DNA from: Tridacna crocea
Lineage: Eukaryota; Mollusca; Bivalvia; Cardiida; Cardiidae
Assembly: GCA_943736015.1 (NCBI GenBank)
Contig: OX031057.1
Span: forward strand, 39,642,501-39,706,500
Direction: 5' to 3'
Length of the DNA: 64,000 nucleotides
Shown here piece after piece: positions 1 through 64,000 of the stretch. A program made the position numbers and the translations under genes. Numbering within the stretch: the first letter of the stretch is position 1; each line of letters opens with the position of its first letter. The notes beneath the pieces are model-generated. The model was not told the DNA's origin, made no database searches, and saw only the letters and a program-made list of their open reading frames with translations.

Positions 1-121
1 TGGGGTTTGTCTCTGAAATACTAGGATGCTGATTACCAGAATTTCTCCTTTTCCCACAACATTTTTAAAAGCTATGTTTCTTAGGGTCGTTCAAAGTCAG
101 GGTTGTGTGGTAAATGGTTAA
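1..121 (-). mobile_element. TTAA-MITE, truncated by window edge
   Basis: Right part of a copy: remnant of the hairpin right arm, then GGGTCGTTCAAAGTCAGGG and TGTGTGGTAAATGGTTAA. Confidence 0.8.
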
Positions 122-830
122 TCTTGTGAGCAGATTCAACCTTTAGCATTACCTATATTCCACAGCAAGGTTTTAGAGGTTAAAATTTCATAACAGCAAT
201 TACCAGCTGGCATAGTGCATTTAGTACAGTGTAGGACTCATGATCCTGATGTTTCGGGTCACTTGAAGGTGTGGGTGTGGGTTTAATTTCCATGGCTGGC
301 CATCTAAAATTACTAATATTGTCTTTCTGATGACAGGTTAAACCGTGTCACCCTGCTATAATACTGAGCTTATTAAAGAACCAGACATAAATCAGGATGA
401 CCTCCGCACTGTATAGATCTGCAATATTCCCCCCCCCCCCCCCCAAAAAAAAAAAAATACTATGAGCCTTAGGGGGTTCGCCCTTATTGGGCAACCGGTG
501 GTAATGATAAATGCTAATTCATTCAATCAAGCGGCAATAATCAAGCGGGATCTATCTATCAAACATTTTCAATAACAATCTGAACTACACAAAAAATAAG
601 CACTGATAGGGATCAATGTAAACATGACTTTTTATGAGTTCACCTCACCTTTGATCCAAAGTTTACCTAATAACACTCAAACATTTAAATTGTAACCATG
701 GAAACAAAACTCTATTTTTCCCCCTTCTTATTAGCAGTTTTACTTGACTCTCTACCTCAAAATACAGAATATCAGAAAGTAGGCTTTTGTAAATAGAATT
801 TTCTTTTTTCTTAACAATTTTTCTTCTCCA
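122..830. other. non-coding stretch with a C/A homopolymer tract
   Basis: No gene seen. A run of about 16 C followed by about 13 A lies at 430..457. A similar C run is at 1191..1204. The rest is AT-rich and unrecognised. Confidence 0.5.
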
Positions 831-1056
831 TTAACCCATTACCAAACAATCCCGACTTTTGACACCTCTATGAAAGAAGCCTTTTGAAAACATTGTGGGA
901 AAAGGAGAAAATGCTGGTAACCAGCATTTTCTTCTTTTCCCACAGTCTTCTTCCCTTCCTATAACAAATTTAAATACTTAAGTCACATTTATTTTGTTGT
1001 CTGCAAATGCTTTCAATTTGGACAAATCTAAATTTTGTTGTTTGGTAAAGGGTTAA
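831..1056 (+). mobile_element. TTAA-MITE, full-length
   Basis: Reference description of the family: TTAA, terminal CCC(A/T)TTACCA, then CAATCCC.ACTTTTGAC, then AGAAGCCTTTTGAAAACA. The central hairpin has arms GTGGGAAAAGGAGAAAATGC and its inverse around the loop tggtaacca. A conserved right segment contains GTCTGCAAATGC and CAATTTGGACCAGTCTAAAA, then TTGGTAA.GGGTTAA. No open frame of useful size is present, so it is non-autonomous. In this copy the right hairpin arm has a few changes (CTTCTTTTCCCACAG). Confidence 0.88.
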
Positions 1057-1064
1057 ACCCTTTA

Positions 1065-1128
1065 TCCATTCAATCCTTTGCCAAACAATCCCCAGTTTTA
1101 AGAGCCCTGAGGAAGGCATCTTTGCAAG
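1065..1128 (+). mobile_element. TTAA-MITE, left-end fragment
   Basis: Only the left terminus and the CCAAACAATCCCCAGTTTT segment remain, ending before the hairpin. Confidence 0.6.
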
Positions 1129-1682
1129 CCAAGGGTGATGATCCACTACACTATTCTACTCTTGGGGGATTGAGATGATTTTGACATTCCCCCCCCCCCC
1201 CCCCATACGCATTTTCATTGGTTGCAGGTAGCTCTAACTGCACCGTATCAAATCGCTTGTAGGGTTTTATCTTTGATAAAAATAGAACAAGGTAGCAACC
1301 TTGCAGATAAAAATAGGGGGTAAGCATGGATACCTCCGTGGATGAGTGCAGGATCTGTAATGATTTATTACTGAAAAAAACAAAGACAAACAATATTTAC
1401 AGACAGTTTCAGTGTGACCATTAAATTATCAGAGGTTTTAGGCTATATCCAAGCACCTGACCATGGAATGTCGAAGTATGTTTGTGGTTACTGCTTCATG
1501 TTGAATTATCATATTCGTAAGCGGTTTGTAAAACGATATTCCACTGGCTATAAGAAATGTGATGTAGAGGGGGACAATAACCAGCATCCAATAGGGGCGT
1601 ATCGTGGGAATATCAAAATGGGACTTGATCCGCCAAGGTAAGATCCACATAGTGATCATAACCCTGGCTTGCGAAGATGCGA

Positions 1683-1939
1683 GAAAGGAGGCTTTTGAAA
1701 ACGTTGTGGAAAAGGCGAAAATTCTTTTCAAGCCACTGACTGCTTTTCTCATATGTATCAGAGATTGAGAGGTGAAAAATTGCAAAAAAAAAAGATCACT
1801 TCAACAAGAGTTATCAAACCCATGACCACCTGAACAGGAGTCAGGTACGCTAAACACTGAACAACCAAGCCAGCCTGAGTAGCTCCATTTTCTCCTTTTC
1901 CCAAAGTGTTTTCAAAGTCTACTCTGTTAGGGACTGCTT
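1683..1939 (+). mobile_element. TTAA-MITE split by a SINE
   Basis: Left arm (ggaggcttttgaaaacg, then gtggaaaaggcgaaaatt) ends near 1727. The right arm (ccattttctccttttcccaa) resumes at about 1885. The 150 bp between them is a tRNA-headed SINE. Confidence 0.65.
1728..1884 (-). mobile_element. tRNA-derived SINE inserted near the MITE loop
   Basis: The reverse complement shows a tRNA-like head at its start (TTGTTCAGTGTTTAGCG, then GGGTTTGATAAC). The body ends TCAGTGGCTTGAAAAG, shared with the copies near 7.0 and 42.0 kb. Confidence 0.6.
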
Positions 1940-2168
1940 TTAAGCCTTTCCCAAACAACAAATTTTTGGACTAGACCAAATTGAAAGCATTTGCAAACGA
2001 CAATTCAACTCTTGCTGATAAGATGACTTCTGTCTATGATAGGGTAGAAAACATTGTGGGAAAAGGAGAAAATCCTGGTTACCAGCATTTTCTCCTTTGC
2101 CCACAATGTTTTCAAAAGGCTACTATTACAGATCCGTGAAAACCAGGGATTGTTTGGGAAAGGGTTAA
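1940..2168 (-). mobile_element. TTAA-MITE, full-length (CCCTTTCCC subfamily)
   Basis: Starts TTAAGCCTTTCCCAAAC and ends GTTTGGGAAAGGGTTAA. The hairpin is intact except near the loop. It is closely similar to the inner copy at 19387..19617 (both carry the GATGA..TCTGTCTATGA segment). Confidence 0.88.
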
Positions 2169-2427
2169 AAGAGTTAGTTCGGATGTTTTTAAAGTTGTCT
2201 CCTGCAAATTTGTTTCTGGCAATTAAGAAGTAACCTCTTCTGTAACTCATTAGTCTGCTAGGAACAAATTAACCCTGTACTATACCTGCTAAAAAAAAAA
2301 CAATTGTAAAAATCCCAATTTTTGCTATTTCAGCAGTACGTATTGAGGAAAACTATCTCTGTATCTGCACATTTTGTGCAGTCTGACCTTAGATCTGCAC
2401 TGTCCACAAAAGGTAGCAGATCTGCAC

Positions 2428-2513
2428 TTAACCCTTTACCACGCAATCCTGACTTTTAACAATCCTGAGGAAGAAACCTTTGAAATTATTGTAAGAAAAG
2501 GAGAAAATGCTCA
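2428..2513 (+). mobile_element. TTAA-MITE, left half only
   Basis: Runs from TTAACCCTTTACCACGCAAT to the left hairpin arm and stops at aatgctcatca. The right half is absent. Confidence 0.7.
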
Positions 2514-3220
2514 TCATCATTGTTGAAACAATTATCAGCAATGAAAGTAATGAATCCCATCCAAAGGGCTATCACTGAGATCAAGATCTGACTGTATAAA
2601 ACATTTAGTCTGATCCAGAGTCTTGTATAAGAAATTCACTTCATTTTAAAGTCTCAGTAGAGCCAACGAATGGGTAATCTTCAGCGTTTATAGCTTGAAA
2701 ATATAACAGATTAGCCATCACAACACACATATATAAGATCAGAGAAAACCCGAACATATGTCAGTTACTGCATTGGTTGTCATAATATATGAGTGTGAAA
2801 ATGCACGGAGAAGCCCATCGATTACAGGGCCACAATTGATCAAGACAACTTTCGTTATCGTTCTAGTATATTCAAACAAGATTTTTGAGAAGGTCATGTG
2901 ATAACATTGCATCTCATTAGTGCTATGACGTAGAACACAAGACTATTGTTTACACTTCCAATATTATGTCATCGGAGACTAAGTATGATCATTCTGAACC
3001 TATTTTCCTATTTCGATGAAGTTAACTCTTCCTGCATTGATGATACACAAATAAGTGACCATCAACTTTAGTTGTTGTTTCTGTCGACAATGTGGGTAAA
3101 TTTGGTTTTCAAGCCTACAATGGGGACAAAACAATCAATGGGGACAAAACAATCACAAGTGAGATCAAGTGAGTTAAAGTTTTGTTTGACGGGTTGAATT
3201 ATCACGTGGTGTTTACATCC
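2514..3220. other. non-coding Vav intron sequence
   Basis: No gene seen. A weak SINE-body remnant lies at about 2505..2560 (caattatcagcaatgaaag). A short direct duplication (caatggggacaaaa) lies at 3118..3150. Confidence 0.45.
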
Positions 3221-3449
3221 TTAACCCATTACCACACAATCCCTACTTTTGACGCCCCTGAGAAAGAAGCCTTTAGAAAACATTGTGGGAAAAGGAGAAA
3301 ATGCTGGTAACCAGCATTTTCTCCTTTTCCCACAATGTTTTCTACCCTTCACAAAACAAATTTCAAATTTTCAGTCACTTTTATTTTGTCGTCTGCAAAT
3401 GCTTTCAATTTGGACCAGTCTAAAATATTGTGGTTTGGTAATGGGTTAT
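3221..3449 (+). mobile_element. TTAA-MITE, full-length
   Basis: Close to the family consensus. The hairpin is perfectly paired over about 60 bases, with loop tggtaacca. Confidence 0.9.
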
Positions 3450-3689
3450 TAAATCACTGCTCAGATTTACGACGAAAAGTCGGCTAACCAATGGCAATCA
3501 TCAATGTAAATAAACAAATAATGCAGCATGGTAGGATCTGTTCTACTTTCAAAATTCTTTTTCCACCACTGTCGGGTTGCTTTTACAAAAAAATGCGGCT
3601 TTACATATCTTTAAAGTCATAAAAATCGGCCTATTTTCACATGGTAAACATGAAATTTACTTTTATTCTTTAAACAGGTCTTTTTATGT

Positions 3690-3845
3690 TCAGACTTATG
3701 TACTGACACTTTAAGAACTTGGTTATTATCATGTTAGACAGCGCACCACTGTGTTTCCTGGCTTCCTCACACCAGTGCTGACACAACATGTTTTCAAAGC
3801 CTTTGACTCCTTCTTTACCTGCATCAGGTGAGAGGCAAACACATC
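3690..3845 (-). mobile_element. SINE body fragment
   Basis: Contains tttcctggcttcctcacacc and the caggtgagaggcaaa segment, both present in the insertion at 6802..7057. The tRNA-like head is missing. Confidence 0.5.
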
Positions 3846-3892
3846 TGCACCTTCTGATACTGAATTTTTTAACCAGTAGTCTTGACGGTTTC

Positions 3893-4123
3893 AATCTTTT
3901 TTCAAATGACAAAATTTTCGACTTGTCCAAACTGAAAGCATAATTATGCAGATGACAAACCAATGTGACTTCAACAATGAAACTAGACTTTGGAAGAGTA
4001 CAAAACATTGTGGGAAAAGCAGAAAAAGCTGGTTAACAGCATTTTCTTCTTTTCCCACAGTGTTTTCGAAAGGCCTCTTCTTCAGGGTCGTTAAAAGTCA
4101 GGGATTGTCTAGTAAAGGGTTTA
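3893..4123 (-). mobile_element. TTAA-MITE, near full-length, diverged left end
   Basis: The hairpin (gtgggaaaagcagaaaaagc) and right end (ggattgtctagtaaagggtt) are clear. The left terminus has lost TTAACC. Confidence 0.8.
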
Positions 4124-4254
4124 GGCAGATATTTCAGTCTAGTTTAATGATAAGGTGTCAACTTCACACCAAGAGTCCGATTATTTATGTTTTCTTACAT
4201 TTATATCTGTTTTATTGTTTGTTTGCAGACTTATCAACCTGTACATTACATCAT

Positions 4255-4465
4255 GGATTTTCAAATCACGAAACATTCTTCCCAAGCCACTGGCTGCTTG
4301 CCCTATAGTTTTTTGGGTGAAACAACAATAAGACAAGTTAGGACGGAATGAATCCTGTCAAAATGACCATAATCAGTTAATGAAAGAAATTTCTTATTTT
4401 TGAATTTGAACCAGCATCCTAATTTTAACCTCTGCATGTTTGCAACTGAGCTATAAGGCCTTGAA
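4255..4465 (-). mobile_element. tRNA-derived SINE, diverged
   Basis: The reverse complement begins with a TATAGCTCAGTTG A-box-like head and GGTTCAAATTC B-box. The tail reads agccagtggcttgggaag. Confidence 0.55.
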
Positions 4466-4633
4466 TTCTTCACAAATTAACAATTCTTAGTCTCTTTCTA
4501 TTAAGTCTGTCTCCAGAAAATATATTAGAAACTGATACAAATAAGCCAAGTTCTCTAATAGGATATAAAATATCAAGAAAAAGAAGTTCTCATATACGGA
4601 ATAAAGTATCATGGAAACAGGAGAAAATGCTTA

Positions 4634-5085
4634 TTAACCCATTACCACACAATCCCTACTTTTGACGCCCCTGAGAAAGAAGCCTTTTGAAAACATTGTG
4701 TGGTGTCCGTGGTCGTGAGGTAGAGCGTCGGCCTCATAACCTAAGGGTCCTGAGTTCGATACCTGGGAGCGGGTGTCAACTTTGGGATTTTTCATTGGCC
4801 CACACATTCGGCGCGAGTACTGGTGTAGTTCCCAGGAAGCAGAATCGAGAGAGATTAGTATAAGTTGTAAGAACTTGTTTCTCAATCGATGTAAAATAAA
4901 TATGTTTAAACTAAAACACTGTGGGAAAAGGAGAAAATGCTGGTAACCAGCATTTTCTCCTTTTCCCACAATGTTTTCTACCATTCAAAAAACATATTTC
5001 AAATTTTCAGTCACTTTTATTTTGTCGTCTGCAAATGCTTTCAATTTGGACCAGTCTAAAATATTGTCGTTTGGTAATGAGTTAA
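4634..5085 (+). mobile_element. TTAA-MITE, full-length, interrupted by a SINE
   Basis: Intact from TTAACCCATTACCACACA to the end at GTTAA, except that 4701..4912 is a younger insertion in the left arm. Without it the copy would be about 228 bp. Confidence 0.9.
4701..4912 (+). mobile_element. tRNA-derived SINE with target-site duplication
   Basis: Head GTGGTCGTGAGGTAGAGCG (A box) and GAGTTCGATACCTGGGAGCG (B box), followed by a short body ending aaaataaatatgtttaaac. It is flanked by aaaacattgtg (4690..4700) and aaaacactgtg (4913..4923), an 11-base duplication with one mismatch, as expected of LINE-driven insertion. A second copy lies at 25966..26098. Confidence 0.85.
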
Positions 5086-5207
5086 TCCTTTACTCCATAG
5101 ATACTCATTTCTACGCATTGCTTGCAGCAGTTTTAAAAAGACCGCCCTTCTCTACAAACTTAAAAAGTGTCCCTCATAAAACTCGGGATTGTGTGGTAAT
5201 GGGTTAA
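5082..5207 (+). mobile_element. TTAA-MITE remnant without hairpin (chimeric ends)
   Basis: The left end matches the copies at 5.9 and 29.9 kb (CTTTACTCCATAGATACTCA). The right end is the common gggattgtgtggtaatggg type. The hairpin is lost. Confidence 0.6.
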
Positions 5208-5347
5208 TGAGTTTCAGGAAAGGAAGAAAACATTATGGGAAAAGGAGAAAATGCTGTTTACAAGCATTTTCTCCTTTTCCAACTATGTTTTCAAAAGGCT
5301 TCTTTCACAGGGGTGTTAAAAGTGGGGATTGTGTGGTAAAGGGTTAA
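5208..5347 (-). mobile_element. TTAA-MITE lacking its left third
   Basis: Hairpin (cattatgggaaaaggagaaa) and right end up to gtggtaaagggttaa are present; the segment with the CAATTTGGACC motif is absent. Confidence 0.75.
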
Positions 5348-5431
5348 TGAGTTAAACCTTTTCAAGTCGGAAAAGCAGCCCCAATATCATTATTTCAAGA
5401 TTGTTTTTTGCCATAACGTGTAATATACTAG

Positions 5432-5510
5432 CAGATAGTGTAAATCTAAGATCAGACTGCACATGCTGTACAGTATGATCTTGATCTGCACTGTCCGCAA
5501 AAGCAAGTAA
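5432..5510. repeat. short palindromic repeat (GATCAGACTGCACA type)
   Basis: AGATCAGACTGCACATGCTG is followed by the imperfect inverse and GATCTGCACTGTCCGC. Related pieces occur at 24010, 24250, 31905, 33625, 34055, 43510 and 57900. Confidence 0.5.
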
Positions 5511-5654
5511 ACTTGGTTACAGCACTGCAAGGATTAGTGCAGAAATGAAAATTTTGTTTTTCGTTACTTAGCAGGATAAGGCTCGGGGCATCTGGCACAT
5601 TTGGTACAGAACAATAACAAACAGATGATGTATTCTTACTTCCTACCAACCCCT

Positions 5655-5851
5655 CACAAAATAATCCTATGCATTAGCAATGCTGTAAAGTGAGGCTTTT
5701 GAAAACATTGTATGAAAAGGAAAAGATGCTGGTAACCATTTTTTACACAGTTTTACCTTATCTTTGGCACAGATTCCATCATTTGCGCTATATTTATCCA
5801 GTGCAGATGCTCTCAATTCAGACTAGTCTAACAATTTATCAACTAGTAAAG
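5655..5851 (+). mobile_element. TTAA-MITE, degraded
   Basis: aggcttttgaaaacattgta and the right segment (gcagatgctctcaattcaga) are recognisable. The right hairpin arm is mostly lost. Confidence 0.6.
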
Positions 5852-5886
5852 GTTTCACAAAGTTTGTAGCAAATAACTTAACATGT

Positions 5887-6111
5887 TTAACCCTTTACTT
5901 CATAGATACTCATCTTTACACATTGCTTGTAGCCTTTGGAAAACATTGTGGCTAAAGGTGAAATTGCTCGTGATGAGCAATTTCACCTTTTGCCACAATG
6001 TTTTCTATGCTATCAAAAGGTTTCATATACACATAAGAAACAGCTTCATCCTTGCTCTTATTTAGGGTCAATTAAGATATCATAGAAATGCCTTATGGGG
6101 TAAAGGGTTAA
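5887..6111 (+). mobile_element. TTAA-MITE, variant subfamily C, full-length
   Basis: Ends TTAACCCTTTACTTCATAGA and TATGGGGTAAAGGGTTAA. The hairpin arms read GTGGCTAAAGGTGAAATTGC and its near inverse, differing from the main type at several paired positions. The flanks between hairpin and termini are unlike the main family. The sister copy is at 29890..30120. Confidence 0.85.
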
Positions 6112-6275
6112 CTCTTTCCCATATAATTCTTAACCTGTAAAAAGCAAATACTGAAATGATTGTGAGAAAAGCAGAAAATGCTGATGAACAGCAAACAACA
6201 TGCTGGTTACCAAAACCTTTCACCTTTTCCCTCAGTATTTTCCAATTAGCCTTCTGTGTTAGGGATATGCTCTGA
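6108..6275 (+). mobile_element. TTAA-MITE, degraded
   Basis: Shares the TTAA of its left neighbour. Broken arms gtgagaaaagcagaaaatgc and tttcaccttttccctcag are visible. Confidence 0.5.
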
Positions 6276-6370
6276 ATGTTTCGGGTGAAAGATGTGAATA
6301 TCCTTTGTCTCATTTTTTTTTTTCAACTTAAGATAATTCTGTTTAAAACCACAGAGAACAACAGTACTCA

Positions 6371-6582
6371 ACCTTTTAACAAACACCTAAATATTTGATT
6401 TGCTCAAACTGAAAGCATTTGTAAATGTCAACTGTGATTCAAAAGGGTTAAATTGTCTATGATAGGGTAAAAAAAAAATTGGGAAAAGGAAAAAGTGCTT
6501 GATGCAAGCATTTTCTGCTCTTCTGTTGATATTTTCAAAAGCTCAATTCATAAAACTCCATTAAAATTGGGATTGTTGGTTA
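6371..6582 (-). mobile_element. TTAA-MITE, diverged
   Basis: The left segment gctcaaactgaaagcatttg and weak arms (gggaaaaggaaaaagtgctt) mark the family. Confidence 0.6.
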
Positions 6583-7075
6583 CCTCTTTACCAAATGACA
6601 AAGTTCTGGACTAGTCCAAATTGAAAGCAGTTGCAGATGACAAAATAAACATAAATGAATAATTGAAATCTGATTCCAGCGAGGTAGAAAACATTGTGGG
6701 TAAAGGAGAAAATGCTGGTTACCAGCATTTTCTCCTTTTCCCGCAATGTTTTCAAAAGGCTTCTATCTCAGGGTTGTAAAAACCAGGGATTGTTTGGTAA
6801 AGTTGGTTGTATTGGGGTTTTAACGCCACTTTAACAGCTAAGGTCATACCAGTATCATGGCGGTCGGTGACGCACATAATTGTGTTTCCTGGCTTTCTCA
6901 CACCGGTCCTTACACTACTTTCTTTCAAAAGCCACTGACTACTTTTCTCACATACTTCAGCAGAGGTGAGAGGTGAAAATACGCCGAACTGGGTATCAAA
7001 CTCACAACCACCAGGTCATGAGTCAGACACGCTCACCACTGAGCCATCCGGGTGGGCTTGTTTGGTAAAGGGTTA
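6583..7075 (-). mobile_element. TTAA-MITE, full-length, right terminus split by a SINE
   Basis: Intact hairpin with loop tggttacca. The right end TTGTTTGGTAAAG occurs twice, at 6789..6801 and 7058..7070, because a SINE inserted within the last 15 bases. Confidence 0.87.
6802..7057 (-). mobile_element. tRNA-derived SINE with a 13-base target duplication
   Basis: On the reverse strand it starts with the head GGATGGCTCAGTGGTGAGCG, then GTGAGTTTGATACCC. A body of about 130 bp follows, then a 3' end GGCGTTAAAACCCCAATACA. The duplication is ttgtttggtaaag on both sides, both copies identical. The length of 256 bp is complete head to tail. Confidence 0.85.
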
Positions 7076-7134
7076 AGGTCTGAAGTCAAGGACTAGTTAT
7101 GAAAAAGCAACACTTGGAACTGTAAGGTTTTCTG

Positions 7135-7135
7135 C

Positions 7136-7172
<37 letters not shown>

Positions 7173-7290
7173 CTGACTGACTGAAGGTGTTTTTAACTGC
7201 TTTATGCTGCTTTTAACATAATTTCAGTCATATCACGGCGACACCTTACATACTATGAATTACCTCGGTTTCACCAGTGCTAGGCTAGGG
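7135..7290 (-). mobile_element. SINE 3' part with (TTGA)n tail
   Basis: A microsatellite of about 8 TTGA/TTGA-like units at 7140..7184 abuts SINE body sequence. The reverse complement reads CCTAGCACTGGTGAAACCGA, then GCCGTGATATGACTGAAAT. The microsatellite is therefore the SINE tail. A similar tail lies at 51.6 kb. Confidence 0.65.
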
Positions 7291-7520
7291 TTTTTTATAA
7301 AAATTTGTTCTGCATATGAATAAAATGGCCATGTAAAAATAGTGTGATTACGGACCAATCACTTTTTTAAGCAATGTTTCCAAAGGTAATCTGTGGCAAG
7401 GGATGTTTTCTCCATGAGGCATTCTATCAAGAAATAATGGAGGGTTTTCACCCATCTTTATGTGCAAAAAATAAATACAGATTCATAGCCTTTTTCTGAA
7501 AAACACGGTTTTAACAAGTC

Positions 7521-7783
7521 TTAACCCTTTACTGAACTATAAAATTTTAGACTGGTCCAAATAAAAAGCACTTGTAGACAACAAGACAAACATAATTCAA
7601 AAACTGAAATTTGTTTCTGGCAGGATAGAAACATTCTGGGTTAAGAGAAAGGCTTAAGAAAACAATATGGGAAAAGGAGAAAATGCTTGTGATAAGCATT
7701 TTCTCCTTTATCCATAATGTTTCTTCCCTGAAATATCTATAATTTGAGCTAAGTCTGCAAATGTAAATGCTTTCAATATAGAA
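7521..7783 (-). mobile_element. TTAA-MITE chimera
   Basis: The left end is of the minus type (actgaactataaaattttag). After the hairpin (cttgtgataag loop) comes the plus-type right segment (gtctgcaaatg). Two copies appear to be joined at the hairpin. Confidence 0.65.
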
Positions 7784-8013
7784 AGTCTACCCTTTACTCC
7801 ACAATCCAGCTTTTAATGACCCTGATGAAGAAGCCTTTTTAAAACATAGTGGGAAAAGGAGAAACTGTTGGTAACCAGCATTTTCTCCTTTTCCCAAAAT
7901 GTTTCCCAACATTCCCTAAACAAATTTCACTTTTTGAGTCAATGTGATTTTGTTGTCTGCAAAGACTTTCAATTTCGACCAGTCTATACTTTTGTCGTTT
8001 GCTAAAGGGTTAA
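7784..8013 (+). mobile_element. TTAA-MITE, near full-length
   Basis: Starts ctttactccacaatcc and ends GTCGTTTGCTAAAGGGTTAA. The hairpin has a few mismatches. Confidence 0.82.
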
Positions 8014-8380
8014 TTGTTTGGAAAAGAGTTAGAAATTTTGATGTCAGACTATAACAGAGATTTCCGGCAGTGGTTGAGTTTCTCAAAGTCAGCAAGTCTC
8101 GGAGCTGGAATATTTCTCTGCTCCACATTCCATAATTACAGACCTCGACTTCTATAATTATAAAATCGTTACATTCTTAAAATTTTCTGATTTGGTTCCT
8201 AACCAAGACAGAAAAAATCTGTAAGAAAAACTTGGCATTTCAAAATGTAGGCTAATATTTCTCAATAAAACAAATGATTTTTGAACTCCGTATTTTCCAG
8301 CAAATTAAGTATTTTGTATTGGTTAGAACTGCAATTTAATAGCTACTCAGAATCAAGAGTATAAGCTATCTCATTGCAAT

Positions 8381-8608
8381 TTAACCCATTACCACACAAT
8401 CCCTACTTTTGATGCGCTTGAGAAAGAAGCCTTTAGAAAACATTGTGGGAAAAGGAGAAAATGCTGGTGACCAGCATTTTCTCCTTTTCCCACAAAGTTT
8501 TCTAACCTTCCCAACACAAATTTTAATATTCAGTCACTTACATTTTGTCGTCTGCAAATGCTTTCGATTTGGACAAGCCTAAAATTTTGTTGTTTGGTAA
8601 TGAGTTAA
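8381..8608 (+). mobile_element. TTAA-MITE, full-length
   Basis: Consensus-like, with GTGACCAGC at the loop and ending GGTAATGAGTTAA. Confidence 0.9.
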
Positions 8609-8699
8609 TCCCAAGGCAATGTTTACTTTACAAAAAGAAATCTTTATCATAGGTATTGTAGTGGTTCTTCCACATAAATTTGGCTACTGAAAAGACTAA

Positions 8700-8931
8700 A
8701 AGCCATTTATTTCCAAACAACAAAATCTTTGACTAGCTCAAATTGAGAGCATTTTGCATAGGACAAAAGAACTGGGACTTAAAAATTGAAATTGTTTACA
8801 GAAGGGTAGAAAACTTTGTGGGAAAAGGAGAAAAATGCTGGTTTCCAACATTTTCTCTTCTTTCTATGTTTTTGAAAGTTCTTTTTTCAGAGACATAATA
8901 TGTCCGTATTGTGTGGCAATTAGCAAAGAGT
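8700..8931 (-). mobile_element. TTAA-MITE, diverged
   Basis: gctcaaattgagagcatttt and arms gtgggaaaaggagaaaaatg are visible. The right arm is short. Confidence 0.7.
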
Positions 8932-9160
8932 TCACTCTTTACCAAATGACAAAATTTTAGTCTGGTCCAAATTGAAAGCTCTTGCAGATGACAAAATTAA
9001 AGTAACTCAAAAGTTGTCAGTTGTTTCCAACAGGGTAAAAACATTGTGGGAAAAAGAGAAACTGCTGGTAACCAGCATTTTCTTCTTTTCCTACAATGTT
9101 TTCAAAGAGCTTATCTGTCTCAGGGTCGTAAAAATCAGAGATTGTTTGGGAAAGTGTTAA
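8932..9160 (-). mobile_element. TTAA-MITE, full-length
   Basis: From ttcactctttaccaaatgac to attgtttgggaaagtgttaa. The hairpin is intact with small differences (gggaaaaagagaaactgc). Confidence 0.87.
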
Positions 9161-9251
9161 ATACCTGGGCTCCATTTCACAAAAAAAACTTGCATCTGAT
9201 ATTTATTAAAATCTGCAAATAAACTTATTTTCTGACTAAACTGATGTGTTA

Positions 9252-9322
9252 TAGAAAAAGAAGCCTTAGAAGAAAATATTGTTGGAAAAGAAGAAAATAC
9301 TGGTAAGCAGAAAATGCTGAAT
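9252..9322 (+). mobile_element. TTAA-MITE, left-arm fragment
   Basis: aagaagccttagaagaaaat and ggaaaagaagaaaatactgg only. Confidence 0.5.
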
Positions 9323-9329
9323 TATCTGA

Positions 9330-9516
9330 ACACATGATTTTCTTCCTAAGCCACAGGCTATTTTCCCAAATAACCATTATCGAAAGAATGAAAACCCATG
9401 GAATGATTGTAACAGACAGAAATTGGATGAGCCAGAGATTTGAATCATCAACTCCTGGGTTCAAGCCTTGTATGATACTGACTGAGCTAAGCGTCTTGGC
9501 TGAAAAATTACAGTGT
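9330..9516 (-). mobile_element. tRNA-derived SINE, diverged
   Basis: The reverse complement shows GCTTAGCTCAGTCAGTATCA and GGCTTGAACCCAGGAG, an A/B-box pair. The tail contains agcctgtggcttaggaag. Confidence 0.6.
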
Positions 9517-9570
9517 ATGTGTAAACTGACAATTCATTAGCACTGTAAGAAATGATAGTTGTTCATGTTG

Positions 9571-9645
9571 ATAGGTGAGTGCAACACTATTCTAAGTGCC
9601 TGTACATGGTACAGGCACTTAGAGCAGTGTTGGACTCACCTATCG
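9571..9645. repeat. 75 bp hairpin
   Basis: ATAGGTGAGTGCAACACTAT followed by TCTAAGTGCCTGTACATGGT and their inverse pair over almost the whole length around the centre GTACATGGTAC. Confidence 0.75.
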
Positions 9646-9679
9646 ATGTATAATAAGCCATTTTCGGTTAAAAGGGGGC

Positions 9680-9905
9680 TTAACCCTTTACCACACAATG
9701 CCTTTTAGTGACCCCTAAGAAAGAAGCCTTTTGAGAACATTGTGGGAAAAGGAGAAAAAGCTGGTAACCAGCATTTCCTGCTTTACCCACAAAGTTTGCT
9801 ACCATAGCAAAGAAAAATTGCATCATTTAGCCAATATGAAACTGTCGTCTACCAATGCTTTCAAATTGGATAGGGCTAAAATTTTATGGTGTTGTAAAGG
9901 GTTAA
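9680..9905 (+). mobile_element. TTAA-MITE, near full-length
   Basis: Both TTAA ends are present. The hairpin is imperfect on the right (ttcctgctttacccacaaag). Confidence 0.85.
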
Positions 9906-10065
9906 TGCAACAGCAAAAACTATCGACCAAGGTCAGCCTGAGCAGTCTGTGGAGACTGACATGGGTCAAAACTTTTTCCTTTCAGTAAATTTTCTGCATG
10001 TTAAAAGACCAATTTACCTCATGATTCACTTGATTGTTAGATAAAATGGATTCGTTAGATAAAAT

Positions 10066-10252
10066 CAGAGCTCCAGATAAGAGGGAGTGATAGTTTTCTA
10101 AATCCATTATTTCTCTTCCAAACCCTATGTTGTGGGTACTCATTAGAATCGTCTCGGTGAGACGATTCTAATGAGTACCCATAACATAGGGTTTAGTGTA
10201 GAATAATTAATATTTTCAATTTTGAAATCAAAATCACTTCCTCTACATGGAG
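10066..10252 (+). mobile_element. palindromic element, copy A of an inverted pair
   Basis: A central palindrome (GGGTACTCATTAGAATCGTC and inverse) is flanked by AAACCCTATG and its inverse. Outer segments contain gctccagataagagggagtg and atcaaaatcacttcctct. Inverted relative to 11485..11668. Confidence 0.75.
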
Positions 10253-10303
10253 TTCTGTAAAATGGATTGTTTAGATCTACAATTCTGTGATGAATTGCTT
10301 GGT

Positions 10304-10532
10304 TTAACCCTTTACCACACATTGACGACTTTAAAACCACTGAGAAAGAAGCCTTTTGAAAACATTATGGGAAAAGGAGAAAATGCTGGTAACCAGCATT
10401 TTCTCCCTTTTCCCACAATGTGTTCAACACTGTCAAGATCAAATTCCATTATTTGAGTCACATTTAAATTGTCGTCTGCAAATGCTTTCAATTTGGACAA
10501 GGCTAATATTTTGTTGTCTGGTAAATAGTTAA
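10304..10532 (+). mobile_element. TTAA-MITE, full-length
   Basis: Intact hairpin; ends GTTGTCTGGTAAATAGTTAA. Confidence 0.9.
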
Positions 10533-10545
10533 TACATCACAGATC

Positions 10546-10771
10546 ATTCATTACCACACAATCCCGACTATAAACAACCCTGGGAAAGAAAGCCTTTGAA
10601 AACATTGCAGGAAAAAGAGAAAATGCTGGTAACCAGCATTTTCTCCTTTTCCCACAATGTTTTCTACCCTTTCCAAATCAAAATTCAAATTTTGATACTT
10701 ATTTATTTTGTCGTCTGCAAATGCTTTCAATTTGGACCGGTCCAAAATGTTGTCGTTTGGTAAAGAGTTAA
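10546..10771 (+). mobile_element. TTAA-MITE, near full-length
   Basis: The left terminus has eroded to ttcattaccacacaatcccg. The right end is GTTTGGTAAAGAGTTAA. It lies 95 bases downstream of Vav exon 3, in transcript orientation. Confidence 0.88.
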
Positions 10772-10865
10772 AATCCCTTTTGCCTTAGCCTGGCTTGTAT
10801 AATTATTTATATACAACTCAAGTTTTCTAGAACTATGAGAAGATGCACACAGAAGCCATACATAC

Positions 10866-10924
10866 CCAATATTTCTTCTTTGAGCCAAGTCGGACTTAGA
10901 TAGTTTAGACAGGGTGTGAAGTAC
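10866..10924 (-). CDS. VAV: Vav-type Rho GEF, coding exon 3 (end of CH domain)
   Basis: 59 bases after a gtttcag acceptor, ending at a GTATGT donor in phase 2. The translation VLHTLSKLSKSDLAQRRNIG aligns with the vertebrate stretch KVIYTLSALSWTPIAQNRGI that follows the CH core, so exon order and reading frame are consistent (residues 110-129). The intron between exons 2 and 3 is about 9.6 kb and carries some two dozen TTAA-MITE copies and fragments. The exon lies between two inverted copies of a palindromic element (10066..10252 and 11485..11668). No later Vav exon was recognised between 1 and 10865, so the remaining exons probably lie left of the window. The call is short but supported by position, phase and similarity. 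Confidence 0.85.
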
Positions 10925-11019
10925 CTGAAACAAGAACAATACATTTATTTTTGTACACCCTTACAGCAATCACATCTCTTTCACTAATGAATAAATAAAT
11001 AAAGGATATTTGTTGGGTT

Positions 11020-11460
11020 TTTTTTTTTCAGTGAAAGATCAAAATTTATTTCATAAAGTTAACACCATCGGTAATATTTTCACGAGCGGTGCAGACATGA
11101 GTGAAAATACATGCATTACCGATGTGTTCGGGAGATGAAATAAATTTCAATCTTTCACTGAAAAAACAGATATTCTTTTTATTTCATATGCTTTTAACCT
11201 TTTCTGGGAGCAGTTTTATTAAAATCCAGAACATTTCTTTTCAGTTATTCCCCTGTGGCATACCCCTCCCGCATAGCAAAGCATTACAATATTACATCAA
11301 GCACAAGAAATGTAAGGTAAATGATGTCATATTTCAATCTGGTTGTGGGTCACACACAATAGGTAACTAGAACATAAAAATCTGTATTTTCACTGATCGA
11401 AAAATGTATTTACTGCTATTTCTCGATATCCTACCGGAAAGCATTAAATAGATCGCTAAT
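11020..11460 (+). mobile_element. palindrome-headed repeat (copy 1)
   Basis: The hairpin at 11031..11160 (CAGTGAAAGATCAAAATTTA and inverse, imperfect) is followed by about 290 bp ending tttctcgatatcctaccgg. The same unit in reverse is at 50455..50885, where the hairpin is nearly perfect. Confidence 0.7.
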
Positions 11461-11484
11461 TATAGCAACTTGTCCCAGTTTTCC

Positions 11485-11668
11485 AGATAGAGGGAGTGAT
11501 TTTGATTTCATACTTGAAAATATTAGTTATTTTCCACTAAACCCTATCTTATGGGTACTCATTAGAATCGTCTCAATGAGATGATTCTAATGAGTACCCA
11601 CCACATAGGGTTTGGAAGAGAAATAATGGATATAGAATGCCATAACGCCCTTTTACCTGGAGCTCTGT
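11485..11668 (-). mobile_element. palindromic element, copy B of an inverted pair
   Basis: Same element as 10066..10252 in the opposite orientation: GGGTACTCATTAGAATCGTC palindrome, AAACCCTAT flanks, and tacctggagctctg at the outer end. Confidence 0.75.
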
Positions 11669-11778
11669 TGTCCAAGTTCAAAGCAGTTGAGACTTTTGTT
11701 GTGAATTTCATTATCGATTCCATAGGTGGCATTGTTTGGGGATCACAAAATACATCTTTACTTGTTTTCAAGCCAGTT

Positions 11779-12006
11779 TTAACCCATTACCACACAATCC
11801 CTACTTTTGACGCCCCTGAGAAAGAAGCCTGAGAAAACATTGTGGGAAAAGGAGAAAATGCTGGTAACCAGCATTTTCTCCTTTTCCCACAATGTTTTCT
11901 ACCCTTCACAAAACAAATTTCAAATTTTCAGTCACTTTTATTTTGTCGTCTGCAAATGCTTTCGATTTGGACCAGTCTAAAATATTGCAATTTGGTAATG
12001 GGTTAA
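11779..12006 (+). mobile_element. TTAA-MITE, full-length
   Basis: Consensus-like with perfect long arms. A short deletion in aagcctgagaaaacattgtg removed the TTTT. Confidence 0.9.
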
Positions 12007-12037
12007 GTTCATTCATTTCATCTTTAGTTCATTGAAC

Positions 12038-12185
12038 TTAAACCCATTACCACATGGCAAAATTTTAGACCTATCCAAATTGAAAGGATTAGCGGACAAC
12101 AATTTCAAAGTGGCTCAAATGGTACAAATTTACTTTGGTAGGGTAGGAAACTTTATGGGAAAAGGAGAAAATGCTGGTTACCAGG
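12038..12185 (-). mobile_element. TTAA-MITE half, cut at the hairpin axis
   Basis: Left end through the complete left arm (gggaaaaggagaaaatgctg), stopping at gttaccagg. The whole right half is missing, so the break lies at the palindrome centre. Confidence 0.78.
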
Positions 12186-12247
12186 GGTTATAATGAGGCC
12201 AAATTCCTTGTGATTTTCTAACCCTTACACCATATGGCCTGCAACAT

Positions 12248-12483
12248 GCAAAAAGGGGCGTTTGGACATTTGCGTAAAGTGTCGTCTCGGATCAGCCTGT
12301 GCAGTCTGCGTAGACTGATCCAAGACAGCACTTTATGACTACATTAGATTTTGTGCTTCAATAGCCTTGTGCAAAACATAAAATTACATAAAATCGGAAA
12401 GTGTCGCTTCGGATTAGCCTGCGCGAACTGCGCAGGCTGATCCAAGACGACACTTTACGCAAATGTCTAAATGCCCCTTTTCT
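12248..12483. mobile_element. palindromic MITE with two internal hairpins
   Basis: Terminal inverted repeat with aaaaggggcgtttggacatt and TTTGCGTAAAGTGTCGTC on the left and the inverse on the right. Inside are GGATCAGCCTGTGCAGTCTG... and GGATTAGCCTGCGCGAACTG..., each a hairpin. I recall this motif type as common in bivalve genomes. Confidence 0.8.
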
Positions 12484-13030
12484 CGTATTACAAGCCATAT
12501 ATACCATACACCTACTCGACACAAAATTGTTCATCTTAACTGAAATTTTAAGAAGGTGAAAATCAAATACTCATGTCCGATATCATGAATGGTATCTGAT
12601 GTCCAAATGAATCATGATTGATAGAAAAATTAATATTCTGCAATAATACAGCACGCCATTCAAGCTTTGCAGTCTGCACTGACTAAAACCTGTGTCAAAG
12701 TACTGTATTTATTCTACGTGATGGCACTTAAATTTATGGGCATTGATTATGAAATAAAAAAAAACCTGCCAAAATTTTGCATGGCCCTTGGTGTATTAAT
12801 AATGTGAAATATGGTATTGGTAATTTATCTATATATACAGCTGAGCCATTCTACACACTTTCAATTTTTAATAGCATTTTTTCTCTCTATGTGTAAGAAT
12901 TAATTACTGACCACCATAGGCTTACTTATGAGTAACTCAATTACATGCGAATATCATAAGTATTACTATGGCACTTATAGACTGTAAACGACATCTTAAG
13001 AGGTGAATATAATGGATTATTAATGATAAT
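12484..13030. other. non-coding Vav-upstream-side sequence, AT-rich
   Basis: No gene, tRNA or clear repeat recognised. Confidence 0.4.
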
Positions 13031-13253
13031 TAACCATTTACTACAAAATCCTCATATTCCATCCTAACAGAAAAGGTATTTGATTCTATTCTTATACCCC
13101 CAAATGTATTTGAAAAAGTAGTGCGAAAGGAGACCAGTATTCTGTCCTAGTCCCACAGGCTGTTTTACCCTCTCAGAGAAAAATCCAATCACAAACTGTC
13201 CCAATAAGCTTTGATTTGAGCAAGTCTAAAATTTGTCTTTTCGTAAAGGGATA
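13031..13253 (+). mobile_element. TTAA-MITE, strongly degraded
   Basis: Only ttaaccatttactacaaaat, the broken arms and gagcaagtctaaaatttgtc remain. Confidence 0.55.
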
Positions 13254-13287
13254 AATCAATTATAACAATGCTCTTTGAGAAGTATGC

Positions 13288-13515
13288 TTAACCCTTTCCC
13301 AAACAAGCCCTGGTTTTTATGAATCTGCAGTACAAGTCTTTTGAAAACACAGTGGGAAAAGGAGAAATTGCTCGTCAAGGGCAATTTCTCCTTTTTCCAC
13401 AGTGTTTTCTACCCTTTAGGAAAACTTTCTACCATTTTCGTCAAATTTAAAATTGTTGTCTGCAAACTCTTTCAGTTTGGAAGAGTCTAAAACTTGTTGT
13501 TTGGGAAAGGGTTAA
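13288..13515 (+). mobile_element. TTAA-MITE, subfamily B, full-length
   Basis: Starts TTAACCCTTTCCCAAACAAG and ends GTTTGGGAAAGGGTTAA. The hairpin core is GGAGAAATTGCTCG with its inverse, instead of GGAGAAAATGCTGG. Sisters: 15463..15687 and 24381..24606. Confidence 0.88.
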
Positions 13516-13527
13516 TTCAAAAAATAT

Positions 13528-13570
13528 CAACCTAGGTCAGGGTGCACTGTCTGCACAGCCTGACCTAGGA
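13528..13570. repeat. short palindrome
   Basis: CCTAGGTCAGGGTGCA and TGCACAGCCTGACCTAGG form an inverted repeat of about 40 bases. Confidence 0.6.
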
Positions 13571-13802
13571 CGAAACTTTATGCTATTCATCAGTTTCTGC
13601 ATCTTCAAGGACCATTCTACCACATGAATCAGTAATTTGTGAGATAAAACAGTGTTTATGGATTATTTGATGCACTGCTTGGTACAATGCCTCACAGAGA
13701 TTCAATAAGCTATCTATAGCCAGAGCATGATCAAATTATTTCAACCATTAGGGGCTACTCATCATGATTTTGCTGACAGTATAGTCACAATAAGACTGCA
13801 CA

Positions 13803-13856
13803 GATGATGCATTCTAATTGTGAATCTAATTGTGAATTGCATTCTAATTGTGAATC
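13803..13856. repeat. small tandem repeat
   Basis: Three interleaved copies of gcattctaattgtgaatcta, with the middle one partial. Confidence 0.6.
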
Positions 13857-14043
13857 TATAATGTCTGATGCTGTAAATTTCTTCTGCAACAGAAAATTCA
13901 CAAACATATAAATTGCTCTTACTTTGACATAATGGCAGTTTAAAAAACACTCTGACAAAAGGAGAAACTTGCTTTAGACCACAATCTTCATTTCTAACAA
14001 TGTTCCACAAGATAATCATTATGCCATGTGAAACACATTGCTT
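13857..14043. other. non-coding
   Basis: Nothing recognised beyond a possible eroded TTAA-MITE arm near 13940..13990. Confidence 0.3.
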
Positions 14044-14270
14044 TCACCTTTTACCAACCTATTTCACATTTTTATGACCCAAGGAAGAGACCTTTTGAAA
14101 ACAAAGTGGGAAGAGGAGAAAACACTTGTTTCTTACATTTCCTCAAACATGGTGAAAAAAGAAGATAATGCTACTTTTGTCTTTGAAAAGAAATCTTGGA
14201 TTACAGGAATTTCTTCAATTTATCACAATGTTATCAGGGGCCTTGACCCTCTGGGTCATTAAAACTTGGG
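14044..14270 (+). mobile_element. TTAA-MITE, degraded, with extra loop sequence
   Basis: agaccttttgaaaacaaagt and gtgggaagaggagaaaac mark the left arm. The right arm is replaced by unrelated sequence before cacaatgttatcaggggcc. Confidence 0.5.
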
Positions 14271-14319
14271 ACTTCTTGGTGAATATTTTACTTTCACCAT
14301 ACAATTTCGAGTGTTAATT

Positions 14320-14485
14320 TACGCCAAGAGGCCTCTTGAAAACATTGTGGGAAAAGGAGAAAATGCTGGTTACCAGCATTTTCTCCTTTTCCCACAAAGT
14401 TTTCTGTTGAGACAATTCCTATCGTTTGATCCATGTATGGTGCTTTGAATTTGGACCAATTTACCATTTTGCCATGAGGCACAGT
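14320..14485 (+). mobile_element. TTAA-MITE, internal part
   Basis: The complete hairpin (loop tggttacca) and ttgaatttggaccaattt are kept; both termini are lost. Confidence 0.75.
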
Positions 14486-14535
14486 ATAAGCTACAGCAGC
14501 TGATATTGTACCTACCAAACTCAATGTAGCACTGT

Positions 14536-14764
14536 TTAACCCATTACCACACAATCCCTACTTATGACGTCCCTGAGAAAGAAGCCTTTTGAAAACACTG
14601 TAGGAAAAGGAGAAAATGCTGGTAACCAGCATTTTCTCCTTTTCCCACAGTGTTTTCTACCCTTCCCAGAACAAATTTCAATTTTCCAGTCACCTTTATT
14701 TTGATGTCTGCAAGTACTTTCAATAAGAACCAGTCTAAAATTTTGTTGTGTGGTGAAGAGTTAA
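14536..14764 (+). mobile_element. TTAA-MITE, full-length
   Basis: Arms carry AACACTGTAGG on the left and CCCACAGTGTT on the right, so the ACACTGT/ACAGTGT change is present on both sides. Confidence 0.9.
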
Positions 14765-15233
14765 AGCTATAATATGAATCATTCAAATTACCATATGCAA
14801 ATAACACCACAATCATTGGTATGCTTATTATTTAGCCGTTTAACTTATTACAGCTGCTAATTTTAGAGTTTCATGAATTAGGAGGAAAAATGATACATGG
14901 GAGAAAATTATTCACTTCCGCAGTACCTATCACTGCTTCGGTGGGCTTTAGTGTGTATTAAGATTGGGGTGGGACATTTTGGACAATAGCAATCTTAAAA
15001 TAGCTGTTACTCCAGTCTTATTTCTAGAATGAAAACTGTTGGGTTTAGCTCTATAAAAAAATAGGGATGGATAAATTTCATGGTGTTTGGTATCATTTCC
15101 AATACTATTTCAGTCATGTCATTGTAACAACTCTCTTATTCATCTTGTTCTACAGTACTTTGACCAAGGACATTATAAAGAAAAACTTCCTGCTTCCAGC
15201 CACCCCCCATGTTACTAGTCACAAGTCCTACAC
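14765..15233. other. non-coding
   Basis: Mostly unrecognised. 15085..15130 (caatactatttcagtcatgt) resembles a SINE tail in reverse. Confidence 0.4.
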
Positions 15234-15466
15234 TTAACCCTTACCACACAATCCAGAGTTTTGATGGCCCTGTAAGTGAAGGCTTTTTGAAAACATTGTG
15301 GGAAAAGGAGAAGAGAAAATGCTGGTACCCAGCATTTTCTCCTTTTCCCTTAATATTTTCTACCCTTCACAAAATAAATTTCAAATTTTCAGTCACTACT
15401 ATTTCTCGTCTGCAACTGCTTTGGATTTGGACAAGCTGAAAGTATTGTCCTTTGGTAATGAGTTAA
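15234..15466 (+). mobile_element. TTAA-MITE, full-length
   Basis: The left arm has a 5-base duplication (ggagaagagaaaatgc); otherwise consensus-like. Confidence 0.88.
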
Positions 15467-15687
15467 CCATTTCCCAAACAAGCCCTGGTTTTTACGTGTC
15501 TGCAGTAAAAGTCTGAAAACACAGTGGGAAAAGGAGAAATTGCTCGTAACGAGTAATATCTCCTTTCCCCACAGTGTTTTCTACCCTTTTTGAGAACTTT
15601 CTGCAATTTTCTCCAAATCTCAAATTGTTGTCTGCAAACTCTTTTGATTTGGAAGGGTCCAAAATTTGTTGTTTGGGAAAGGGTTAA
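15463..15687 (+). mobile_element. TTAA-MITE, subfamily B, abutting its neighbour
   Basis: Shares TTAA 15463..15466 with the previous copy, so the two elements are head to tail with a single TTAA between. Core hairpin GAAATTGCTCGTAACGAG. Confidence 0.88.
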
Positions 15688-15754
15688 TATAGTACTCAGA
15701 GTGCTCTCAGTGGGCATTCAGGTAAGGAATACTTGGTGTTTCTCAAGCCAAGGG

Positions 15755-15811
15755 TTAACCCTTTACCAAACAATCCCTACTTTAAATGACCTTGAGGAAG
15801 AGGCATTTTAG
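15755..15811 (+). mobile_element. TTAA-MITE, left-end fragment
   Basis: TTAACCCTTTACCAAACAAT through cttgaggaagaggcatttta. Confidence 0.7.
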
Positions 15812-15827
15812 TTTCAACATTTTCATT

Positions 15828-16056
15828 TTAACTCTTTACCACGTGACAAAATTTTAGACTGGTCCAAATTGAAAGCATTTGCAGACGACAAAATAAAGGT
15901 GACTGAAAAATTGAAATTTGTTCTGGGAAGGATAGAAAACACTGTGGGAAAAGGAGAAAATGCTGGTTACCAGCATTTTCTCCTTTTCCTACAGTGTTTT
16001 CAAAAGCCTTCTTTCTCAGGGGCGTCAAAAGTAGGGATTGTGTGGTAATGGGTTAA
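15828..16056 (-). mobile_element. TTAA-MITE, full-length
   Basis: Arms AACACTGTGGG and CCTACAGTGTT. Both TTAA ends are intact. Confidence 0.9.
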
Positions 16057-16244
16057 ATTGACAGAGGAACAGGTTGTTGCAATTCAAAATATTCTTTCAA
16101 TTCTGATTCCTGGAAACTATACCAGTACTCACACCAAGTATGTTGGAAACAGTCCTTAATTTGACAATTGCTCCGGGGTATCCAACTGGGGCCATATGTT
16201 CTACCTCACAACCACATACACAAGGAAGAGGCTTTCTGAAGAAA

Positions 16245-16640
16245 CAAAGAGGGCCATCATGGCCCTGTATCACTCCACTGGCTTTTTAACCCTTAACCAC
16301 ATAAATTAAAGTGTTCATGACCCTTAAAAAGAGGGCCTTCGAAAACAATGAACACTGTCAGGCAATACAAGCTTGTTAATTCATTGCCATGAAATGTAAA
16401 ATTCTTGGGGAAAAAAAACTCTGAATGATAGAAACCTTACTCTGAATGTAATATTCCACTCATGTGAGCATAACTATTAGCATCAAAATGAATCGCTCTC
16501 CCTGAAAACAGAACATTTTCTATCCAAAAGCTTAAAATCTAGCACCAATCATATAATATTATGACTGCAGTTTGATAATCAAGGAAGGTAAATAGTAACT
16601 AACTTTATCCTTTATAAAGAGTTATTTCCCCTGATTATCA
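16245..16640 (-). mobile_element. truncated Helitron/HINE-like terminus (inverted copy of 56.4-56.8 kb)
   Basis: Starts with the palindrome GAGGGCCATCATGGCCCTGT, then cactccactggctttttaac, then a fixed TTAA-MITE remnant (16285..16385). It ends with a segment containing gataatcaaggaaggtaaat. The order and content match 56395..56785 on the other strand, including the MITE remnant. Confidence 0.8.
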
Positions 16641-17089
16641 ATTGTCTGTTACATAAAGAAAGAAACATAACATAAAGGGAAAATAAGACATTACAACTTT
16701 ATGATTCTTGAGCAAAACATTGAAGGAATAAAAGAAACTGCTCCTTTTCCAAATTTCTCGTTCTGTCTTCAGTATCTTCCAGCAGCAGGGACTTTAAAAT
16801 CTGGTACCCTCCAGTGTTCTCATTCCCTGAGTGTCTTTGAATAGGTGCTTCTTTTTATTACATCTTGTAAAACATGTCTGTAGACGTCACTTGGTATTTC
16901 AGCATGTACCAAAGTTGGAATGCTGTATTGGGACTAATTACCAGCCAAATGAAAGACAAATAATTGTCTTGATTAACAGTAATTGATACGATACATTTTC
17001 TCTTATTCATACATGTAAATAGTGTCCATTCTAAAAAATTTCAGAAGCCTTTTACTTTTTGCTGTAATTAGTACCTAGCTATTGTAATA
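16641..17089. other. non-coding
   Basis: No gene or clear repeat seen. Confidence 0.4.
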
Positions 17090-17299
17090 ACACTTTACCT
17101 CAAAAAACCAACTTTTGACAATCCTAAGAAAAAGCCTTTTGAAAATATCGTGGGTAAAGGAGAAAATGCTAGTTACCTTTTCCTACGATGTTTTCTCCTC
17201 CTCCTACGAGAGCCATCATTTGAGCTGCATTTGATTTATCGTCTGCAGGAGCTTTCAAATTGGACTTGTTTCAAAATTTGTCAATTGGTACAGGGATAA
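17090..17299 (+). mobile_element. TTAA-MITE, right arm shortened
   Basis: The loop region reads gctagttaccttttcctacg, so about 15 bases of the right arm are deleted. Confidence 0.75.
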
Positions 17300-17431
17300 A
17301 TTGACCCCATATCTGCTCAAGAGGGCCCACAGCATGTATCTTTCTTTACATAACAGACAATTGATAATAATGGCAAAATGTTCAGAACTGATCTTTTATG
17401 AAGGCAAGTGTTTTCTACTTCATGTTCTTGT

Positions 17432-17660
17432 CTTAACCCATTACCACACAATGCCTACTTTTGACGACCCTGAGAAAGAAAGGTTTTAGAAATCATTGTA
17501 GGAAAAGGAGAAAATGCTGGTAACCAACATTTTCTCCTTTCCCCACAATGTTTCTACCCTTCACAAAACAAATTTCAAATTTTCAGTCACATTCATTTTA
17601 TTGTCTGTAGATGCTTTCGATTTGGACAAGCCTAAAATATTTTCGTTTGGTAATGAGTTT
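17432..17660 (+). mobile_element. TTAA-MITE, full-length
   Basis: Consensus-like; the right end is ttcgtttggtaatgagttta. Confidence 0.88.
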
Positions 17661-17775
17661 AATTTATCAGGTTGTTTCCTTATTGTCATGGAATTAGGAC
17701 TCAAGGCTATGTGAACAGTCTTGTTAGGTTGAAAACAGCCATCAGATTTTTTTATCCTTATAGTCCTTATTATCC

Positions 17776-18233
17776 TTAAGCCTTTGCCACACAATCCCGA
17801 GTTTTAACCCTTTCCCAAACAACAAAACTTTAGACTGGTCCAAAGTCAAAGCAGTTGCAGATGACAAAGTAAACGCAAGTCAAAAATTAAAATTTGTTTC
17901 CAGTAGGGTAGAAAACACTGTGGGAAAAGGAGAAAATGCTGGTTACCAGCATTTTCTCCTTTTCCCACAATGTTTTCAAAAGTCTTCTATCTCAGGGTCG
18001 TAAAAACAAGGGATTGTTTGGGAAAGGGTTAACAACCCTGATAGAAAAGACCTGAAAACAATGTAGAATAAAAGAGAAATTGTCAGTTACCAGCATATTC
18101 TCCTTTTTTCACAATGTTCGCAAGCCTATCAAGGTCAAATTTCCTCATTCAACCTACTTGGTGCCTACCTTGTTGCCTACAAATGCTTTCAATTTGGACA
18201 AGTACAAAATTTTATCATTCAGTAGAAAGTTAC
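17776..18233 (+). mobile_element. TTAA-MITE (outer), split by another TTAA-MITE
   Basis: The left end (gccacacaatcccgagtt) is interrupted at its internal TTAA. The sequence resumes at 18029 with TTAAcaaccctgatag and runs to a diverged right end. Excising the inner copy with one TTAA restores the normal order. Confidence 0.87.
17804..18032 (-). mobile_element. TTAA-MITE (inner), with exact TTAA duplication
   Basis: Begins CCCTTTCCCAAACAACAAAA and ends TTGTTTGGGAAAGGG, with TTAA at both sides (17804..17807, 18029..18032). The hairpin is perfect. This defines the element ends as CCC...GGG with TTAA target duplication. Confidence 0.93.
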
Positions 18234-18239
18234 ATAATG

Positions 18240-18350
18240 GCGAAACAATTCTGTTTCAACAAACCTTAAGAAGAAAGCTGTTGAAAACATTGTAGGAAGA
18301 GAAGAAAATGCTGATAACCAGCATTTTTGTTATTCCCACATTTTTTATTT
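18240..18350 (+). mobile_element. TTAA-MITE, left half, degraded
   Basis: gctgttgaaaacattgtagg and aagaaaatgctgataaccag are recognisable. Confidence 0.6.
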
Positions 18351-19010
18351 GCCTTTTCAAAAACATCTCTCCATCTATAAGCCCCATCCTATCATTATAT
18401 GGGTGCAAACAGTCGGATACAGCTGTTTAATTTCTAGAGAAAATTCTAAATAAAAAAGAAGCAGGGCTGTGTCAAAAATAAATTGTTGGTTGCCTGCCCT
18501 TGTTGAATGGATTCCGCTTTTTACGGTGAACAACTTGTGCAAGTTTGAAGTAATTATCTTCAGTAATAACAGAGATATTACAAAATGTTAAAAGTTTTGA
18601 ACAATAAAAGGTTTTTGTAAGATGACAATGCAGATAGCTAGGGCTAAAACAATACCCTGACCTTTACTTCAAAAGCAGCTGAGCTAACAATGAATGTGGG
18701 TGTTAAAATGCATCTGAATTCATATAAGAAATTGCAGATCTTTGTGAAGATCATGAAAGTCTGTTGCAGAACCATCAATCCAAGCATTTGTCTCTGATAG
18801 AAAAATTAATTTATAAACCTGTTAAAGGCGCACAAAACATAGAATGACCTGGCAACTTTTGAAACACTTCTGTATTTCTTTTTTCTGCCAGCAACTAAAA
18901 CTTGGACCAATCCACCAATAACTGACGGTCTTCTTCATAATTACTTCTTTTCTTCTAAAAGGCACGATTTAAAAATTTAAATGCACTTTTATAGCCTCAT
19001 TGTTTACTTT
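18351..19010. other. non-coding Vav intron sequence
   Basis: No gene or clear repeat seen. Confidence 0.4.
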
Positions 19011-19231
19011 TAACCTTTTACCTTATATGCAAATTTGAGGCTCTTCCATTTCAGCTGCAAATAATGATGCAAAAAATATGGTCAAATAACGATACAAATA
19101 TCTGATTGAGTGGAAAACATTGTGGTAAAAGGAGAAATTGCTCATTACAAGCAATTTTTCCATTTCCCACAATGTTTTCAAAAGCTGTCTGTTGTTGATA
19201 CGTCAAAATCAGTATCAGAGTAAAGGGTCAA
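19011..19231 (-). mobile_element. TTAA-MITE, diverged (subfamily B-like hairpin)
   Basis: Arms gtggtaaaaggagaaattgc and gcaatttttccatttcccac. The left segment is diverged. Confidence 0.65.
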
Positions 19232-19244
19232 CATCTACAGGGGC

Positions 19245-19642
19245 TTAACTCTTTACCAAATAATCCCGACCTTCAATGACCCTAAGAAACCCTTTATATA
19301 CATTGTGGGAAAAGGAGAAAATGCTGCTAAACAGCATTTTCTCCTTTTCCCACAATGTTTTCAAATGGCTTCTTTTTACAGGGTCATTTAAGCCTTTCCC
19401 AAACAACAAACTCTTGGGCTAGACCCAATTGAAAGCATTTGCAGACGACAATTCAACTCTTGCTGAAAAGATGATTTCTGTCTATGACAAGATAGAAAAA
19501 ACTGTGGGAAAAGGAGAAAATGCTGGTTACCAGCATTTTCTTCTTTTCCCGCAGTGTTTTCAAAAGGCTACTATTCCAGACCCGTTAAAACCAGGGATTG
19601 TTTGGGAAAGGGCTTAAGTCAGGATCGTGTGGTAATGGGTTA
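19245..19642 (+). mobile_element. TTAA-MITE (outer), split by another TTAA-MITE
   Basis: Left part 19245..19390 has a perfect hairpin (ctgctaaacag loop) and reaches cagggtcattTAA. The right terminus resumes at 19614 with TTAAgtcaggatcg and ends gtggtaatgggttaa. Both its ends are of the CACAATCCC type, so this copy is itself symmetrical. Confidence 0.87.
19387..19617 (-). mobile_element. TTAA-MITE (inner), TTAA duplication
   Basis: Starts TTAAGCCTTTCCCAAACAAC and ends TTTGGGAAAGGGCTTAA. It is inserted in the conserved gggtc.TTAA motif of the outer copy. Closely similar to 1940..2168. Confidence 0.92.
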
Positions 19643-19685
19643 AGTTTTGACAAATCTACAAATTTTGTTCTTTTGTAAAGGGTTA
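19643..19685 (+). mobile_element. TTAA-MITE, right-end fragment
   Basis: gacaaatctacaaattttgt followed by tttgtaaagggttaa. Confidence 0.5.
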
Positions 19686-19859
19686 ACAAAAAAAAACAAT
19701 TAAGACCAAAAACAATATCTATGTCATATGCTTATTGCCTTAATTTTCCTTGTAGTTGTTTATTTATAGATAATTCATTTAAATATAGAAAAACTTGAGA
19801 TAATGAGATAACAAAAACATAATCAAGTGCGTTGCATCCTGGTCCTCCACGACTCACTA

Positions 19860-19925
19860 GTTATTCCTTTCCAAAGCAATCCCTGGTTTCCAGGACATTG
19901 GAAAAAAAAGCTTTTTTGAAAATAT
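19860..19925 (+). mobile_element. TTAA-MITE, left-end fragment
   Basis: ttattcctttccaaagcaat and agcttttttgaaaatatc. Confidence 0.5.
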
Positions 19926-20061
19926 CAGACCTCAGAACTACTTTTACTTAAACACTTCAGAATTTTAACCACTGGACTGTAATTTGAACATTCTTTGATA
20001 AAGTAGAACTTGAAAACACCCATCCCATCCCTCACAAGGTCAATTTTAACCCAATGGTGTG

Positions 20062-20262
20062 TTAACTCTTTACCACATAATCCCAACTTTTAACGACCCT
20101 GAGAAAACAGTGAGGGAAAAGCAAAAAATGCATTTCTTCTTTTCCTATGAAGTTTTCTTTCCTTTCCAAAACAAAATTTAAATTTTCAGTTACTTTTATT
20201 CTGTCATCTGCAATTGCTTTCACCTCAGACCAGTGTAAAACTTTGTTGTTTGGTAAAAATTA
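20062..20262 (+). mobile_element. TTAA-MITE, loop deleted
   Basis: Termini and right segment are present. The hairpin is shortened to aaaaaatgcatttcttcttt. Confidence 0.78.
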
Positions 20263-20489
20263 TCTTGCCAAAGGTCAACCAAAATATCATTTCATATGTA
20301 AGTTCATGTATTACCATCAAGTTTTGTTCCTTTCAAAATGAGACCAAGGATTTCAGGGATACTGGAGAATCATGAAACTGGGACTAAATGGACAGACTAC
20401 TAGGGGCAGGCATTGTAACAAGCTAGTAATAGGTCCCTTTAGAAGTATGAAAAGTGACAACATGTAACTGCCTCATGCATGCAACTTAC

Positions 20490-20606
20490 CTTTCTGAAGT
20501 TTTTGACCTCAAAGAGGTCTGGCGGGTCAAACAAATCATTTCCTTTGATGCCAAACACTTTTTCACATGTCTGTAGAAATGTTCTGATGTTTTTTAGGCA
20601 CAAAAA
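20490..20606 (-). CDS. VAV: Vav-type Rho GEF, coding exon 2 (C-terminal half of CH domain)
   Basis: 117 bases, 39 codons, phase 0 at both ends. A pyrimidine-rich acceptor (cttttacttttcag) precedes it and a strong GTAAGT donor follows. The translation begins [19 protein letters not shown] and ends [21 protein letters not shown] is nearly identical to the vertebrate Vav CH segment, and [10 protein letters not shown] matches the LFDPFDLFDV region. These are residues 71-109 of the predicted protein. Intron 1 (20607..23302) is about 2.7 kb and is one of the few stretches in the left half of the window without a clear TTAA-MITE. Confidence 0.93.
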
Positions 20607-22449
20607 CTGAAAAGTAAAAGAAAAGGTAATCAATCAATAGGCTTTTCAGACATGGAAGCTGGAACCTTTGAAAACATAAATTTTGACATTGCAGAATAAC
20701 ACACTTCAGAAAAAAAATGTGCATATGGAGATATGGTCTGTATTTATCAGTCCACTGTCTATGTTCCCATGACAACACAAGACATCTGTTACTGTATTAT
20801 ATGCCAGCCCTACAAGGCTTATCTCCAGGAACAATACTGTATCCAGAGTTCTCGGAAACGCCAATACTGTCGTCTGAGACGACAACTTTTCGCCGCGGAC
20901 GACAAAAAATTCTAACAAATGATTCCACCGGACGACAAGTTTTTTTAGGACACACATCCAAAACCAGCTGCTCAGCTTAATGAGGGATCGTATGTAACTT
21001 GTAATTTACGATGTCGGACTTTGTTAGTTTATCATTTGATTGTTTACAAGATGTTTAGTGAGTCGGAAAATTCCCACATGTTCAGATAATCTCTAAAGTT
21101 GGGTAGTCGAAGAGGTAGGCGTGGCTACCTGGGAAACTAACGACCAATCGAAATGCATCATTCTTTATCACTTGCCCAGTACCCGTTACACAGTGGATAA
21201 CAAATAGCTATTATCCTTATCCCCGTAATGTTGTTTGAAATCTGCAAATTATGCATCAATCAACAGATTGCAGACAACTTCATGCTGATAATTGGTCAAT
21301 ATAGTTGATTAAAAGAAGGGTATTGATCATCTCGTAGTGCGATCGAGAGGTAGCAGTGAAGATAATTGAGTCTGTGACTTTTCAACTTTCCGAACTTTTT
21401 TTTTTATTGGTCGATCTTTTCAATTGCCAAACAATGTGGCTCGAAACTCAAATCTTTTTTTTTTTTTAATATAAGATCATCTAAAATCAGTTTTCTGAGT
21501 AGCGCAAATTATTATGTACATCATTTTACAGACTTTAGATTGGCGTAACAAATATTAATTACACACGAGACCTCGCGTAAGAAAAAGCACGGACAAACAG
21601 ACCATTATCCGCTTATCGCGAGTAAAATAAGGGGTTTTGATGCTATTTGTTATCCTTACGGAGAAATTTATATCTAATCATGTGGAAATACCTTTCAAGA
21701 AATAAACAGAGAAGAAAAACTTAGGTAAAAAAAAACACTGAAACCCATGACACAACAAAATGTCTCCTTGACATTGTCTTGTCAGAGTCACTTTCGTTAG
21801 ACTGTCTTTTCTGCATTTTAATGATTTTAAGCAGTAAATTTACATAGATATCTTATTATAGCAGGTTTTTTCCCCCTGCAAATCATAAATGTGGATTGCT
21901 TTACCTCTAGTTCGGAAACATAATAATTATGTGATACCCTCTAATATGAAATCTTACCCCAAGTTTTTCAGCACAAGGTGTAAGTGTACCCTTGATATAA
22001 AAAGCAAGTAGGAACACTGAAATACATTGTACATGTTTGATAGTAACAGAGAATGAGTTTGAAAAAAGAGAATGGGGATTAAAAGAAAAGCTCCAGCTCA
22101 GCCTAATGATTAACATCATAGTCCATACCAACAAATAATTCTAATTCAATTCTGATTGCAAATTAATATGAAATAAGAATTGGTTTTACAAATGTTTAAG
22201 AAAATGGGTCCAGAACTGGTGCCATTATTGTTATGAATATTTAGGTCAAATGTTTAGGTTAGAACATGTAGGTCTATATTCTGTTGAATCATCTTGGTAG
22301 TTTAAATAAAAGATAAGAGATAAAGAAAAGTTATTAAACTTCTGTAATCCATTGCGCCAATATATACATGTAATGTTTCCATGATACAGAAATCTAAGTT
22401 AACAGTTTTTAAATGTTTATTTCATGCATATGAAAATTTACCCTGACTA

Positions 22450-22540
22450 TGGGAATCTAACTTTGTCAAGCTGGAATCCAACTTTTCAGTCTGGAATCCA
22501 ATTTTTGCCTGAGTTAGATTCCTGGAATCCAACTTTCAAA
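22450..22540. repeat. short degenerate tandem repeat
   Basis: Four spaced copies of the word ctggaatccaactttt and variants. Confidence 0.55.
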
Positions 22541-22651
22541 ATCCTAGTGAGAACACTGATATCCCTGTTCCTGAAGGTTCCAGGTATGGTACCAAACCAA
22601 TATAGCCTCATTTAGAGGTTCAGTACTCTACCTGGAAACATAGTCTCAATA

Positions 22652-22948
22652 ATGAGACGCCCTGGTGATCTTTTCCATTTTTGGACATTTACTGTACACC
22701 GAACCAGAGGCGACCAGTCGAAAAGTAACATCGCCTTTGGGGACAGTTATCTGTACTACCTGGAAACACTGCCCTACAACAAAGTGGGCTATCTTGGAAT
22801 GGTAATACACGGCTCTATCAAAGGACCTTTTTTGTACTTGGGCCTGAACTTGTTTTGGAAGAGGGCTGTTTTGGTAGCATGCTCTTTTAGCGCTGATTTC
22901 ACTCCAATCCCCTATCCCAAGGTAAACTTGAATGTATTGGTATGTTGA
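22652..22948 (+). other. open frame of 98 codons in Vav intron 1, unclassified
   Basis: The translation contains GDSYLYYLETLPYNKVGYLG and SIKGPFLYLGLNLFWKRAVL. A potential donor (cccaaggtaaac) lies near its end. Base composition is richer in GC than the flanks. I do not recognise a protein family; it may be part of an unrecognised repeat, or a pseudogene. Confidence 0.25.
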
Positions 22949-23302
22949 TTGTTGGTTGATATGTAAGAAAATCGAAATCTGGATTTTACTAGATTTATCA
23001 GATAAATATCACGGCATAATATGACTAGAAATCTCATTTTAGTCTTCTTGTGCTTCAATCTTTAGCTTCAAAGAAATGGTAAAAAGCTAGAGAATCTAGG
23101 TCAATTTCCTGACCCCTATCTTCCCCATAACAGGAAGTAAATAAAACCAATCCAACCAATGGACGTGTAGAGACGGACAACTAGGAAGAGTTGCCACACA
23201 TTCACTAATCATTTGCCATTCAAACTCCGAGAGCAAATAGCTTTACTAACACGTTTTCTTCAGTGAAAATAAAATTCAAGAATGAAAACCAGAGCTAATT
23301 AC

Positions 23303-23512
23303 CTGAGAAAGTTGTGGTCTTGGACTAAAATCCTTCTGGTCCACTGAAAATGGTTTAAGCGCATTGAGAAGGTGACACAACAGAACTCCGTCTCTAAGAG
23401 CTTGGGCTAAATCGAATGCCTGAGCATCTGGGGTTGTAGTACGATGATCGTCCGGCAATATCTTACACCGCACCAGCCAATCTACGCACAATTTCCATTC
23501 CTCTGACGCCAT
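23303..23512 (-). CDS. VAV: Vav-type Rho GEF, coding exon 1 (N-terminal half of CH domain)
   Basis: First coding exon of a Vav-family guanine-nucleotide exchange factor. Vav proteins activate Rac/Rho downstream of receptor tyrosine kinases; the N-terminal calponin-homology (CH) domain helps hold them inactive. The exon encodes 70 residues. Visible features are MASEEW at the start, the core LAQALRDGVLLCHLLNAL (residues 35-52) and RPQLSQ at the end, which matches the LRPQMSQ of vertebrate Vav at the same exon border. It starts at ATG 23512 in a good context (ggacaATGG), with an in-frame TGA about 30 bases upstream. It ends with a GTAATT donor in phase 0 (intron from 23302). The gene spans at least 10866..23512 and continues past the left window edge with acidic, DH, PH, C1, SH2 and SH3 parts not seen here. 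Which Vav paralogue it corresponds to was not decided; many invertebrates have one. Confidence 0.93.
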
Positions 23513-24380
23513 TGTCCCGACTTCGGGAATCTCTATTAATCAATCGGCACGCATCCGATATTTCCCTTTAATGTAATGGGAAGAGAGAAACCTTACCGAG
23601 AGATTGCGATTTGACACTCTCAATCCTACACTTTAAACTAAGGTGATCAGCGCCGTCTCTACAATGTTGCAATGAAGATGATCTTATTAAATCAGACTTC
23701 AACTTTTTTGAATTTGTTTCAGTGTTTCAAAACTCATTGTTCATGAATGCCACGACAAACATAGCTTACGAGAGATCTACCTTTATTTAACCTAGCTGAT
23801 CTCTATGCTGGTCGTACCAGGGTTAGCCAATACAGATCGATTACCTCCCTTGTTACACTTAACTTGTATGGATAGGGATCGGTACCTGTAGGCTTCTAAA
23901 ACAGACGAAACACTGATCCGTTATCTTCGATCTTTGTTATATACAGATTAGCAAAATATAGTTTTCTCTTTTTTCCCCAAAAATCACCTTTCACATTTAC
24001 AGTTACCTTTACAGCCAGTGTAGATTAAGATCAGACTGCACAAATTAAGCAGACTGATCCTTGACCAGTAATATTGGCTTTGATGATCCACTGTTACAAA
24101 AGCAACCATAAAATTCAATTACATGTATTTGAGTCATATTTCTAGGATTTTTTTTTTTTCTATCAGGTTTATAAATTCGGCACTCTTTGGATTAATATCT
24201 TTTCAAGGATAAAAGCTGATAAGCGCGACTCACTATATAACCTCTTGCGAATAATGTAGATCAAGATCAGTCTTCAGAGAAAGTGCAAACTGATCTTTCA
24301 TCTACACTGTCCGATCAGGAGATATCTTCCCCCCAAAATACCTTTGAAATAACTTTTTTTTTTTACCACTGGCTTGAAAG
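23513..24380 (-). promoter_or_regulatory. region upstream of the Vav start, probable 5' UTR/promoter area
   Basis: Lies upstream of ATG 23512 on the minus strand. It is free of TTAA-MITE copies up to 24380. No TATA box or initiator was identified. It contains GATCAGACTGCACA-type palindromes at 24010..24060 and 24250..24312. Confidence 0.35.
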
Positions 24381-24606
24381 TTAACCTATTCCCAAACAAA
24401 GTCATATTTTTTACGTGTCTGCAGTACAAAGTACAACTCTTTTGAAATCATTGTGGGAAAAGGAGAAACTGCTCGTAATGAGCAATTTCTCCTTTTCTCA
24501 CAATGATTTGTACTCTGTTGGAGAGCTTTTTGCCATTTTTTATCAAATTAAAAACTTGTGTCTACATTTTCATCCAATCCCATTTATAAAAGTGTTTATA
24601 AATTAA
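24381..24606 (+). mobile_element. TTAA-MITE, subfamily B
   Basis: TTAACCTATTCCCAAACAAA. Hairpin core GGAGAAACTGCTCGTAATGA with inverse. The right end is diverged. Confidence 0.8.
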
Positions 24607-24732
24607 CAAATTTAGAATTGTACAAACTGAAAGTATTTGAAGATGGCATATGAAATAAGGCTCATATTAAGGGATTTGTCTTTGATTGGAAAGAAAGTAA
24701 TGTTGGAAAACCGAGAAATTGCTGCAACGATA
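24603..24732 (-). mobile_element. TTAA-MITE half, cut at the hairpin axis
   Basis: acaaactgaaagtatttgaa, then the left arm (gttggaaaaccgagaaattg), ending at the loop gctgcaacga. The right half is missing. Confidence 0.6.
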
Positions 24733-24734
24733 TT

Positions 24735-24963
24735 TTAACTGTTTACCAAACGACAAAATTTTAGACTGGTCCAAATTAAAAGCACTTGCAGACGACAAAA
24801 TACACACAACTCAAAATTTGAAATTTTTTTCCAGTAGGATAGAAAACATTGTGGTAAAAGGAGTAAATGCTGGTTACCAGCATTTTCTCCTTTTCCCACA
24901 ATGTTTTCAAAAAGCTTCTGTCTCAGGGTCGTAAAAAACAGGGATTATTTAGTAAAGTGTTAA
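24735..24963 (-). mobile_element. TTAA-MITE, full-length
   Basis: Perfect right arm; the left arm has two changes (ggtaaaaggagtaaatgc). Ends gattatttagtaaagtgtta. Confidence 0.9.
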
Positions 24964-24988
24964 TTTAAGCCGTCTTTTAGCAAACTGG

Positions 24989-25055
24989 TTTAACCCTTTA
25001 CCAAGCAATCCCTTGTTTTCACGACCCTGGGGAGGGGACCTTTTCTCCTTTCTCC
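24989..25055 (+). mobile_element. TTAA-MITE, left-end fragment
   Basis: TTAACCCTTTACCAAGCAAT to ggggaccttttctcc. Confidence 0.65.
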
Positions 25056-25204
25056 CGAAGAGGCAACGTAAAATGAACTGTATATGTTAATTAGGTTTTT
25101 TGTGTGTGTGTTTGTGAGAGATGTATCCCTTATTTCAATTCTGCAACCCCACCACTCTTTATCTATAAAGAAAAATAGATAGTTAAAGATAAATACAAAA
25201 GTAT

Positions 25205-25433
25205 TTAACCCATTACCACTCAATTCCTACTTTTGACGCCCCTGAGAAAGAAGCCTTTTGAAAACACTGTGGGAAAAGGAGAAAATGCTGGTAACCAGCA
25301 TTTTCTCCTTTTCCCACAGTGTTTTCTACCCTTTCCAGAACAAATTTCAATTTTTCAGTCACCTTTATTTTGTCATCTGCAAATGCTTTCAATTTGAACC
25401 AGTCTAGAATTTTGTCATGTGGTAAAGAGTTAA
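25205..25433 (+). mobile_element. TTAA-MITE, full-length
   Basis: Perfect hairpin with AACACTGTGGG and CCCACAGTGTT, so both arms carry the same change relative to ATTGT/ACAAT copies. Confidence 0.92.
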
Positions 25434-25653
25434 AGGAATAAATGTCTTGCCCAAGAGAGATAAAGCCCTTTACCTTAGACCGGTCACGTTTGGATATTAT
25501 TTACCATTTTCAAGGTCTAAGGGAAAAAACTCGTTCAATTCAAAGACCACTGAGAGTGACCTCCCTTGACAAGATGCCTATCGTTTTTGCCTGAACTTTG
25601 ATAGTGAGCTTGTGGATGCAAAATGGGATTTTCGAAAACAGGCTTTAAGATAT

Positions 25654-25796
25654 CACAGGAATTTGACATTCTATAACTAAGATAAATGATAAAATATGAA
25701 CAAAATCTCCCCTATATTATATTGGGGATTTTTTTTTTCTTCATATTTTATCATTTATTTTGGTCATAGAATGTCAAATTCCTATGAAATATTTAT
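25654..25796. mobile_element. palindromic element (CACAGGAATTTGAC termini)
   Basis: CACAGGAATTTGACATTCTA and ATAAATGATAAAATATGAAC are mirrored by the inverse around tatattatattgggg. A better copy lies at 42228..42379. Confidence 0.78.
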
Positions 25797-25965
25797 CTTC
25801 CCTTGAAGACTTTCGTTAAACTTTTAGAGGAATTCCGCCTCGACAAGGAGATAATTTAAAATCTAGTAAAAACATTGCTTGAAAGTATGGTTATGAATTG
25901 AAATGAAGCTTGATCGACCGTCTTTACAAACCTTGAACAGCATTTCTATTCGTCCGTTGTTTTGT

Positions 25966-26098
25966 TGGTGCCCACAAATACGGTTCCGAATGTGTGGGCC
26001 GATGATAAATCCTGAAGTTGACACCCGCTCCCGGGAATCAAACTCAGGACATTTTGGTTACGAGGCCGATCCTCTACGTCACGACCATGGACACCACA
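25966..26098 (-). mobile_element. tRNA-derived SINE (same family as 4701..4912)
   Basis: Reverse complement: GGTCGTGACGTAGAGGATCG, GAGTTTGATTCCCGGGAGCG, then GGTGTCAACTTCAGG and CCCACACATTCGG. Confidence 0.8.
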
Positions 26099-26255
26099 TT
26101 TCTTTCACATTGGTTTCTTCTATAAACGTGATGGGGATCCTTGTTGTACAGTTATAATTAACTTTGGTTGAGTAAAATGGAAGGCAATAATGCGCAGTTT
26201 CAACCTTTTCAATATCAGTTCACTATGGACACTTTGGTTGGCAGATACATTTATA

Positions 26256-26372
26256 AGTTGGGACGAACAATCCGGATCAACGAGAACATCAGTTGGGACG
26301 AACAAGCCAGGACGAATGAGCCCGGACGAACAAGCCCGGGCGAACAAGCCCAGGGACGAACAAGCCCGTTAC
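26256..26372. repeat. minisatellite, GGACGAACAAGCCC unit
   Basis: About seven imperfect units of 14-16 bases (ggacgaacaagcccg and variants). Confidence 0.8.
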
Positions 26373-26737
26373 CACAAATACAAGGGAGACGACTCTGGTA
26401 TCAGGGAGAATAATGCTTTCACGAGTTTTTTCCCTTAGACCATTATTGGTTTACAAGCGCTCCAAAATGACCGAAAAACTAAAGCTTTCAGAGGCTTATA
26501 ACAAGTGCAGAATTTTTCTGAACTGAATATTTAAGTTAGCATGAAAAATGGCCTTCGCAAAAAATGAACACACACACAATCTAGATTATTTGAACAGTGT
26601 ACCCAACGTGATATTTGCACAGTGGATTGGCTCTGTCTCCTTGATCTTATACTTTCTACGGTTACATACGAGGCAATGTGATGCTTTAATAATATTTCGC
26701 TAGAGTTTTTGGATGTTAAGTAAATCAAGGGAGAAAG

Positions 26738-26815
26738 AGGTGCCCGACACTGGATTCGAACCCACAGCCCTGTAAACTTGCACCTCAGTTCTACCAACTG
26801 AGCTAGTCGGGCGTC
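26738..26815 (-). mobile_element. tRNA-like SINE head 1
   Basis: Reverse strand: GCCCGACTAGCTCAGTTGGT, GTGGGTTCGAATCCAGTG and a matching 3' GTCGGGC. Both promoter boxes and the acceptor stem are well kept, but the anticodon stem does not pair. I therefore call it tRNA-derived rather than a functional tRNA. Confidence 0.65.
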
Positions 26816-27049
26816 TGGTGTTGAGTCTACCCATTGTCAGATACAACCCCCGACTTCCTATTCATTTACTTGGGGTCACTAACTCCCCCACTCGGTCCCA
26901 ATGGACAGCCAGTGTCGCTAACCTACGTTCACTAATTGACCTCTTTCCCAATGAAGAAAATCAAGGGGAAAGGTGCATCCGACGCTGGACTCGAACCCAC
27001 GACCTCCGAACTCTAGTACTTCAGCTCTACCAACTGAGCTAGCCGGCAT
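26816..27049 (-). mobile_element. tRNA-derived SINE with body, tandem to head 1
   Basis: Head GCCGGCTAGCTCAGTTGGTA, GTGGGTTCGAGTCCAGCG, then a body beginning ACCTTTCCCCTTGATTTTC and running to head 1. Two heads in tandem give a dimeric layout. Confidence 0.65.
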
Positions 27050-27139
27050 GTAGTGGTGAGTGTGCCCAACGTGATATTCAATGCTTGTCCATGGATGGGA
27101 AAAAATTGTTAGCTGCTAACAAGATGTGGCCAAAATGAT

Positions 27140-27265
27140 AGGAATTGTGAGAAAAAATATGATGGTTACCAGTATTTTCTTTCTCTGCCTCAAAGTTTAC
27201 AAAAAGAAAAACTCCTCTTCTTCGGGTTCGTGGAGAAAAAATAGAATTTTCTGGTAAAGGGTGTA
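27140..27265 (-). mobile_element. TTAA-MITE, degraded right half
   Basis: gagaaaaaatatgatggtta, cagtattttctttctctgcc and ttttctggtaaagggt. Confidence 0.5.
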
Positions 27266-27729
27266 ATAAAGAAGAATGTCCTGGAATATTATAAAAACAT
27301 ACGCATTACTATGCTTCGGACTAACCACGAAAATGTAGTTCGACGAAAGTAGAGGCAACCTTGTTGAGCCTGGTTACCTGCGTTCCTACGCTTGCCCATC
27401 TTTAAATTGGACCACAGAACCAGCTGAGCTCACAACCCCGGTCATTTGCATAAACAAAATTGTTTCCATGCATGTCAGAAACGCCTTTGATTGAATTCAT
27501 ATCATGAAGAAACAGACCAAGAAAAGATAATCCTGTCGCATATAGTGTATTGCAGTGAGTATCGAAATTTTGCAGTAGTAGTTTTTTTTCGCATGGCGAT
27601 CTTCAAGAATTTTTCCTCTACCAACATAATCGAACTGATTTCATGACATGTCACGTTTACTTTCAAGTTGCAAAGATAGGGGCGTAACAGGCTATAGATT
27701 TTTATACCCTGAACTTGCATTTTAATATA

Positions 27730-28835
27730 CAGGGTTCGAATTTCATTTTTTTATCCACTTTCAAATTTTAGCAAGCAGCTTTTATTTCCACTTGCAAAAT
27801 TAATTGGACTCACATATTTTTTTGTTTGAAGTTAAGGCTCAGCTTGCCCATCCTCGGATACCCTGGGGTCTCCCTATTTGCTACACTACATCGACCCTGG
27901 GACAATTGACTAATAAAACTTTGAACCAGCGGCCGAAAATCGGTATGAAATGCCATAGCGTACAGTCCACTCGTCCATCACAAAATGATGACTGAACCAA
28001 TGAAAAGCCAGCATTCGGCCAGCGGTAAAGCGAGGGAAATTCAATTAATTGCCCCAGGGGTCGATGTAGTGTAGCAAATAGGGAGACCCCACGGTATCCG
28101 AGGATGCAGCTTGCCCACCAATCGTAAAGAATGAATGACCGGTACAAACTGTTCAATTCTATTCTATTATGTAATAATTCAGGTAGAGACAACAATGAAA
28201 CGAAATGAAACTTTAACGGATATTAAAACCCTCATTCAACCATCAATTCAATTCCAGTTGAATTTCTGTTCCCAAACAAAGTTAAATTTCAATAAAACAT
28301 ACAATGGTGATCGATTTTGTACATGAATTATGTATGTATCACATCCGAATATCTGCATGTCCAGTAACTGGTTTAGCAAGTTCATCTGATATGTCTAACG
28401 TGCTTCTGGTTGCTTTTTGCACATCTTATCTGATTTTTTTCTTGAAAGACTGACAAATACTTTCGTTTTGTAATCAGAGATTGAATTCCCGCACCGTTTT
28501 TCTGTATAAAAACGCAAAACCTCAGTATCGGCCGTGAGTGCAGACGAACGAACTTGGCTCATAAAATTCGGACAATGAACGACAACTCGGAAGCATGAAT
28601 GGCGACATTTAAAGTACCAACAGCTGTCGAAGCATATTTCCAGGGGGACATGATGGATTTTTTACAGAATGAAGAGAATTGGCTCATTTCTGTTGCGAGA
28701 TGAAATTTAGTACATTTTGGTAATTGTTCTTCACTAATTTGCACTCGCATTTTTTAGCAAGTGCTTGAAATTCAACTTGCATTTTCCAATTCTGATTTGC
28801 ATTTTGCGATTAAATATGTGGGATTTTGAACCCTG
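27730..28835. mobile_element. hAT-like element with CAGGGTTC termini
   Basis: CAGGGTTCGAATTTC at the left; GATTTTGAACCCTG at the right. Subterminal AT-rich words (cacttgcaaaatt, cttgcattttcc) also mirror each other. No transposase frame, and no clear 8-base target duplication (flanks ttaatata and atatagct). It holds a nested palindrome at 27851..28105. Confidence 0.55.
27851..28105. mobile_element. palindromic element nested in the hAT-like repeat
   Basis: Arms of about 60 bases: TCCTCGGATACCCTGGGGTC, CCCTATTTGCTACACTACAT and the inverse at the right (gatgtagtgtagcaaatagg). Central spacer is about 120 bases. Confidence 0.8.
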
Positions 28836-29742
28836 ATATAGCTAGACCCAGCTATTCTCAAGCAAAAATGACTAAAAGAAAGGAAGAAAAAAGGGAGAGC
28901 AAGGGTGTCAAAATAGATATATAGGACTTTTTCATAACAAATCTTTGAATCTGTGCTAATACGGTAAAAACTATTTAAGTCCATAGTGGAGGTCTTTAAA
29001 GTATTTAGACATTTTTTGATGTAAAAAACTTGATGTGCAAAAACAGCTGAATATTATACCGACTATCATAATTATGAAATGAATGCAAGGTACACCAAAT
29101 GTGTATGGGTTTCTAGTATGCAAGGATTTCAAGCCATTTGATATGTCATTTTGTACAAAAGATGAAAATTTGCATTTCACAGCTGATCTTTATAATGGCT
29201 ACTTGTTTCAAAATTTCACCCTATTTTCTACGTTTCCTCAGACATCGAGATTGAAAAAAGTCACTTGTCCTGACATTAAATTTTCCTTAGTGGACGTACG
29301 ATTTCTGCATTCCTCGAGAGAGAGAGAAAGGAAGGAGAGGGAGAGAAAAGATTCTAAAAAAAAACATTGTTGCTTGCATGAATGTAATCAAAACTGTCAA
29401 AAATAATCTCTTTTGCAAGCCCCTGTTAAAGAAGGAAGTTAGCCCTAAACACTCATATAAACATTCATGTAGTATAAAGATATGAAGGAAGATGCATTGC
29501 AGCATTCTATTAACCTTGGATTTTTAAACAGCTTCTTTTATTCGAGATATACAACCTGAGGGATAGCAATGTAAATATTGCCATTGACTGAAATGTTTCA
29601 TCAAAGTGCGCAGTCTCACAGTGCTTTCAAATACCGGTACCTCTATTATTAAGGTTGTACAAACATGGAACTTTTTTGTAAACGATCATTTTACAACTTT
29701 ATACTATACAATCCAAAATTTTAACTACTGGCACTTAACTCT
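28836..29742. other. non-coding
   Basis: A purine-rich tract of gagagagaaagg type lies at 29316..29345. No gene recognised. The open frame across 29083..29406 has no domain or splice support. Confidence 0.4.
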
Positions 29743-30505
29743 TTAAAGGTGGGTATTTAGAATTTTCACATCAAACCAAATTAAAAAAAATATATATCAT
29801 TGAAATTTATATGAAAAAAACAATATAAATCATCAATAATTAAGAATCATAAAATTACAAAAAAAAATTTTTTTTTTGATGGTATTCCCTTAATTTAACC
29901 CTTTACTCTATAGATACTCATTTCTATGCATTGCTTGTTGGAGACCTTGGAAAACATTGTGGCTAAAGGTGAAATTGTTCGTGACGAGCAATTTCACCTT
30001 TTGTCACAATGTTTTCTACACTATCAAAAGGTGTCATAAAAACATTAGAAACAGCATCCTTGCTGTTATTTAGGCTCAATTAGAGATACCATAGAAATGC
30101 CGTATGGGGTATAGGGTTAAAAGGCTACGTAGCCTCTTACGCTATTTTTAGATTTTGCGCCAAAAATCAATAAAGCATTGTGGGAATGTCAAATGAATGG
30201 CACATGACTAATAACACTTAAATTGTATTACATAACAAACATGTAATAATATTCCATAATGTCTTCTTCGGAAGGATGTTTGAAACTTTATCTGTGTTTA
30301 AATGAGAGAATTGATAATCTAAAAATAGAACATGTCTCCCATTGGTGTCAACCTGGTCCGTAATAAATCCCAAATTTCTTGTGTTATCGGATGGCTTTCG
30401 ACTACTGGGGTTTTATGAGCGCAAATTAAAAGGCTATGGGAGTATAAGGATGATTTTTTTGCATTTTTGTAAAGTTTCGTCCCAGAATCTGAAGGGCCAC
30501 CTTTA
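29743..30505 (+). mobile_element. 545 bp element (TTAAAGGTGG termini), split by a TTAA-MITE
   Basis: TTTAAAGGTGGGTATTTAGA at the left, GAAGGGCCACCTTTAA at the right. It contains the palindrome AAGGCTACGTAGCCTC and CGACTACTGGGGTTTTATGA. With 29890..30120 removed it matches the intact copies at 36.7 and 42.4 kb. Confidence 0.88.
29890..30120 (+). mobile_element. TTAA-MITE, subfamily C, nested in the 545 bp element
   Basis: The host reads ggtattcccTTAA before and TTAAaaggctacgtagcc after. The other copies read ggtattcccttaaaaggcta without interruption. Hairpin arms GTGGCTAAAGGTGAAATTG with GAGCAATTTCACCTTTTGTC. Confidence 0.92.
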
Positions 30506-30738
30506 ACACACATTTCCAACTTTTAACAACCCTGAGAAAGAAAGCCTTTGAAAACATTGTGGGAAAAGGAGAAAATGCTGGTAACCAGTATTTTCCCCTT
30601 TTCCCACAATGTTTTGCAGCCTTTCAGAATCAATTTTCAATTTTTAATTTACGTTTATTTTGTCGACGGCAAAATTAATGCTTTCAATTTGCCGAATTTG
30701 GACAAGTCCAAAACATTGTTGTGTTGTAAAAGAGTAAA
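30503..30738 (+). mobile_element. TTAA-MITE abutting the 545 bp element
   Basis: The left terminus shares the TTAA that ends the 545 bp element. The right segment contains a short partial duplication (gcaaaattaatgctttcaat, then ttgccgaatttgg). Confidence 0.8.
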
Positions 30739-30770
30739 AGAGGCAGATAGGCTCTTGTATACATTTAGGT

Positions 30771-30845
30771 AATCAGCAATTTCTCCTTTTCCCAGAATGT
30801 TTTCTACCCAATCTAAGATTAAGTCCATCATTTGAATCCTATTGA
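30771..30845 (+). mobile_element. TTAA-MITE, right-arm fragment
   Basis: aatcagcaatttctcctttt and cccagaatgttttctaccc. Confidence 0.5.
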
Positions 30846-31091
30846 ACTGTTTAATATACAACAAAATTTTGGGCACACTTCCAATTGCAAGCATTAATTT
30901 TGCAGATGACAGATCAAAATTAATGAGACTCAGATGATGACACTTGTAGGTAGAAGAACAAAAAACATTGTGGAAAAAGGAGAAAATACTGAAAACTAAC
31001 ATTTTCTCATTTTCTAACATTGTTTGAAAAATTTTCTTCCTCAGGTTCATTTAAACTCCGAATTGTCACTGTGGTAACCGTAAAGGATTAA
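30846..31091 (-). mobile_element. TTAA-MITE, diverged full-length
   Basis: Left gggcacacttccaattgcaa. Arms gtggaaaaaggagaaaatac with cattttctcattttctaaca. Right end cgtaaaggatta. Confidence 0.68.
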
Positions 31092-31112
31092 GGAGAAAAT
31101 GAATATTGTGTT

Positions 31113-31382
31113 CAAGATTGTAATCCTTTGACTCTCTACCAAACAACAAAATTTTAGACTTCTTCAGATTGAAAAGATTGTAATCCTTTGACTCTCTACC
31201 AAACAACAAAATTTTAGACTTCTTCAAATTGAAAGCATTTATAGATAACAAAATAAACGTGATTCAAAAATTGAAACTTGATTTTAGAAGAGTAGAAAAC
31301 ACTGTAGGAACAGGAACAAATGTTTTCCGTAGGCTTCTCGTGAAGGGACGTTAAAAGTCGGGATTGTGTGGCAAAGGATTAA
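31113..31382 (-). mobile_element. TTAA-MITE with duplicated terminus and lost hairpin
   Basis: 31113..31172 and 31173..31232 are a 60-base tandem duplication of the terminal segment (ctctaccaaacaacaaaatt). The hairpin is reduced to aacaggaacaaatgttttcc. The right end is normal. Confidence 0.8.
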
Positions 31383-31419
31383 GGGCAAGAATATTCTAGA
31401 CTAGACTAGTTCATTTTTG

Positions 31420-31580
31420 AAAATGTTTGCCAACAACTGATTAAATGTTGCTTAAATGATAGATTTTGTTTTTGAGAAGGTAGAAAAAAATGTGGGAAAG
31501 GGAGAAAATACTTGTTACCAGCATCTTCTCCTATTCCCACATTTTTTTCATTAGCCAAATTTTTCAAGATCTTTTAAACT
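31420..31580 (-). mobile_element. TTAA-MITE, degraded
   Basis: gtgggaaagggagaaaatac and cagcatcttctcctattccc. Confidence 0.55.
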
Positions 31581-31658
31581 TTAGATTTATGAAAGGTTTA
31601 AAATACTAATAGATACTTTTTCTAGAGGTTTTTGACCTGCTTTTTGCTTATGATAGCA

Positions 31659-31756
31659 AATGAAACTTGTGATTGGTCAAATAAAATTATGATTGGTCAA
31701 ATGAAATTGGGATTGGTCTTGTGATTAGTCAAATGAAATTGTGATTTGTCAAATAA
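31659..31756. repeat. minisatellite of about 20 bp (ATTGGTCAAATGAAATT)
   Basis: Five imperfect units containing GATTGGTCAAAT. Each carries an inverted CCAAT word. Confidence 0.8.
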
Positions 31757-31984
31757 TGTAGACATGTTTATTCTAAGGGCCCTGCCTTTTGGCTTGCAGA
31801 GTTACACCATCCATCTTTTTCAAAGATACATGATCTGTCTTTTTTTCAAATATAATTCTTGTTTTGATGTTAATCCTTTGGGTGCCTTTCAAAATATAAT
31901 TGTTTTTATAGCCAGTGTAAATCAAGATCAGATTGCCCAAAATATGGTTAAAAGATAGAGGCAAAGGGAGAAATTACCTGTTGT

Positions 31985-32150
31985 GAGGGGTCTTGGGCTG
32001 CTTGTTGGTCATAGATCAGAAACCCTGTTTTGATCCTAAGTCAAAATGCTAGGTTTTTCTTAGGAGTGTCCTTTGGTAAGGCTCATGAGAACTCTTGCCT
32101 AGCACTGGTGAAACACTGAACAGGTATGAATTGATATGACTGAAAAAATG
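31985..32150 (+). mobile_element. SINE body fragment
   Basis: gcctagcactggtgaaacac followed by tgatatgactgaaaaaatgt matches the SINE 3' part at 7.2 kb on the opposite strand. Confidence 0.5.
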
Positions 32151-32152
32151 TT

Positions 32153-32375
32153 AAATACTTTACCACTCAATCTCTTGTTTCAACAACCCTGAGAAAGAAG
32201 GCTTAGGAAAAGATTGTGAGAAAAGGAAAAAATGCTGGTTAAAAGTATTTTGCCCAGTTTCCACAATTTTTCCTATGCTTTCAAGAGCAAAATCCATCAT
32301 TTTAGCTACCTTTGCTGTCTGTAAATGCTGCTAGTTTGGACAAGTGAACAGTTTTGTCATTTGTTAAAGAGTTAA
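32153..32375 (+). mobile_element. TTAA-MITE, diverged full-length
   Basis: tactttaccactcaatctct to gtcatttgttaaagagttaa. Arms are imperfect. Confidence 0.78.
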
Positions 32376-32639
32376 AGTAGCCTACCTGTCACAAGCAAAT
32401 TCTTTCTGAGCCACAACATGTTCAAAAGGGATGAGCTGAATAATGATAGAAAACCTTTATAATAAAGGTAGATCTAGAACTATCTATTGCGGTAAATCAC
32501 AGTAACACCCCTGTTACCCTTTTTAGTAGATCAATAATAAGTTGAACTGTTTGTATAGATTTTGCAAAAGTAGATCCACTTATTCTTTTCTATTTCTATT
32601 CTGTTCTATTTACAATACTGCAACATTTGAAACTTTTTA

Positions 32640-32832
32640 ATTTTAAAATATTTGCGATATTATGAAATAAATCGTGACACAAATGTTGGAATACTTTCTT
32701 GTAAGGGAAGAAAACATTGTTGGAAAAAGACAACTTGCTGGTTTCCAGCATTTTCTTCTTTTCCTACCATGTTTTCAAAAATCATCTCTTTTACGTTTGT
32801 TAAAACTTTTGATTGTGAGGGAAATGGTTTAA
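32640..32832 (-). mobile_element. TTAA-MITE, left segment diverged
   Basis: attgttggaaaaagacaact with ccagcattttcttcttttcc; right end gagggaaatggttta. Confidence 0.65.
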
Positions 32833-33063
32833 CCTTGATATTGAATCACCTGTATATTCATCAAAAATCGAAAACAAGAACACGGAACAGGTATTTTAAT
32901 TTTGAGAATTATTTCATAGCATGGCACATATTAGTGTTCATGTGATTTAAGATTCATGGAACATTTATTTTGTTTTCTGCAAAAAAACAAAACACAATTT
33001 GATTAAGTGCTAGCTAGGTGTTACTGACATATTGTTGTTGTTATGCTATATCAGTTGCATGTT

Positions 33064-33277
33064 TTAACTCTTTACCACACGACAAAATTTTAGACTGGTT
33101 CAAATTGAAAGCATTTACAGACGACAAAATAAAGGTGACTGAAAAATTGAAATTCGTTCTGGGAAGGGTAGAAAACACTGTGGGAAAAGGAGAAAATGCT
33201 GGCTCCTTTTCCTAGTGTTTTCAAAAGGCTTCTTTCTCAGGGGCATCAAAAGTAGGGATTGTGTGGTAATGGGTTAA
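33064..33277 (-). mobile_element. TTAA-MITE, right hairpin arm mostly deleted
   Basis: The left arm is complete, then aatgctggctccttttccta. About 15 bases around the axis are lost. Confidence 0.85.
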
Positions 33278-33501
33278 CTCTTGGCCAAATGACAAAATTA
33301 TAGATCAGTCCCAATTGAAAGCATTTGCAAACAACATAATGAATGTGACTAAAAATAGAATTTGTGTCTGGGAAGAATAGAAAACATTGTGGGAAAAGGA
33401 GAAAATGCTGGTTACCAGCATTTTCCCCTTTTCCCACAACGTTTTCAAAAGGCTTCTTTCTCAGGGTTGTTAAAAGTTGGGATTGTGTGGTAAAGGGTTA
33501 A
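33274..33501 (-). mobile_element. TTAA-MITE, full-length, abutting its neighbour
   Basis: Shares TTAA with the previous copy in the same orientation. Hairpin intact (ttttccccttttcccacaac on the right). Confidence 0.88.
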
Positions 33502-33681
33502 ACAAATAAACTGGCTAAAAGGTGCAATGTTACCTGGATCAATTGGTCTACCTTGATCTTGTTCCCTTTCGGTCATCTTAAAAGTCTTAAAATGCCTTTC
33601 AGGGCTGTTATTGCCATTTTGGGCAGTGTAGATCAAAATTAGCCTACACAGAAATAGCAGTCTGATCTTTAGTATAACTTT

Positions 33682-33901
33682 CTACCTATAGGAAAGATTT
33701 TAAACTTCTCCAAATTAAAAGCATTTGCAGACGACAAAATAAATATGACTCAAAAAATGAAATTTGTGCTAGGAATGGTAGATAACATTACTGGACAAGA
33801 AGAAAATGCTGCTTGACAGCATTTTCTCCTTTTCCTACGATATTTTCAAAGGCTTTTTTCTTAGGGTCTTTAAAAGTCGGGATTGTGTGGTATAGAGCTA
33901 A
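33682..33901 (-). mobile_element. TTAA-MITE, near full-length
   Basis: Left end lost TTAA; loop tgcttgacagca; right end gtgtggtatagagcta. Confidence 0.78.
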
Positions 33902-34285
33902 ACAGCAGACCATTCCTGGAAATTTTTTACAATGTTAACTATCAGAATTGCAGTTATTTGAGCCATTTTTCAGACTTCAAGGCTAGAAATAAATCCGTGC
34001 TATGTGAGTTAACACGCAGAATTTTCGTTATTTTAAAGCTTTTTGTACCCAATGTGACACCAGATCAGACTACACAGACATGCAGTTGATTGTGGGATGG
34101 TAATCACTAATCAGCTATAATGGGGAGTCAAACCTGTATTGGTCAATTTATGAAATTGATGGAAGAAAAAGTGTTTGAAATACTGTTGCAAATAGGATCA
34201 TTGCCTATGTTTAAATTCTTCCATTTAAAATCGCTGTAGCATTCATGTTTGAATTGTAATGTGAATAATGGTATGCACTATGAAA

Positions 34286-34487
34286 TTTAGAGTTCTAATA
34301 ACCTTGAGGAAGAAAGTTTTTGAGAACCTGGGAAAAGGAGAAAATGCTGGTAACTAGCATTTTCTTCATTGCCTACAATGTTTTCTATCATATCAAAGGC
34401 AAATCTTTACATTTGAGTCACATTTGATGTTTCATCTGCAAATGCTTTCATCCTGAACCAGTCTACATCTAGTAAAGGGGTAAAAAA
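34286..34487 (+). mobile_element. TTAA-MITE, termini lost
   Basis: gaggaagaaagtttttgaga, the hairpin with a shortened left arm (aacctgggaaaaggag), and ttcatctgcaaatgctttca. Confidence 0.72.
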
Positions 34488-34649
34488 GGGTTGCATTGAG
34501 AGAAAGGGACAGACGACAGTATAAAGGGATGAAGATCAATCATTCATGGAAAACCTGAGATGGGAGATATTTTGTTTTCTGCATGTAGGTTATATGTGGG
34601 ATAATGTTTACCGAGTGTGCCTGGATATTTCTAAACTGACTCTTTGTTT

Positions 34650-34760
34650 GAAATGAAGAAAATGTTGATAACCTGCTTTATCTCCTTTGCTTACAATCTT
34701 TCTTTACTTTCGTATTCATGATTTTCTTTTTTTTTTTAGCAACCCTTTATATGATTTTAT
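34650..34760 (+). mobile_element. TTAA-MITE, degraded fragment
   Basis: gaaaatgttgataacctgct and ttatctcctttgcttacaat. Confidence 0.4.
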
Positions 34761-34768
34761 GCAAATGC

Positions 34769-34997
34769 TTTAACTCTTTACCAAACTACAAAATTTTAGA
34801 CAGTGACTGGTCCAAATTGAGAGCACCTGCAAAATAAACGCCACTCAAAAATTGAAATTTGTTTCCAACAGGGTATAAGACATTGTGGGAAAAGGAGAAA
34901 ATGCTGGTTACCAGCATTTACTCCTTTTCCCACAATGTTTTCAAAAGGCTTCCATGTCAGGGTCGTAAAAACCAGGGATTGTTTGGGAAAGGGTTAA
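34769..34997 (-). mobile_element. TTAA-MITE, full-length
   Basis: A small duplication tagacagtgactggtc near the left end; perfect arms apart from agcatttactcc. Confidence 0.9.
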
Positions 34998-35250
34998 ATT
35001 TCTTTGAGTTTAGAATGTTGTGATTTGGTAAAGAATCAACCCTTTATCATTTAATCCTGAGCTTTAATCACTCTTGGAGGGTGTGAAAACATTGTGGAAA
35101 AAGATGAAAATACTTGTATAAACGAGCATTTTCGCCTTACCAAGCAATGTTTTCTGCCTTCCCAAAGCCAATTGTATTTGTTGTCTATATATGCTTTTAA
35201 GTTGGACCAGTCTAAAACATTGCGGTGTGGTAAAGTGGTAATGGAGAAAC
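34998..35250 (+). mobile_element. TTAA-MITE, diverged, preceded by a right-end fragment
   Basis: 35003..35039 is an isolated right end (tttagaatgttgtgatttgg). From 35036 a copy runs through cactcttggagggtgtgaaa and arms gtggaaaaagatgaaaatac to gcggtgtggtaaagtggtaa. Confidence 0.65.
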
Positions 35251-35311
35251 ATAGCTTGATTAGTAAGTGATGACTGAATTGTTTCTGCTTGCACACGGAA
35301 GCTAAATCTCA

Positions 35312-35545
35312 ATCAACTCTTTACCACACAGAGAAAGTTTAGGCTGGTCCAACTTGAATGCAGTATGCTTTCAAGTTATAAATTAAATGTAATTTAGATA
35401 AAAGTTCTTACTTGTGAAAAGGTAGAAAACATGGTGGAAAAAGGAGAAAATGCTGTAACCAGCATTTTCTTCTTTTACCCACAATATTTTCAAAAGCCCT
35501 TTCTCCATCAGGGTCATTAAACTCAGGATTGTGTGGTAAAGAATG
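35312..35545 (-). mobile_element. TTAA-MITE, near full-length
   Basis: Arms ggtggaaaaaggagaaaatg and cattttcttcttttacccac; right end gtggtaaagaatgaa. Confidence 0.78.
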
Positions 35546-35595
35546 AAAAAAAAAATCAACTCTGATCGAATTTTGGGTTTGTCCTGATCAAAAAG

Positions 35596-35752
35596 CAAAT
35601 TATTGTTGCAAACAATGGCATAATCATGGTTCAGATCAAAGGAAAAATGATTTAGAAATTAAGAGAACATTGTAAAACAAGCATTCTCTCCATTTCTCAA
35701 GGCCCTTTCCCTCATTGGTCATGAAAACAACGATGATTGGTATAGAGTGAAG
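35596..35752 (-). mobile_element. TTAA-MITE, degraded
   Basis: gagaacattgtaaaacaagc and ccctttccctcattggtcat. Much of the left arm is deleted. Confidence 0.5.
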
Positions 35753-35890
35753 GGCATCGTATGTTTGGCATGTATGTACAGTTCATAATTATAGTCTTGG
35801 AGGAGGCAGATTGACAGTCTGTGCTGTTATTTTGACTTTTTTGTTTTGTAAGTTATGTTTTTATTCATGAATTTTTACCCTGCTTTTAAC

Positions 35891-36112
35891 TTAACTCTTT
35901 ACCACACAACAAAATTCTGGACTAGTCCAAATTGAAAGCATTTGCAGATGACAAAATAAATGTGGATCAAAAATTGAAATTTGATTTGGAAAGGTAGAAA
36001 ACATTGTGGGAAAAGCAGAAAATGCTGGTTACCAGCATTTTCTCCGTTTCCCACTATGTTTTCAAAGACTTTCTTTCTCAGGGTCGTCAAAAGTCGGGAT
36101 TGTGTGGTAAAG
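35891..36112 (-). mobile_element. TTAA-MITE, full-length, fused to the next copy
   Basis: Hairpin near perfect. The right end gtggtaaagagt runs directly into CACACAATCCC of the next copy, so the TTAA between them is lost. Confidence 0.87.
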
Positions 36113-36331
36113 AGTCACACAATCCCAAATTTTAATGACCCTGGGCAAGAGTCCCCTTAAAATCATTGTTGGAAAAGGAGAAAATGCTGGTAACCAGCAT
36201 TTTCTCCTTTTCTAACAATGTTTTTCACCATTCCTAAAATAAATTGTAATATCTGAATTACTTTGATTTGTCATCTAAAAATTCTTGCAATATGGACCGG
36301 TCTAAAAACTGTGTTGATTGGTAAAGAATTT
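36113..36331 (+). mobile_element. TTAA-MITE, left TTAA lost
   Basis: Arms carry CATTGTTGG and CTAACAATG, a changed but still G-T/G-C pairable position. Confidence 0.82.
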
Positions 36332-36489
36332 ACTCAGGTTGTTCAGTATTGCAAAAATAGATTTGTTCACTTTGAAAAGGGCGAAGTCTAGAAGCAAAGA
36401 TGATAGCGCTTGGGAGTTGCATGTGGGCTAACATCTTTCCAAGGGTTTATTGATGAACATTCCTCTCACAGCTGCTTAATTTTTTTGAT

Positions 36490-36685
36490 GATTATTCTGT
36501 GAGAAAGCAGCCAGTGGCTCTGGAAGAATATTGTGTGAAGTACTGGTGAAAGAAACTTCAAGAAAGCACGAATTTGTGCACTAGCCCAGAGGTATAGCTG
36601 AAATAATGTTGAAAACGGCGTAAAACAGAGTACAAGCTATAGCTGATATAATGTTGAAATTGGTGTAAAACAGCATACAAGGCAC
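36490..36685 (+). mobile_element. SINE body fragment
   Basis: gagaaagcagccagtggctc and a tail with two near copies of ataatgttgaaaacggcgta, typical of the SINE 3' region. Confidence 0.5.
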
Positions 36686-36688
36686 TGT

Positions 36689-37233
36689 TAAAGGTGGGTA
36701 TTTAGAATGTTTACATCTCACCAAATTAAACAATATATATATCACTGAAATTCATACGAAAAAGTAATACAAATCATCAATAATTAAGATTCATAAAATT
36801 ACAAAAAGAACTTTTTTTGATGGTATTCCCTTAAAAGGCTACGTAGCCTCTTGAGGTATTTTTAGATTTTGCGCCAAAAATCAATAAAGCATTTTGGGAA
36901 TGCCTAGTGACTGGCACATAACTCATAACGCTTAAATTCCATTACATAACAAATGTAATAATTATTTTCCATAATGTCTTCTTCGGACGCTATGTTTGAA
37001 ATTTCACCTGTGTATTCCTGTATGTAAATGGGCGAATTGATCATCTAAAACTAGAACGTGTCTCCCGTCGGTGTCGACCTGGTCTGTAGTAAATCTCTAA
37101 TTTCTCGTGTTGTTGGACGGTGTTCGACTGGTGGGGTTTTATGAATGAAAATTAAAAGGCTTTGGGAGTATAAGGATGATTCTTTTGCATTTTTGTTCAA
37201 TTTTCATCCCAAAATCTGAAGGGCCACCTTTAA
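36689..37233 (+). mobile_element. 545 bp element, intact (empty TTAA site)
   Basis: TTAAAGGTGGGTATTTAGAA to GAAGGGCCACCTTTAA. It contains the uninterrupted site ggtattcccttaaaaggcta and the palindrome ggctacgtagcc. Confidence 0.9.
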
Positions 37234-37254
37234 AAGTAATTAAAATATTATTTA

Positions 37255-37482
37255 AACCTAAGTCTTTACCACACAATGCAGAGTTTTAATGACCCTGAAG
37301 GAGAAACCCTTTTGAAGACATCATGGGAAATGGAAAAATGCTGGTAACCAGCATTTTCTCCTTTTCCCACAATGTATTCTACCCTATCTAAAGCAATTCT
37401 CTCTGTTTCAGGCACATTAAAATTGGCATATGTAACTGCTTTCAGTTAGGATCGGTCTATTTGGATGTTTGGTAAAGGCTTA
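37255..37482 (+). mobile_element. TTAA-MITE, near full-length
   Basis: Left ctttaccacacaatgcagag; right arm perfect; right end gatgtttggtaaaggctta. Confidence 0.82.
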
Positions 37483-37504
37483 TTACATGCTCTATGATGA
37501 AAAA

Positions 37505-37730
37505 ATTAACAATCTGGATTTCTACTGACCTTGGGAAAGAAAGGCTTTGAAAACATTCCGGAAAAAGGCGAAAATGCTTGTAACCAGTATTTTCTCTTTT
37601 TCCCTCAGTGTTTTGTACCCTGTCACATTGAAGTTGCATCACATGAAGGAGCTGAGTCACGTTTGATTCACCTCTGCAAGTACCTCCAGTGAGAATCAGT
37701 CTATTTGTTTTTTTGTCTGGAAAAGTGTCA
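37505..37730 (+). mobile_element. TTAA-MITE, diverged
   Basis: aaaggctttgaaaacattcc with arms ggaaaaaggcgaaaatgctt. It contains a small insertion (acatgaaggagctgagtcac). Confidence 0.7.
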
Positions 37731-37949
37731 CTTCTTTACCACACAATCCCGACTTTTAACACCCTGAGAAAGAAGCCTTTGGAAAACACTGGGAAAAGAA
37801 AATGCTGGTAACCAGCATTTTCTCCTTTTCCCACAGTGTTTTCTTCCCCATCTAACACAAAAATCATGATTTCAGTTACATTTAATTTGTCGTCTGCAAA
37901 TCCTTTCAATTTGGACCAGTCTATTTTTTTTTGTCTGGAAAAGTGTTAA
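37731..37949 (+). mobile_element. TTAA-MITE, left arm shortened
   Basis: The left arm lost GTG and AGG (aacactgggaaaagaaaatg). The right arm is intact with CACAGTGTT. Confidence 0.85.
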
Positions 37950-38021
37950 CTCGTTACTGTATAAATTTGGCTTGTAGCCCCACTACATCTATGCTGTTGT
38001 CAGTTCTCTCTACACCACCCC

Positions 38022-38501
38022 TCACAACGTACGTCAGTGTGACGTCACAGGTGGTGATATCGGACCCTTGTTATAAAGTCAATGTGCGTGTTTGGTAAGT
38101 CTGTTTTTATTTTTTGTAATCGTTCCTTTAATTGATCTGAAAAAGTCTTTAGACTACCAAAGCGTACAATGCCTAGGGACTTTGTTTTTTGTCAAAGCTT
38201 TTGTTAACTACTTATACTAATGGAATAGACTTCGACCAACTATTAAAACCCAATCACTTTTTGACATTTGGTCAAAGTGTTTGTGCATATAGAAATCTGC
38301 TTCCTGTCTAAAACATCAGAATATTAAATGTATTAATCTGAAGTCTTTGATCAATACATGAAATTCTTTGTAGTCCGTTTGTATCCACCCAAGCTAGCCT
38401 CATTCTATCTTCATATCGTACTTACTTATCAATATGGCGGACATAAGTTACGAAAATGCACAGGTCCGATATCACTTCCTGTGACGTAGGTTGTTACCCT
38501 T
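38022..38501. mobile_element. DNA element with ACAACCTACGTCACAG-like inverted termini
   Basis: Left: ACAACGTACGTCAGTGTGAC then CAGGTGGTGATATCGGACC. Right: the inverse of GGTAACAACCTACGTCACAG then GAAGTGATATCGGACC. A second member lies at 60278..60780. No transposase seen. Confidence 0.65.
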
Positions 38502-38511
38502 GTACACTGTA

Positions 38512-38670
38512 CCAAAGGACAAGTTCTTAAGTTTTCCATATCGAAAGTACTCATACTTGCATATTGACATAATTATGGTAATTTTGCCTTAAAAAATGAA
38601 ATTTGTCTGAAAAAGGGTAGAAGACATTGTGGGAAACAGGTCGTTAAAAATTGACATTATTTGTTAACAC
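38512..38670 (-). mobile_element. TTAA-MITE, hairpin lost
   Basis: gaaatttgtctgaaaaaggg, gacattgtgggaaacaggtc, gttaaaaattgacattattt. The deletion spans the whole palindrome. Confidence 0.6.
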
Positions 38671-38866
38671 AGAGTTTACCTGACCTTATAAAGAGGGTTT
38701 TTTGAAAAACACTGTAGAAAAACTGAAAGAAATGATGGGGACCACCATTTTAATTTTTTTCCACGTTTAACAAAGACAAATTCCATTCTCTAAGGCACCT
38801 TTTATTTGTTGTTTGCAAATGCCTTCAGTTTAGACAAGTCTAAAAAAATATTTGCAATAATGAGTT
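38671..38866 (+). mobile_element. TTAA-MITE, diverged
   Basis: gggttttttgaaaaacactg, weak arms, and gtttgcaaatgccttcagtt. Confidence 0.6.
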
Positions 38867-38956
38867 ATTAATTCTGTACAGTTATGGTTGACTGTTTGTT
38901 AATTGGTTTCCTGTTTTTATTAAGCTTTAGACAGTTTTGTGCATATTAGCCTGCAC

Positions 38957-39186
38957 CATAGGCGGAGGGATATAGTTTTAGCATTGTCTGTCAGCCTGTG
39001 TGTCTCTAGGACAATATCTTCAATACCATTGGATGGAATGTTGTGAAACTTTTTACATGCGTACAATAATCCATTCCCCTGATATACTTTTCCATTTTTT
39101 TAATTCGATGCAAAATGGTGGACTGGGAGTGATTTTGAGTTATGTGGCCTTTTTCGGTGGGGATATCATTCCTTCAGAATTGTTTG
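38957..39186 (+). repeat. dispersed repeat (copy 1)
   Basis: gcggagggatatagttttag through gatgcaaaatggtggactgg to ggtggggatatcattcc. It matches 54889..55095 in the same orientation at about 70-80 percent by eye. Confidence 0.7.
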
Positions 39187-39187
39187 T

Positions 39188-39387
39188 TACCACACAATCC
39201 CTACTTTTGACAACCCTGAGAAAGAAACCTTTTGAAAACACTGTAGGAAAAGGAGAAAAATGCTGGTCCCACAGTGTTTTCTACCCTTCCCAGAAAAAAT
39301 TTTAATTTTTCAGTCACCTTTATTTTGTCGTCTGCAAATGCTTTCAATTTGAACCAGTCTAAAATTTTGTTGTTTGGTAAAGAGTTA
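39188..39387 (+). mobile_element. TTAA-MITE, right arm partly deleted
   Basis: The left arm reads up to aaaaatgctgg and jumps to tcccacagtgtt. ACTGT/ACAGT pairing is kept. Confidence 0.85.
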
Positions 39388-39424
39388 AGTGATGACATGG
39401 TGACTACTACACCTATATAATGCT

Positions 39425-39540
39425 TTACTGGAGTTTCTTTCACCAGCTTTTGGCCGAGTATCTTCCTCAGGCCATTGGCTACCTTCTCACATGATCATTG
39501 TTCAAGCAATGATCAGCAATGAGAAAGGAATGTATCCAAA
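39425..39540 (-). mobile_element. SINE body fragment
   Basis: tcaggccattggctaccttc followed by tcaagcaatgatcagcaatg. Confidence 0.45.
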
Positions 39541-39544
39541 TGTA

Positions 39545-39748
39545 TTTTAGACTTGTCCAAATCAAAAGCATTTGCAGAGGACGAAATAAAAGTGACTGAA
39601 ATTTTAAAATTTGTTTTTTTAAGAGTAGAAAACATTGTGGGAAAAGGAGAAAATGCTGGTTACCAGCATTTTCTCCTTTTCCCACAATGTTTTCAAAAGC
39701 CTTCTTTTCCAGGAGCGTCAAAAGTAGGGATTGTGTGGTAATGGGTTA
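39545..39748 (-). mobile_element. TTAA-MITE, left terminus truncated
   Basis: Begins inside attttagacttgtccaaatc. Perfect hairpin; right end gtgtggtaatgggttaa. Confidence 0.87.
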
Positions 39749-39807
39749 AGCAAGCCACTAGGATTTTTTTACAGATGAAAGGATGCATATAAGCATACAA
39801 ATAACTT

Positions 39808-40034
39808 GAACTCTTTACCAAACGACAAAAGTTTGGACTGGTCCAAATTGAAAGAATTTGCATATGATGAATTAGATGTAACAGAAATGATGATTTTTTG
39901 TTTTGGATAAGGTATAAAACATTGTGGAAAAAGTAGAAAATGCTGGTTACCAGCATTTTCTCCTTTTCCAACATTGTTTTCAAAAGCCTTCTCCTACAGG
40001 GTCATTAAAACTCAGGATCGTGTGGTAATGGGTT
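39808..40034 (-). mobile_element. TTAA-MITE, near full-length
   Basis: gaactctttaccaaacgaca to gatcgtgtggtaatgggtt. Arms differ slightly (gtggaaaaagtagaaaatgc). Confidence 0.83.
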
Positions 40035-40164
40035 CTCCCCAAAACATCAACCAACAAAAAAATCATCCATAATTTTTCTCAGCTGGTATTCATCCATTTA
40101 CAGCAAACAGCATGAAAACAGTTTATGTTTTGCAATTACCATACCATGTTTCATATCAGACACA

Positions 40165-40408
40165 GTAAACTCTTTACCAAACAAACGAGTTTTGGACTGG
40201 ACCAAGTTTAAAGCATCTGCAAACAACAAATTAAATCTCGTAAACAAGATGATTTGTTACTTAGAAAATATTGTGGGAAAAGCAGTAGAAAATATTGTGG
40301 GAAAAGAAGAAAGTGCTGGTTACCAGCATTTTCTCCTTTACCCACAATGTTATCTATATGCTTCTTTCTCAGAGTCGTTAAAAGTCGGGATTGTGTTGTA
40401 AAGAGTTA
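40165..40408 (-). mobile_element. TTAA-MITE with duplicated left arm start
   Basis: gtagaaaatattgtgggaaa occurs in tandem (about 40258..40300), adding about 20 bases before the hairpin. Confidence 0.85.
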
Positions 40409-40449
40409 AGCACGGGTTTAATTGGATACTGTGCTTTAACAAGCTTGCG

Positions 40450-40602
40450 GATTTTGGAAACATTTAGTTAAGAGGATAAAATGCTTGTAACTCAACATTT
40501 TCTCCTTTCCCTAGAATATTTTGTTCTATCATTCAAGCTACATTGAATTTATCGTCTGCAAATGCTTTCAGTAAAAAATTCAGCCATTTAGTAAAGAGTT
40601 AA
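40450..40602 (+). mobile_element. TTAA-MITE, left end lost
   Basis: gaggataaaatgcttgtaac with attttctcctttccctagaa, gtctgcaaatgctttcagta, then taaagagttaa. Confidence 0.7.
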
Positions 40603-40623
40603 CTCTACATACAATCACATTCT

Positions 40624-40858
40624 TTAACTCTTTACCAAACGACAAAATTTCAGACTGGTCCAAATTGAAAGCACTAAGTCTTGCAGACGACAAAATAAAT
40701 GTAACCCAAAAATTGAATCTTTTTTTCAGCAGGGTAGAAAACATTGTGGGAAAAGGAGAAAATGCTGGTTGCCAGCATTTTCTCCTTTTCCTACAATGTT
40801 TTCAAAAGGCTTTTAAATCAGGGTCGTAAAAACCTGGGATTGTTTGGTAAAGGGTTAA
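40624..40858 (-). mobile_element. TTAA-MITE, full-length
   Basis: Perfect arms (one change, cctacaatg). A six-base insertion lies at agcactaagtcttgcag. Confidence 0.9.
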
Positions 40859-41030
40859 CTCACTTCAGGAGGAAAGCTTTTGAAAACATTGTTGTTACCG
40901 GCATTTTGTCCTTTCCCCTTAATAATTTTAACCCTGACAAAGAAAAATACATACAATTGAGTTTGCAAATCCTTTCAATTAAGTTGGCTGAATTTATTGT
41001 TTGGAAGTATTGTCATCTGATAAATAGTTA
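40859..41030 (+). mobile_element. TTAA-MITE, left arm lost
   Basis: ggaaagcttttgaaaacatt then gttgttaccggcattttgtc. The left arm is deleted up to the loop. Confidence 0.68.
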
Positions 41031-41049
41031 CTTGAAAACAAAGTTCTAT

Positions 41050-41176
41050 ACTTATTTGAACTAAAAGCAAGTACGATGTGGCTCAGATTGTGAGATATGT
41101 CTTCAGAAGGGTAGAAAACAATGTGATAAAAGGAGAAAATTCTGTTCATCATAATGTTTCTATAGGCATCTCTCTT
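41050..41176 (-). mobile_element. TTAA-MITE, right arm lost
   Basis: gtgataaaaggagaaaattc then ctgttcatcataatgtttct. Confidence 0.6.
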
Positions 41177-41401
41177 AACTGATTACCAAACGACAATATT
41201 TTAGGATTGTTCAAATCGAAAGCATTTGCAGACGACAAAATAAAAGTTTTCTGAAAAATTGAAATTTGTCTTGTGAAGGGTAGAAAACATTGTGGGAAAA
41301 GGAGAAAATGCTGACCAGCATTTTCTCCATTTCCCACAATGTTTTCTGAAGGCTTCTTTCTCAGGGGCATCAAAAGTAGGGATTGTGTGGTAATGGGTTA
41401 A
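41175..41401 (-). mobile_element. TTAA-MITE, full-length
   Basis: Arms are long and perfect. The loop is cut to gctgaccagc by loss of GTTA. Confidence 0.9.
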
Positions 41402-41540
41402 GATAATTTCAATATTGGATTGTATATAATAAAGGATAAACTTTTACCTCCTACTCACTGACAACTTTTATCTGTCTCACTGTGTACCATGTTTGAAAGG
41501 AAGGTGTTTTGCATTTTGAAGTTTTGAACAATTTTTCGAT

Positions 41541-41590
41541 TACCCTTTTCCAACTGACAAAACTTTTGAAATTTCTAAATTCTGATCGAT
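41541..41590 (-). mobile_element. TTAA-MITE, left-end fragment
   Basis: cccttttccaactgacaaaa and tttctaaattctg. Confidence 0.45.
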
Positions 41591-41626
41591 TGTTTGTATG
41601 TTGTGTAATGCTGTTTATAACAATAT

Positions 41627-41840
41627 TTAATTCATTACCAAACGACAATATTTTAGGTTTGTCGAAATCGAAAGCATTTGCAGACGATAAAATAAAAGTA
41701 ACTGAAAATTTGAAATTTGTTTTGTAGAAAACATGGTGGGAAAAGGAGAAAATACCGGTTACCAGCATTTTCTCCTTTTCCCACCATGTTTTCCAAAGGC
41801 TTCTTTCTCAGGGTCATCAAAAGTAGGGATTGTGTGGTTA
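41627..41840 (-). mobile_element. TTAA-MITE with GGTGGG/CCCACC arms
   Basis: Left arm AACATGGTGGGAAAAGG and right arm CCTTTTCCCACCATGTT: both carry the same T-to-G/A-to-C change. The right terminus stops at gtgtggtta. Confidence 0.87.
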
Positions 41841-41879
41841 TATATGGTGGCTGCAATGCACCAATCCATGCTTTCGTGG

Positions 41880-42090
41880 GGTTTCTTTTACTCTGCATAA
41901 TATTCTTTCCATGCCACTGGCTGCATTCCCACATAACAATCGTTAAAGTGGGAGAGGAGTGGATCCTGTTGCAATGATTATTATCAATCCTCGGAAAGAA
42001 AATGTCCTAGCCAGGGATCATACCCATGATGACCCCTTGTTATCAAGTGCTGCACACTACCGACTGAGCTACTGGGGCTCAGCTGTCCAA
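41880..42090 (-). mobile_element. tRNA-derived SINE
   Basis: Reverse strand head CCCAGTAGCTCAGTCGGTAG and CATGGGTATGATCCCTGGC. The body passes ttgataataatcattgcaac to agccagtggcatggaaag. Confidence 0.75.
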
Positions 42091-42227
42091 ATCAATAGTT
42101 TCTAATTTGTTTTTTCAGAAAACTTGTGGGTCTTAAGTAGTGGTGTTGGTCTTTGAAAGAGAAATGTTGTTATCACAGTATTTGTAAAGGTGCTTTCTCC
42201 CAAGGGTTATTCAAACCTTGAATTATC

Positions 42228-42379
42228 CACAGGAATTTGACATTCAATAACCAAAATAAATGATAACATATGAAAAAAATCTCCACTATATATAATATAA
42301 ACACTGTTTATATTATATAGGGGAGATTTTTTTTCATATTTTATCATTTATTTTGGTTATAGAATGTCAAATTCCTGTG
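42228..42379. mobile_element. palindromic element with target duplication
   Basis: CACAGGAATTTGACATTCAA at the left and its inverse at the right, with near-perfect arms. It is flanked by GAATTATC at 42220..42227 and GAATTATC at 42379..42386 (7 or 8 bases depending on whether the last G belongs to the element). A 7-8 base duplication would suit hAT-like transposition. Confidence 0.87.
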
Positions 42380-42410
42380 AATTATCAAGTAAAGTGTGTA
42401 CCAATATGCT

Positions 42411-42959
42411 TAAAGGTGGGTACTTAGAAATTTCACATCACACCAAATCAAAATATATATATATATATCACTGAAATTTATATGAAAAAACAATACAAAT
42501 CATCAATAATTAAGAATCATAAAGTTACCCCAAAAAATTTTTTGATGGTATTCCCTTAAAAGGCTACGTAGCCTCTTAAGCTATTTTTAGATTTCGTGCC
42601 AAAAATTTAAAAAAATGCATAGTGGGAATATTAAATGACTGGCACATGACTAATGACGCTTAAATTCCATTACATAACCAATATGTAATTATTTTTCATA
42701 ACATCTTCGGACGCTATGTTTGAAGCTTCATCTGTGTATTTCCAGTATGTCAATGAGCGAGTTGTTCATGTAAAAATAGAATGTGTTTCCCGTCGATGTC
42801 GACCTTGGCCGTAGTATATCTCTAATTTCTCGTGTTGTCAGATGGTTTTCGACTACTGGGGTTTTATGAATGACGATTATAAGGGTTTGGGAGTATAAGG
42901 ATGATATTTTTGTATTTTTTGTAAAATTTTCATCCTAAATTCTGAAAGGCCACCTTTAA
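42411..42959 (+). mobile_element. 545 bp element, intact (empty TTAA site)
   Basis: TTAAAGGTGGGTACTTAGAA to GAAAGGCCACCTTTAA. ggtattcccttaaaaggcta is uninterrupted. Confidence 0.9.
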
Positions 42960-43061
42960 CCAGCTGGCGAAATTTACAAAATTGCGCTGATCGTAAAAAT
43001 TTGCAGGCTACAAATCAAATACATGTACATGTATAGCTGAATTGATTGTGTTTTGTCGTTT

Positions 43062-43194
43062 GAAAGTTTTTTTGAAAACAGTATGAGAAAAGGACCGAAT
43101 GCAGTTTATCAGCATTTTCTCCTTTGCTCACAAACTTTTCAAAAACTTTCTACCACGATGTTGTAGAACACAAGATGGTTTGCTAAAGGGTTAA
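43062..43194 (-). mobile_element. TTAA-MITE, right part
   Basis: gtatgagaaaaggaccgaat with cagcattttctcctttgctc; right end tttgctaaagggttaa. Confidence 0.7.
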
Positions 43195-43419
43195 CCCTTT
43201 CCCAAACAATCCCTGGTTTTTACGGGTCTGGAATAATAGCCTTTTGAAAACATTGTGGGAAAAGGAGAAAATGCTGGTAACCAGCATTTTCTCCTTTTTC
43301 CACAATGTTTTCTACCCTATCATAGACAGAAATCATCTTTTCAGCAAGAGTTGAATTGTCGTCTGCAAATGCTTTCAATTTGGACAAGTCCAAAAGTTTG
43401 TCATTTGGGAAAGGGTTAA
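43191..43419 (+). mobile_element. TTAA-MITE, subfamily D, full-length
   Basis: TTAACCCTTTCCCAAACAAT, acgggtctggaataatagcc, and a perfect hairpin. The right segment has agacagaaatcatcttttca. Sisters at 51.2, 57.5 and 58.8 kb; in reverse it corresponds to the type at 1.9 and 19.4 kb. Confidence 0.92.
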
Positions 43420-43794
43420 TGGCACAAGTTTAATGTATAACAGAATCCTTAGATGTGATACAGAATATTATAGTAATACATGTGTAGTTGCTTTTTTTTT
43501 ATTTGTTTGTCAAGATCAGACTAGTCAAAAGATGCAGTGTGATCTTGATCCACATCATCTTCTATGGCTGAAGTAAGATATTTTTCCAAATAATTGCCCT
43601 AAAATTGCATTTTCTGTCATATTCAACTCGAGTTTTAATTTTTATTTTGTTAATTTTTTGGTACTCTATGGGTAAAGTATTATTAACATAGATGTATGCT
43701 AAAGTAGGTAAGAATTAAACATGTCATGGTTGAGAGAAAATTTGATGTTAGAGATAGATGAAATAATGTTCATTTTTGATGAGCCAGGTTGCAT
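43420..43794. other. non-coding
   Basis: A GATCAGACTAG...GTGTGATCTTGATC short palindrome lies at 43510..43555; nothing else recognised. Confidence 0.4.
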
Positions 43795-43999
43795 AGTCAG
43801 TTGAGTACAGGATTTGAAACCAGTTGATCTGTTGTTCGATTCCCCAGCTCGGCCAATTTCTTTCTGGGGATTTATGACAGTCATTGCATCAGGGTTCATT
43901 TCTCACTGCTGATCATTATTTCTTTGATGGTTATTTGGGGTGGCAGGTAGTTGTTTGGAAAGATTATTGTGGAAAGTGCAGGTAAAAGAAAATCCAGAG
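43795..43999 (+). mobile_element. tRNA-derived SINE
   Basis: Head GGTTGCATAGTCAGTTGAGT and CTGTTGTTCGATTCCCCAGC. The body has tcattgcatcagggttcatt and ends gaaagattattgtggaaagt. Confidence 0.72.
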
Positions 44000-44173
44000 T
44001 CCGTATTCACCAACCATTCTGAAGAACATTCTAAGTCTTATTCTTCCGAATTTTGTCAGTGTGAAAGTAACAGAACATATTTGGTTTAGCCAGTCAGATG
44101 TTCTGTTCCTTTCAGAATCTGAAAATCTTGAAGAATAAGACAAAGAACCTTCTAAAGAATGGTTGGTGAATAC
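44000..44173. mobile_element. palindromic element (GTATTCACCAACCATTCT)
   Basis: GTATTCACCAACCATTCTGA at the left and TCTAAAGAATGGTTGGTGAA at the right. The inner parts also mirror (aagtcttattcttccgaatt). Related to 50066..50274 and a half copy at 62404..62513. Confidence 0.8.
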
Positions 44174-44324
44174 TTTGCACACCACAGTGTTAAAAAGGCA
44201 ATTAAAGATCACATAAATAAACAAAATACAGAAATACCCATTCTCTGATAGTACTTTTGCAAACAGTTTGGAAAAGTTTATCATCAATTGAAAACTGTTG
44301 AAGTCTGCTTCTTTTTACTCAAAT

Positions 44325-44566
44325 TTAACCTGTTACCACACTGCAGAACTCAAGACCTATCTAAATTGAAAGCAGTTGCAGACAACAATTTCAAAGTGGC
44401 TCAAATGGTGCAATTTTATGTTGATAGAGGAGAAAACTTTGTGGGTAAAGGAAAAAATGCTGGTTACCAGCATTTTCTCCCAGCATTTTCTCCTTTTCCC
44501 ACTATGTTTTCAAAAGGCTTCTTTCTCAGGGTCGTTAAAAGTCAGGATTGTGTGGTAAAGGTTTAA
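44325..44566 (-). mobile_element. TTAA-MITE with partly duplicated right arm
   Basis: cagcattttctccc is immediately repeated as cagcattttctcctttt. Otherwise complete. Confidence 0.87.
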
Positions 44567-44619
44567 CACAGTTTAGATCGTATTATGGGTCTTGCCTTTC
44601 ACACACTATTACTGTCAAC

Positions 44620-44727
44620 TTTCTCTCCTAGTCGTTCATTACTTTTCTCACATGCATCAGTGGTGAAAGGAGGAAAATCACCTGACAGATAGTTTGCTTC
44701 ATCTGGATATCTAACTGGCAACCATCA
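44620..44727 (-). mobile_element. SINE fragment, cut by the next element
   Basis: cgttcattacttttctcaca, gcatcagtggtgaaaggagg and gatatctaactggcaaccat. Confidence 0.5.
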
Positions 44728-45223
44728 GGGGCGTATTCCTTTCGCCTGTTCTGGCACAGTGTTCTGTGTTCTGGAATGCTGTTCTGGAATGTGCAAAAGG
44801 AATATTTCAGAACACAACACACTGTTCCGAAAGTAGGTTCTGAATGAAGCATGTGCGAAATATCATTCTAAGCCGTATCGAAATGAAAGTACAGTGGCAT
44901 GATAGTTGTTGCAAGAGCTACTATCTTACCTGTATTAGTTGAGGATATGATTAGTTGCAGAGAAAGAGAGTAGAGACGAGTCTACTATGCCCCTTTTTAT
45001 GGCATTCATATCGTAAAAAAGGACAATTGCAAAATTTGACACAAAGACTTGTCCGTCTTTCAGCCATCTTGTATTACCTAGCAACTGGTCAGCAGGTGTG
45101 CTACACCTCGATTGGATTAGAACAGTCAGAACCTGTTCTGAAGAACAGGGCACAGTGTTCCAAAACATTCCATTGACCTACAACATGTTTGGAGTGTTCG
45201 GAGTAGCAAAAGGAATACGACCC
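44728..45223. mobile_element. DNA element with GGG.CGTATTCCTTTYGC termini
   Basis: gggcgtattcctttcgcctg at the left; its inverse (gtagcaaaaggaatacgacc) at the right, 496 bp apart. Subterminal words acagtgttctg also mirror each other. No long open frame. Superfamily not determined. Confidence 0.6.
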
Positions 45224-45360
45224 AGGTCACAAGTCACCACTGACCTATTAGACTGGGCCTGCTGTTCAAGTGGTTTGACTTGGCCTGTGCAGAAAATGAT
45301 AACTTTGGAATTGTTGCAGGAGCTTTGTCTGTTGCTTTTGGCAATCCTGTGAACGACATA

Positions 45361-45585
45361 GAACACTTTACCACACATAATCATTAGCTTTAGGACCTTG
45401 AGAGAGGGGGCTTGTGAAAACATAGTAGGAAAAGGAGAAAATGCTGGTAACTAGCATTTTCTCCTTGTCATGCCATGTTTTCTACTCCCTCAGAATTTTA
45501 GACAATTGAGACATTTAGTATGCTATCTCCACGACTTAGTGTTTTCACTATAGGTGACCCAAAGTTTTGTAGCTTGGTAAAAAAG
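45361..45585 (+). mobile_element. TTAA-MITE, diverged
   Basis: cactttaccacacataatca, hairpin with loop tggtaacta, right segment poorly kept (aaagttttgtagcttggtaa). Confidence 0.75.
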
Positions 45586-46189
45586 AAAATAATACTGTAA
45601 AATATAATCAAAGAAGATTTTTTTTTCTTACATATTATATTACTGATATAAATTGAACCAAAATTGACCTTTATGCAAAGAATAATTAAAATGTGAATAT
45701 TTAAACCATCGGGTATAATCAGACTGTACGGATCCTCTGTTAACAGTAAATGACAGGTTTGACCCTTTCTGCGCCTTAGTCAAAGTAAAAAGGATTTGCG
45801 GATGGCATAAATTAAAATCAGGCAGCACAGAATGTGCATCATAGATCTAAGATCAGGCTGAATTGATTGTGTTTTGTCTTTTGAAAATTTTTTTGAAATA
45901 CCAATTTAAACCGACACTATAATGGTATTTCAAGTATTCTTTGAAGACACTATAAATCTATTAGCCGCATAAAGAGTTTAGAAACATGCACATAGTTCCG
46001 CATGCAAACGACATTAGCCGGAGCTAAGTTCGGACAATAAATCAAGCGTTTAATATATGGTAAAAGAAGTCATTTATTTCATATGTCAGTTTGTTCAGGT
46101 AATACATATAAAAGCATTGTGACTAAAGAAGAAATCATGTATGAATGGGAATTTGATGTATTCTTACATAGTTTGTTGCAAGTATAAGT
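45586..46189. other. non-coding
   Basis: Two eroded GATCAGACTG palindrome pieces (about 45715 and 45845). No gene recognised. Confidence 0.4.
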
Positions 46190-46416
46190 TATCTCATTAC
46201 CAGACGACAAAATTTTAGACTTTTCCAAATCAAAAGCATTTGCAGACACCAAGATATAAGTGACTGAAAATTTGAAATTTGTTTTGTGAAGGATAGAAAA
46301 CATTTTGGGAAAAGGAGAAAATGCTGGTTACCAGTATTTTCTCCTTTTCCCAAAACATTTTCTAAAGGCTTCTTTCTCAGGGTTGTCAAAAGTACAGATT
46401 GAGTGGTAATGGGTCA
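46190..46416 (-). mobile_element. TTAA-MITE with TTTTGGG/CCCAAAA arms
   Basis: Left arm ATTTTGGGAAAAGG and right arm CCTTTTCCCAAAAC. The GTG/CAC step has become TTG/CAA on both sides. Confidence 0.85.
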
Positions 46417-46483
46417 AATGCTGATGTTATGTTCAGTATTTTAAAACTTTAAACTATTGAGTTTTAGATGTATTTACTTTCAG

Positions 46484-46562
46484 AGTCAAGGGAGGTTATT
46501 CTGTCAGTCTAGATGAATACAGCGGCCTCGAACTACCAGGAGACTTCTCAATTCATACATAA
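46484..46562 (+). CDS. possible small terminal exon, unidentified
   Basis: A plausible acceptor (tatttactttcag) is followed by an open frame of 25 codons ending in TAA. The translation contains VKGGYSVSLDEYSGLELPGD, whose composition looks coding and lies outside any repeat recognised. No following donor or partner exon was found. It could be an alternative last exon of the gene that ends at 48165, or chance. Confidence 0.25.
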
Positions 46563-46724
46563 CAGATATGAGGATACAGCCTTTGTAATATTTGTAAGCT
46601 GGTCTGATTTTTCTGGGAGTAATTTCTTTTTCCACAGTGGGTTTTATAAAACAAAATAGAATTTTTCAGTTGGGGGAGGGGGTACACACTGCAAGTTGAT
46701 AGACTTTTCACAAAATAATACTCT

Positions 46725-46954
46725 TTAACCCATTACCACACAATCCCTACTTTTGACGCCCCATGAGAAAAAAGCCTTTTGAAAACACTGTGGGAAAAGG
46801 AGAAAATGCTGGTAACCAGCATTTTCTCCTTTTCCCACAGTGCTTTCTACCCTTCCCAGAACAAATTTCAATTTTTCAGTCACCTATATTTTGTCGTCTG
46901 CAAATGCTTTCAATTTGGACCAGTCTAAATTTTTCTTGTGTGGTAATGGGTTAA
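46725..46954 (+). mobile_element. TTAA-MITE, full-length
   Basis: AACACTGTGGG with CCCACAGTGCTT; consensus-like ends. Confidence 0.92.
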
Positions 46955-47016
46955 ACCCATGATAAGACTTGGTTTTTTTTTGCGTACTCTAATCTTGATT
47001 ATAGCTTAAACATGGA

Positions 47017-47232
47017 TTAACCCTTTACCAAACAATCCCAACTTTTGACAACCCTAAGAAAGAGGCTTTTTGAAAACATTTTGGGAAAATGCTGGTAATG
47101 AGCATTTTCCCCTTTTCCCACAATGTTTTCTCTTCGATACAATTTTCAAATTGTCAGTCACTTTTATTTTGACGTCTGCAAATGCTTCTAATTTGGACCA
47201 GTCTAAAATTTTATTGTTTGGTAAAGAGTTAA
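47017..47232 (+). mobile_element. TTAA-MITE, left arm shortened
   Basis: cattttgggaaaatgctggt lost AGGAGAA; loop tggtaatga. Confidence 0.87.
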
Positions 47233-47244
47233 AGGCACAAACAA

Positions 47245-47355
47245 AGAAATTTGTCTTCCATTGGGTTGAAGACATTGTGGTAAAAGGAGAATATTCTGAT
47301 TAGTAGCATTTTCTCCTTTGGCTATGTGTTTCAGGAGCTTTTGACAGCAACTGAA
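47245..47355 (-). mobile_element. TTAA-MITE, internal fragment
   Basis: gacattgtggtaaaaggaga and agcattttctcctttggcta. Confidence 0.6.
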
Positions 47356-47397
47356 AAACAAATTTTTATGGTAAAATGTTGACGACAAAAATTCATA

Positions 47398-47526
47398 ATT
47401 ACTTCGATTGAAAGTTTTACACAGGATAGATTTTGACTCAAAATTAAAATCTGGTTTTCAAGGGTAGAAAATATTGTGGGAAAATGAGAAAATGCTGGTT
47501 ACCAGCATTTTCTCCTTTTCCCACAA
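47398..47526 (-). mobile_element. TTAA-MITE, hairpin complete, right end missing
   Basis: Perfect arms gtgggaaaatgagaaaatgc / cattttctccttttcccaca, then stops at acaacag. Confidence 0.75.
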
Positions 47527-47530
47527 CAGA

Positions 47531-47727
47531 TTAACCTTTTACCAAGCAATCCCTGGTTTTCAGGGCCCTGAGGAAGAAGCAATTAATCTGCTTGTGAGCA
47601 GCAATTTCTCCTTTTTCCACTGTTATCTACTCTTTCATTATTTGGGTCATGTTTATTTTGTTGTCTGCAAATGCTTTCAATTTGGACCCATCTATAACTT
47701 CGTTATTTTTGTTCAGTGGTAAAGGAT
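47531..47727 (+). mobile_element. TTAA-MITE, left arm deleted
   Basis: TTAACCTTTTACCAAGCAAT, gccctgaggaagaagcaatt, then only the right arm (cagcaatttctcctttttcc). It lies 157 bases before the exon at 47884. Confidence 0.75.
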
Positions 47728-47883
47728 AGATACAGTGTGAATTCAGGCAGAAGCTTGGAAAGTTCAGAATTTCTTGACAGGTATGGATATTTATGTTTTG
47801 AACTGCAAGGAAAAAGAAATTCCAGGTGAACCACACAAGGCATTTGGAAATAGTACTTGATGATGTTTCTTTGTATATTTCAG

Positions 47884-48165
47884 CAACAACAACAGAAAAT
47901 ACGGCAAGACGAGAGGAGACGAGAACAGCAAAAACAAACTGCTACCCACAACCGCCCTTTTTATCCAGCAGCAGCTAATTATCACCTGCCAGAGTTGAAT
48001 CGCTACGGAAATCGTGCTGTCATCAATAAGGAATCAGAACCTATTCAAGCCAATGACCCATCACCTGATATCAAAACTAGTCCCCCGAAAGTACCACAGA
48101 CAAAACCAAGTTCATCTACAGGAAGTCAACCTTCCGTGAAATCTAGTGTTTGTAACATTGTTTAG
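47884..48165 (+). CDS. terminal coding exon of an unidentified gene (Q/R-rich then P/S-rich tail)
   Basis: A good acceptor (tttgtatatttcag) precedes an open frame of 93 codons in phase 0 ending in TAG. The translation begins QQQQKIRQDERRREQQKQ, a charged probably helical stretch. It continues with NRPFYPAAANYHLPELNRYG and then a disordered Pro/Ser/Thr/Lys tail (SPPKVPQTKPSSSTGSQPSV). The last residues are SSVCNIV. A cysteine four residues from the end resembles a CaaX prenylation box, although asparagine is not a typical second residue. I do not recognise the family. Upstream exons must lie further left on the plus strand and were not found with confidence. The stop is 975 bases before the RABEPK start, so this is a separate transcription unit in the same direction. 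Confidence 0.7.
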   Translation, partial: QQQQKIRQDERRREQQKQTATHNRPFYPAAANYHLPELNRYGNRAVINKESEPIQANDPSPDIKTSPPKVPQTKPSSSTGSQPSVKSSVCNIV

Positions 48166-49140
48166 CCTTGACCTTGCACTGAATGTAATCTATGAGCATA
48201 ATCCCACTGCTTGGCTTTCTTTGATTTATTTTTGAATAGTTCTAACTAAATTTTATCATATTAAAAATCTTGGGGATGTTACAAACGCTTAAGTCTTTGT
48301 ACTGTAATTGCTTCTGCATTTTTCTTCCTAGGCTTTTGTTTGGCTTGCATCATTGAAATAATGGTAAATTTTGTTTTTTTCTAAAATGTTTTCATGTTAG
48401 TACAAGTACTCAACAACTGCATGATTTAGTGTTGCTAGCTTTGAATTGCTGTCATTGGCTTCTTTACTTTTAGAAGTAGTATTGGTTTTGTGAATTAGTT
48501 ACTTCATCTTCTGTATTACTGAAAAGAACTTATTTCATTACTGAGAAAAACCAGTGCACTTCAGTTGATTTGTACAGTCAACCTAATGGAATACAACTGA
48601 AAAACTAACCTAAGAATTTTTATTAATATTAAAAGCTGTAGAAATTCAGATTACGGTATACCAATACAAAGTCATTTATCAGTGGAGACATACAAAATAT
48701 TGTATATCAAGTTAATTTCTTCAATTCTCTTCATGGTGTAGGCTACATGTGAATGGGATTTGTTCATTAGAAGATTCATTGCGCTTTCATTTTATCATAT
48801 AGCCAGAGCACTTGCTATCTGCACAGGTGGAGGATAATTGTACCAATTACATCAGACTGTAATAATCTAGACTTTTATTTCCGAAAACAGAGCGATAGGC
48901 CAGATCATTACAAACGTCGGAGGCGACGACAGCAAGTTGTAAGCATGGAGACTTCAGTGTAGAACTGGGGTCATATGTTGTATATCTGTGTTTGCTCACT
49001 TGTCTGCATGAAACAGTTATAAAACTAACCAGACTTGTAACAATACCACAACAAGTTCTAATGTGCATGTGACATAAAGGAGCCATATCTGTGTAACTGT
49101 GTGTTCATTTTTGTGTGTATGAAAATTCTAAACCATAATT
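48166..49140 (+). other. intergenic or UTR sequence between the 47.9 kb exon and RABEPK
   Basis: No repeats of the families above are seen here, unusual for this window, which suggests UTR/promoter sequence. No AATAAA was found. The first RABEPK codon follows aaattctaaaccataatt. Confidence 0.4.
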
Positions 49141-49969
49141 ATGGAACTACACCCAATTCTTGAAACTGACACTTTACCAAACCCAGAGTTATGGTATGTA
49201 ATGTCTGGTCTAGGAGACTGTCCAAGTTTACGTGTGGGCCACTCCTGCAGTTTTATTCGAGGTAAACATGAAAGAGACAATGGACATTTATATGTTATTG
49301 GTGGGGCCAATCCTAGCGGGCCATTTTGTGATGCTTATGTGCTGGACTTGAATACCCTACATTGGGATTTTATAGATAGTCCTGGATTTCGTGCTAGATA
49401 TGAACACTCATCCTTTGTACTGGAGTCACAGCCAACAAAAATCTACATATTTGGTGGAGCAGATCAAACAGGCAATATGAATGATGTTCAAATTCTGGAT
49501 ACTGAAAGTCACACATGGAGTTCTGTCACTGCCAAAGGAAAGCCACCATCAGAGAGGACTTATCATACAAACTCGGCTGTTGTTGGTGACAAGTTTATTG
49601 TGTACAGCGGTGGTCATTGTGGGGCTGACCCTGTTGGTGACCGACAAGTTCACGCATTTGATGCCAAAACACTTTCGTGGGAAGTGTTAAGTGTAAGGGG
49701 TGATTCCCCTAAACCTAGACATGGTCATGTGGTGGTTGCTGTTGGTAACAAAGTTTATGTGCATGGTGGAATGTCTGGTCAGAACTTTTATCATGATATG
49801 CATGTACTAAATATAGATAAAATGACTTGGTCAGATGTAAAACGAAGCAAGAAGGTTTTTCCTTCAGCAAGAGCTGGTCATGGAGGTGTTGCCATAGGAA
49901 CAAATATTTATATTTTTGGTGGGATGAACAGAGATGGTGCTATAGATGAGTTGTACAAATTTGATACAT
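49141..49969 (+). CDS. RABEPK: Rab9 effector with kelch motifs (RABEPK/p40-like), exon 1
   Basis: First of three coding exons of a complete gene encoding 422 residues. In vertebrates RABEPK binds GTP-Rab9 and supports late-endosome to trans-Golgi transport. The exon encodes residues 1-276. It shows RVGHSCSF (31-38), GGANPSG (54-60), RYEHSSF (86-92), IFGGADQTGN (103-112), RHGHVVVAVG (193-202), VHGGM (207-211) and IFGGM (258-262). Five Gly-Gly doublets, at about 54, 105, 157, 209 and 260, mark kelch blades spaced near 51 residues. The closest match I can recall is human RABEPK, sharing the RVGHSCS, GGANP and RYEH..SF blocks. ATG 49141 is the first Met after an in-frame TAA at 49129. The exon ends in phase 1 at a GTGAGT donor; if the intron were retained the frame would stop at 50019. 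Confidence 0.95.
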
Positions 49970-50065
49970 GTGAGTATAGTGCACTGTTTGTAGGCAGGAT
50001 AGCTAAATATTTGTGCTGAGGTATCACCTACATGTAGATGCTTTTTTGTTTGGTTTTGAGCACCA

Positions 50066-50274
50066 GGGTCCGTATTCACCAACCATTCTTAAGAAGAATA
50101 ATAATTTATTCTTAGTCTTATTCTTCAGAATTTTGTCAGTGTGAAAGTAACAGAACTTCTGACAGGCTAAACCAGATGGTTTAGCCAAGCAGAAGTTCTG
50201 TTACTTTCACTGTCAGAAAATCTTGAAGAATAAGACAAGGAACGTTCTTAAGAATGGTTGGTGAATTCAGGCCC
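50066..50274. mobile_element. palindromic element (GTATTCACCAACCATTCT), full-length
   Basis: GGGTCCGTATTCACCAACCA at the left; AGAATGGTTGGTGAATTCAG at the right. The centre is ggctaaaccagatggtttag with matching arms of about 80 bases. Lies in RABEPK intron 1. Confidence 0.85.
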
Positions 50275-50454
50275 AGATGCCAATTGGGTCAGCCCACAAC
50301 ACTTTCAGTTGCCATTGCATGCTCTAGTACACAATATGCAGAAATGTTTATGACAGATCAGTCAATATTTAAATTATGCTGATGTTATCCCTGAATTACT
50401 TTTCATAACTATAGTTGACTATAAAAAATGCAGTCTGTTATTTCATGCTTTCCT

Positions 50455-50885
50455 GTAGGATATTGAGAAATAGCAGTGAAAATATTTTTTGATCTTACAC
50501 TGGCCCAACCAGTGAAAATACCGACTTTCATGTTCTTGTTGCCTAGGTAAATTGCCTGTGCCGAACAACCAGATGGGAAATATGAAGTCATATACCTTAC
50601 ATTTCTCGCACTTGATGTGATATTGTAATGTGTTGCTATGCAGGAGGGGTGCGCCACAAGGAATAACATAAAAAAACTGTACTGGATGTTGATAAAGCTC
50701 CTCCCAGAAAGGGTTAAAAGCAAGAAATAAATAGATTTTTTTTTTTTTCGGTGAAAGATCGAAATTTATTTCATTGAGTGAACACCATAGGTAATATTTT
50801 CACGAGTGGCTGCACCACTCGTGAAAATATTACCGATGGTGTTCACTCAATGAAATAAATTTCGATCTTTCACCGGAAAAAACAA
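50455..50885 (-). mobile_element. palindrome-headed repeat (copy 2)
   Basis: Reverse of 11020..11460. The hairpin 50749..50875 pairs CGGTGAAAGATCGAAATTTA onward with one mismatch across 63-base arms and a very short loop. Confidence 0.82.
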
Positions 50886-50999
50886 ATATCCTCTATATCT
50901 TTGTTCTATACTGTCTGCTTTTCTGAGATACTCTGAGCAAGAGGAATTTGTCTCTTATTCTTCGACTGACACTGGTTAAGGTTTTTTTCCTGGCCATTT

Positions 51000-51125
51000 C
51001 ACTGCCAAAGCATTTTCTCCATTACTCACTATTTTTCTTACCCATTCAAAGACAAATTTCACTTTTTGAGCATTTTTTAAATGCTCACTTTTTGAGCATT
51101 TTTTAAATGATGTATGTCATCTACT
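51000..51125 (+). mobile_element. TTAA-MITE right-arm fragment with tandem duplication
   Basis: aaagcattttctccattact and cccattcaaagacaaatttc. Then tcactttttgagcatttttt occurs twice in tandem (about 26-base unit). Confidence 0.6.
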
Positions 51126-51231
51126 ATAGGTTTCAATGTTGACAACTGTAGAACTTCTTGTTGAGAATCAAGCCTATGATAGTATATAGGTTGGGCTGAC
51201 AGATTTAGGGCTTATGTGCTTGGGCCACAAT

Positions 51232-51460
51232 TTAACCCTTTCCCAAACAATCCCTGTTTTTTACGGGTCTGGAATAGTAGCCTTCTGAAAACATTGTGGG
51301 AAAAGGAGAAAATGCTGGTAACCAGCATTTTCTCCTTTTCCCACAATGTTTTCTACTCTATCATAGACAGAAATCATCTTTTCAGCAAGACTTGAATTGT
51401 CATCTGCAAATGCTTTCAATTTGGTCTAGTCCAAAAGTTTGTCGTTTGGGAAAGGGTTAA
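51232..51460 (+). mobile_element. TTAA-MITE, subfamily D, full-length
   Basis: Nearly identical to 43191..43419 and 58833..59060. Perfect hairpin; ends gtcgtttgggaaagggttaa. Confidence 0.93.
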
Positions 51461-51589
51461 ACATGTCATGCTCTTAAATCTTGTTCATGTTATATAGTTA
51501 ATAATGCTACTTTAATTAAACACCAGTTCAGTCAATCCACTGCAGGTAGAGGATATATTGATGTGATCCTGAAATGTCTTGACATCATA

Positions 51590-51725
51590 CAATACTATCC
51601 AAGCCACTGTCTGCTTTCACACATGATTGATTGATTGATTGATTGATTAACTGAATGATTTATTGATTGTATGGTTTTTAACACTGTTTTCAACATTATT
51701 TCAATTATATATAAATAGAATTTCA
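51590..51725 (-). mobile_element. SINE 3' part with (TGAT)n tail
   Basis: ccaagccactgtctgctttc, then tgattgattgattgattgat, then aacactgttttcaacattat. It ends 13 bases before the exon 2 acceptor, so the SINE supplies the polypyrimidine context of that intron end. Confidence 0.55.
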
Positions 51726-51738
51726 ATAACTGTTTCAG

Positions 51739-51960
51739 TAACTTCCCTTTGGACAAAAATAGAAACTCAGGGACCCCCACCAGCTTGTAGACTGGACTTT
51801 GGTATGTGTGTAGTGCAACTTCGACGCAGTCTGATCTCTCCAGGTTCCGCTCTTGATGTTGTCACGGCAACCAAACAAGCCAAAGATGTTCTTGAAAGAG
51901 AAATGTCAAAACCTGGCAGTGCCAGTTCTAGAAGTAGTTGCCCTGAATTTGGAATTACAG
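51739..51960 (+). CDS. RABEPK: RABEPK-like gene, exon 2
   Basis: 222 bases after a tgtttcag acceptor. Joined to exon 1 (phase 1) it reads LTSLWTKIETQGPPPACRLDFGMCVVQL, which matches the final-blade segment of RABEPK (WTLLKFDTLLPPGRLDHSMCII). It then enters a linker rich in Ser, Ala and Lys. The exon ends in phase 1 at gtttgt, a weaker donor than exon 1's. Reading through it stays open only to 52013. Residues 277-351 (first and last codons split). Intron 1 (49970..51738) holds two palindromic elements, one TTAA-MITE and a SINE fragment. Confidence 0.92.
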
Positions 51961-52259
51961 GTTTGTGGAAGATATTTCTTTGGGGGAAAACTTCTCCGCT
52001 TGACTACTTTTAAAACAAAAAATCTAGGTTCTTGTTGGAGCCCTGATGTCATAGTGCAAAAACATTTTTCTCATATCTCTGTTAATAGTGAACATAATTA
52101 CTTCAAATATGGGATAGTTGTTAACTCTCAAAGGAGGAACCTGTACCAGAAGGGCTGGCAATCTCAGTGTTTCTGATTATGTCTCTCTATTTTGAATTTA
52201 CAGTATAGAACCAACAGCTAAGCATTGACTATCATATGTGATATGTGCCATATGTGATG

Positions 52260-52405
52260 CTCATCTGCTAAAAACCAGCAATTTCTCCTTTTCCATGATG
52301 ATTTTATCCCTTATAACGACAAATTCCATGTGAGCAACATTTGTTACAGTTTGTCAGTAGTTTAAATTTGGACTAGTCTAAAATGGTTTCATCAGGTAAG
52401 AGGAT
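52260..52405 (+). mobile_element. TTAA-MITE, right half
   Basis: ctaaaaaccagcaatttctc and aaatttggactagtctaaaa. Confidence 0.65.
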
Positions 52406-52480
52406 AAGGCCATACCACTTGTGAAACTCTAATATTTGTGACACCTTTCAATGGAAAACGTTGATTTCATTTATTTCCAT

Positions 52481-52670
52481 TTAACCCATTACCACACAAA
52501 CCCTTCTTTTGACGACCCCGAGAAAAAAGCCTTTAGAAAACGTCCTTTTCCCACAATGTTTTCTACCCTTCAAAAAATGAATTTCAAATTTTCAATCACT
52601 TTTATTCTGTCATCTGCAAATGCTTTCGATTTGGACAAGCCTTAAATATTGTTGTTTGGCAATGTGTTAA
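52481..52670 (+). mobile_element. TTAA-MITE, left hairpin arm deleted
   Basis: agcctttagaaaacgtcctt joins the left flank straight to the outer right arm. Both termini are intact. Confidence 0.87.
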
Positions 52671-52673
52671 AGG

Positions 52674-52899
52674 TTAATCTTTTACCACACAATCTGGACC
52701 TTTAACTAACCTGAGAAAGAAGCCTTTTGAAAACATTGTTGGAAAAGGAGAAAATGCTCGTAACCAGCATTTTCTCCTTTTCCAGCAATGTTTTTCTAAC
52801 CTGTCTAGAACAAATTTAAACATTTGCAACACATTTGATTTGTCATCTGTAAATGCTTTCACTTTTGGCCATTCTGAAATGTTGTTTGGTAAAGGGTAA
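52674..52899 (+). mobile_element. TTAA-MITE, near full-length
   Basis: Arms CATTGTTGGAAAAGG and CCTTTTCCAGCAATG; the altered step remains pairable (T-G). Confidence 0.85.
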
Positions 52900-52904
52900 A
52901 AGCG

Positions 52905-53110
52905 TCCATGAAACAAGATGAAGCACTGGTGTAAAATCATCCTCTATCAAATGCTGTGTTCTGACCCTTGGTCAAAAATGAAAGTTACTTGGACAAGATT
53001 CATTCCTCTCTTGCTCCTGGTCTTTGTCTTGATGTTTAAATGAGAAAACAGTCAATAGCTTGGGTGGACTATTGTGCAAAGTAAAAAAATAATAAAACCC
53101 AGGAAATTAT
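52905..53110 (+). mobile_element. SINE body, diverged
   Basis: tctgacccttggtcaaaaat, attcattcctctcttgctcc and acagtcaatagcttgggtgg follow the body order of the other SINE copies. Confidence 0.4.
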
Positions 53111-53202
53111 GTAAAGGTGCACTGGTTGCCACAACAATACAGATAAAGTTGAAAATGACATCACACACAAACACAACCTAATTTCATCATCTGATTGAGT
53201 TC

Positions 53203-53723
53203 AGTCTTTACCAAATCACAAAATTTTAGACTAGTCCAAATATTAACTCATAAAGCATTTGCAGATGACAAATTGAATATAAATAATGGACAGCTAGTTG
53301 TCTTTCTAGGAATAAAAGACATTTTTGGCAGAGGACAAAGTGCTGGTTACTGGAGATCTCTCCTTTTTGCCAAAATGTTTTCAAAAGGTTTTAAACCTCA
53401 GGGTCATTAATACTTTACCAAACAATGCCCAGATTTATAACCTTGAGAAAGAAGCCTTTTTAAAACATTGTGGGAAAAAGAGAAAATGCTTGTAACCAGC
53501 ATTTTCTCTCTTTCCTACAATTTTTCCTAAACATTGTGGGAAAAGGAGAAAATACTTGTCACCAGTATTTTCTCCCTTTCTTACAATGTTTCCTACCTTG
53601 CTGGAAACAAATTTCAATTTTTGAGTTACATTTGTCATCTGCAAGTGCTTTCAATTTGGTCCAGTATAAAAGTTTTATTGTTTGGTAGAGTTAAAACATG
53701 GAATTGTTTGGTAAAGGGATAAG
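53203..53723 (-). mobile_element. TTAA-MITE (outer), split by another TTAA-MITE
   Basis: Left part to cagggtcattaa at 53411; the right terminus resumes at 53691 (TTAAaacatggaattgtttg, then ggtaaagggataa). The interruption is at the same gggtc.TTAA as in the 19.4 kb case. Confidence 0.83.
53408..53694 (+). mobile_element. TTAA-MITE (inner) with two tandem hairpins
   Basis: The hairpin is present twice: 53465..53530 (loop cttgtaaccag) and 53531..53592 (loop cttgtcaccag). The unit from aaacattgtgggaaaa is duplicated. Outer ends ttaatactttaccaaac and gtttggtagagttaa. Confidence 0.85.
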
Positions 53724-53815
53724 TTAATTGTTCTACATAATTATTTCACTTTTTGTAACTATAGCAATTTCCGACCAATTTCTTTAGACATATCTATTCA
53801 CATGCTTTCATACAG

Positions 53816-54033
53816 AGACAGGTGCTTCAGGGACTGGGACAGATGGATCCCCTCAGTTGCCAAGGGCAACAGAAGAGGAAGTGCCAGACAACTTGGATGA
53901 TATAGATGGAGCCACTTCCGGTGAAGCCCTGTCTACAGATGATAAACTGTTCACTTTGTGTCTCTTGCATGGTGGGATGGATACAGAGGGAGAAGTGTTT
54001 GACGATATGTTAGTTGTCAGTCTTGAAAATTGA
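53816..54033 (+). CDS. RABEPK: RABEPK-like gene, exon 3 (terminal)
   Basis: The acceptor catacag is followed by 218 bases that restore the frame (split codon G|AG, Glu 351) and end at TGA 54031-54033. The translation continues the acidic, low-complexity linker (ATEEEVPDNLDDIDGATSGE) and closes with LCLLHGGMDTEGEVFDDMLV. This matches the LCLVFGGMNTEGEIYDDCIV ending of human RABEPK and supplies the last Gly-Gly doublet (residues 403-404), closing the beta-propeller. The total of 422 residues exceeds human RABEPK (about 372), mostly through the linker. A nested pair of TTAA-MITEs ends only about 90 bases before this exon. No clear AATAAA signal was seen within 60 bases of the stop. Confidence 0.93.
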
Positions 54034-54097
54034 TAAGAAGCTTCGGGATTTATGTATTAATGCTCAGATATATGTTTTATTTTTTGTTACACTTTAT

Positions 54098-54305
54098 TAT
54101 AAAACTCTGACTTTTCAAACCCTGAGAAAGACATTTGCAGGAAAAGGAGTAAATGCTGGTAACCACCATTTTCTCCTTTTCCGCAATGTTTTCTACCCAT
54201 CTCGAAGAAAATTTCAACTACATGTACATGTATTTAGTTACATTTATTCTATCATTTGGAAGTGCTCTCAATTGGGACCAGTCTAAAATTTTGTGATTTT
54301 ATGAC
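54098..54305 (+). mobile_element. TTAA-MITE, termini eroded
   Basis: tcaaaccctgagaaagacat, arms ggaaaaggagtaaatgctgg / ccattttctccttttccgca, and aattgggaccagtctaaaat. Confidence 0.78.
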
Positions 54306-54591
54306 CTTGATGTTACTAGCAGATGAAAACAAATTGGGAAAAAAAAAAGTTGCATGTTGCATGCAATGATCCTGTTTATCTCAATTAAACATACTGTCTC
54401 TTTAGGCTGTCTCTTCTTTTTTTGTTACTTTTTTTCCTTGAGAATCTTGTACAAGTATTTACTAGTATTTGTTCACCAAACTTGAAGCAGAAGAGGATTT
54501 TAATTGTATTTATTATCAAAAGAAAATGTATTATACATGTATTATCAAAAGAAAGCAACTAGTCACAAAGAGTAGTGACCATTCCAGCTGA

Positions 54592-54802
54592 AACTGTATT
54601 ATTAACGACACAACAAATTTTGGACTTGTATAAATTGGAAGCATTTGCAGACTACAGAAAGATTGTATCTATGTATTAGAATGGGGGAGAAAGTATTTTG
54701 GGAACAGGATAAAATGCTGGTTACAAGCATTTTCTCCTTCAAATGTATTCAAAAGTCTTCCTTGAGGTTATTTATAGTCAGGATTGCATGATAAGGGATT
54801 TA
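54592..54802 (-). mobile_element. TTAA-MITE, diverged
   Basis: aaattttggacttgtataaa, ggaacaggataaaatgctgg, right arm shortened (attttctccttcaaatgtat). Confidence 0.68.
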
Positions 54803-54888
54803 CTCTTGTGGGAATGCACAGGATCTTGGATGTGTTTTTGAAAATAGAAACATGTTTTACTTTCATTATCCCCTACCAAAGGTGGAGG

Positions 54889-55095
54889 GATATAATTTCA
54901 GCGTTGTCCATCCTTCCATCTATGTGTCCATCCCCATGAATATCTCTTATACCATTACGGAAGTTTGTAAAACTTTATACATGTGTACAATAACCTATTC
55001 TCTTTTTTGATTTGATGCAAAATGGCCAACTTGGAGCGATTTTATATTATGCACTATTTCCGGTGGAGGATATCATTTCCATGAAAATTGCTTGT
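54889..55095 (+). repeat. dispersed repeat (copy 2)
   Basis: ggtggagggatataatttca, catgtgtacaataacctatt, ttgatgcaaaatggccaact: the same order as at 38957..39186. Confidence 0.7.
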
Positions 55096-55127
55096 CTTCA
55101 TTTCAGAACAAATCAAAAATTAATTTT

Positions 55128-56785
55128 TAGCTCCACTGGCCGAAGGCCAGCGGGCTAATGTCATGGCCCGTTGTCCGTCGTGCGTCCGTCCGTCCGTGCG
55201 TTAACTTTTTCTTTAAACATCTTCTTCTCTGAAACTACCCATCCAATTTTGATGAAACTTCACAGAAATGATCCTGCCATGGTCCTCTTCAGAATTTCTT
55301 GAAAGAATTTAATTCCTTCAAAAACTCTGGTTGCCATGGCAACAAAACTGAAAAATTTTGAAAATCTTTGAAAATCTTCTTGTCTGAAACCATAAGGCCT
55401 AGAGCTACCAAATTTGGCATGTAGCTTTATCTAGTGGACCTCTACCAAGTTTCTTCAAATTATTGCTCTGGGGTCAAAATTGGCCCCGCCCCGGGGGTCA
55501 CAAGTTTTACATGGGCTTATTTAGGGAGAGCTTTAAAACTCCTCTTCTACCTAGGCATAGGGCCTAGGGCTACCAAATTTGGGATGTTGTTTTATTTAGT
55601 GGACCTCTACCAAGAGTGTCTAAATTATAGCCCTGGGGTCAAAATTGGCCCCGCCCCGGGGGTAACAAGTTTTACATGGGCTTATATAGGGAGAACTTCA
55701 AAATTATTCTTCCACCTAGCCATAGGGCCTAGGGCTACCAAATTTGGCATGTAGCTTTATCTAGTGGACCTCTACCAAGGGTTTCCAACTTATAGCCCAG
55801 GGGTCAAATTTGGCCCCGCCCCCGGGGGTAACAAATTTTACATGGGCTTATATAGGGAAAATTTTCAAAATCTTGTTGCACCTAGCTATAAGGACTAGGG
55901 CTATCAAATTTTGCATGTAGCTTTATCGAGGGGGTCTCTACCAAGGGTGCCCAAAAGTATAGCCCTGGGGTCAAATTTAGCCCCCGTCATAGGGGATCTC
56001 AAGTTTTGCATTGGCTTATAAAGGGAAACTTTAATAATCTACTTGTACATAGCCATAAGGCCTAGGGCAACCAAATTTTGCATGTAGCTTTATCTAATGG
56101 GCTTCTACCAAGAGGGCCAAAATTTCAACTTTGGGGATCAAGTTTGACCCCATCCCAGGGGTCACAAGTTTTACATTGGCTTTATAAAGCTGTCTCATGG
56201 GTCACATATTTTACAGAGCCTTTTATAGAGCAAACTTGTTGTACAGGGCTTTTTATTGGGCAAGATTAAAAAATCTTCGTGTTTATAACCACACATTCTA
56301 GTTTCATATTGTAGGTCTGGGGTCAAAATTGGCTCCATCCAGGGATCACAAGTTTAACATAGGCCTCAAGATATAGTCACTTTAATTTATACATTAATCA
56401 AGGGAAATAACTCTTTTTATGAAAGCTAAAGTTTGGTACTATTTACCTCCCTTGATTATCAAACTACATCGATACATGATTGGTGCTAGACATTAAGTTT
56501 TTTGATAGAAAATATTCTGTTTTCAAGTGTTATTCATTTTTTTGATGCTAATAGTTATGCTCACATGAGTTGAATAATAAATTCAGAGTAAGGTTTCTAT
56601 CATTCAGCTTATTTTTCCAAGGATTTTACCTTTCATGCTAATGAATTAACCTGCTTGTACTGCCTGACAGCGTTCATTGTTTTTGAAGGCCTTCTTTTTC
56701 ATGGTCATGAACACTTCAATTTGTGTGGTAAAGGGTTAAAAAGCCAGTGGAGCGATACAGGGCCATCATGGCCCTCTTGTTTTGT
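55128..56785 (+). mobile_element. Helitron/HINE-like composite element with 165 bp tandem core
   Basis: The left end has TAGCTCCACTGGCCGAAGGC, a small hairpin, then gtgcgtccgtccgtccgtgc. The right end is GCCAGTGGAGCGATACAGGG then CCATCATGGCCCTCTTG. The core is a tandem array (55396..56060). A TTAA-MITE remnant (56640..56739) sits inside the right flank. No helicase or transposase frame. The general layout (flank, tandem core, terminal palindrome) is that of non-autonomous Helitron relatives known from bivalves; assignment is inference. Confidence 0.65.
55396..56062 (+). repeat. tandem repeat, 165 bp unit, about 4-5 copies
   Basis: gcctagggctaccaaatttg recurs at 55397, 55562, 55727, about 55893 and 56060. 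Since 165 is a multiple of three, one frame stays open across units (55434..55754) without being a gene. Confidence 0.9.
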
Positions 56786-56932
56786 AATAACTTTGTAATC
56801 ACAAAAAAATAGATTGTTAAAGCTTTTGCATTTAATATGAGTTATACATATGTAGGCTAGAACTGCCATTTTCAAAAATTGTGTTTTGTTGTGTTTTACC
56901 ATTAATCGGTTAAAATCACTGTACTATACATG

Positions 56933-57161
56933 TTAACTCTTTACCAAAAGAAAAAATTTTAGACTTGTCCAAATTGAAAGCTTTTGCAGACAACAAATTG
57001 AATGTGACTTAAATGATGAAATTTGTCTGTGACGAGGTAGAAAACATTGAAGGAAAAGGAGAAAATTCTGGTTACCAGCATTTTCTCCTTTTCCCCCAAT
57101 GTTTTCAAAAGGCTTCTTTCTCAAGGACGATAGAATTCGGAATTGTGTGGGAAATAGTTAA
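56933..57161 (-). mobile_element. TTAA-MITE, full-length
   Basis: Arms aaggaaaaggagaaaattct / cattttctccttttccccca; ends gtgtgggaaatagttaa. Confidence 0.88.
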
Positions 57162-57357
57162 AACATACTTCTTCTTCCTCTTTTTCTAGCATACAATTTG
57201 TGCAAAAACTCTGGGAAAAGTAGGCATTAATTGTACTGATGAATTTTTCATTTTGCCAACATTTTTCACATGCACTCGTGTTTGTACCCTTAATATGTTG
57301 ATGATTGACATTTCAGGAAGATAAAGATGTCTTTGCAAATTTGTGTCAAGGGTAATG

Positions 57358-57470
57358 AGTGAACCTGTATCAAACAATCCCTTGTTTTAATTACCTTGAA
57401 GAACAGGGATTTTGGAAACATTGTTGGAAAAGGCAAAAGAGCTGGAATCATCACTTTCTCCCCTTCTAAC
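57358..57470 (+). mobile_element. TTAA-MITE, left half
   Basis: gtatcaaacaatcccttgtt, aacattgttggaaaaggcaa; stops in the degraded loop. Confidence 0.65.
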
Positions 57471-57478
57471 CCTTTTCA

Positions 57479-57675
57479 CCCTTTCCCAAACAATCCCTGG
57501 TTTTTATGGGTCTGGAATAGTAGCCTATAATGGTAACCAGCATTTTCTCCTTTTCGCACAATGTTTTCTACCCTATCATAGACAAAAATCATCTTTTCAG
57601 CAAGAGTTGAATTGTCGTCTGCAAATGCTTTCAATTTGGTCTAGTTCAAAAGTTTATCGTTTGGGAAAGGGTTAA
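57479..57675 (+). mobile_element. TTAA-MITE, subfamily D, left arm deleted
   Basis: gtctggaatagtagcctata then atggtaaccagcattttctc. The deletion removes the left arm but not the loop. Confidence 0.88.
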
Positions 57676-58035
57676 AGAAAAAAGCACATTATGTAAGCTA
57701 CATCTAAGATGTCTGCAAGTAAGTGTTGAACAAGTCTAAAATATTGCTGTGTGGTAAACCATAAACTTTTTCAATTAGAGGGTTAACCCTACAGAGTATA
57801 ACATGAACCAAATGGAAAATTCTGCTCTAAGTTCAAGACCCTTTTAAAAGAAATATCAGGGGTTGCTATTTTCCTGTATATGTCAGTTAAGTGGAGAGTA
57901 TAGATCAGAGGTCAAGCTACACATTTTTTGCAGTCTGATCTAAATCTAAACTGGCTGTAAAGGCATGTTTAACAGTGAGAGGCACTTTAGGGTTACAAGC
58001 TTTGAATTCTAATAATTGAATATAAGTGGTTAGGG
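57676..58035. other. non-coding
   Basis: A fragment of a TTAA-MITE right end at 57728..57760 (aacaagtctaaaatattgct), and a GATCAGAG...GCAGTCTGATC palindrome at 57900..57950. Confidence 0.45.
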
Positions 58036-58268
58036 TTAAGCCTTTACCACGATTTAACTTGTTCCTACTTTTAACAACACTATGCAAGAAGCCATCTGAA
58101 ACATTGTGGGAATAGGAGAAAATGCTGGTGATCAGCATTTTCTCCTTTTCCCACAATGTTTTCTACCTTTCCAACAATAAAGTTCAATTTTTCGGCCACA
58201 TTTATTTTGTCGTCTGCAAATGCTTGTAATTTGGACCGGTGTAAAATTTTGTCGTTTGGTAGAGTTAA
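58036..58268 (+). mobile_element. TTAA-MITE, full-length
   Basis: TTAAGCCTTTACCACGATTT, hairpin with loop tggtgatca, end gtcgtttggtagagttaa. Confidence 0.88.
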
Positions 58269-58832
58269 GTAGCAAGATAGCATCTTGATAAGGTTTGTGT
58301 GTTGGCACAGCATTGTGCTTGGGAAAGCATAAAAGAAAGTTTAATTGCTCTTTTTCCTATAATGTTTTCTTTAAAGTGCAAGGAGATACTCTAATTTATT
58401 TTTTATTGTTACAAAACATTTTGTCATTTCAAAAATTGTCAAGTTTTTGGCAAAATGTATTCAAAAGTAAGTTTTTGGGAAATGGTTTCAAAAGTTGTGG
58501 GAAAATATGGCTTTTGTTAACTTATAGACATGGATCTGAACTATTTCAAGCATATCTATTTACAAACCATAAGCTGGTGCCCTTCAGAATACTTTTATAA
58601 TTACTTGATTCTTGTTGTTTGTTTTGTACTTTTGTGTTACTGTTTTCCTAGGCTTTAAATTGAAAAATTAGATACTGAAAAGAAATGATTTGTTCTTGTT
58701 ATTTTATACCACACTTATCACAATTTATACCTAATTGTGACCCTGTCATCTTGAAAGTTGCAATCCATTTCTGATATCCTGATAGAGCTCCAGAGTATCT
58801 TATATTTGAACCTTGCTCTGTCAAAAAGAAGC
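58269..58832. other. non-coding
   Basis: AT-rich; possible eroded TTAA-MITE arms at 58335..58375. No gene recognised. Confidence 0.4.
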
Positions 58833-59060
58833 TTAACCCTTTCCCAAACAATCCCTGTTTTTTACAGGTCTAGAATGGTAGCCTTTTGAAAACCTAGTGG
58901 GAAAAGGAGAAAATGCTGGTAACCAGCATTTTCTCCTTTTCCCACAATGTTTTCTACCCTATTATAGACAGAAATCATCTTTTCAGCAAGACTTGAATTG
59001 TCGTCTGCAAATACTTTCAATTTGATCTAGTCCAAAAGTTTGTCGTTTGGGAAAGGGTTC
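58833..59060 (+). mobile_element. TTAA-MITE, subfamily D, full-length
   Basis: TTAACCCTTTCCCAAACAAT; arms differ only in cctagtgggaaaagg on the left; right end gtttgggaaagggttc (TTAA lost). Confidence 0.92.
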
Positions 59061-59157
59061 ATGCATCTGTATTGAGAAGTCTGAAAACACTTGGAAAAAT
59101 TTGCTTGTAAAAGATAATGCACTTCTTCAGTGTTGTATACAGATCTAACAATAACTT

Positions 59158-59382
59158 TTAGCCATGTACCAAACAATCCATGGTTTTCATGACCCTAAAG
59201 GAGAAGGCTTTTGAAAACATTGTGGAAAAAGGAGAAAATGCTGGGATCCAGCATTTTCTCCTTTTCCCACAATATTTTCAATCCTTCCGAAAACAAACTT
59301 CACTTTTTGAGTCACATTAATTTTGTTGTCTGCAACTACTCTCATTTTGGATGAGTCTAAAACTTTGTCATTGGAGAGTTAA
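59158..59382 (+). mobile_element. TTAA-MITE, near full-length
   Basis: ccatgtaccaaacaatccat, hairpin with loop tgggatcca, end cattggagagttaa. Confidence 0.83.
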
Positions 59383-59717
59383 TATCTCAAGGATTCAAAA
59401 GCAAGATAAGGCAAACAAAAATGAAATTTTATAAAATATGAAATATCACAGACTTGCTAATGATACATAAAAATATTGTATATAATTCTGATATAGCCAT
59501 AGATTTAAAAAAAAAAAGTTGATAAAAAAATTGCTACCACATGTATAGACGAAACATTCTTTTGTACAAAATGCCCTTGAAATATTGTATGATCATGTGC
59601 ACCTAGTGAAAATATTTTGCTGTCCTCAAAATATCCAACAATACTGAGCACTTCTGTAAAAATGAATCAAGTATGTTTGTCCACAAAATATTGCAGAATT
59701 TCAAACCCTGCAAAGAG
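59383..59717. other. non-coding
   Basis: AT-rich with no gene or repeat recognised. Confidence 0.4.
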
Positions 59718-60004
59718 TTAATTCTTTTCTAAATATTTTCAACTTTTAGCAATTCTGAAAAAGATGCCTTTTGGAAACATTGTGGGAAAAAAAGAAAATG
59801 CTGGTAACCAGCATTTTCTCCTTTACCCACTATGTTTTCTATCTATTAAAGAGAAATTTAATCATTTGTTTTGCGAAGGGTAGGAAACATTGTGGAAAAA
59901 GGAGAAAATGCTGGTTACCAGCATTTTCTCCATTTCACACAATGTTTTCTAAAGGCTTCCTTTTCAGGGTCGTCAAAAGTAGGGATTGTGTGGTAATGGG
60001 TTAA
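59718..60004. mobile_element. two TTAA-MITEs fused (plus-type then minus-type)
   Basis: A first hairpin (59778..59840, loop tggtaacca) and a second (59885..59950, loop tggttacca) are separated by 45 bases. Outer ends are ttaattcttttctaaa and gtgtggtaatgggttaa, so the composite is symmetrical. Confidence 0.83.
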
Positions 60005-60277
60005 GAACATGCAATGGCCCATAACCAAGCTTGTATGATGGTTTGGGTGTTCCTGACCTGTACAATATTATTGGTGTTTGATGGTCCATAAACCTGCTTA
60101 CCGGTATTAAGGTTTGGTTGTCTAAAAAGTATAGCATCATCCTGAGCACTACTTAAAAGATCATATTTCTAGAAAATATTAGATGACCCCGAGTGCTGCA
60201 TGTAAATCAGAATTGTCTTCTACAAAATATTCCATTATCCTGAGCCTTGCTTGCAAGAGTGCTCAGTAAGCCAACAG

Positions 60278-60780
60278 GGGTAACAACCTATGTTATAGCA
60301 TACATCATCGGAAACATTTTAAATCCACTATTTTCATTTTAAAAAGGTAAGTTTTTCAGCTTGTACATTATTGCTTTTGAAGAGCTGTCCAAACAAAGCA
60401 GTGCATATGGTACATGACAACTTTCTTCCTTAGTATACATTCATATTTTGTTCATTAGTTTTGTTGACTTTGCAATTACCTCTGCACAATTTTCGAAGCA
60501 GGTGACACATGCGATTTAAAAACAGATGTCGTATATAATGTAGTTAAGAATTACAATTGTGTTGAAGTGTTTAGAGATACAACATTGTTTCATGGCATTT
60601 TGATTTCATGAATAGGACAAATATATATATATATAGGACAAATATATTTATCGTCACCAGATGAAGCAGGTATTCCAAGTGAATTTTAGATACATATATC
60701 TTTTAAAAGTAATTAATCTGCACTTTGCGTTCAAAATGGTAGCTATTGCAACACCTCTGCTATGACGTAGGTTGTCACCC
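60278..60780. mobile_element. DNA element with GGGTAACAACCTA inverted termini (second member)
   Basis: GGGTAACAACCTATGTTATA at the left; tgctatgacgtaggttgtca and ccc at the right. 503 bp, AT-rich inside, with a (TA)n tract and duplicated ataggacaaatatat words at 60612..60650. Confidence 0.65.
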
Positions 60781-60965
60781 TTGAGCTAAATAATATTGCA
60801 TGATCCTGACCCCTGCTTGTATGCTGGCTTGGCTGGAAGTAATAATGGGTCAGGCTCCTGGTACATCATTGGGAAAAATACCCTGAAAAGGGAAAAAACT
60901 GTCTATAGCTAACTGTTTGAGAGGAGCATTCAATCCTACCTACATCATATATACATTACATACAT

Positions 60966-61020
60966 ATAACCCTTTACCATGTAACTTGGTGTTGTGGACC
61001 CTGAGAAAATGTGGTTGCTT
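60966..61020 (+). mobile_element. TTAA-MITE, left-end fragment
   Basis: ataaccctttaccatgtaac and gtggaccctgagaaaatg. Confidence 0.55.
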
Positions 61021-61032
61021 GGATAGATTATT

Positions 61033-61261
61033 TTAACTCTTTACCAAACAACAAAATTTTGGTCTAGTCCAAATTGAAAGCATTTGCAGACGACAGAATA
61101 AATGTGAATCAAAAATTGGAATTTGATTTGGAAAGGGTAGAAAACACTGTGGGAAAAGGAGAAAATGCTGGTTACCAGCATTTTCTCCTTTTCCCACAAT
61201 GTTTTCTACATACTTCTTACTTAGGGTCGTTAAAAGTCGGGATTGTGTGGTAAAGAATTAA
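61033..61261 (-). mobile_element. TTAA-MITE, full-length
   Basis: Perfect inner arms; the base of the stem is mismatched (CACTGTGGG against CCCACAATG). Confidence 0.92.
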
Positions 61262-61316
61262 ACCACCTAACTAGCACACTATTACACAGTGACTGTCTAG
61301 AGTGTTTATGACCTGT

Positions 61317-61542
61317 GACTCATTACCAAATGACAATATTTTAGGCTCATCCAAATCGAAAGCATTTGTAGAGGACAAAATAAAAGTGACTCTAAAATTC
61401 AAATTTTTTTTGTAAATAGTAGAAAACTTTGTGGGAAAAGGAGAAAATGCTAGTTACCACCATTTTCTCCTTTTTCCCAATGTTTTCAAAGGGCTTCTTT
61501 CTCGGGGTCGTTCAAAGTTGGGATTGTGTCGTAAAGAGTTAA
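61317..61542 (-). mobile_element. TTAA-MITE, near full-length
   Basis: actcattaccaaatgacaat to gtcgtaaagagttaa; loop tagttacca. Confidence 0.85.
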
Positions 61543-61728
61543 GTAAAGGACTTATGAAAACAATTCGTGAAAAGTGTAAAATGCTGGTACACCAGTGATT
61601 TCTCCTTTTCCCACATTTTTTATCTACACTTCCGAATTAAATGTAAAATTCAATTATGATTTAGTTTGTCATCTGCAAATCCTTCCAATTCAGACTAGTC
61701 TACAATTTTGCCATTTGGTAAAGAGTTA
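61543..61728 (+). mobile_element. TTAA-MITE, left end lost
   Basis: ttatgaaaacaattcgtgaa, tggtacaccagtgatttctc, right end atttggtaaagagttaa. Confidence 0.75.
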
Positions 61729-62017
61729 AACAGGTCAGTCAAAACTAAAGAATAAAGCAAGGTAGGAATGCTATGTAGCCAGTGATCAAGAATTTTGGTT
61801 AGAAATAATGATTATGAAAGTGTTTTTTTTTACCTTATTGCTGTTAGCCATTTTGAAGCAGAGGTAGATGGAATGATATAATCTGTTTTCTCTGTGTCCA
61901 TTCCGGCTGGTCTGTGGGCATTGTATATATTTTCCAGTGTATAGACAGAAAATATTGGCATTCCTTGAAGACAAAATACAAAGACTAATGAACACCAGAG
62001 CTATCACTGAATGTGAC
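61729..62017. other. non-coding
   Basis: No gene recognised; the reverse frame across this region and the next repeat has no family signature. Confidence 0.35.
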
Positions 62018-62324
62018 TTAATACCCCCGCCAGCTCTTTGACAGTAAAAAATGTCAAGTTCAAGGGGAGATACTGGATAATTCATCCAGGAGGAGTTGAA
62101 ACTTGAAAATTGCATCTTGCAAATTTTCATTATATGATCAATATATCTGCAAAGTTTCAATACAATAATTATTGAATGAAAACTGTAGGAGTTCGCAACA
62201 CAAAATGGCTTGTATTTTATACACAGATGGACACATGGACGGAAGGACACACGGATGGACACATGGATAGACTGGCTGATTCCAGTATACCTCCGAAAAC
62301 ATTTGTTTTGCAGGGGTATAATAA
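62018..62324. mobile_element. repeat with ATACCCC termini
   Basis: taatacccccgccagctctt at the left; tgcaggggtataataatt at the right. Inside is a degenerate ggacacatggacggaaggac tandem. Short inverted termini suggest a DNA element. Confidence 0.5.
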
Positions 62325-62403
62325 TTAAATAAAATTTAACATGATTCTTGCCAGCTATTCCTCATAGAAGTGGCAGGTATGATACAGTCAGCTTATTGCT
62401 CAT

Positions 62404-62513
62404 GGGTCCATGTTCACCAACTATTTGTTAGGAAATTCTTCATCTTATTCTCAAGAATTTTTCCATTTTGAAAGTATGTACCATACTACAATTTCTGATT
62501 GGCACAGCCCTTT
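62404..62513 (+). mobile_element. half copy of the GTATTCACCAACCATT palindromic element
   Basis: ggtccatgttcaccaactat, atcttattctcaagaatttt and tctgattggcacagcccttt correspond to the left half of 50066..50274. A TTAA-MITE follows directly. Confidence 0.55.
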
Positions 62514-62515
62514 GG

Positions 62516-62738
62516 TTAATCCTGTACCAAACAATCTCTGGTTTTTACGACCCAGAAAAAGAAACCTTTTGAAAACATTTTGGGAAAAGGAGAAAATGCT
62601 GGTAACCGGCATTTTCTCCTTTTCCCACAATGTTTTCTACCCTGTTGGAAACAAATTCCAAATTTTGAGTTGCATTTGTTATCTACAAGTGCTCTCAATT
62701 TGGATATTTCTTAAATTTTGTCATTTGGTAAAGAGTTA
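62516..62738 (+). mobile_element. TTAA-MITE, full-length
   Basis: TTAATCCTGTACCAAACAAT, hairpin with loop tggtaaccg, end catttggtaaagagttaa. Confidence 0.88.
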
Positions 62739-62948
62739 AATCAATTACCGCAGAAGTTGTGTAACTTTCTAAATCGAGAAAAAGATTAGTAGAAAAGTTC
62801 AAATTAGTTGTTCTTGGTAATTACTTCTCTCACAAAGATATCTACTAAAATATGGTACAAAATGATATATTCTTCATGGCATGGTATCCTTTTACCACAC
62901 TTTCCTCCGGTTAAACAATCTCAAAGAAGAAGACATTCAAAAAGCATT

Positions 62949-64000
62949 ACAAACAAGAGGGCCATGATGGCCCTGAAATCGCTCACCTGAGTTTATTGAC
63001 CAAACATGCACCATCTAGTTTCCCAGTGACCTAGTTTTTTATCAGACATTACCCATCATCAAACACTTTTGAGATATCAATAAGACAAACATTCTGGCCA
63101 AGTTTCATGAGTATTGGACTGAAAATGTGGCCTCTACAGTGTACAAAAGGTTTTTCTAAGATTTCATCAAGTGACCTAGTTTTGGACCCGACAAATACCC
63201 ATTATCAAACTCTTTTGAGACATCACCAAAACAAACATTCTGACCAAGTCTGAAGAGTATCAGGCAGAAAATGTAGCCTCTGGAGTGTACACAAGGTTTT
63301 TCTAATATTTGACCCATTGACCTAGTTTTTGACTCCACATGACCCATTTTCAAACTCATTCAAGGTATCACCAGGACAAATATTATGAACAAGTTTTAGG
63401 AGTATCAGACTGAAAATGTGTCCTCCAGAGCATACACAAGGTTTTTATAACATTTGACCTATTGACCCAGTTTTTGACCCAACATGACCCATATTCAAAC
63501 TCATCCAAGATATTATAAAGGCAAACATTCTGACTAATTTTCAAGAGTGTTGGATTGAAAATGTGGCATCCAGAGCATATACAAGGTTTTTCTAAGATTT
63601 GACCTGGTGACCTAGTTTTTAACCCCCAATGACCCATTTTCAAACCTGTCTGAGATATCATCAAGACAAACATTCTGACCAACTTACAAGAGTTTCGGAC
63701 TGAAAATGTGGCCTCTAGAGCCTACAACAGGTTTTTCTAAGATTTGACCTGGTGACCTAGTTTTTGACCCCACATGACCCATTTTCGTTCTTGTCCGAGA
63801 TATCATCCAGGCAAACATCCTGACCAACTTTCATGAGTATCCAACTGAAAATATGGCCTCTAGAGCGTACAAAAGGTTTTTCTAAGATTTGACCTAGTGA
63901 CCTAGTTTTTGACCCAACGTGACCCATTTTCAAACTCGTCCGAGATATCATCCAGACAAACATTCTGACCAACTTTCATGAGTATCCAACTGAAAATGTG
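62949..64000 (+). mobile_element. Helitron/HINE-like element, continues past the window
   Basis: Starts acaagagggccatgatggcc then ctgaaatcgctcacctgag, the same terminal palindrome type as at 16.2 and 56.8 kb. It continues as a tandem array running off the window. Confidence 0.65.
63028..64000 (+). repeat. tandem repeat, 145 bp unit, about 7 copies
   Basis: gacctagtttttgaccc recurs at 63028, 63173, 63319, 63464, 63609, 63754 and 63899. Each unit also contains caagacaaacattctgacca, gactgaaaatgtggcctct and aaggtttttctaagattt. Since 145 is not a multiple of three, no long frame persists. Confidence 0.92.

Follow-up and report, generated by a model that had tools for sequence, protein, structure and literature searches.

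A TTAA-flanked MITE nested in an older relative, and a conserved palindromic core in its abundant family, in Tridacna crocea

In the bivalve Tridacna crocea, a 221-bp non-coding MITE is inserted into an older relative, splitting this outer copy at its internal TTAA. The nest lies in a 64,000-nucleotide stretch of DNA, here called the window (contig C2, 39,642,501-39,706,500), of a 1.05-Gb genome assembled in 31 contigs, 18 of them chromosome-sized. We place a probability of roughly 0.83 on the overall explanation that the element is a non-autonomous piggyBac-type MITE, mobilised into TTAA sites and recognised through three blocks. Most likely, a piggyBac transposase, itself presumed and supplied in trans, would excise the MITE and reinsert it so that TTAA flanks either end. 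The internal TTAA of the outer copy served as the target, hence a copy within a copy. The parts of the nest are as follows (window coordinates).

17776-17779, no strand: TTAA flank of the outer copy
17780-17803, minus strand: first piece of the outer, older copy, matching the family model when joined to the second
17804-17807, no strand: left TTAA target duplication of the inner MITE
17808-18028, plus strand: inner MITE, 221 bp, left end CCCTTTCCCAAACAA, right end TTGTTTGGGAAAGGG
17808-17822, plus strand: left terminal inverted repeat (TIR) of the inner MITE, CCCTTTCCCAAACAA, 15 bp
17911-17977, no strand: central palindrome of the inner MITE, 67 bp, 32/33 pairs and one central base
18014-18028, minus strand: right TIR of the inner MITE, reverse complement of CCCTTTCCCAAACAA
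18029-18032, no strand: right TTAA target duplication of the inner MITE
18033-18229, minus strand: second piece of the outer, older copy, matching the family model when joined to the first
18230-18233, no strand: other flank of the outer copy, TTAC, read as a decayed TTAA

The sequence-only reading had claimed a TTAA element with exact ends and target inside an outer copy broken at its own TTAA, and both claims are borne out, the first to the base (17808-18028, TTAA on either side) and the second over the identical span, 17776-18233. With the TTAA counted in, the end repeats of the inner copy match in 19/19 pairs. Many relatives in the genome match exactly 17804-18032 at 93-98% (among the best 40 candidates scored), an extent that fixes the ends of the inner MITE independently. 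Scored alone with the family model, the left piece of the outer copy reaches 9.7 bits and the right piece 91.2 bits; joined via one TTAA, the two reach 118.8 bits across model positions 7-220 with a gap-free junction, so that removing the inner copy with one TTAA does restore a continuous outer copy, as had been proposed. The model consensus contains a single internal TTAA, at position 194, which is present in 39/190 aligned copies, and nested copies at loci L003 and L016 have the same insertion site as the window case. At locus L025, around 2811-6050, several TTAA-anchored matches are arranged symmetrically about one centre, which suggests a large inverted repeat.

The family model, built from 36 window copies and possibly catching family B cores as well, accounts for 35.8% of the window and, across 21 sites totalling 210 kb, for 19.9% (1-53% at single sites), with 97 full-length matches there; in one base-shuffled counterpart of this sequence it found 0. 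Roughly one fifth of the sequence sampled at these sites thus belongs to the family, and simple scaling would put full copies genome-wide at several hundred thousand, a rough estimate, as the sites were set at round-number coordinates along the 18 large contigs. Among other features of the window are a kelch-repeat coding stretch (49132-50019) and a tRNA-Leu predicted with a bacterial setting (26739-26812).

The TTAA target extends to the family as a whole. In 139 full copies from the window and the 21 sampled 10-kb sites, TTAA flanks both sides in 79, one side in 42 and neither in 18. Set against a TTAA background frequency of 0.0078 per position, with no second peak at neighbouring offsets, and together with the zero matches in shuffled sequence, these counts show that the pattern is not due to chance. 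When flanks were joined, 20/117 TTAA-bounded copies, drawn from the window and the 21 sites and also from loci L002-L020 (chosen by similarity), were nested in another copy, a count that includes marginal members (E 9e-5 for the weakest) and has no shuffled-flank control behind it. Exactly four bases separate 39/187 full copies from another element end. The elements are small, uniform and non-coding, with 152/231 left-end/right-end pairs falling within the 200-239 bp bins. Among the copies listed by end type, 50/52 start with CC or CT. The inner copy has the terminal CC[C/T]T motif and, in CCCTTTCCCAAACAA, a TIR within the 12-19 bp range; the motif is not found in every copy, older ones frequently starting CTCTTT or CTCATT. 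Judging from the spread of copy divergences, the family would have expanded in several waves.

Conservation is marked in the centre of the element. The 67-bp palindrome occupies model positions 104-170, where the commonest base has a mean frequency of 0.935 over 190 copies, compared with 0.808 and 0.806 in the two arms. Heuristic clustering yielded six groups: four main ones of 85, 10, 39 and 49 copies (the last loose, with 20% mean divergence), one of six copies and one single decayed copy. The four main consensuses are identical in the core and 8-28% apart in the arms, with variable columns numbering 0/67 and 49/154, respectively (p 2e-9). The interior is also more conserved than the TIRs, the first and last 13 columns each containing 3 variable ones. 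Outside the core, about 60 columns on the left and about 30 on the right are fairly conserved; columns 61-100 and 181-190 are not. The sequence-only reading had called the family palindromic, which holds for the 15-bp ends and the 67-bp centre, both inverted repeats, but not for the arms between them. Where cores do differ, the changes are paired: the six-copy cluster (cluster 2) differs in 3 pairs, 3/3 matched, and the family B consensus in 4 pairs, 4/4 matched, plus the central base, making five distinct paired changes in total, two of them common to both. Family B has different arms and a variant core, and is present twice in the window.

5891-6107, plus strand: family B MITE, with TTAA at 5887-5890 and 6108-6111
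29899-30116, plus strand: family B MITE, second window copy

This TTAA MITE of about 217 bp also occurs at loci L024, L027, L029 and L041. Further palindromes lie in the window at 9565, 10108, 11537 and 50115, and a near-perfect one at 50751-50873 (58/60 arm pairs) has no match to the MITE core.

Three blocks, namely the left end of about 60 bp, the right end of about 30 bp and the central palindrome, are therefore the conserved ones, and it is probably through them that the element would be recognised. The conservation of the core suggests a third cis-acting part of the MITE. Tentatively, and at slightly less than even odds, we propose that the palindrome acts in transposition beside the two ends, as a symmetric binding site or an extruded cruciform; selection on source copies through mobility would preserve the exact letters and the symmetry of the core as the arms diverge, and would let a single MITE group take up about a fifth of the genome.

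The distribution of changes bears on where this constraint acts. In trees of 139 copies built from all columns, arm columns only or alternate columns, the core/arm ratio is 0.30, 0.19 and 0.29 on internal branches and 0.57, 0.63 and 0.56 on terminal branches, respectively (p 5e-6, 2e-15 and 3e-6). The lower internal ratios indicate that constraint is strongest in source lineages, and there may be some slowing in dead copies as well; the terminal branches also include unsampled source evolution, so that their ratios cannot settle decay after insertion. The core/arm distance is 0.81 in the 59 closest pairs and about 0.43 in distant pairs. Singletons, taken as a proxy for post-insertion decay, give mixed evidence on whether an inserted core can decay freely: four clusters show no difference between core and arms (p 0.11-0.43), singletons are rarer in the core of 16 young copies (p 0.02), and pooling all 190 copies puts their frequency higher in the core than in the arms (p 3e-6), an excess expected if arm variants are already shared.

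These same figures weigh on the possibility that the core is conserved by gene conversion or a lower mutation rate of palindromes rather than by a need for mobility. Fewer core changes on terminal branches, in the closest pairs and in the young copies are what such a process would leave; against it stand the equal singletons of core and arms in the four clusters and the drop of the core/arm ratio from terminal to internal branches in 3/3 trees. Correction of the palindrome inside copies was sought by arm pairing and by matched double changes, and none was seen: an arm pairs as well with the other arm of its own copy (0.768) as with that of another copy (0.768), and matched double changes in family A number 104, not above the 115 +/- 11 of shuffles. 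Both results argue against ongoing correction, and we regard this explanation as unlikely, though the best placed of the alternatives. A little less likely still is that the hairpin persists for its effects as RNA, in making or avoiding small RNAs, and not for DNA recognition. As a single strand the inner element gives a much better fold than its shuffled versions (z -8.65, DNA parameters), with the core as the main stem, and one human miRNA family reportedly stems from a MITE (PMC1784062). On the other side, no Rfam family reaches the cut-off in the window, a result that says little about an undescribed small RNA. Lower again we rank the idea that the core derives from a single capture of an unrelated sequence and is carried passively, its invariance reflecting recent shared ancestry of the sources; a core identical in the four main clusters would fit, but recent ancestry would have preserved the arms of the same consensuses also, unless arms were exchanged.

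Mobilisation of the MITE by a piggyBac transposase is likely, because a TTAA target and CC[C/T]T ends are, together with 12-19 bp TIRs, piggyBac hallmarks in the accessible text of PMC2872659, and RR ends are those of Kolobok. The piggyBac transposase domain has at least 118 matches in the genome, counting fragments, of which at least 31 score above 240 bits; 27 of these 31 have no stop within the match. The protein at locus L042 matches piggyBat in the PDB (9c0f, 8.9e-43) and entry 6x67 (8.3e-39), named 'Transposase', which we take to be piggyBac. Loci L042 and L045 are 98% identical, with similarity beginning exactly at TTAACCCTTTATATACGA, read as the 5' end of this transposase family, and CCCTTTA in common with the MITE ends; no TTAA stands at the 3' limit of their similarity. 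In the flanks read at L043 and L044, element ends were not found. L043 had looked promising as a partner, MITE remnants flanking its gene, and was set aside as the unit's own ends were never reached: a 3401-bp query matches six places (itself included) over its whole length at 98-100%, MITE remnants included, and the next 400 bp are identical in the C15 and C10 copies. The locus itself (G000:C15:28711700-28715100) is an intact 492-aa piggyBac-type frame; the repeated unit around it measures 3.8 kb or more and has old MITE remnants aboard. Clusters of piggyBac transposase matches, mostly partial, occur in G000 at C13 4.48-4.61 Mb and at C8 50.4 and 56.7 Mb. The earlier proposal of piggyBac-type mobilisation thus stands as regards TTAA, terminal motif, TIR length and domain matches; the check proposed with it, for CCCTTTACCA or CCCTTTCCCA ends around a full-length transposase gene, brought up no gene with this MITE's ends at the 4 loci read with flanks out of the 31 strongest. 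Likewise, no longer parent with both MITE ends was recognised among the longer end pairs in the fetched DNA, of which a 444-446 bp group fits nested copies.

That the family belongs instead to Kolobok or another TTAA-using superfamily is very improbable: Kolobok likewise duplicates TTAA and its KolobokP lineage is abundant in bivalves (PMC9587614, accessible part), yet Kolobok termini are 5'-RR...YY-3' (PMC9587614 and PMC6004289, accessible parts), AGGRR in Xenopus T2 (PMC6004289), which the predominant CC or CT starts do not fit, Kolobok being set apart here by its termini. The T2-MITEs of Xenopus, as far as the available portion of PMC6004289 describes them, share with the family here a TTAA target and long-lived, abundant MITE subfamilies, and differ in having AGGRR termini where the present family has CCC.

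A literature search, mostly not extending to subscription papers, returned nothing on this family and no account of a MITE with a conserved palindromic core. The closest comparison is with Acropora corals (PMC2872659, from which all statements on corals are drawn, within its accessible text). The piggyBac-like transposons AmiPB1, AmiPB3 and AmiPB4 of these corals, which encode a transposase, have TIRs, CCCTTTCCCGTCC, CCCTTTCCCTACTA and CCCATTCCCTGCCACA, that resemble the CCCTTTCCC and CCCATTACC ends found here, whereas at the four loci read in T. crocea no such element with the latter ends was found. The CMITE families of Acropora have in common with the present family the TTAA duplication, ends such as CCCTTTCCC(G/T)(T/C)CC, tandem copies, the insertion of one element in another's TTAA and an interior that varies less from family to family than the ends do. 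They differ in size, at about 100 bp, 75 bp of it internal region, against 221 bp with a 67-bp palindrome that shows paired changes, and in number, A. millepora being estimated to have 18-737 copies of each family against about a fifth of the sampled sequence here. The word palindrome is absent from the accessible CMITE text. The CMITE interior is described as conserved and of obscure origin, and a role of the internal region in transposition is offered by the authors as speculation. Taken together, the coral CMITEs are a partial precedent for a conserved MITE interior, and a very abundant unnamed repeat, now tied to exact ends and a TTAA target, provides a testable case of constrained internal MITE sequence, probably at the level of mobility, for the question that the coral work raised.
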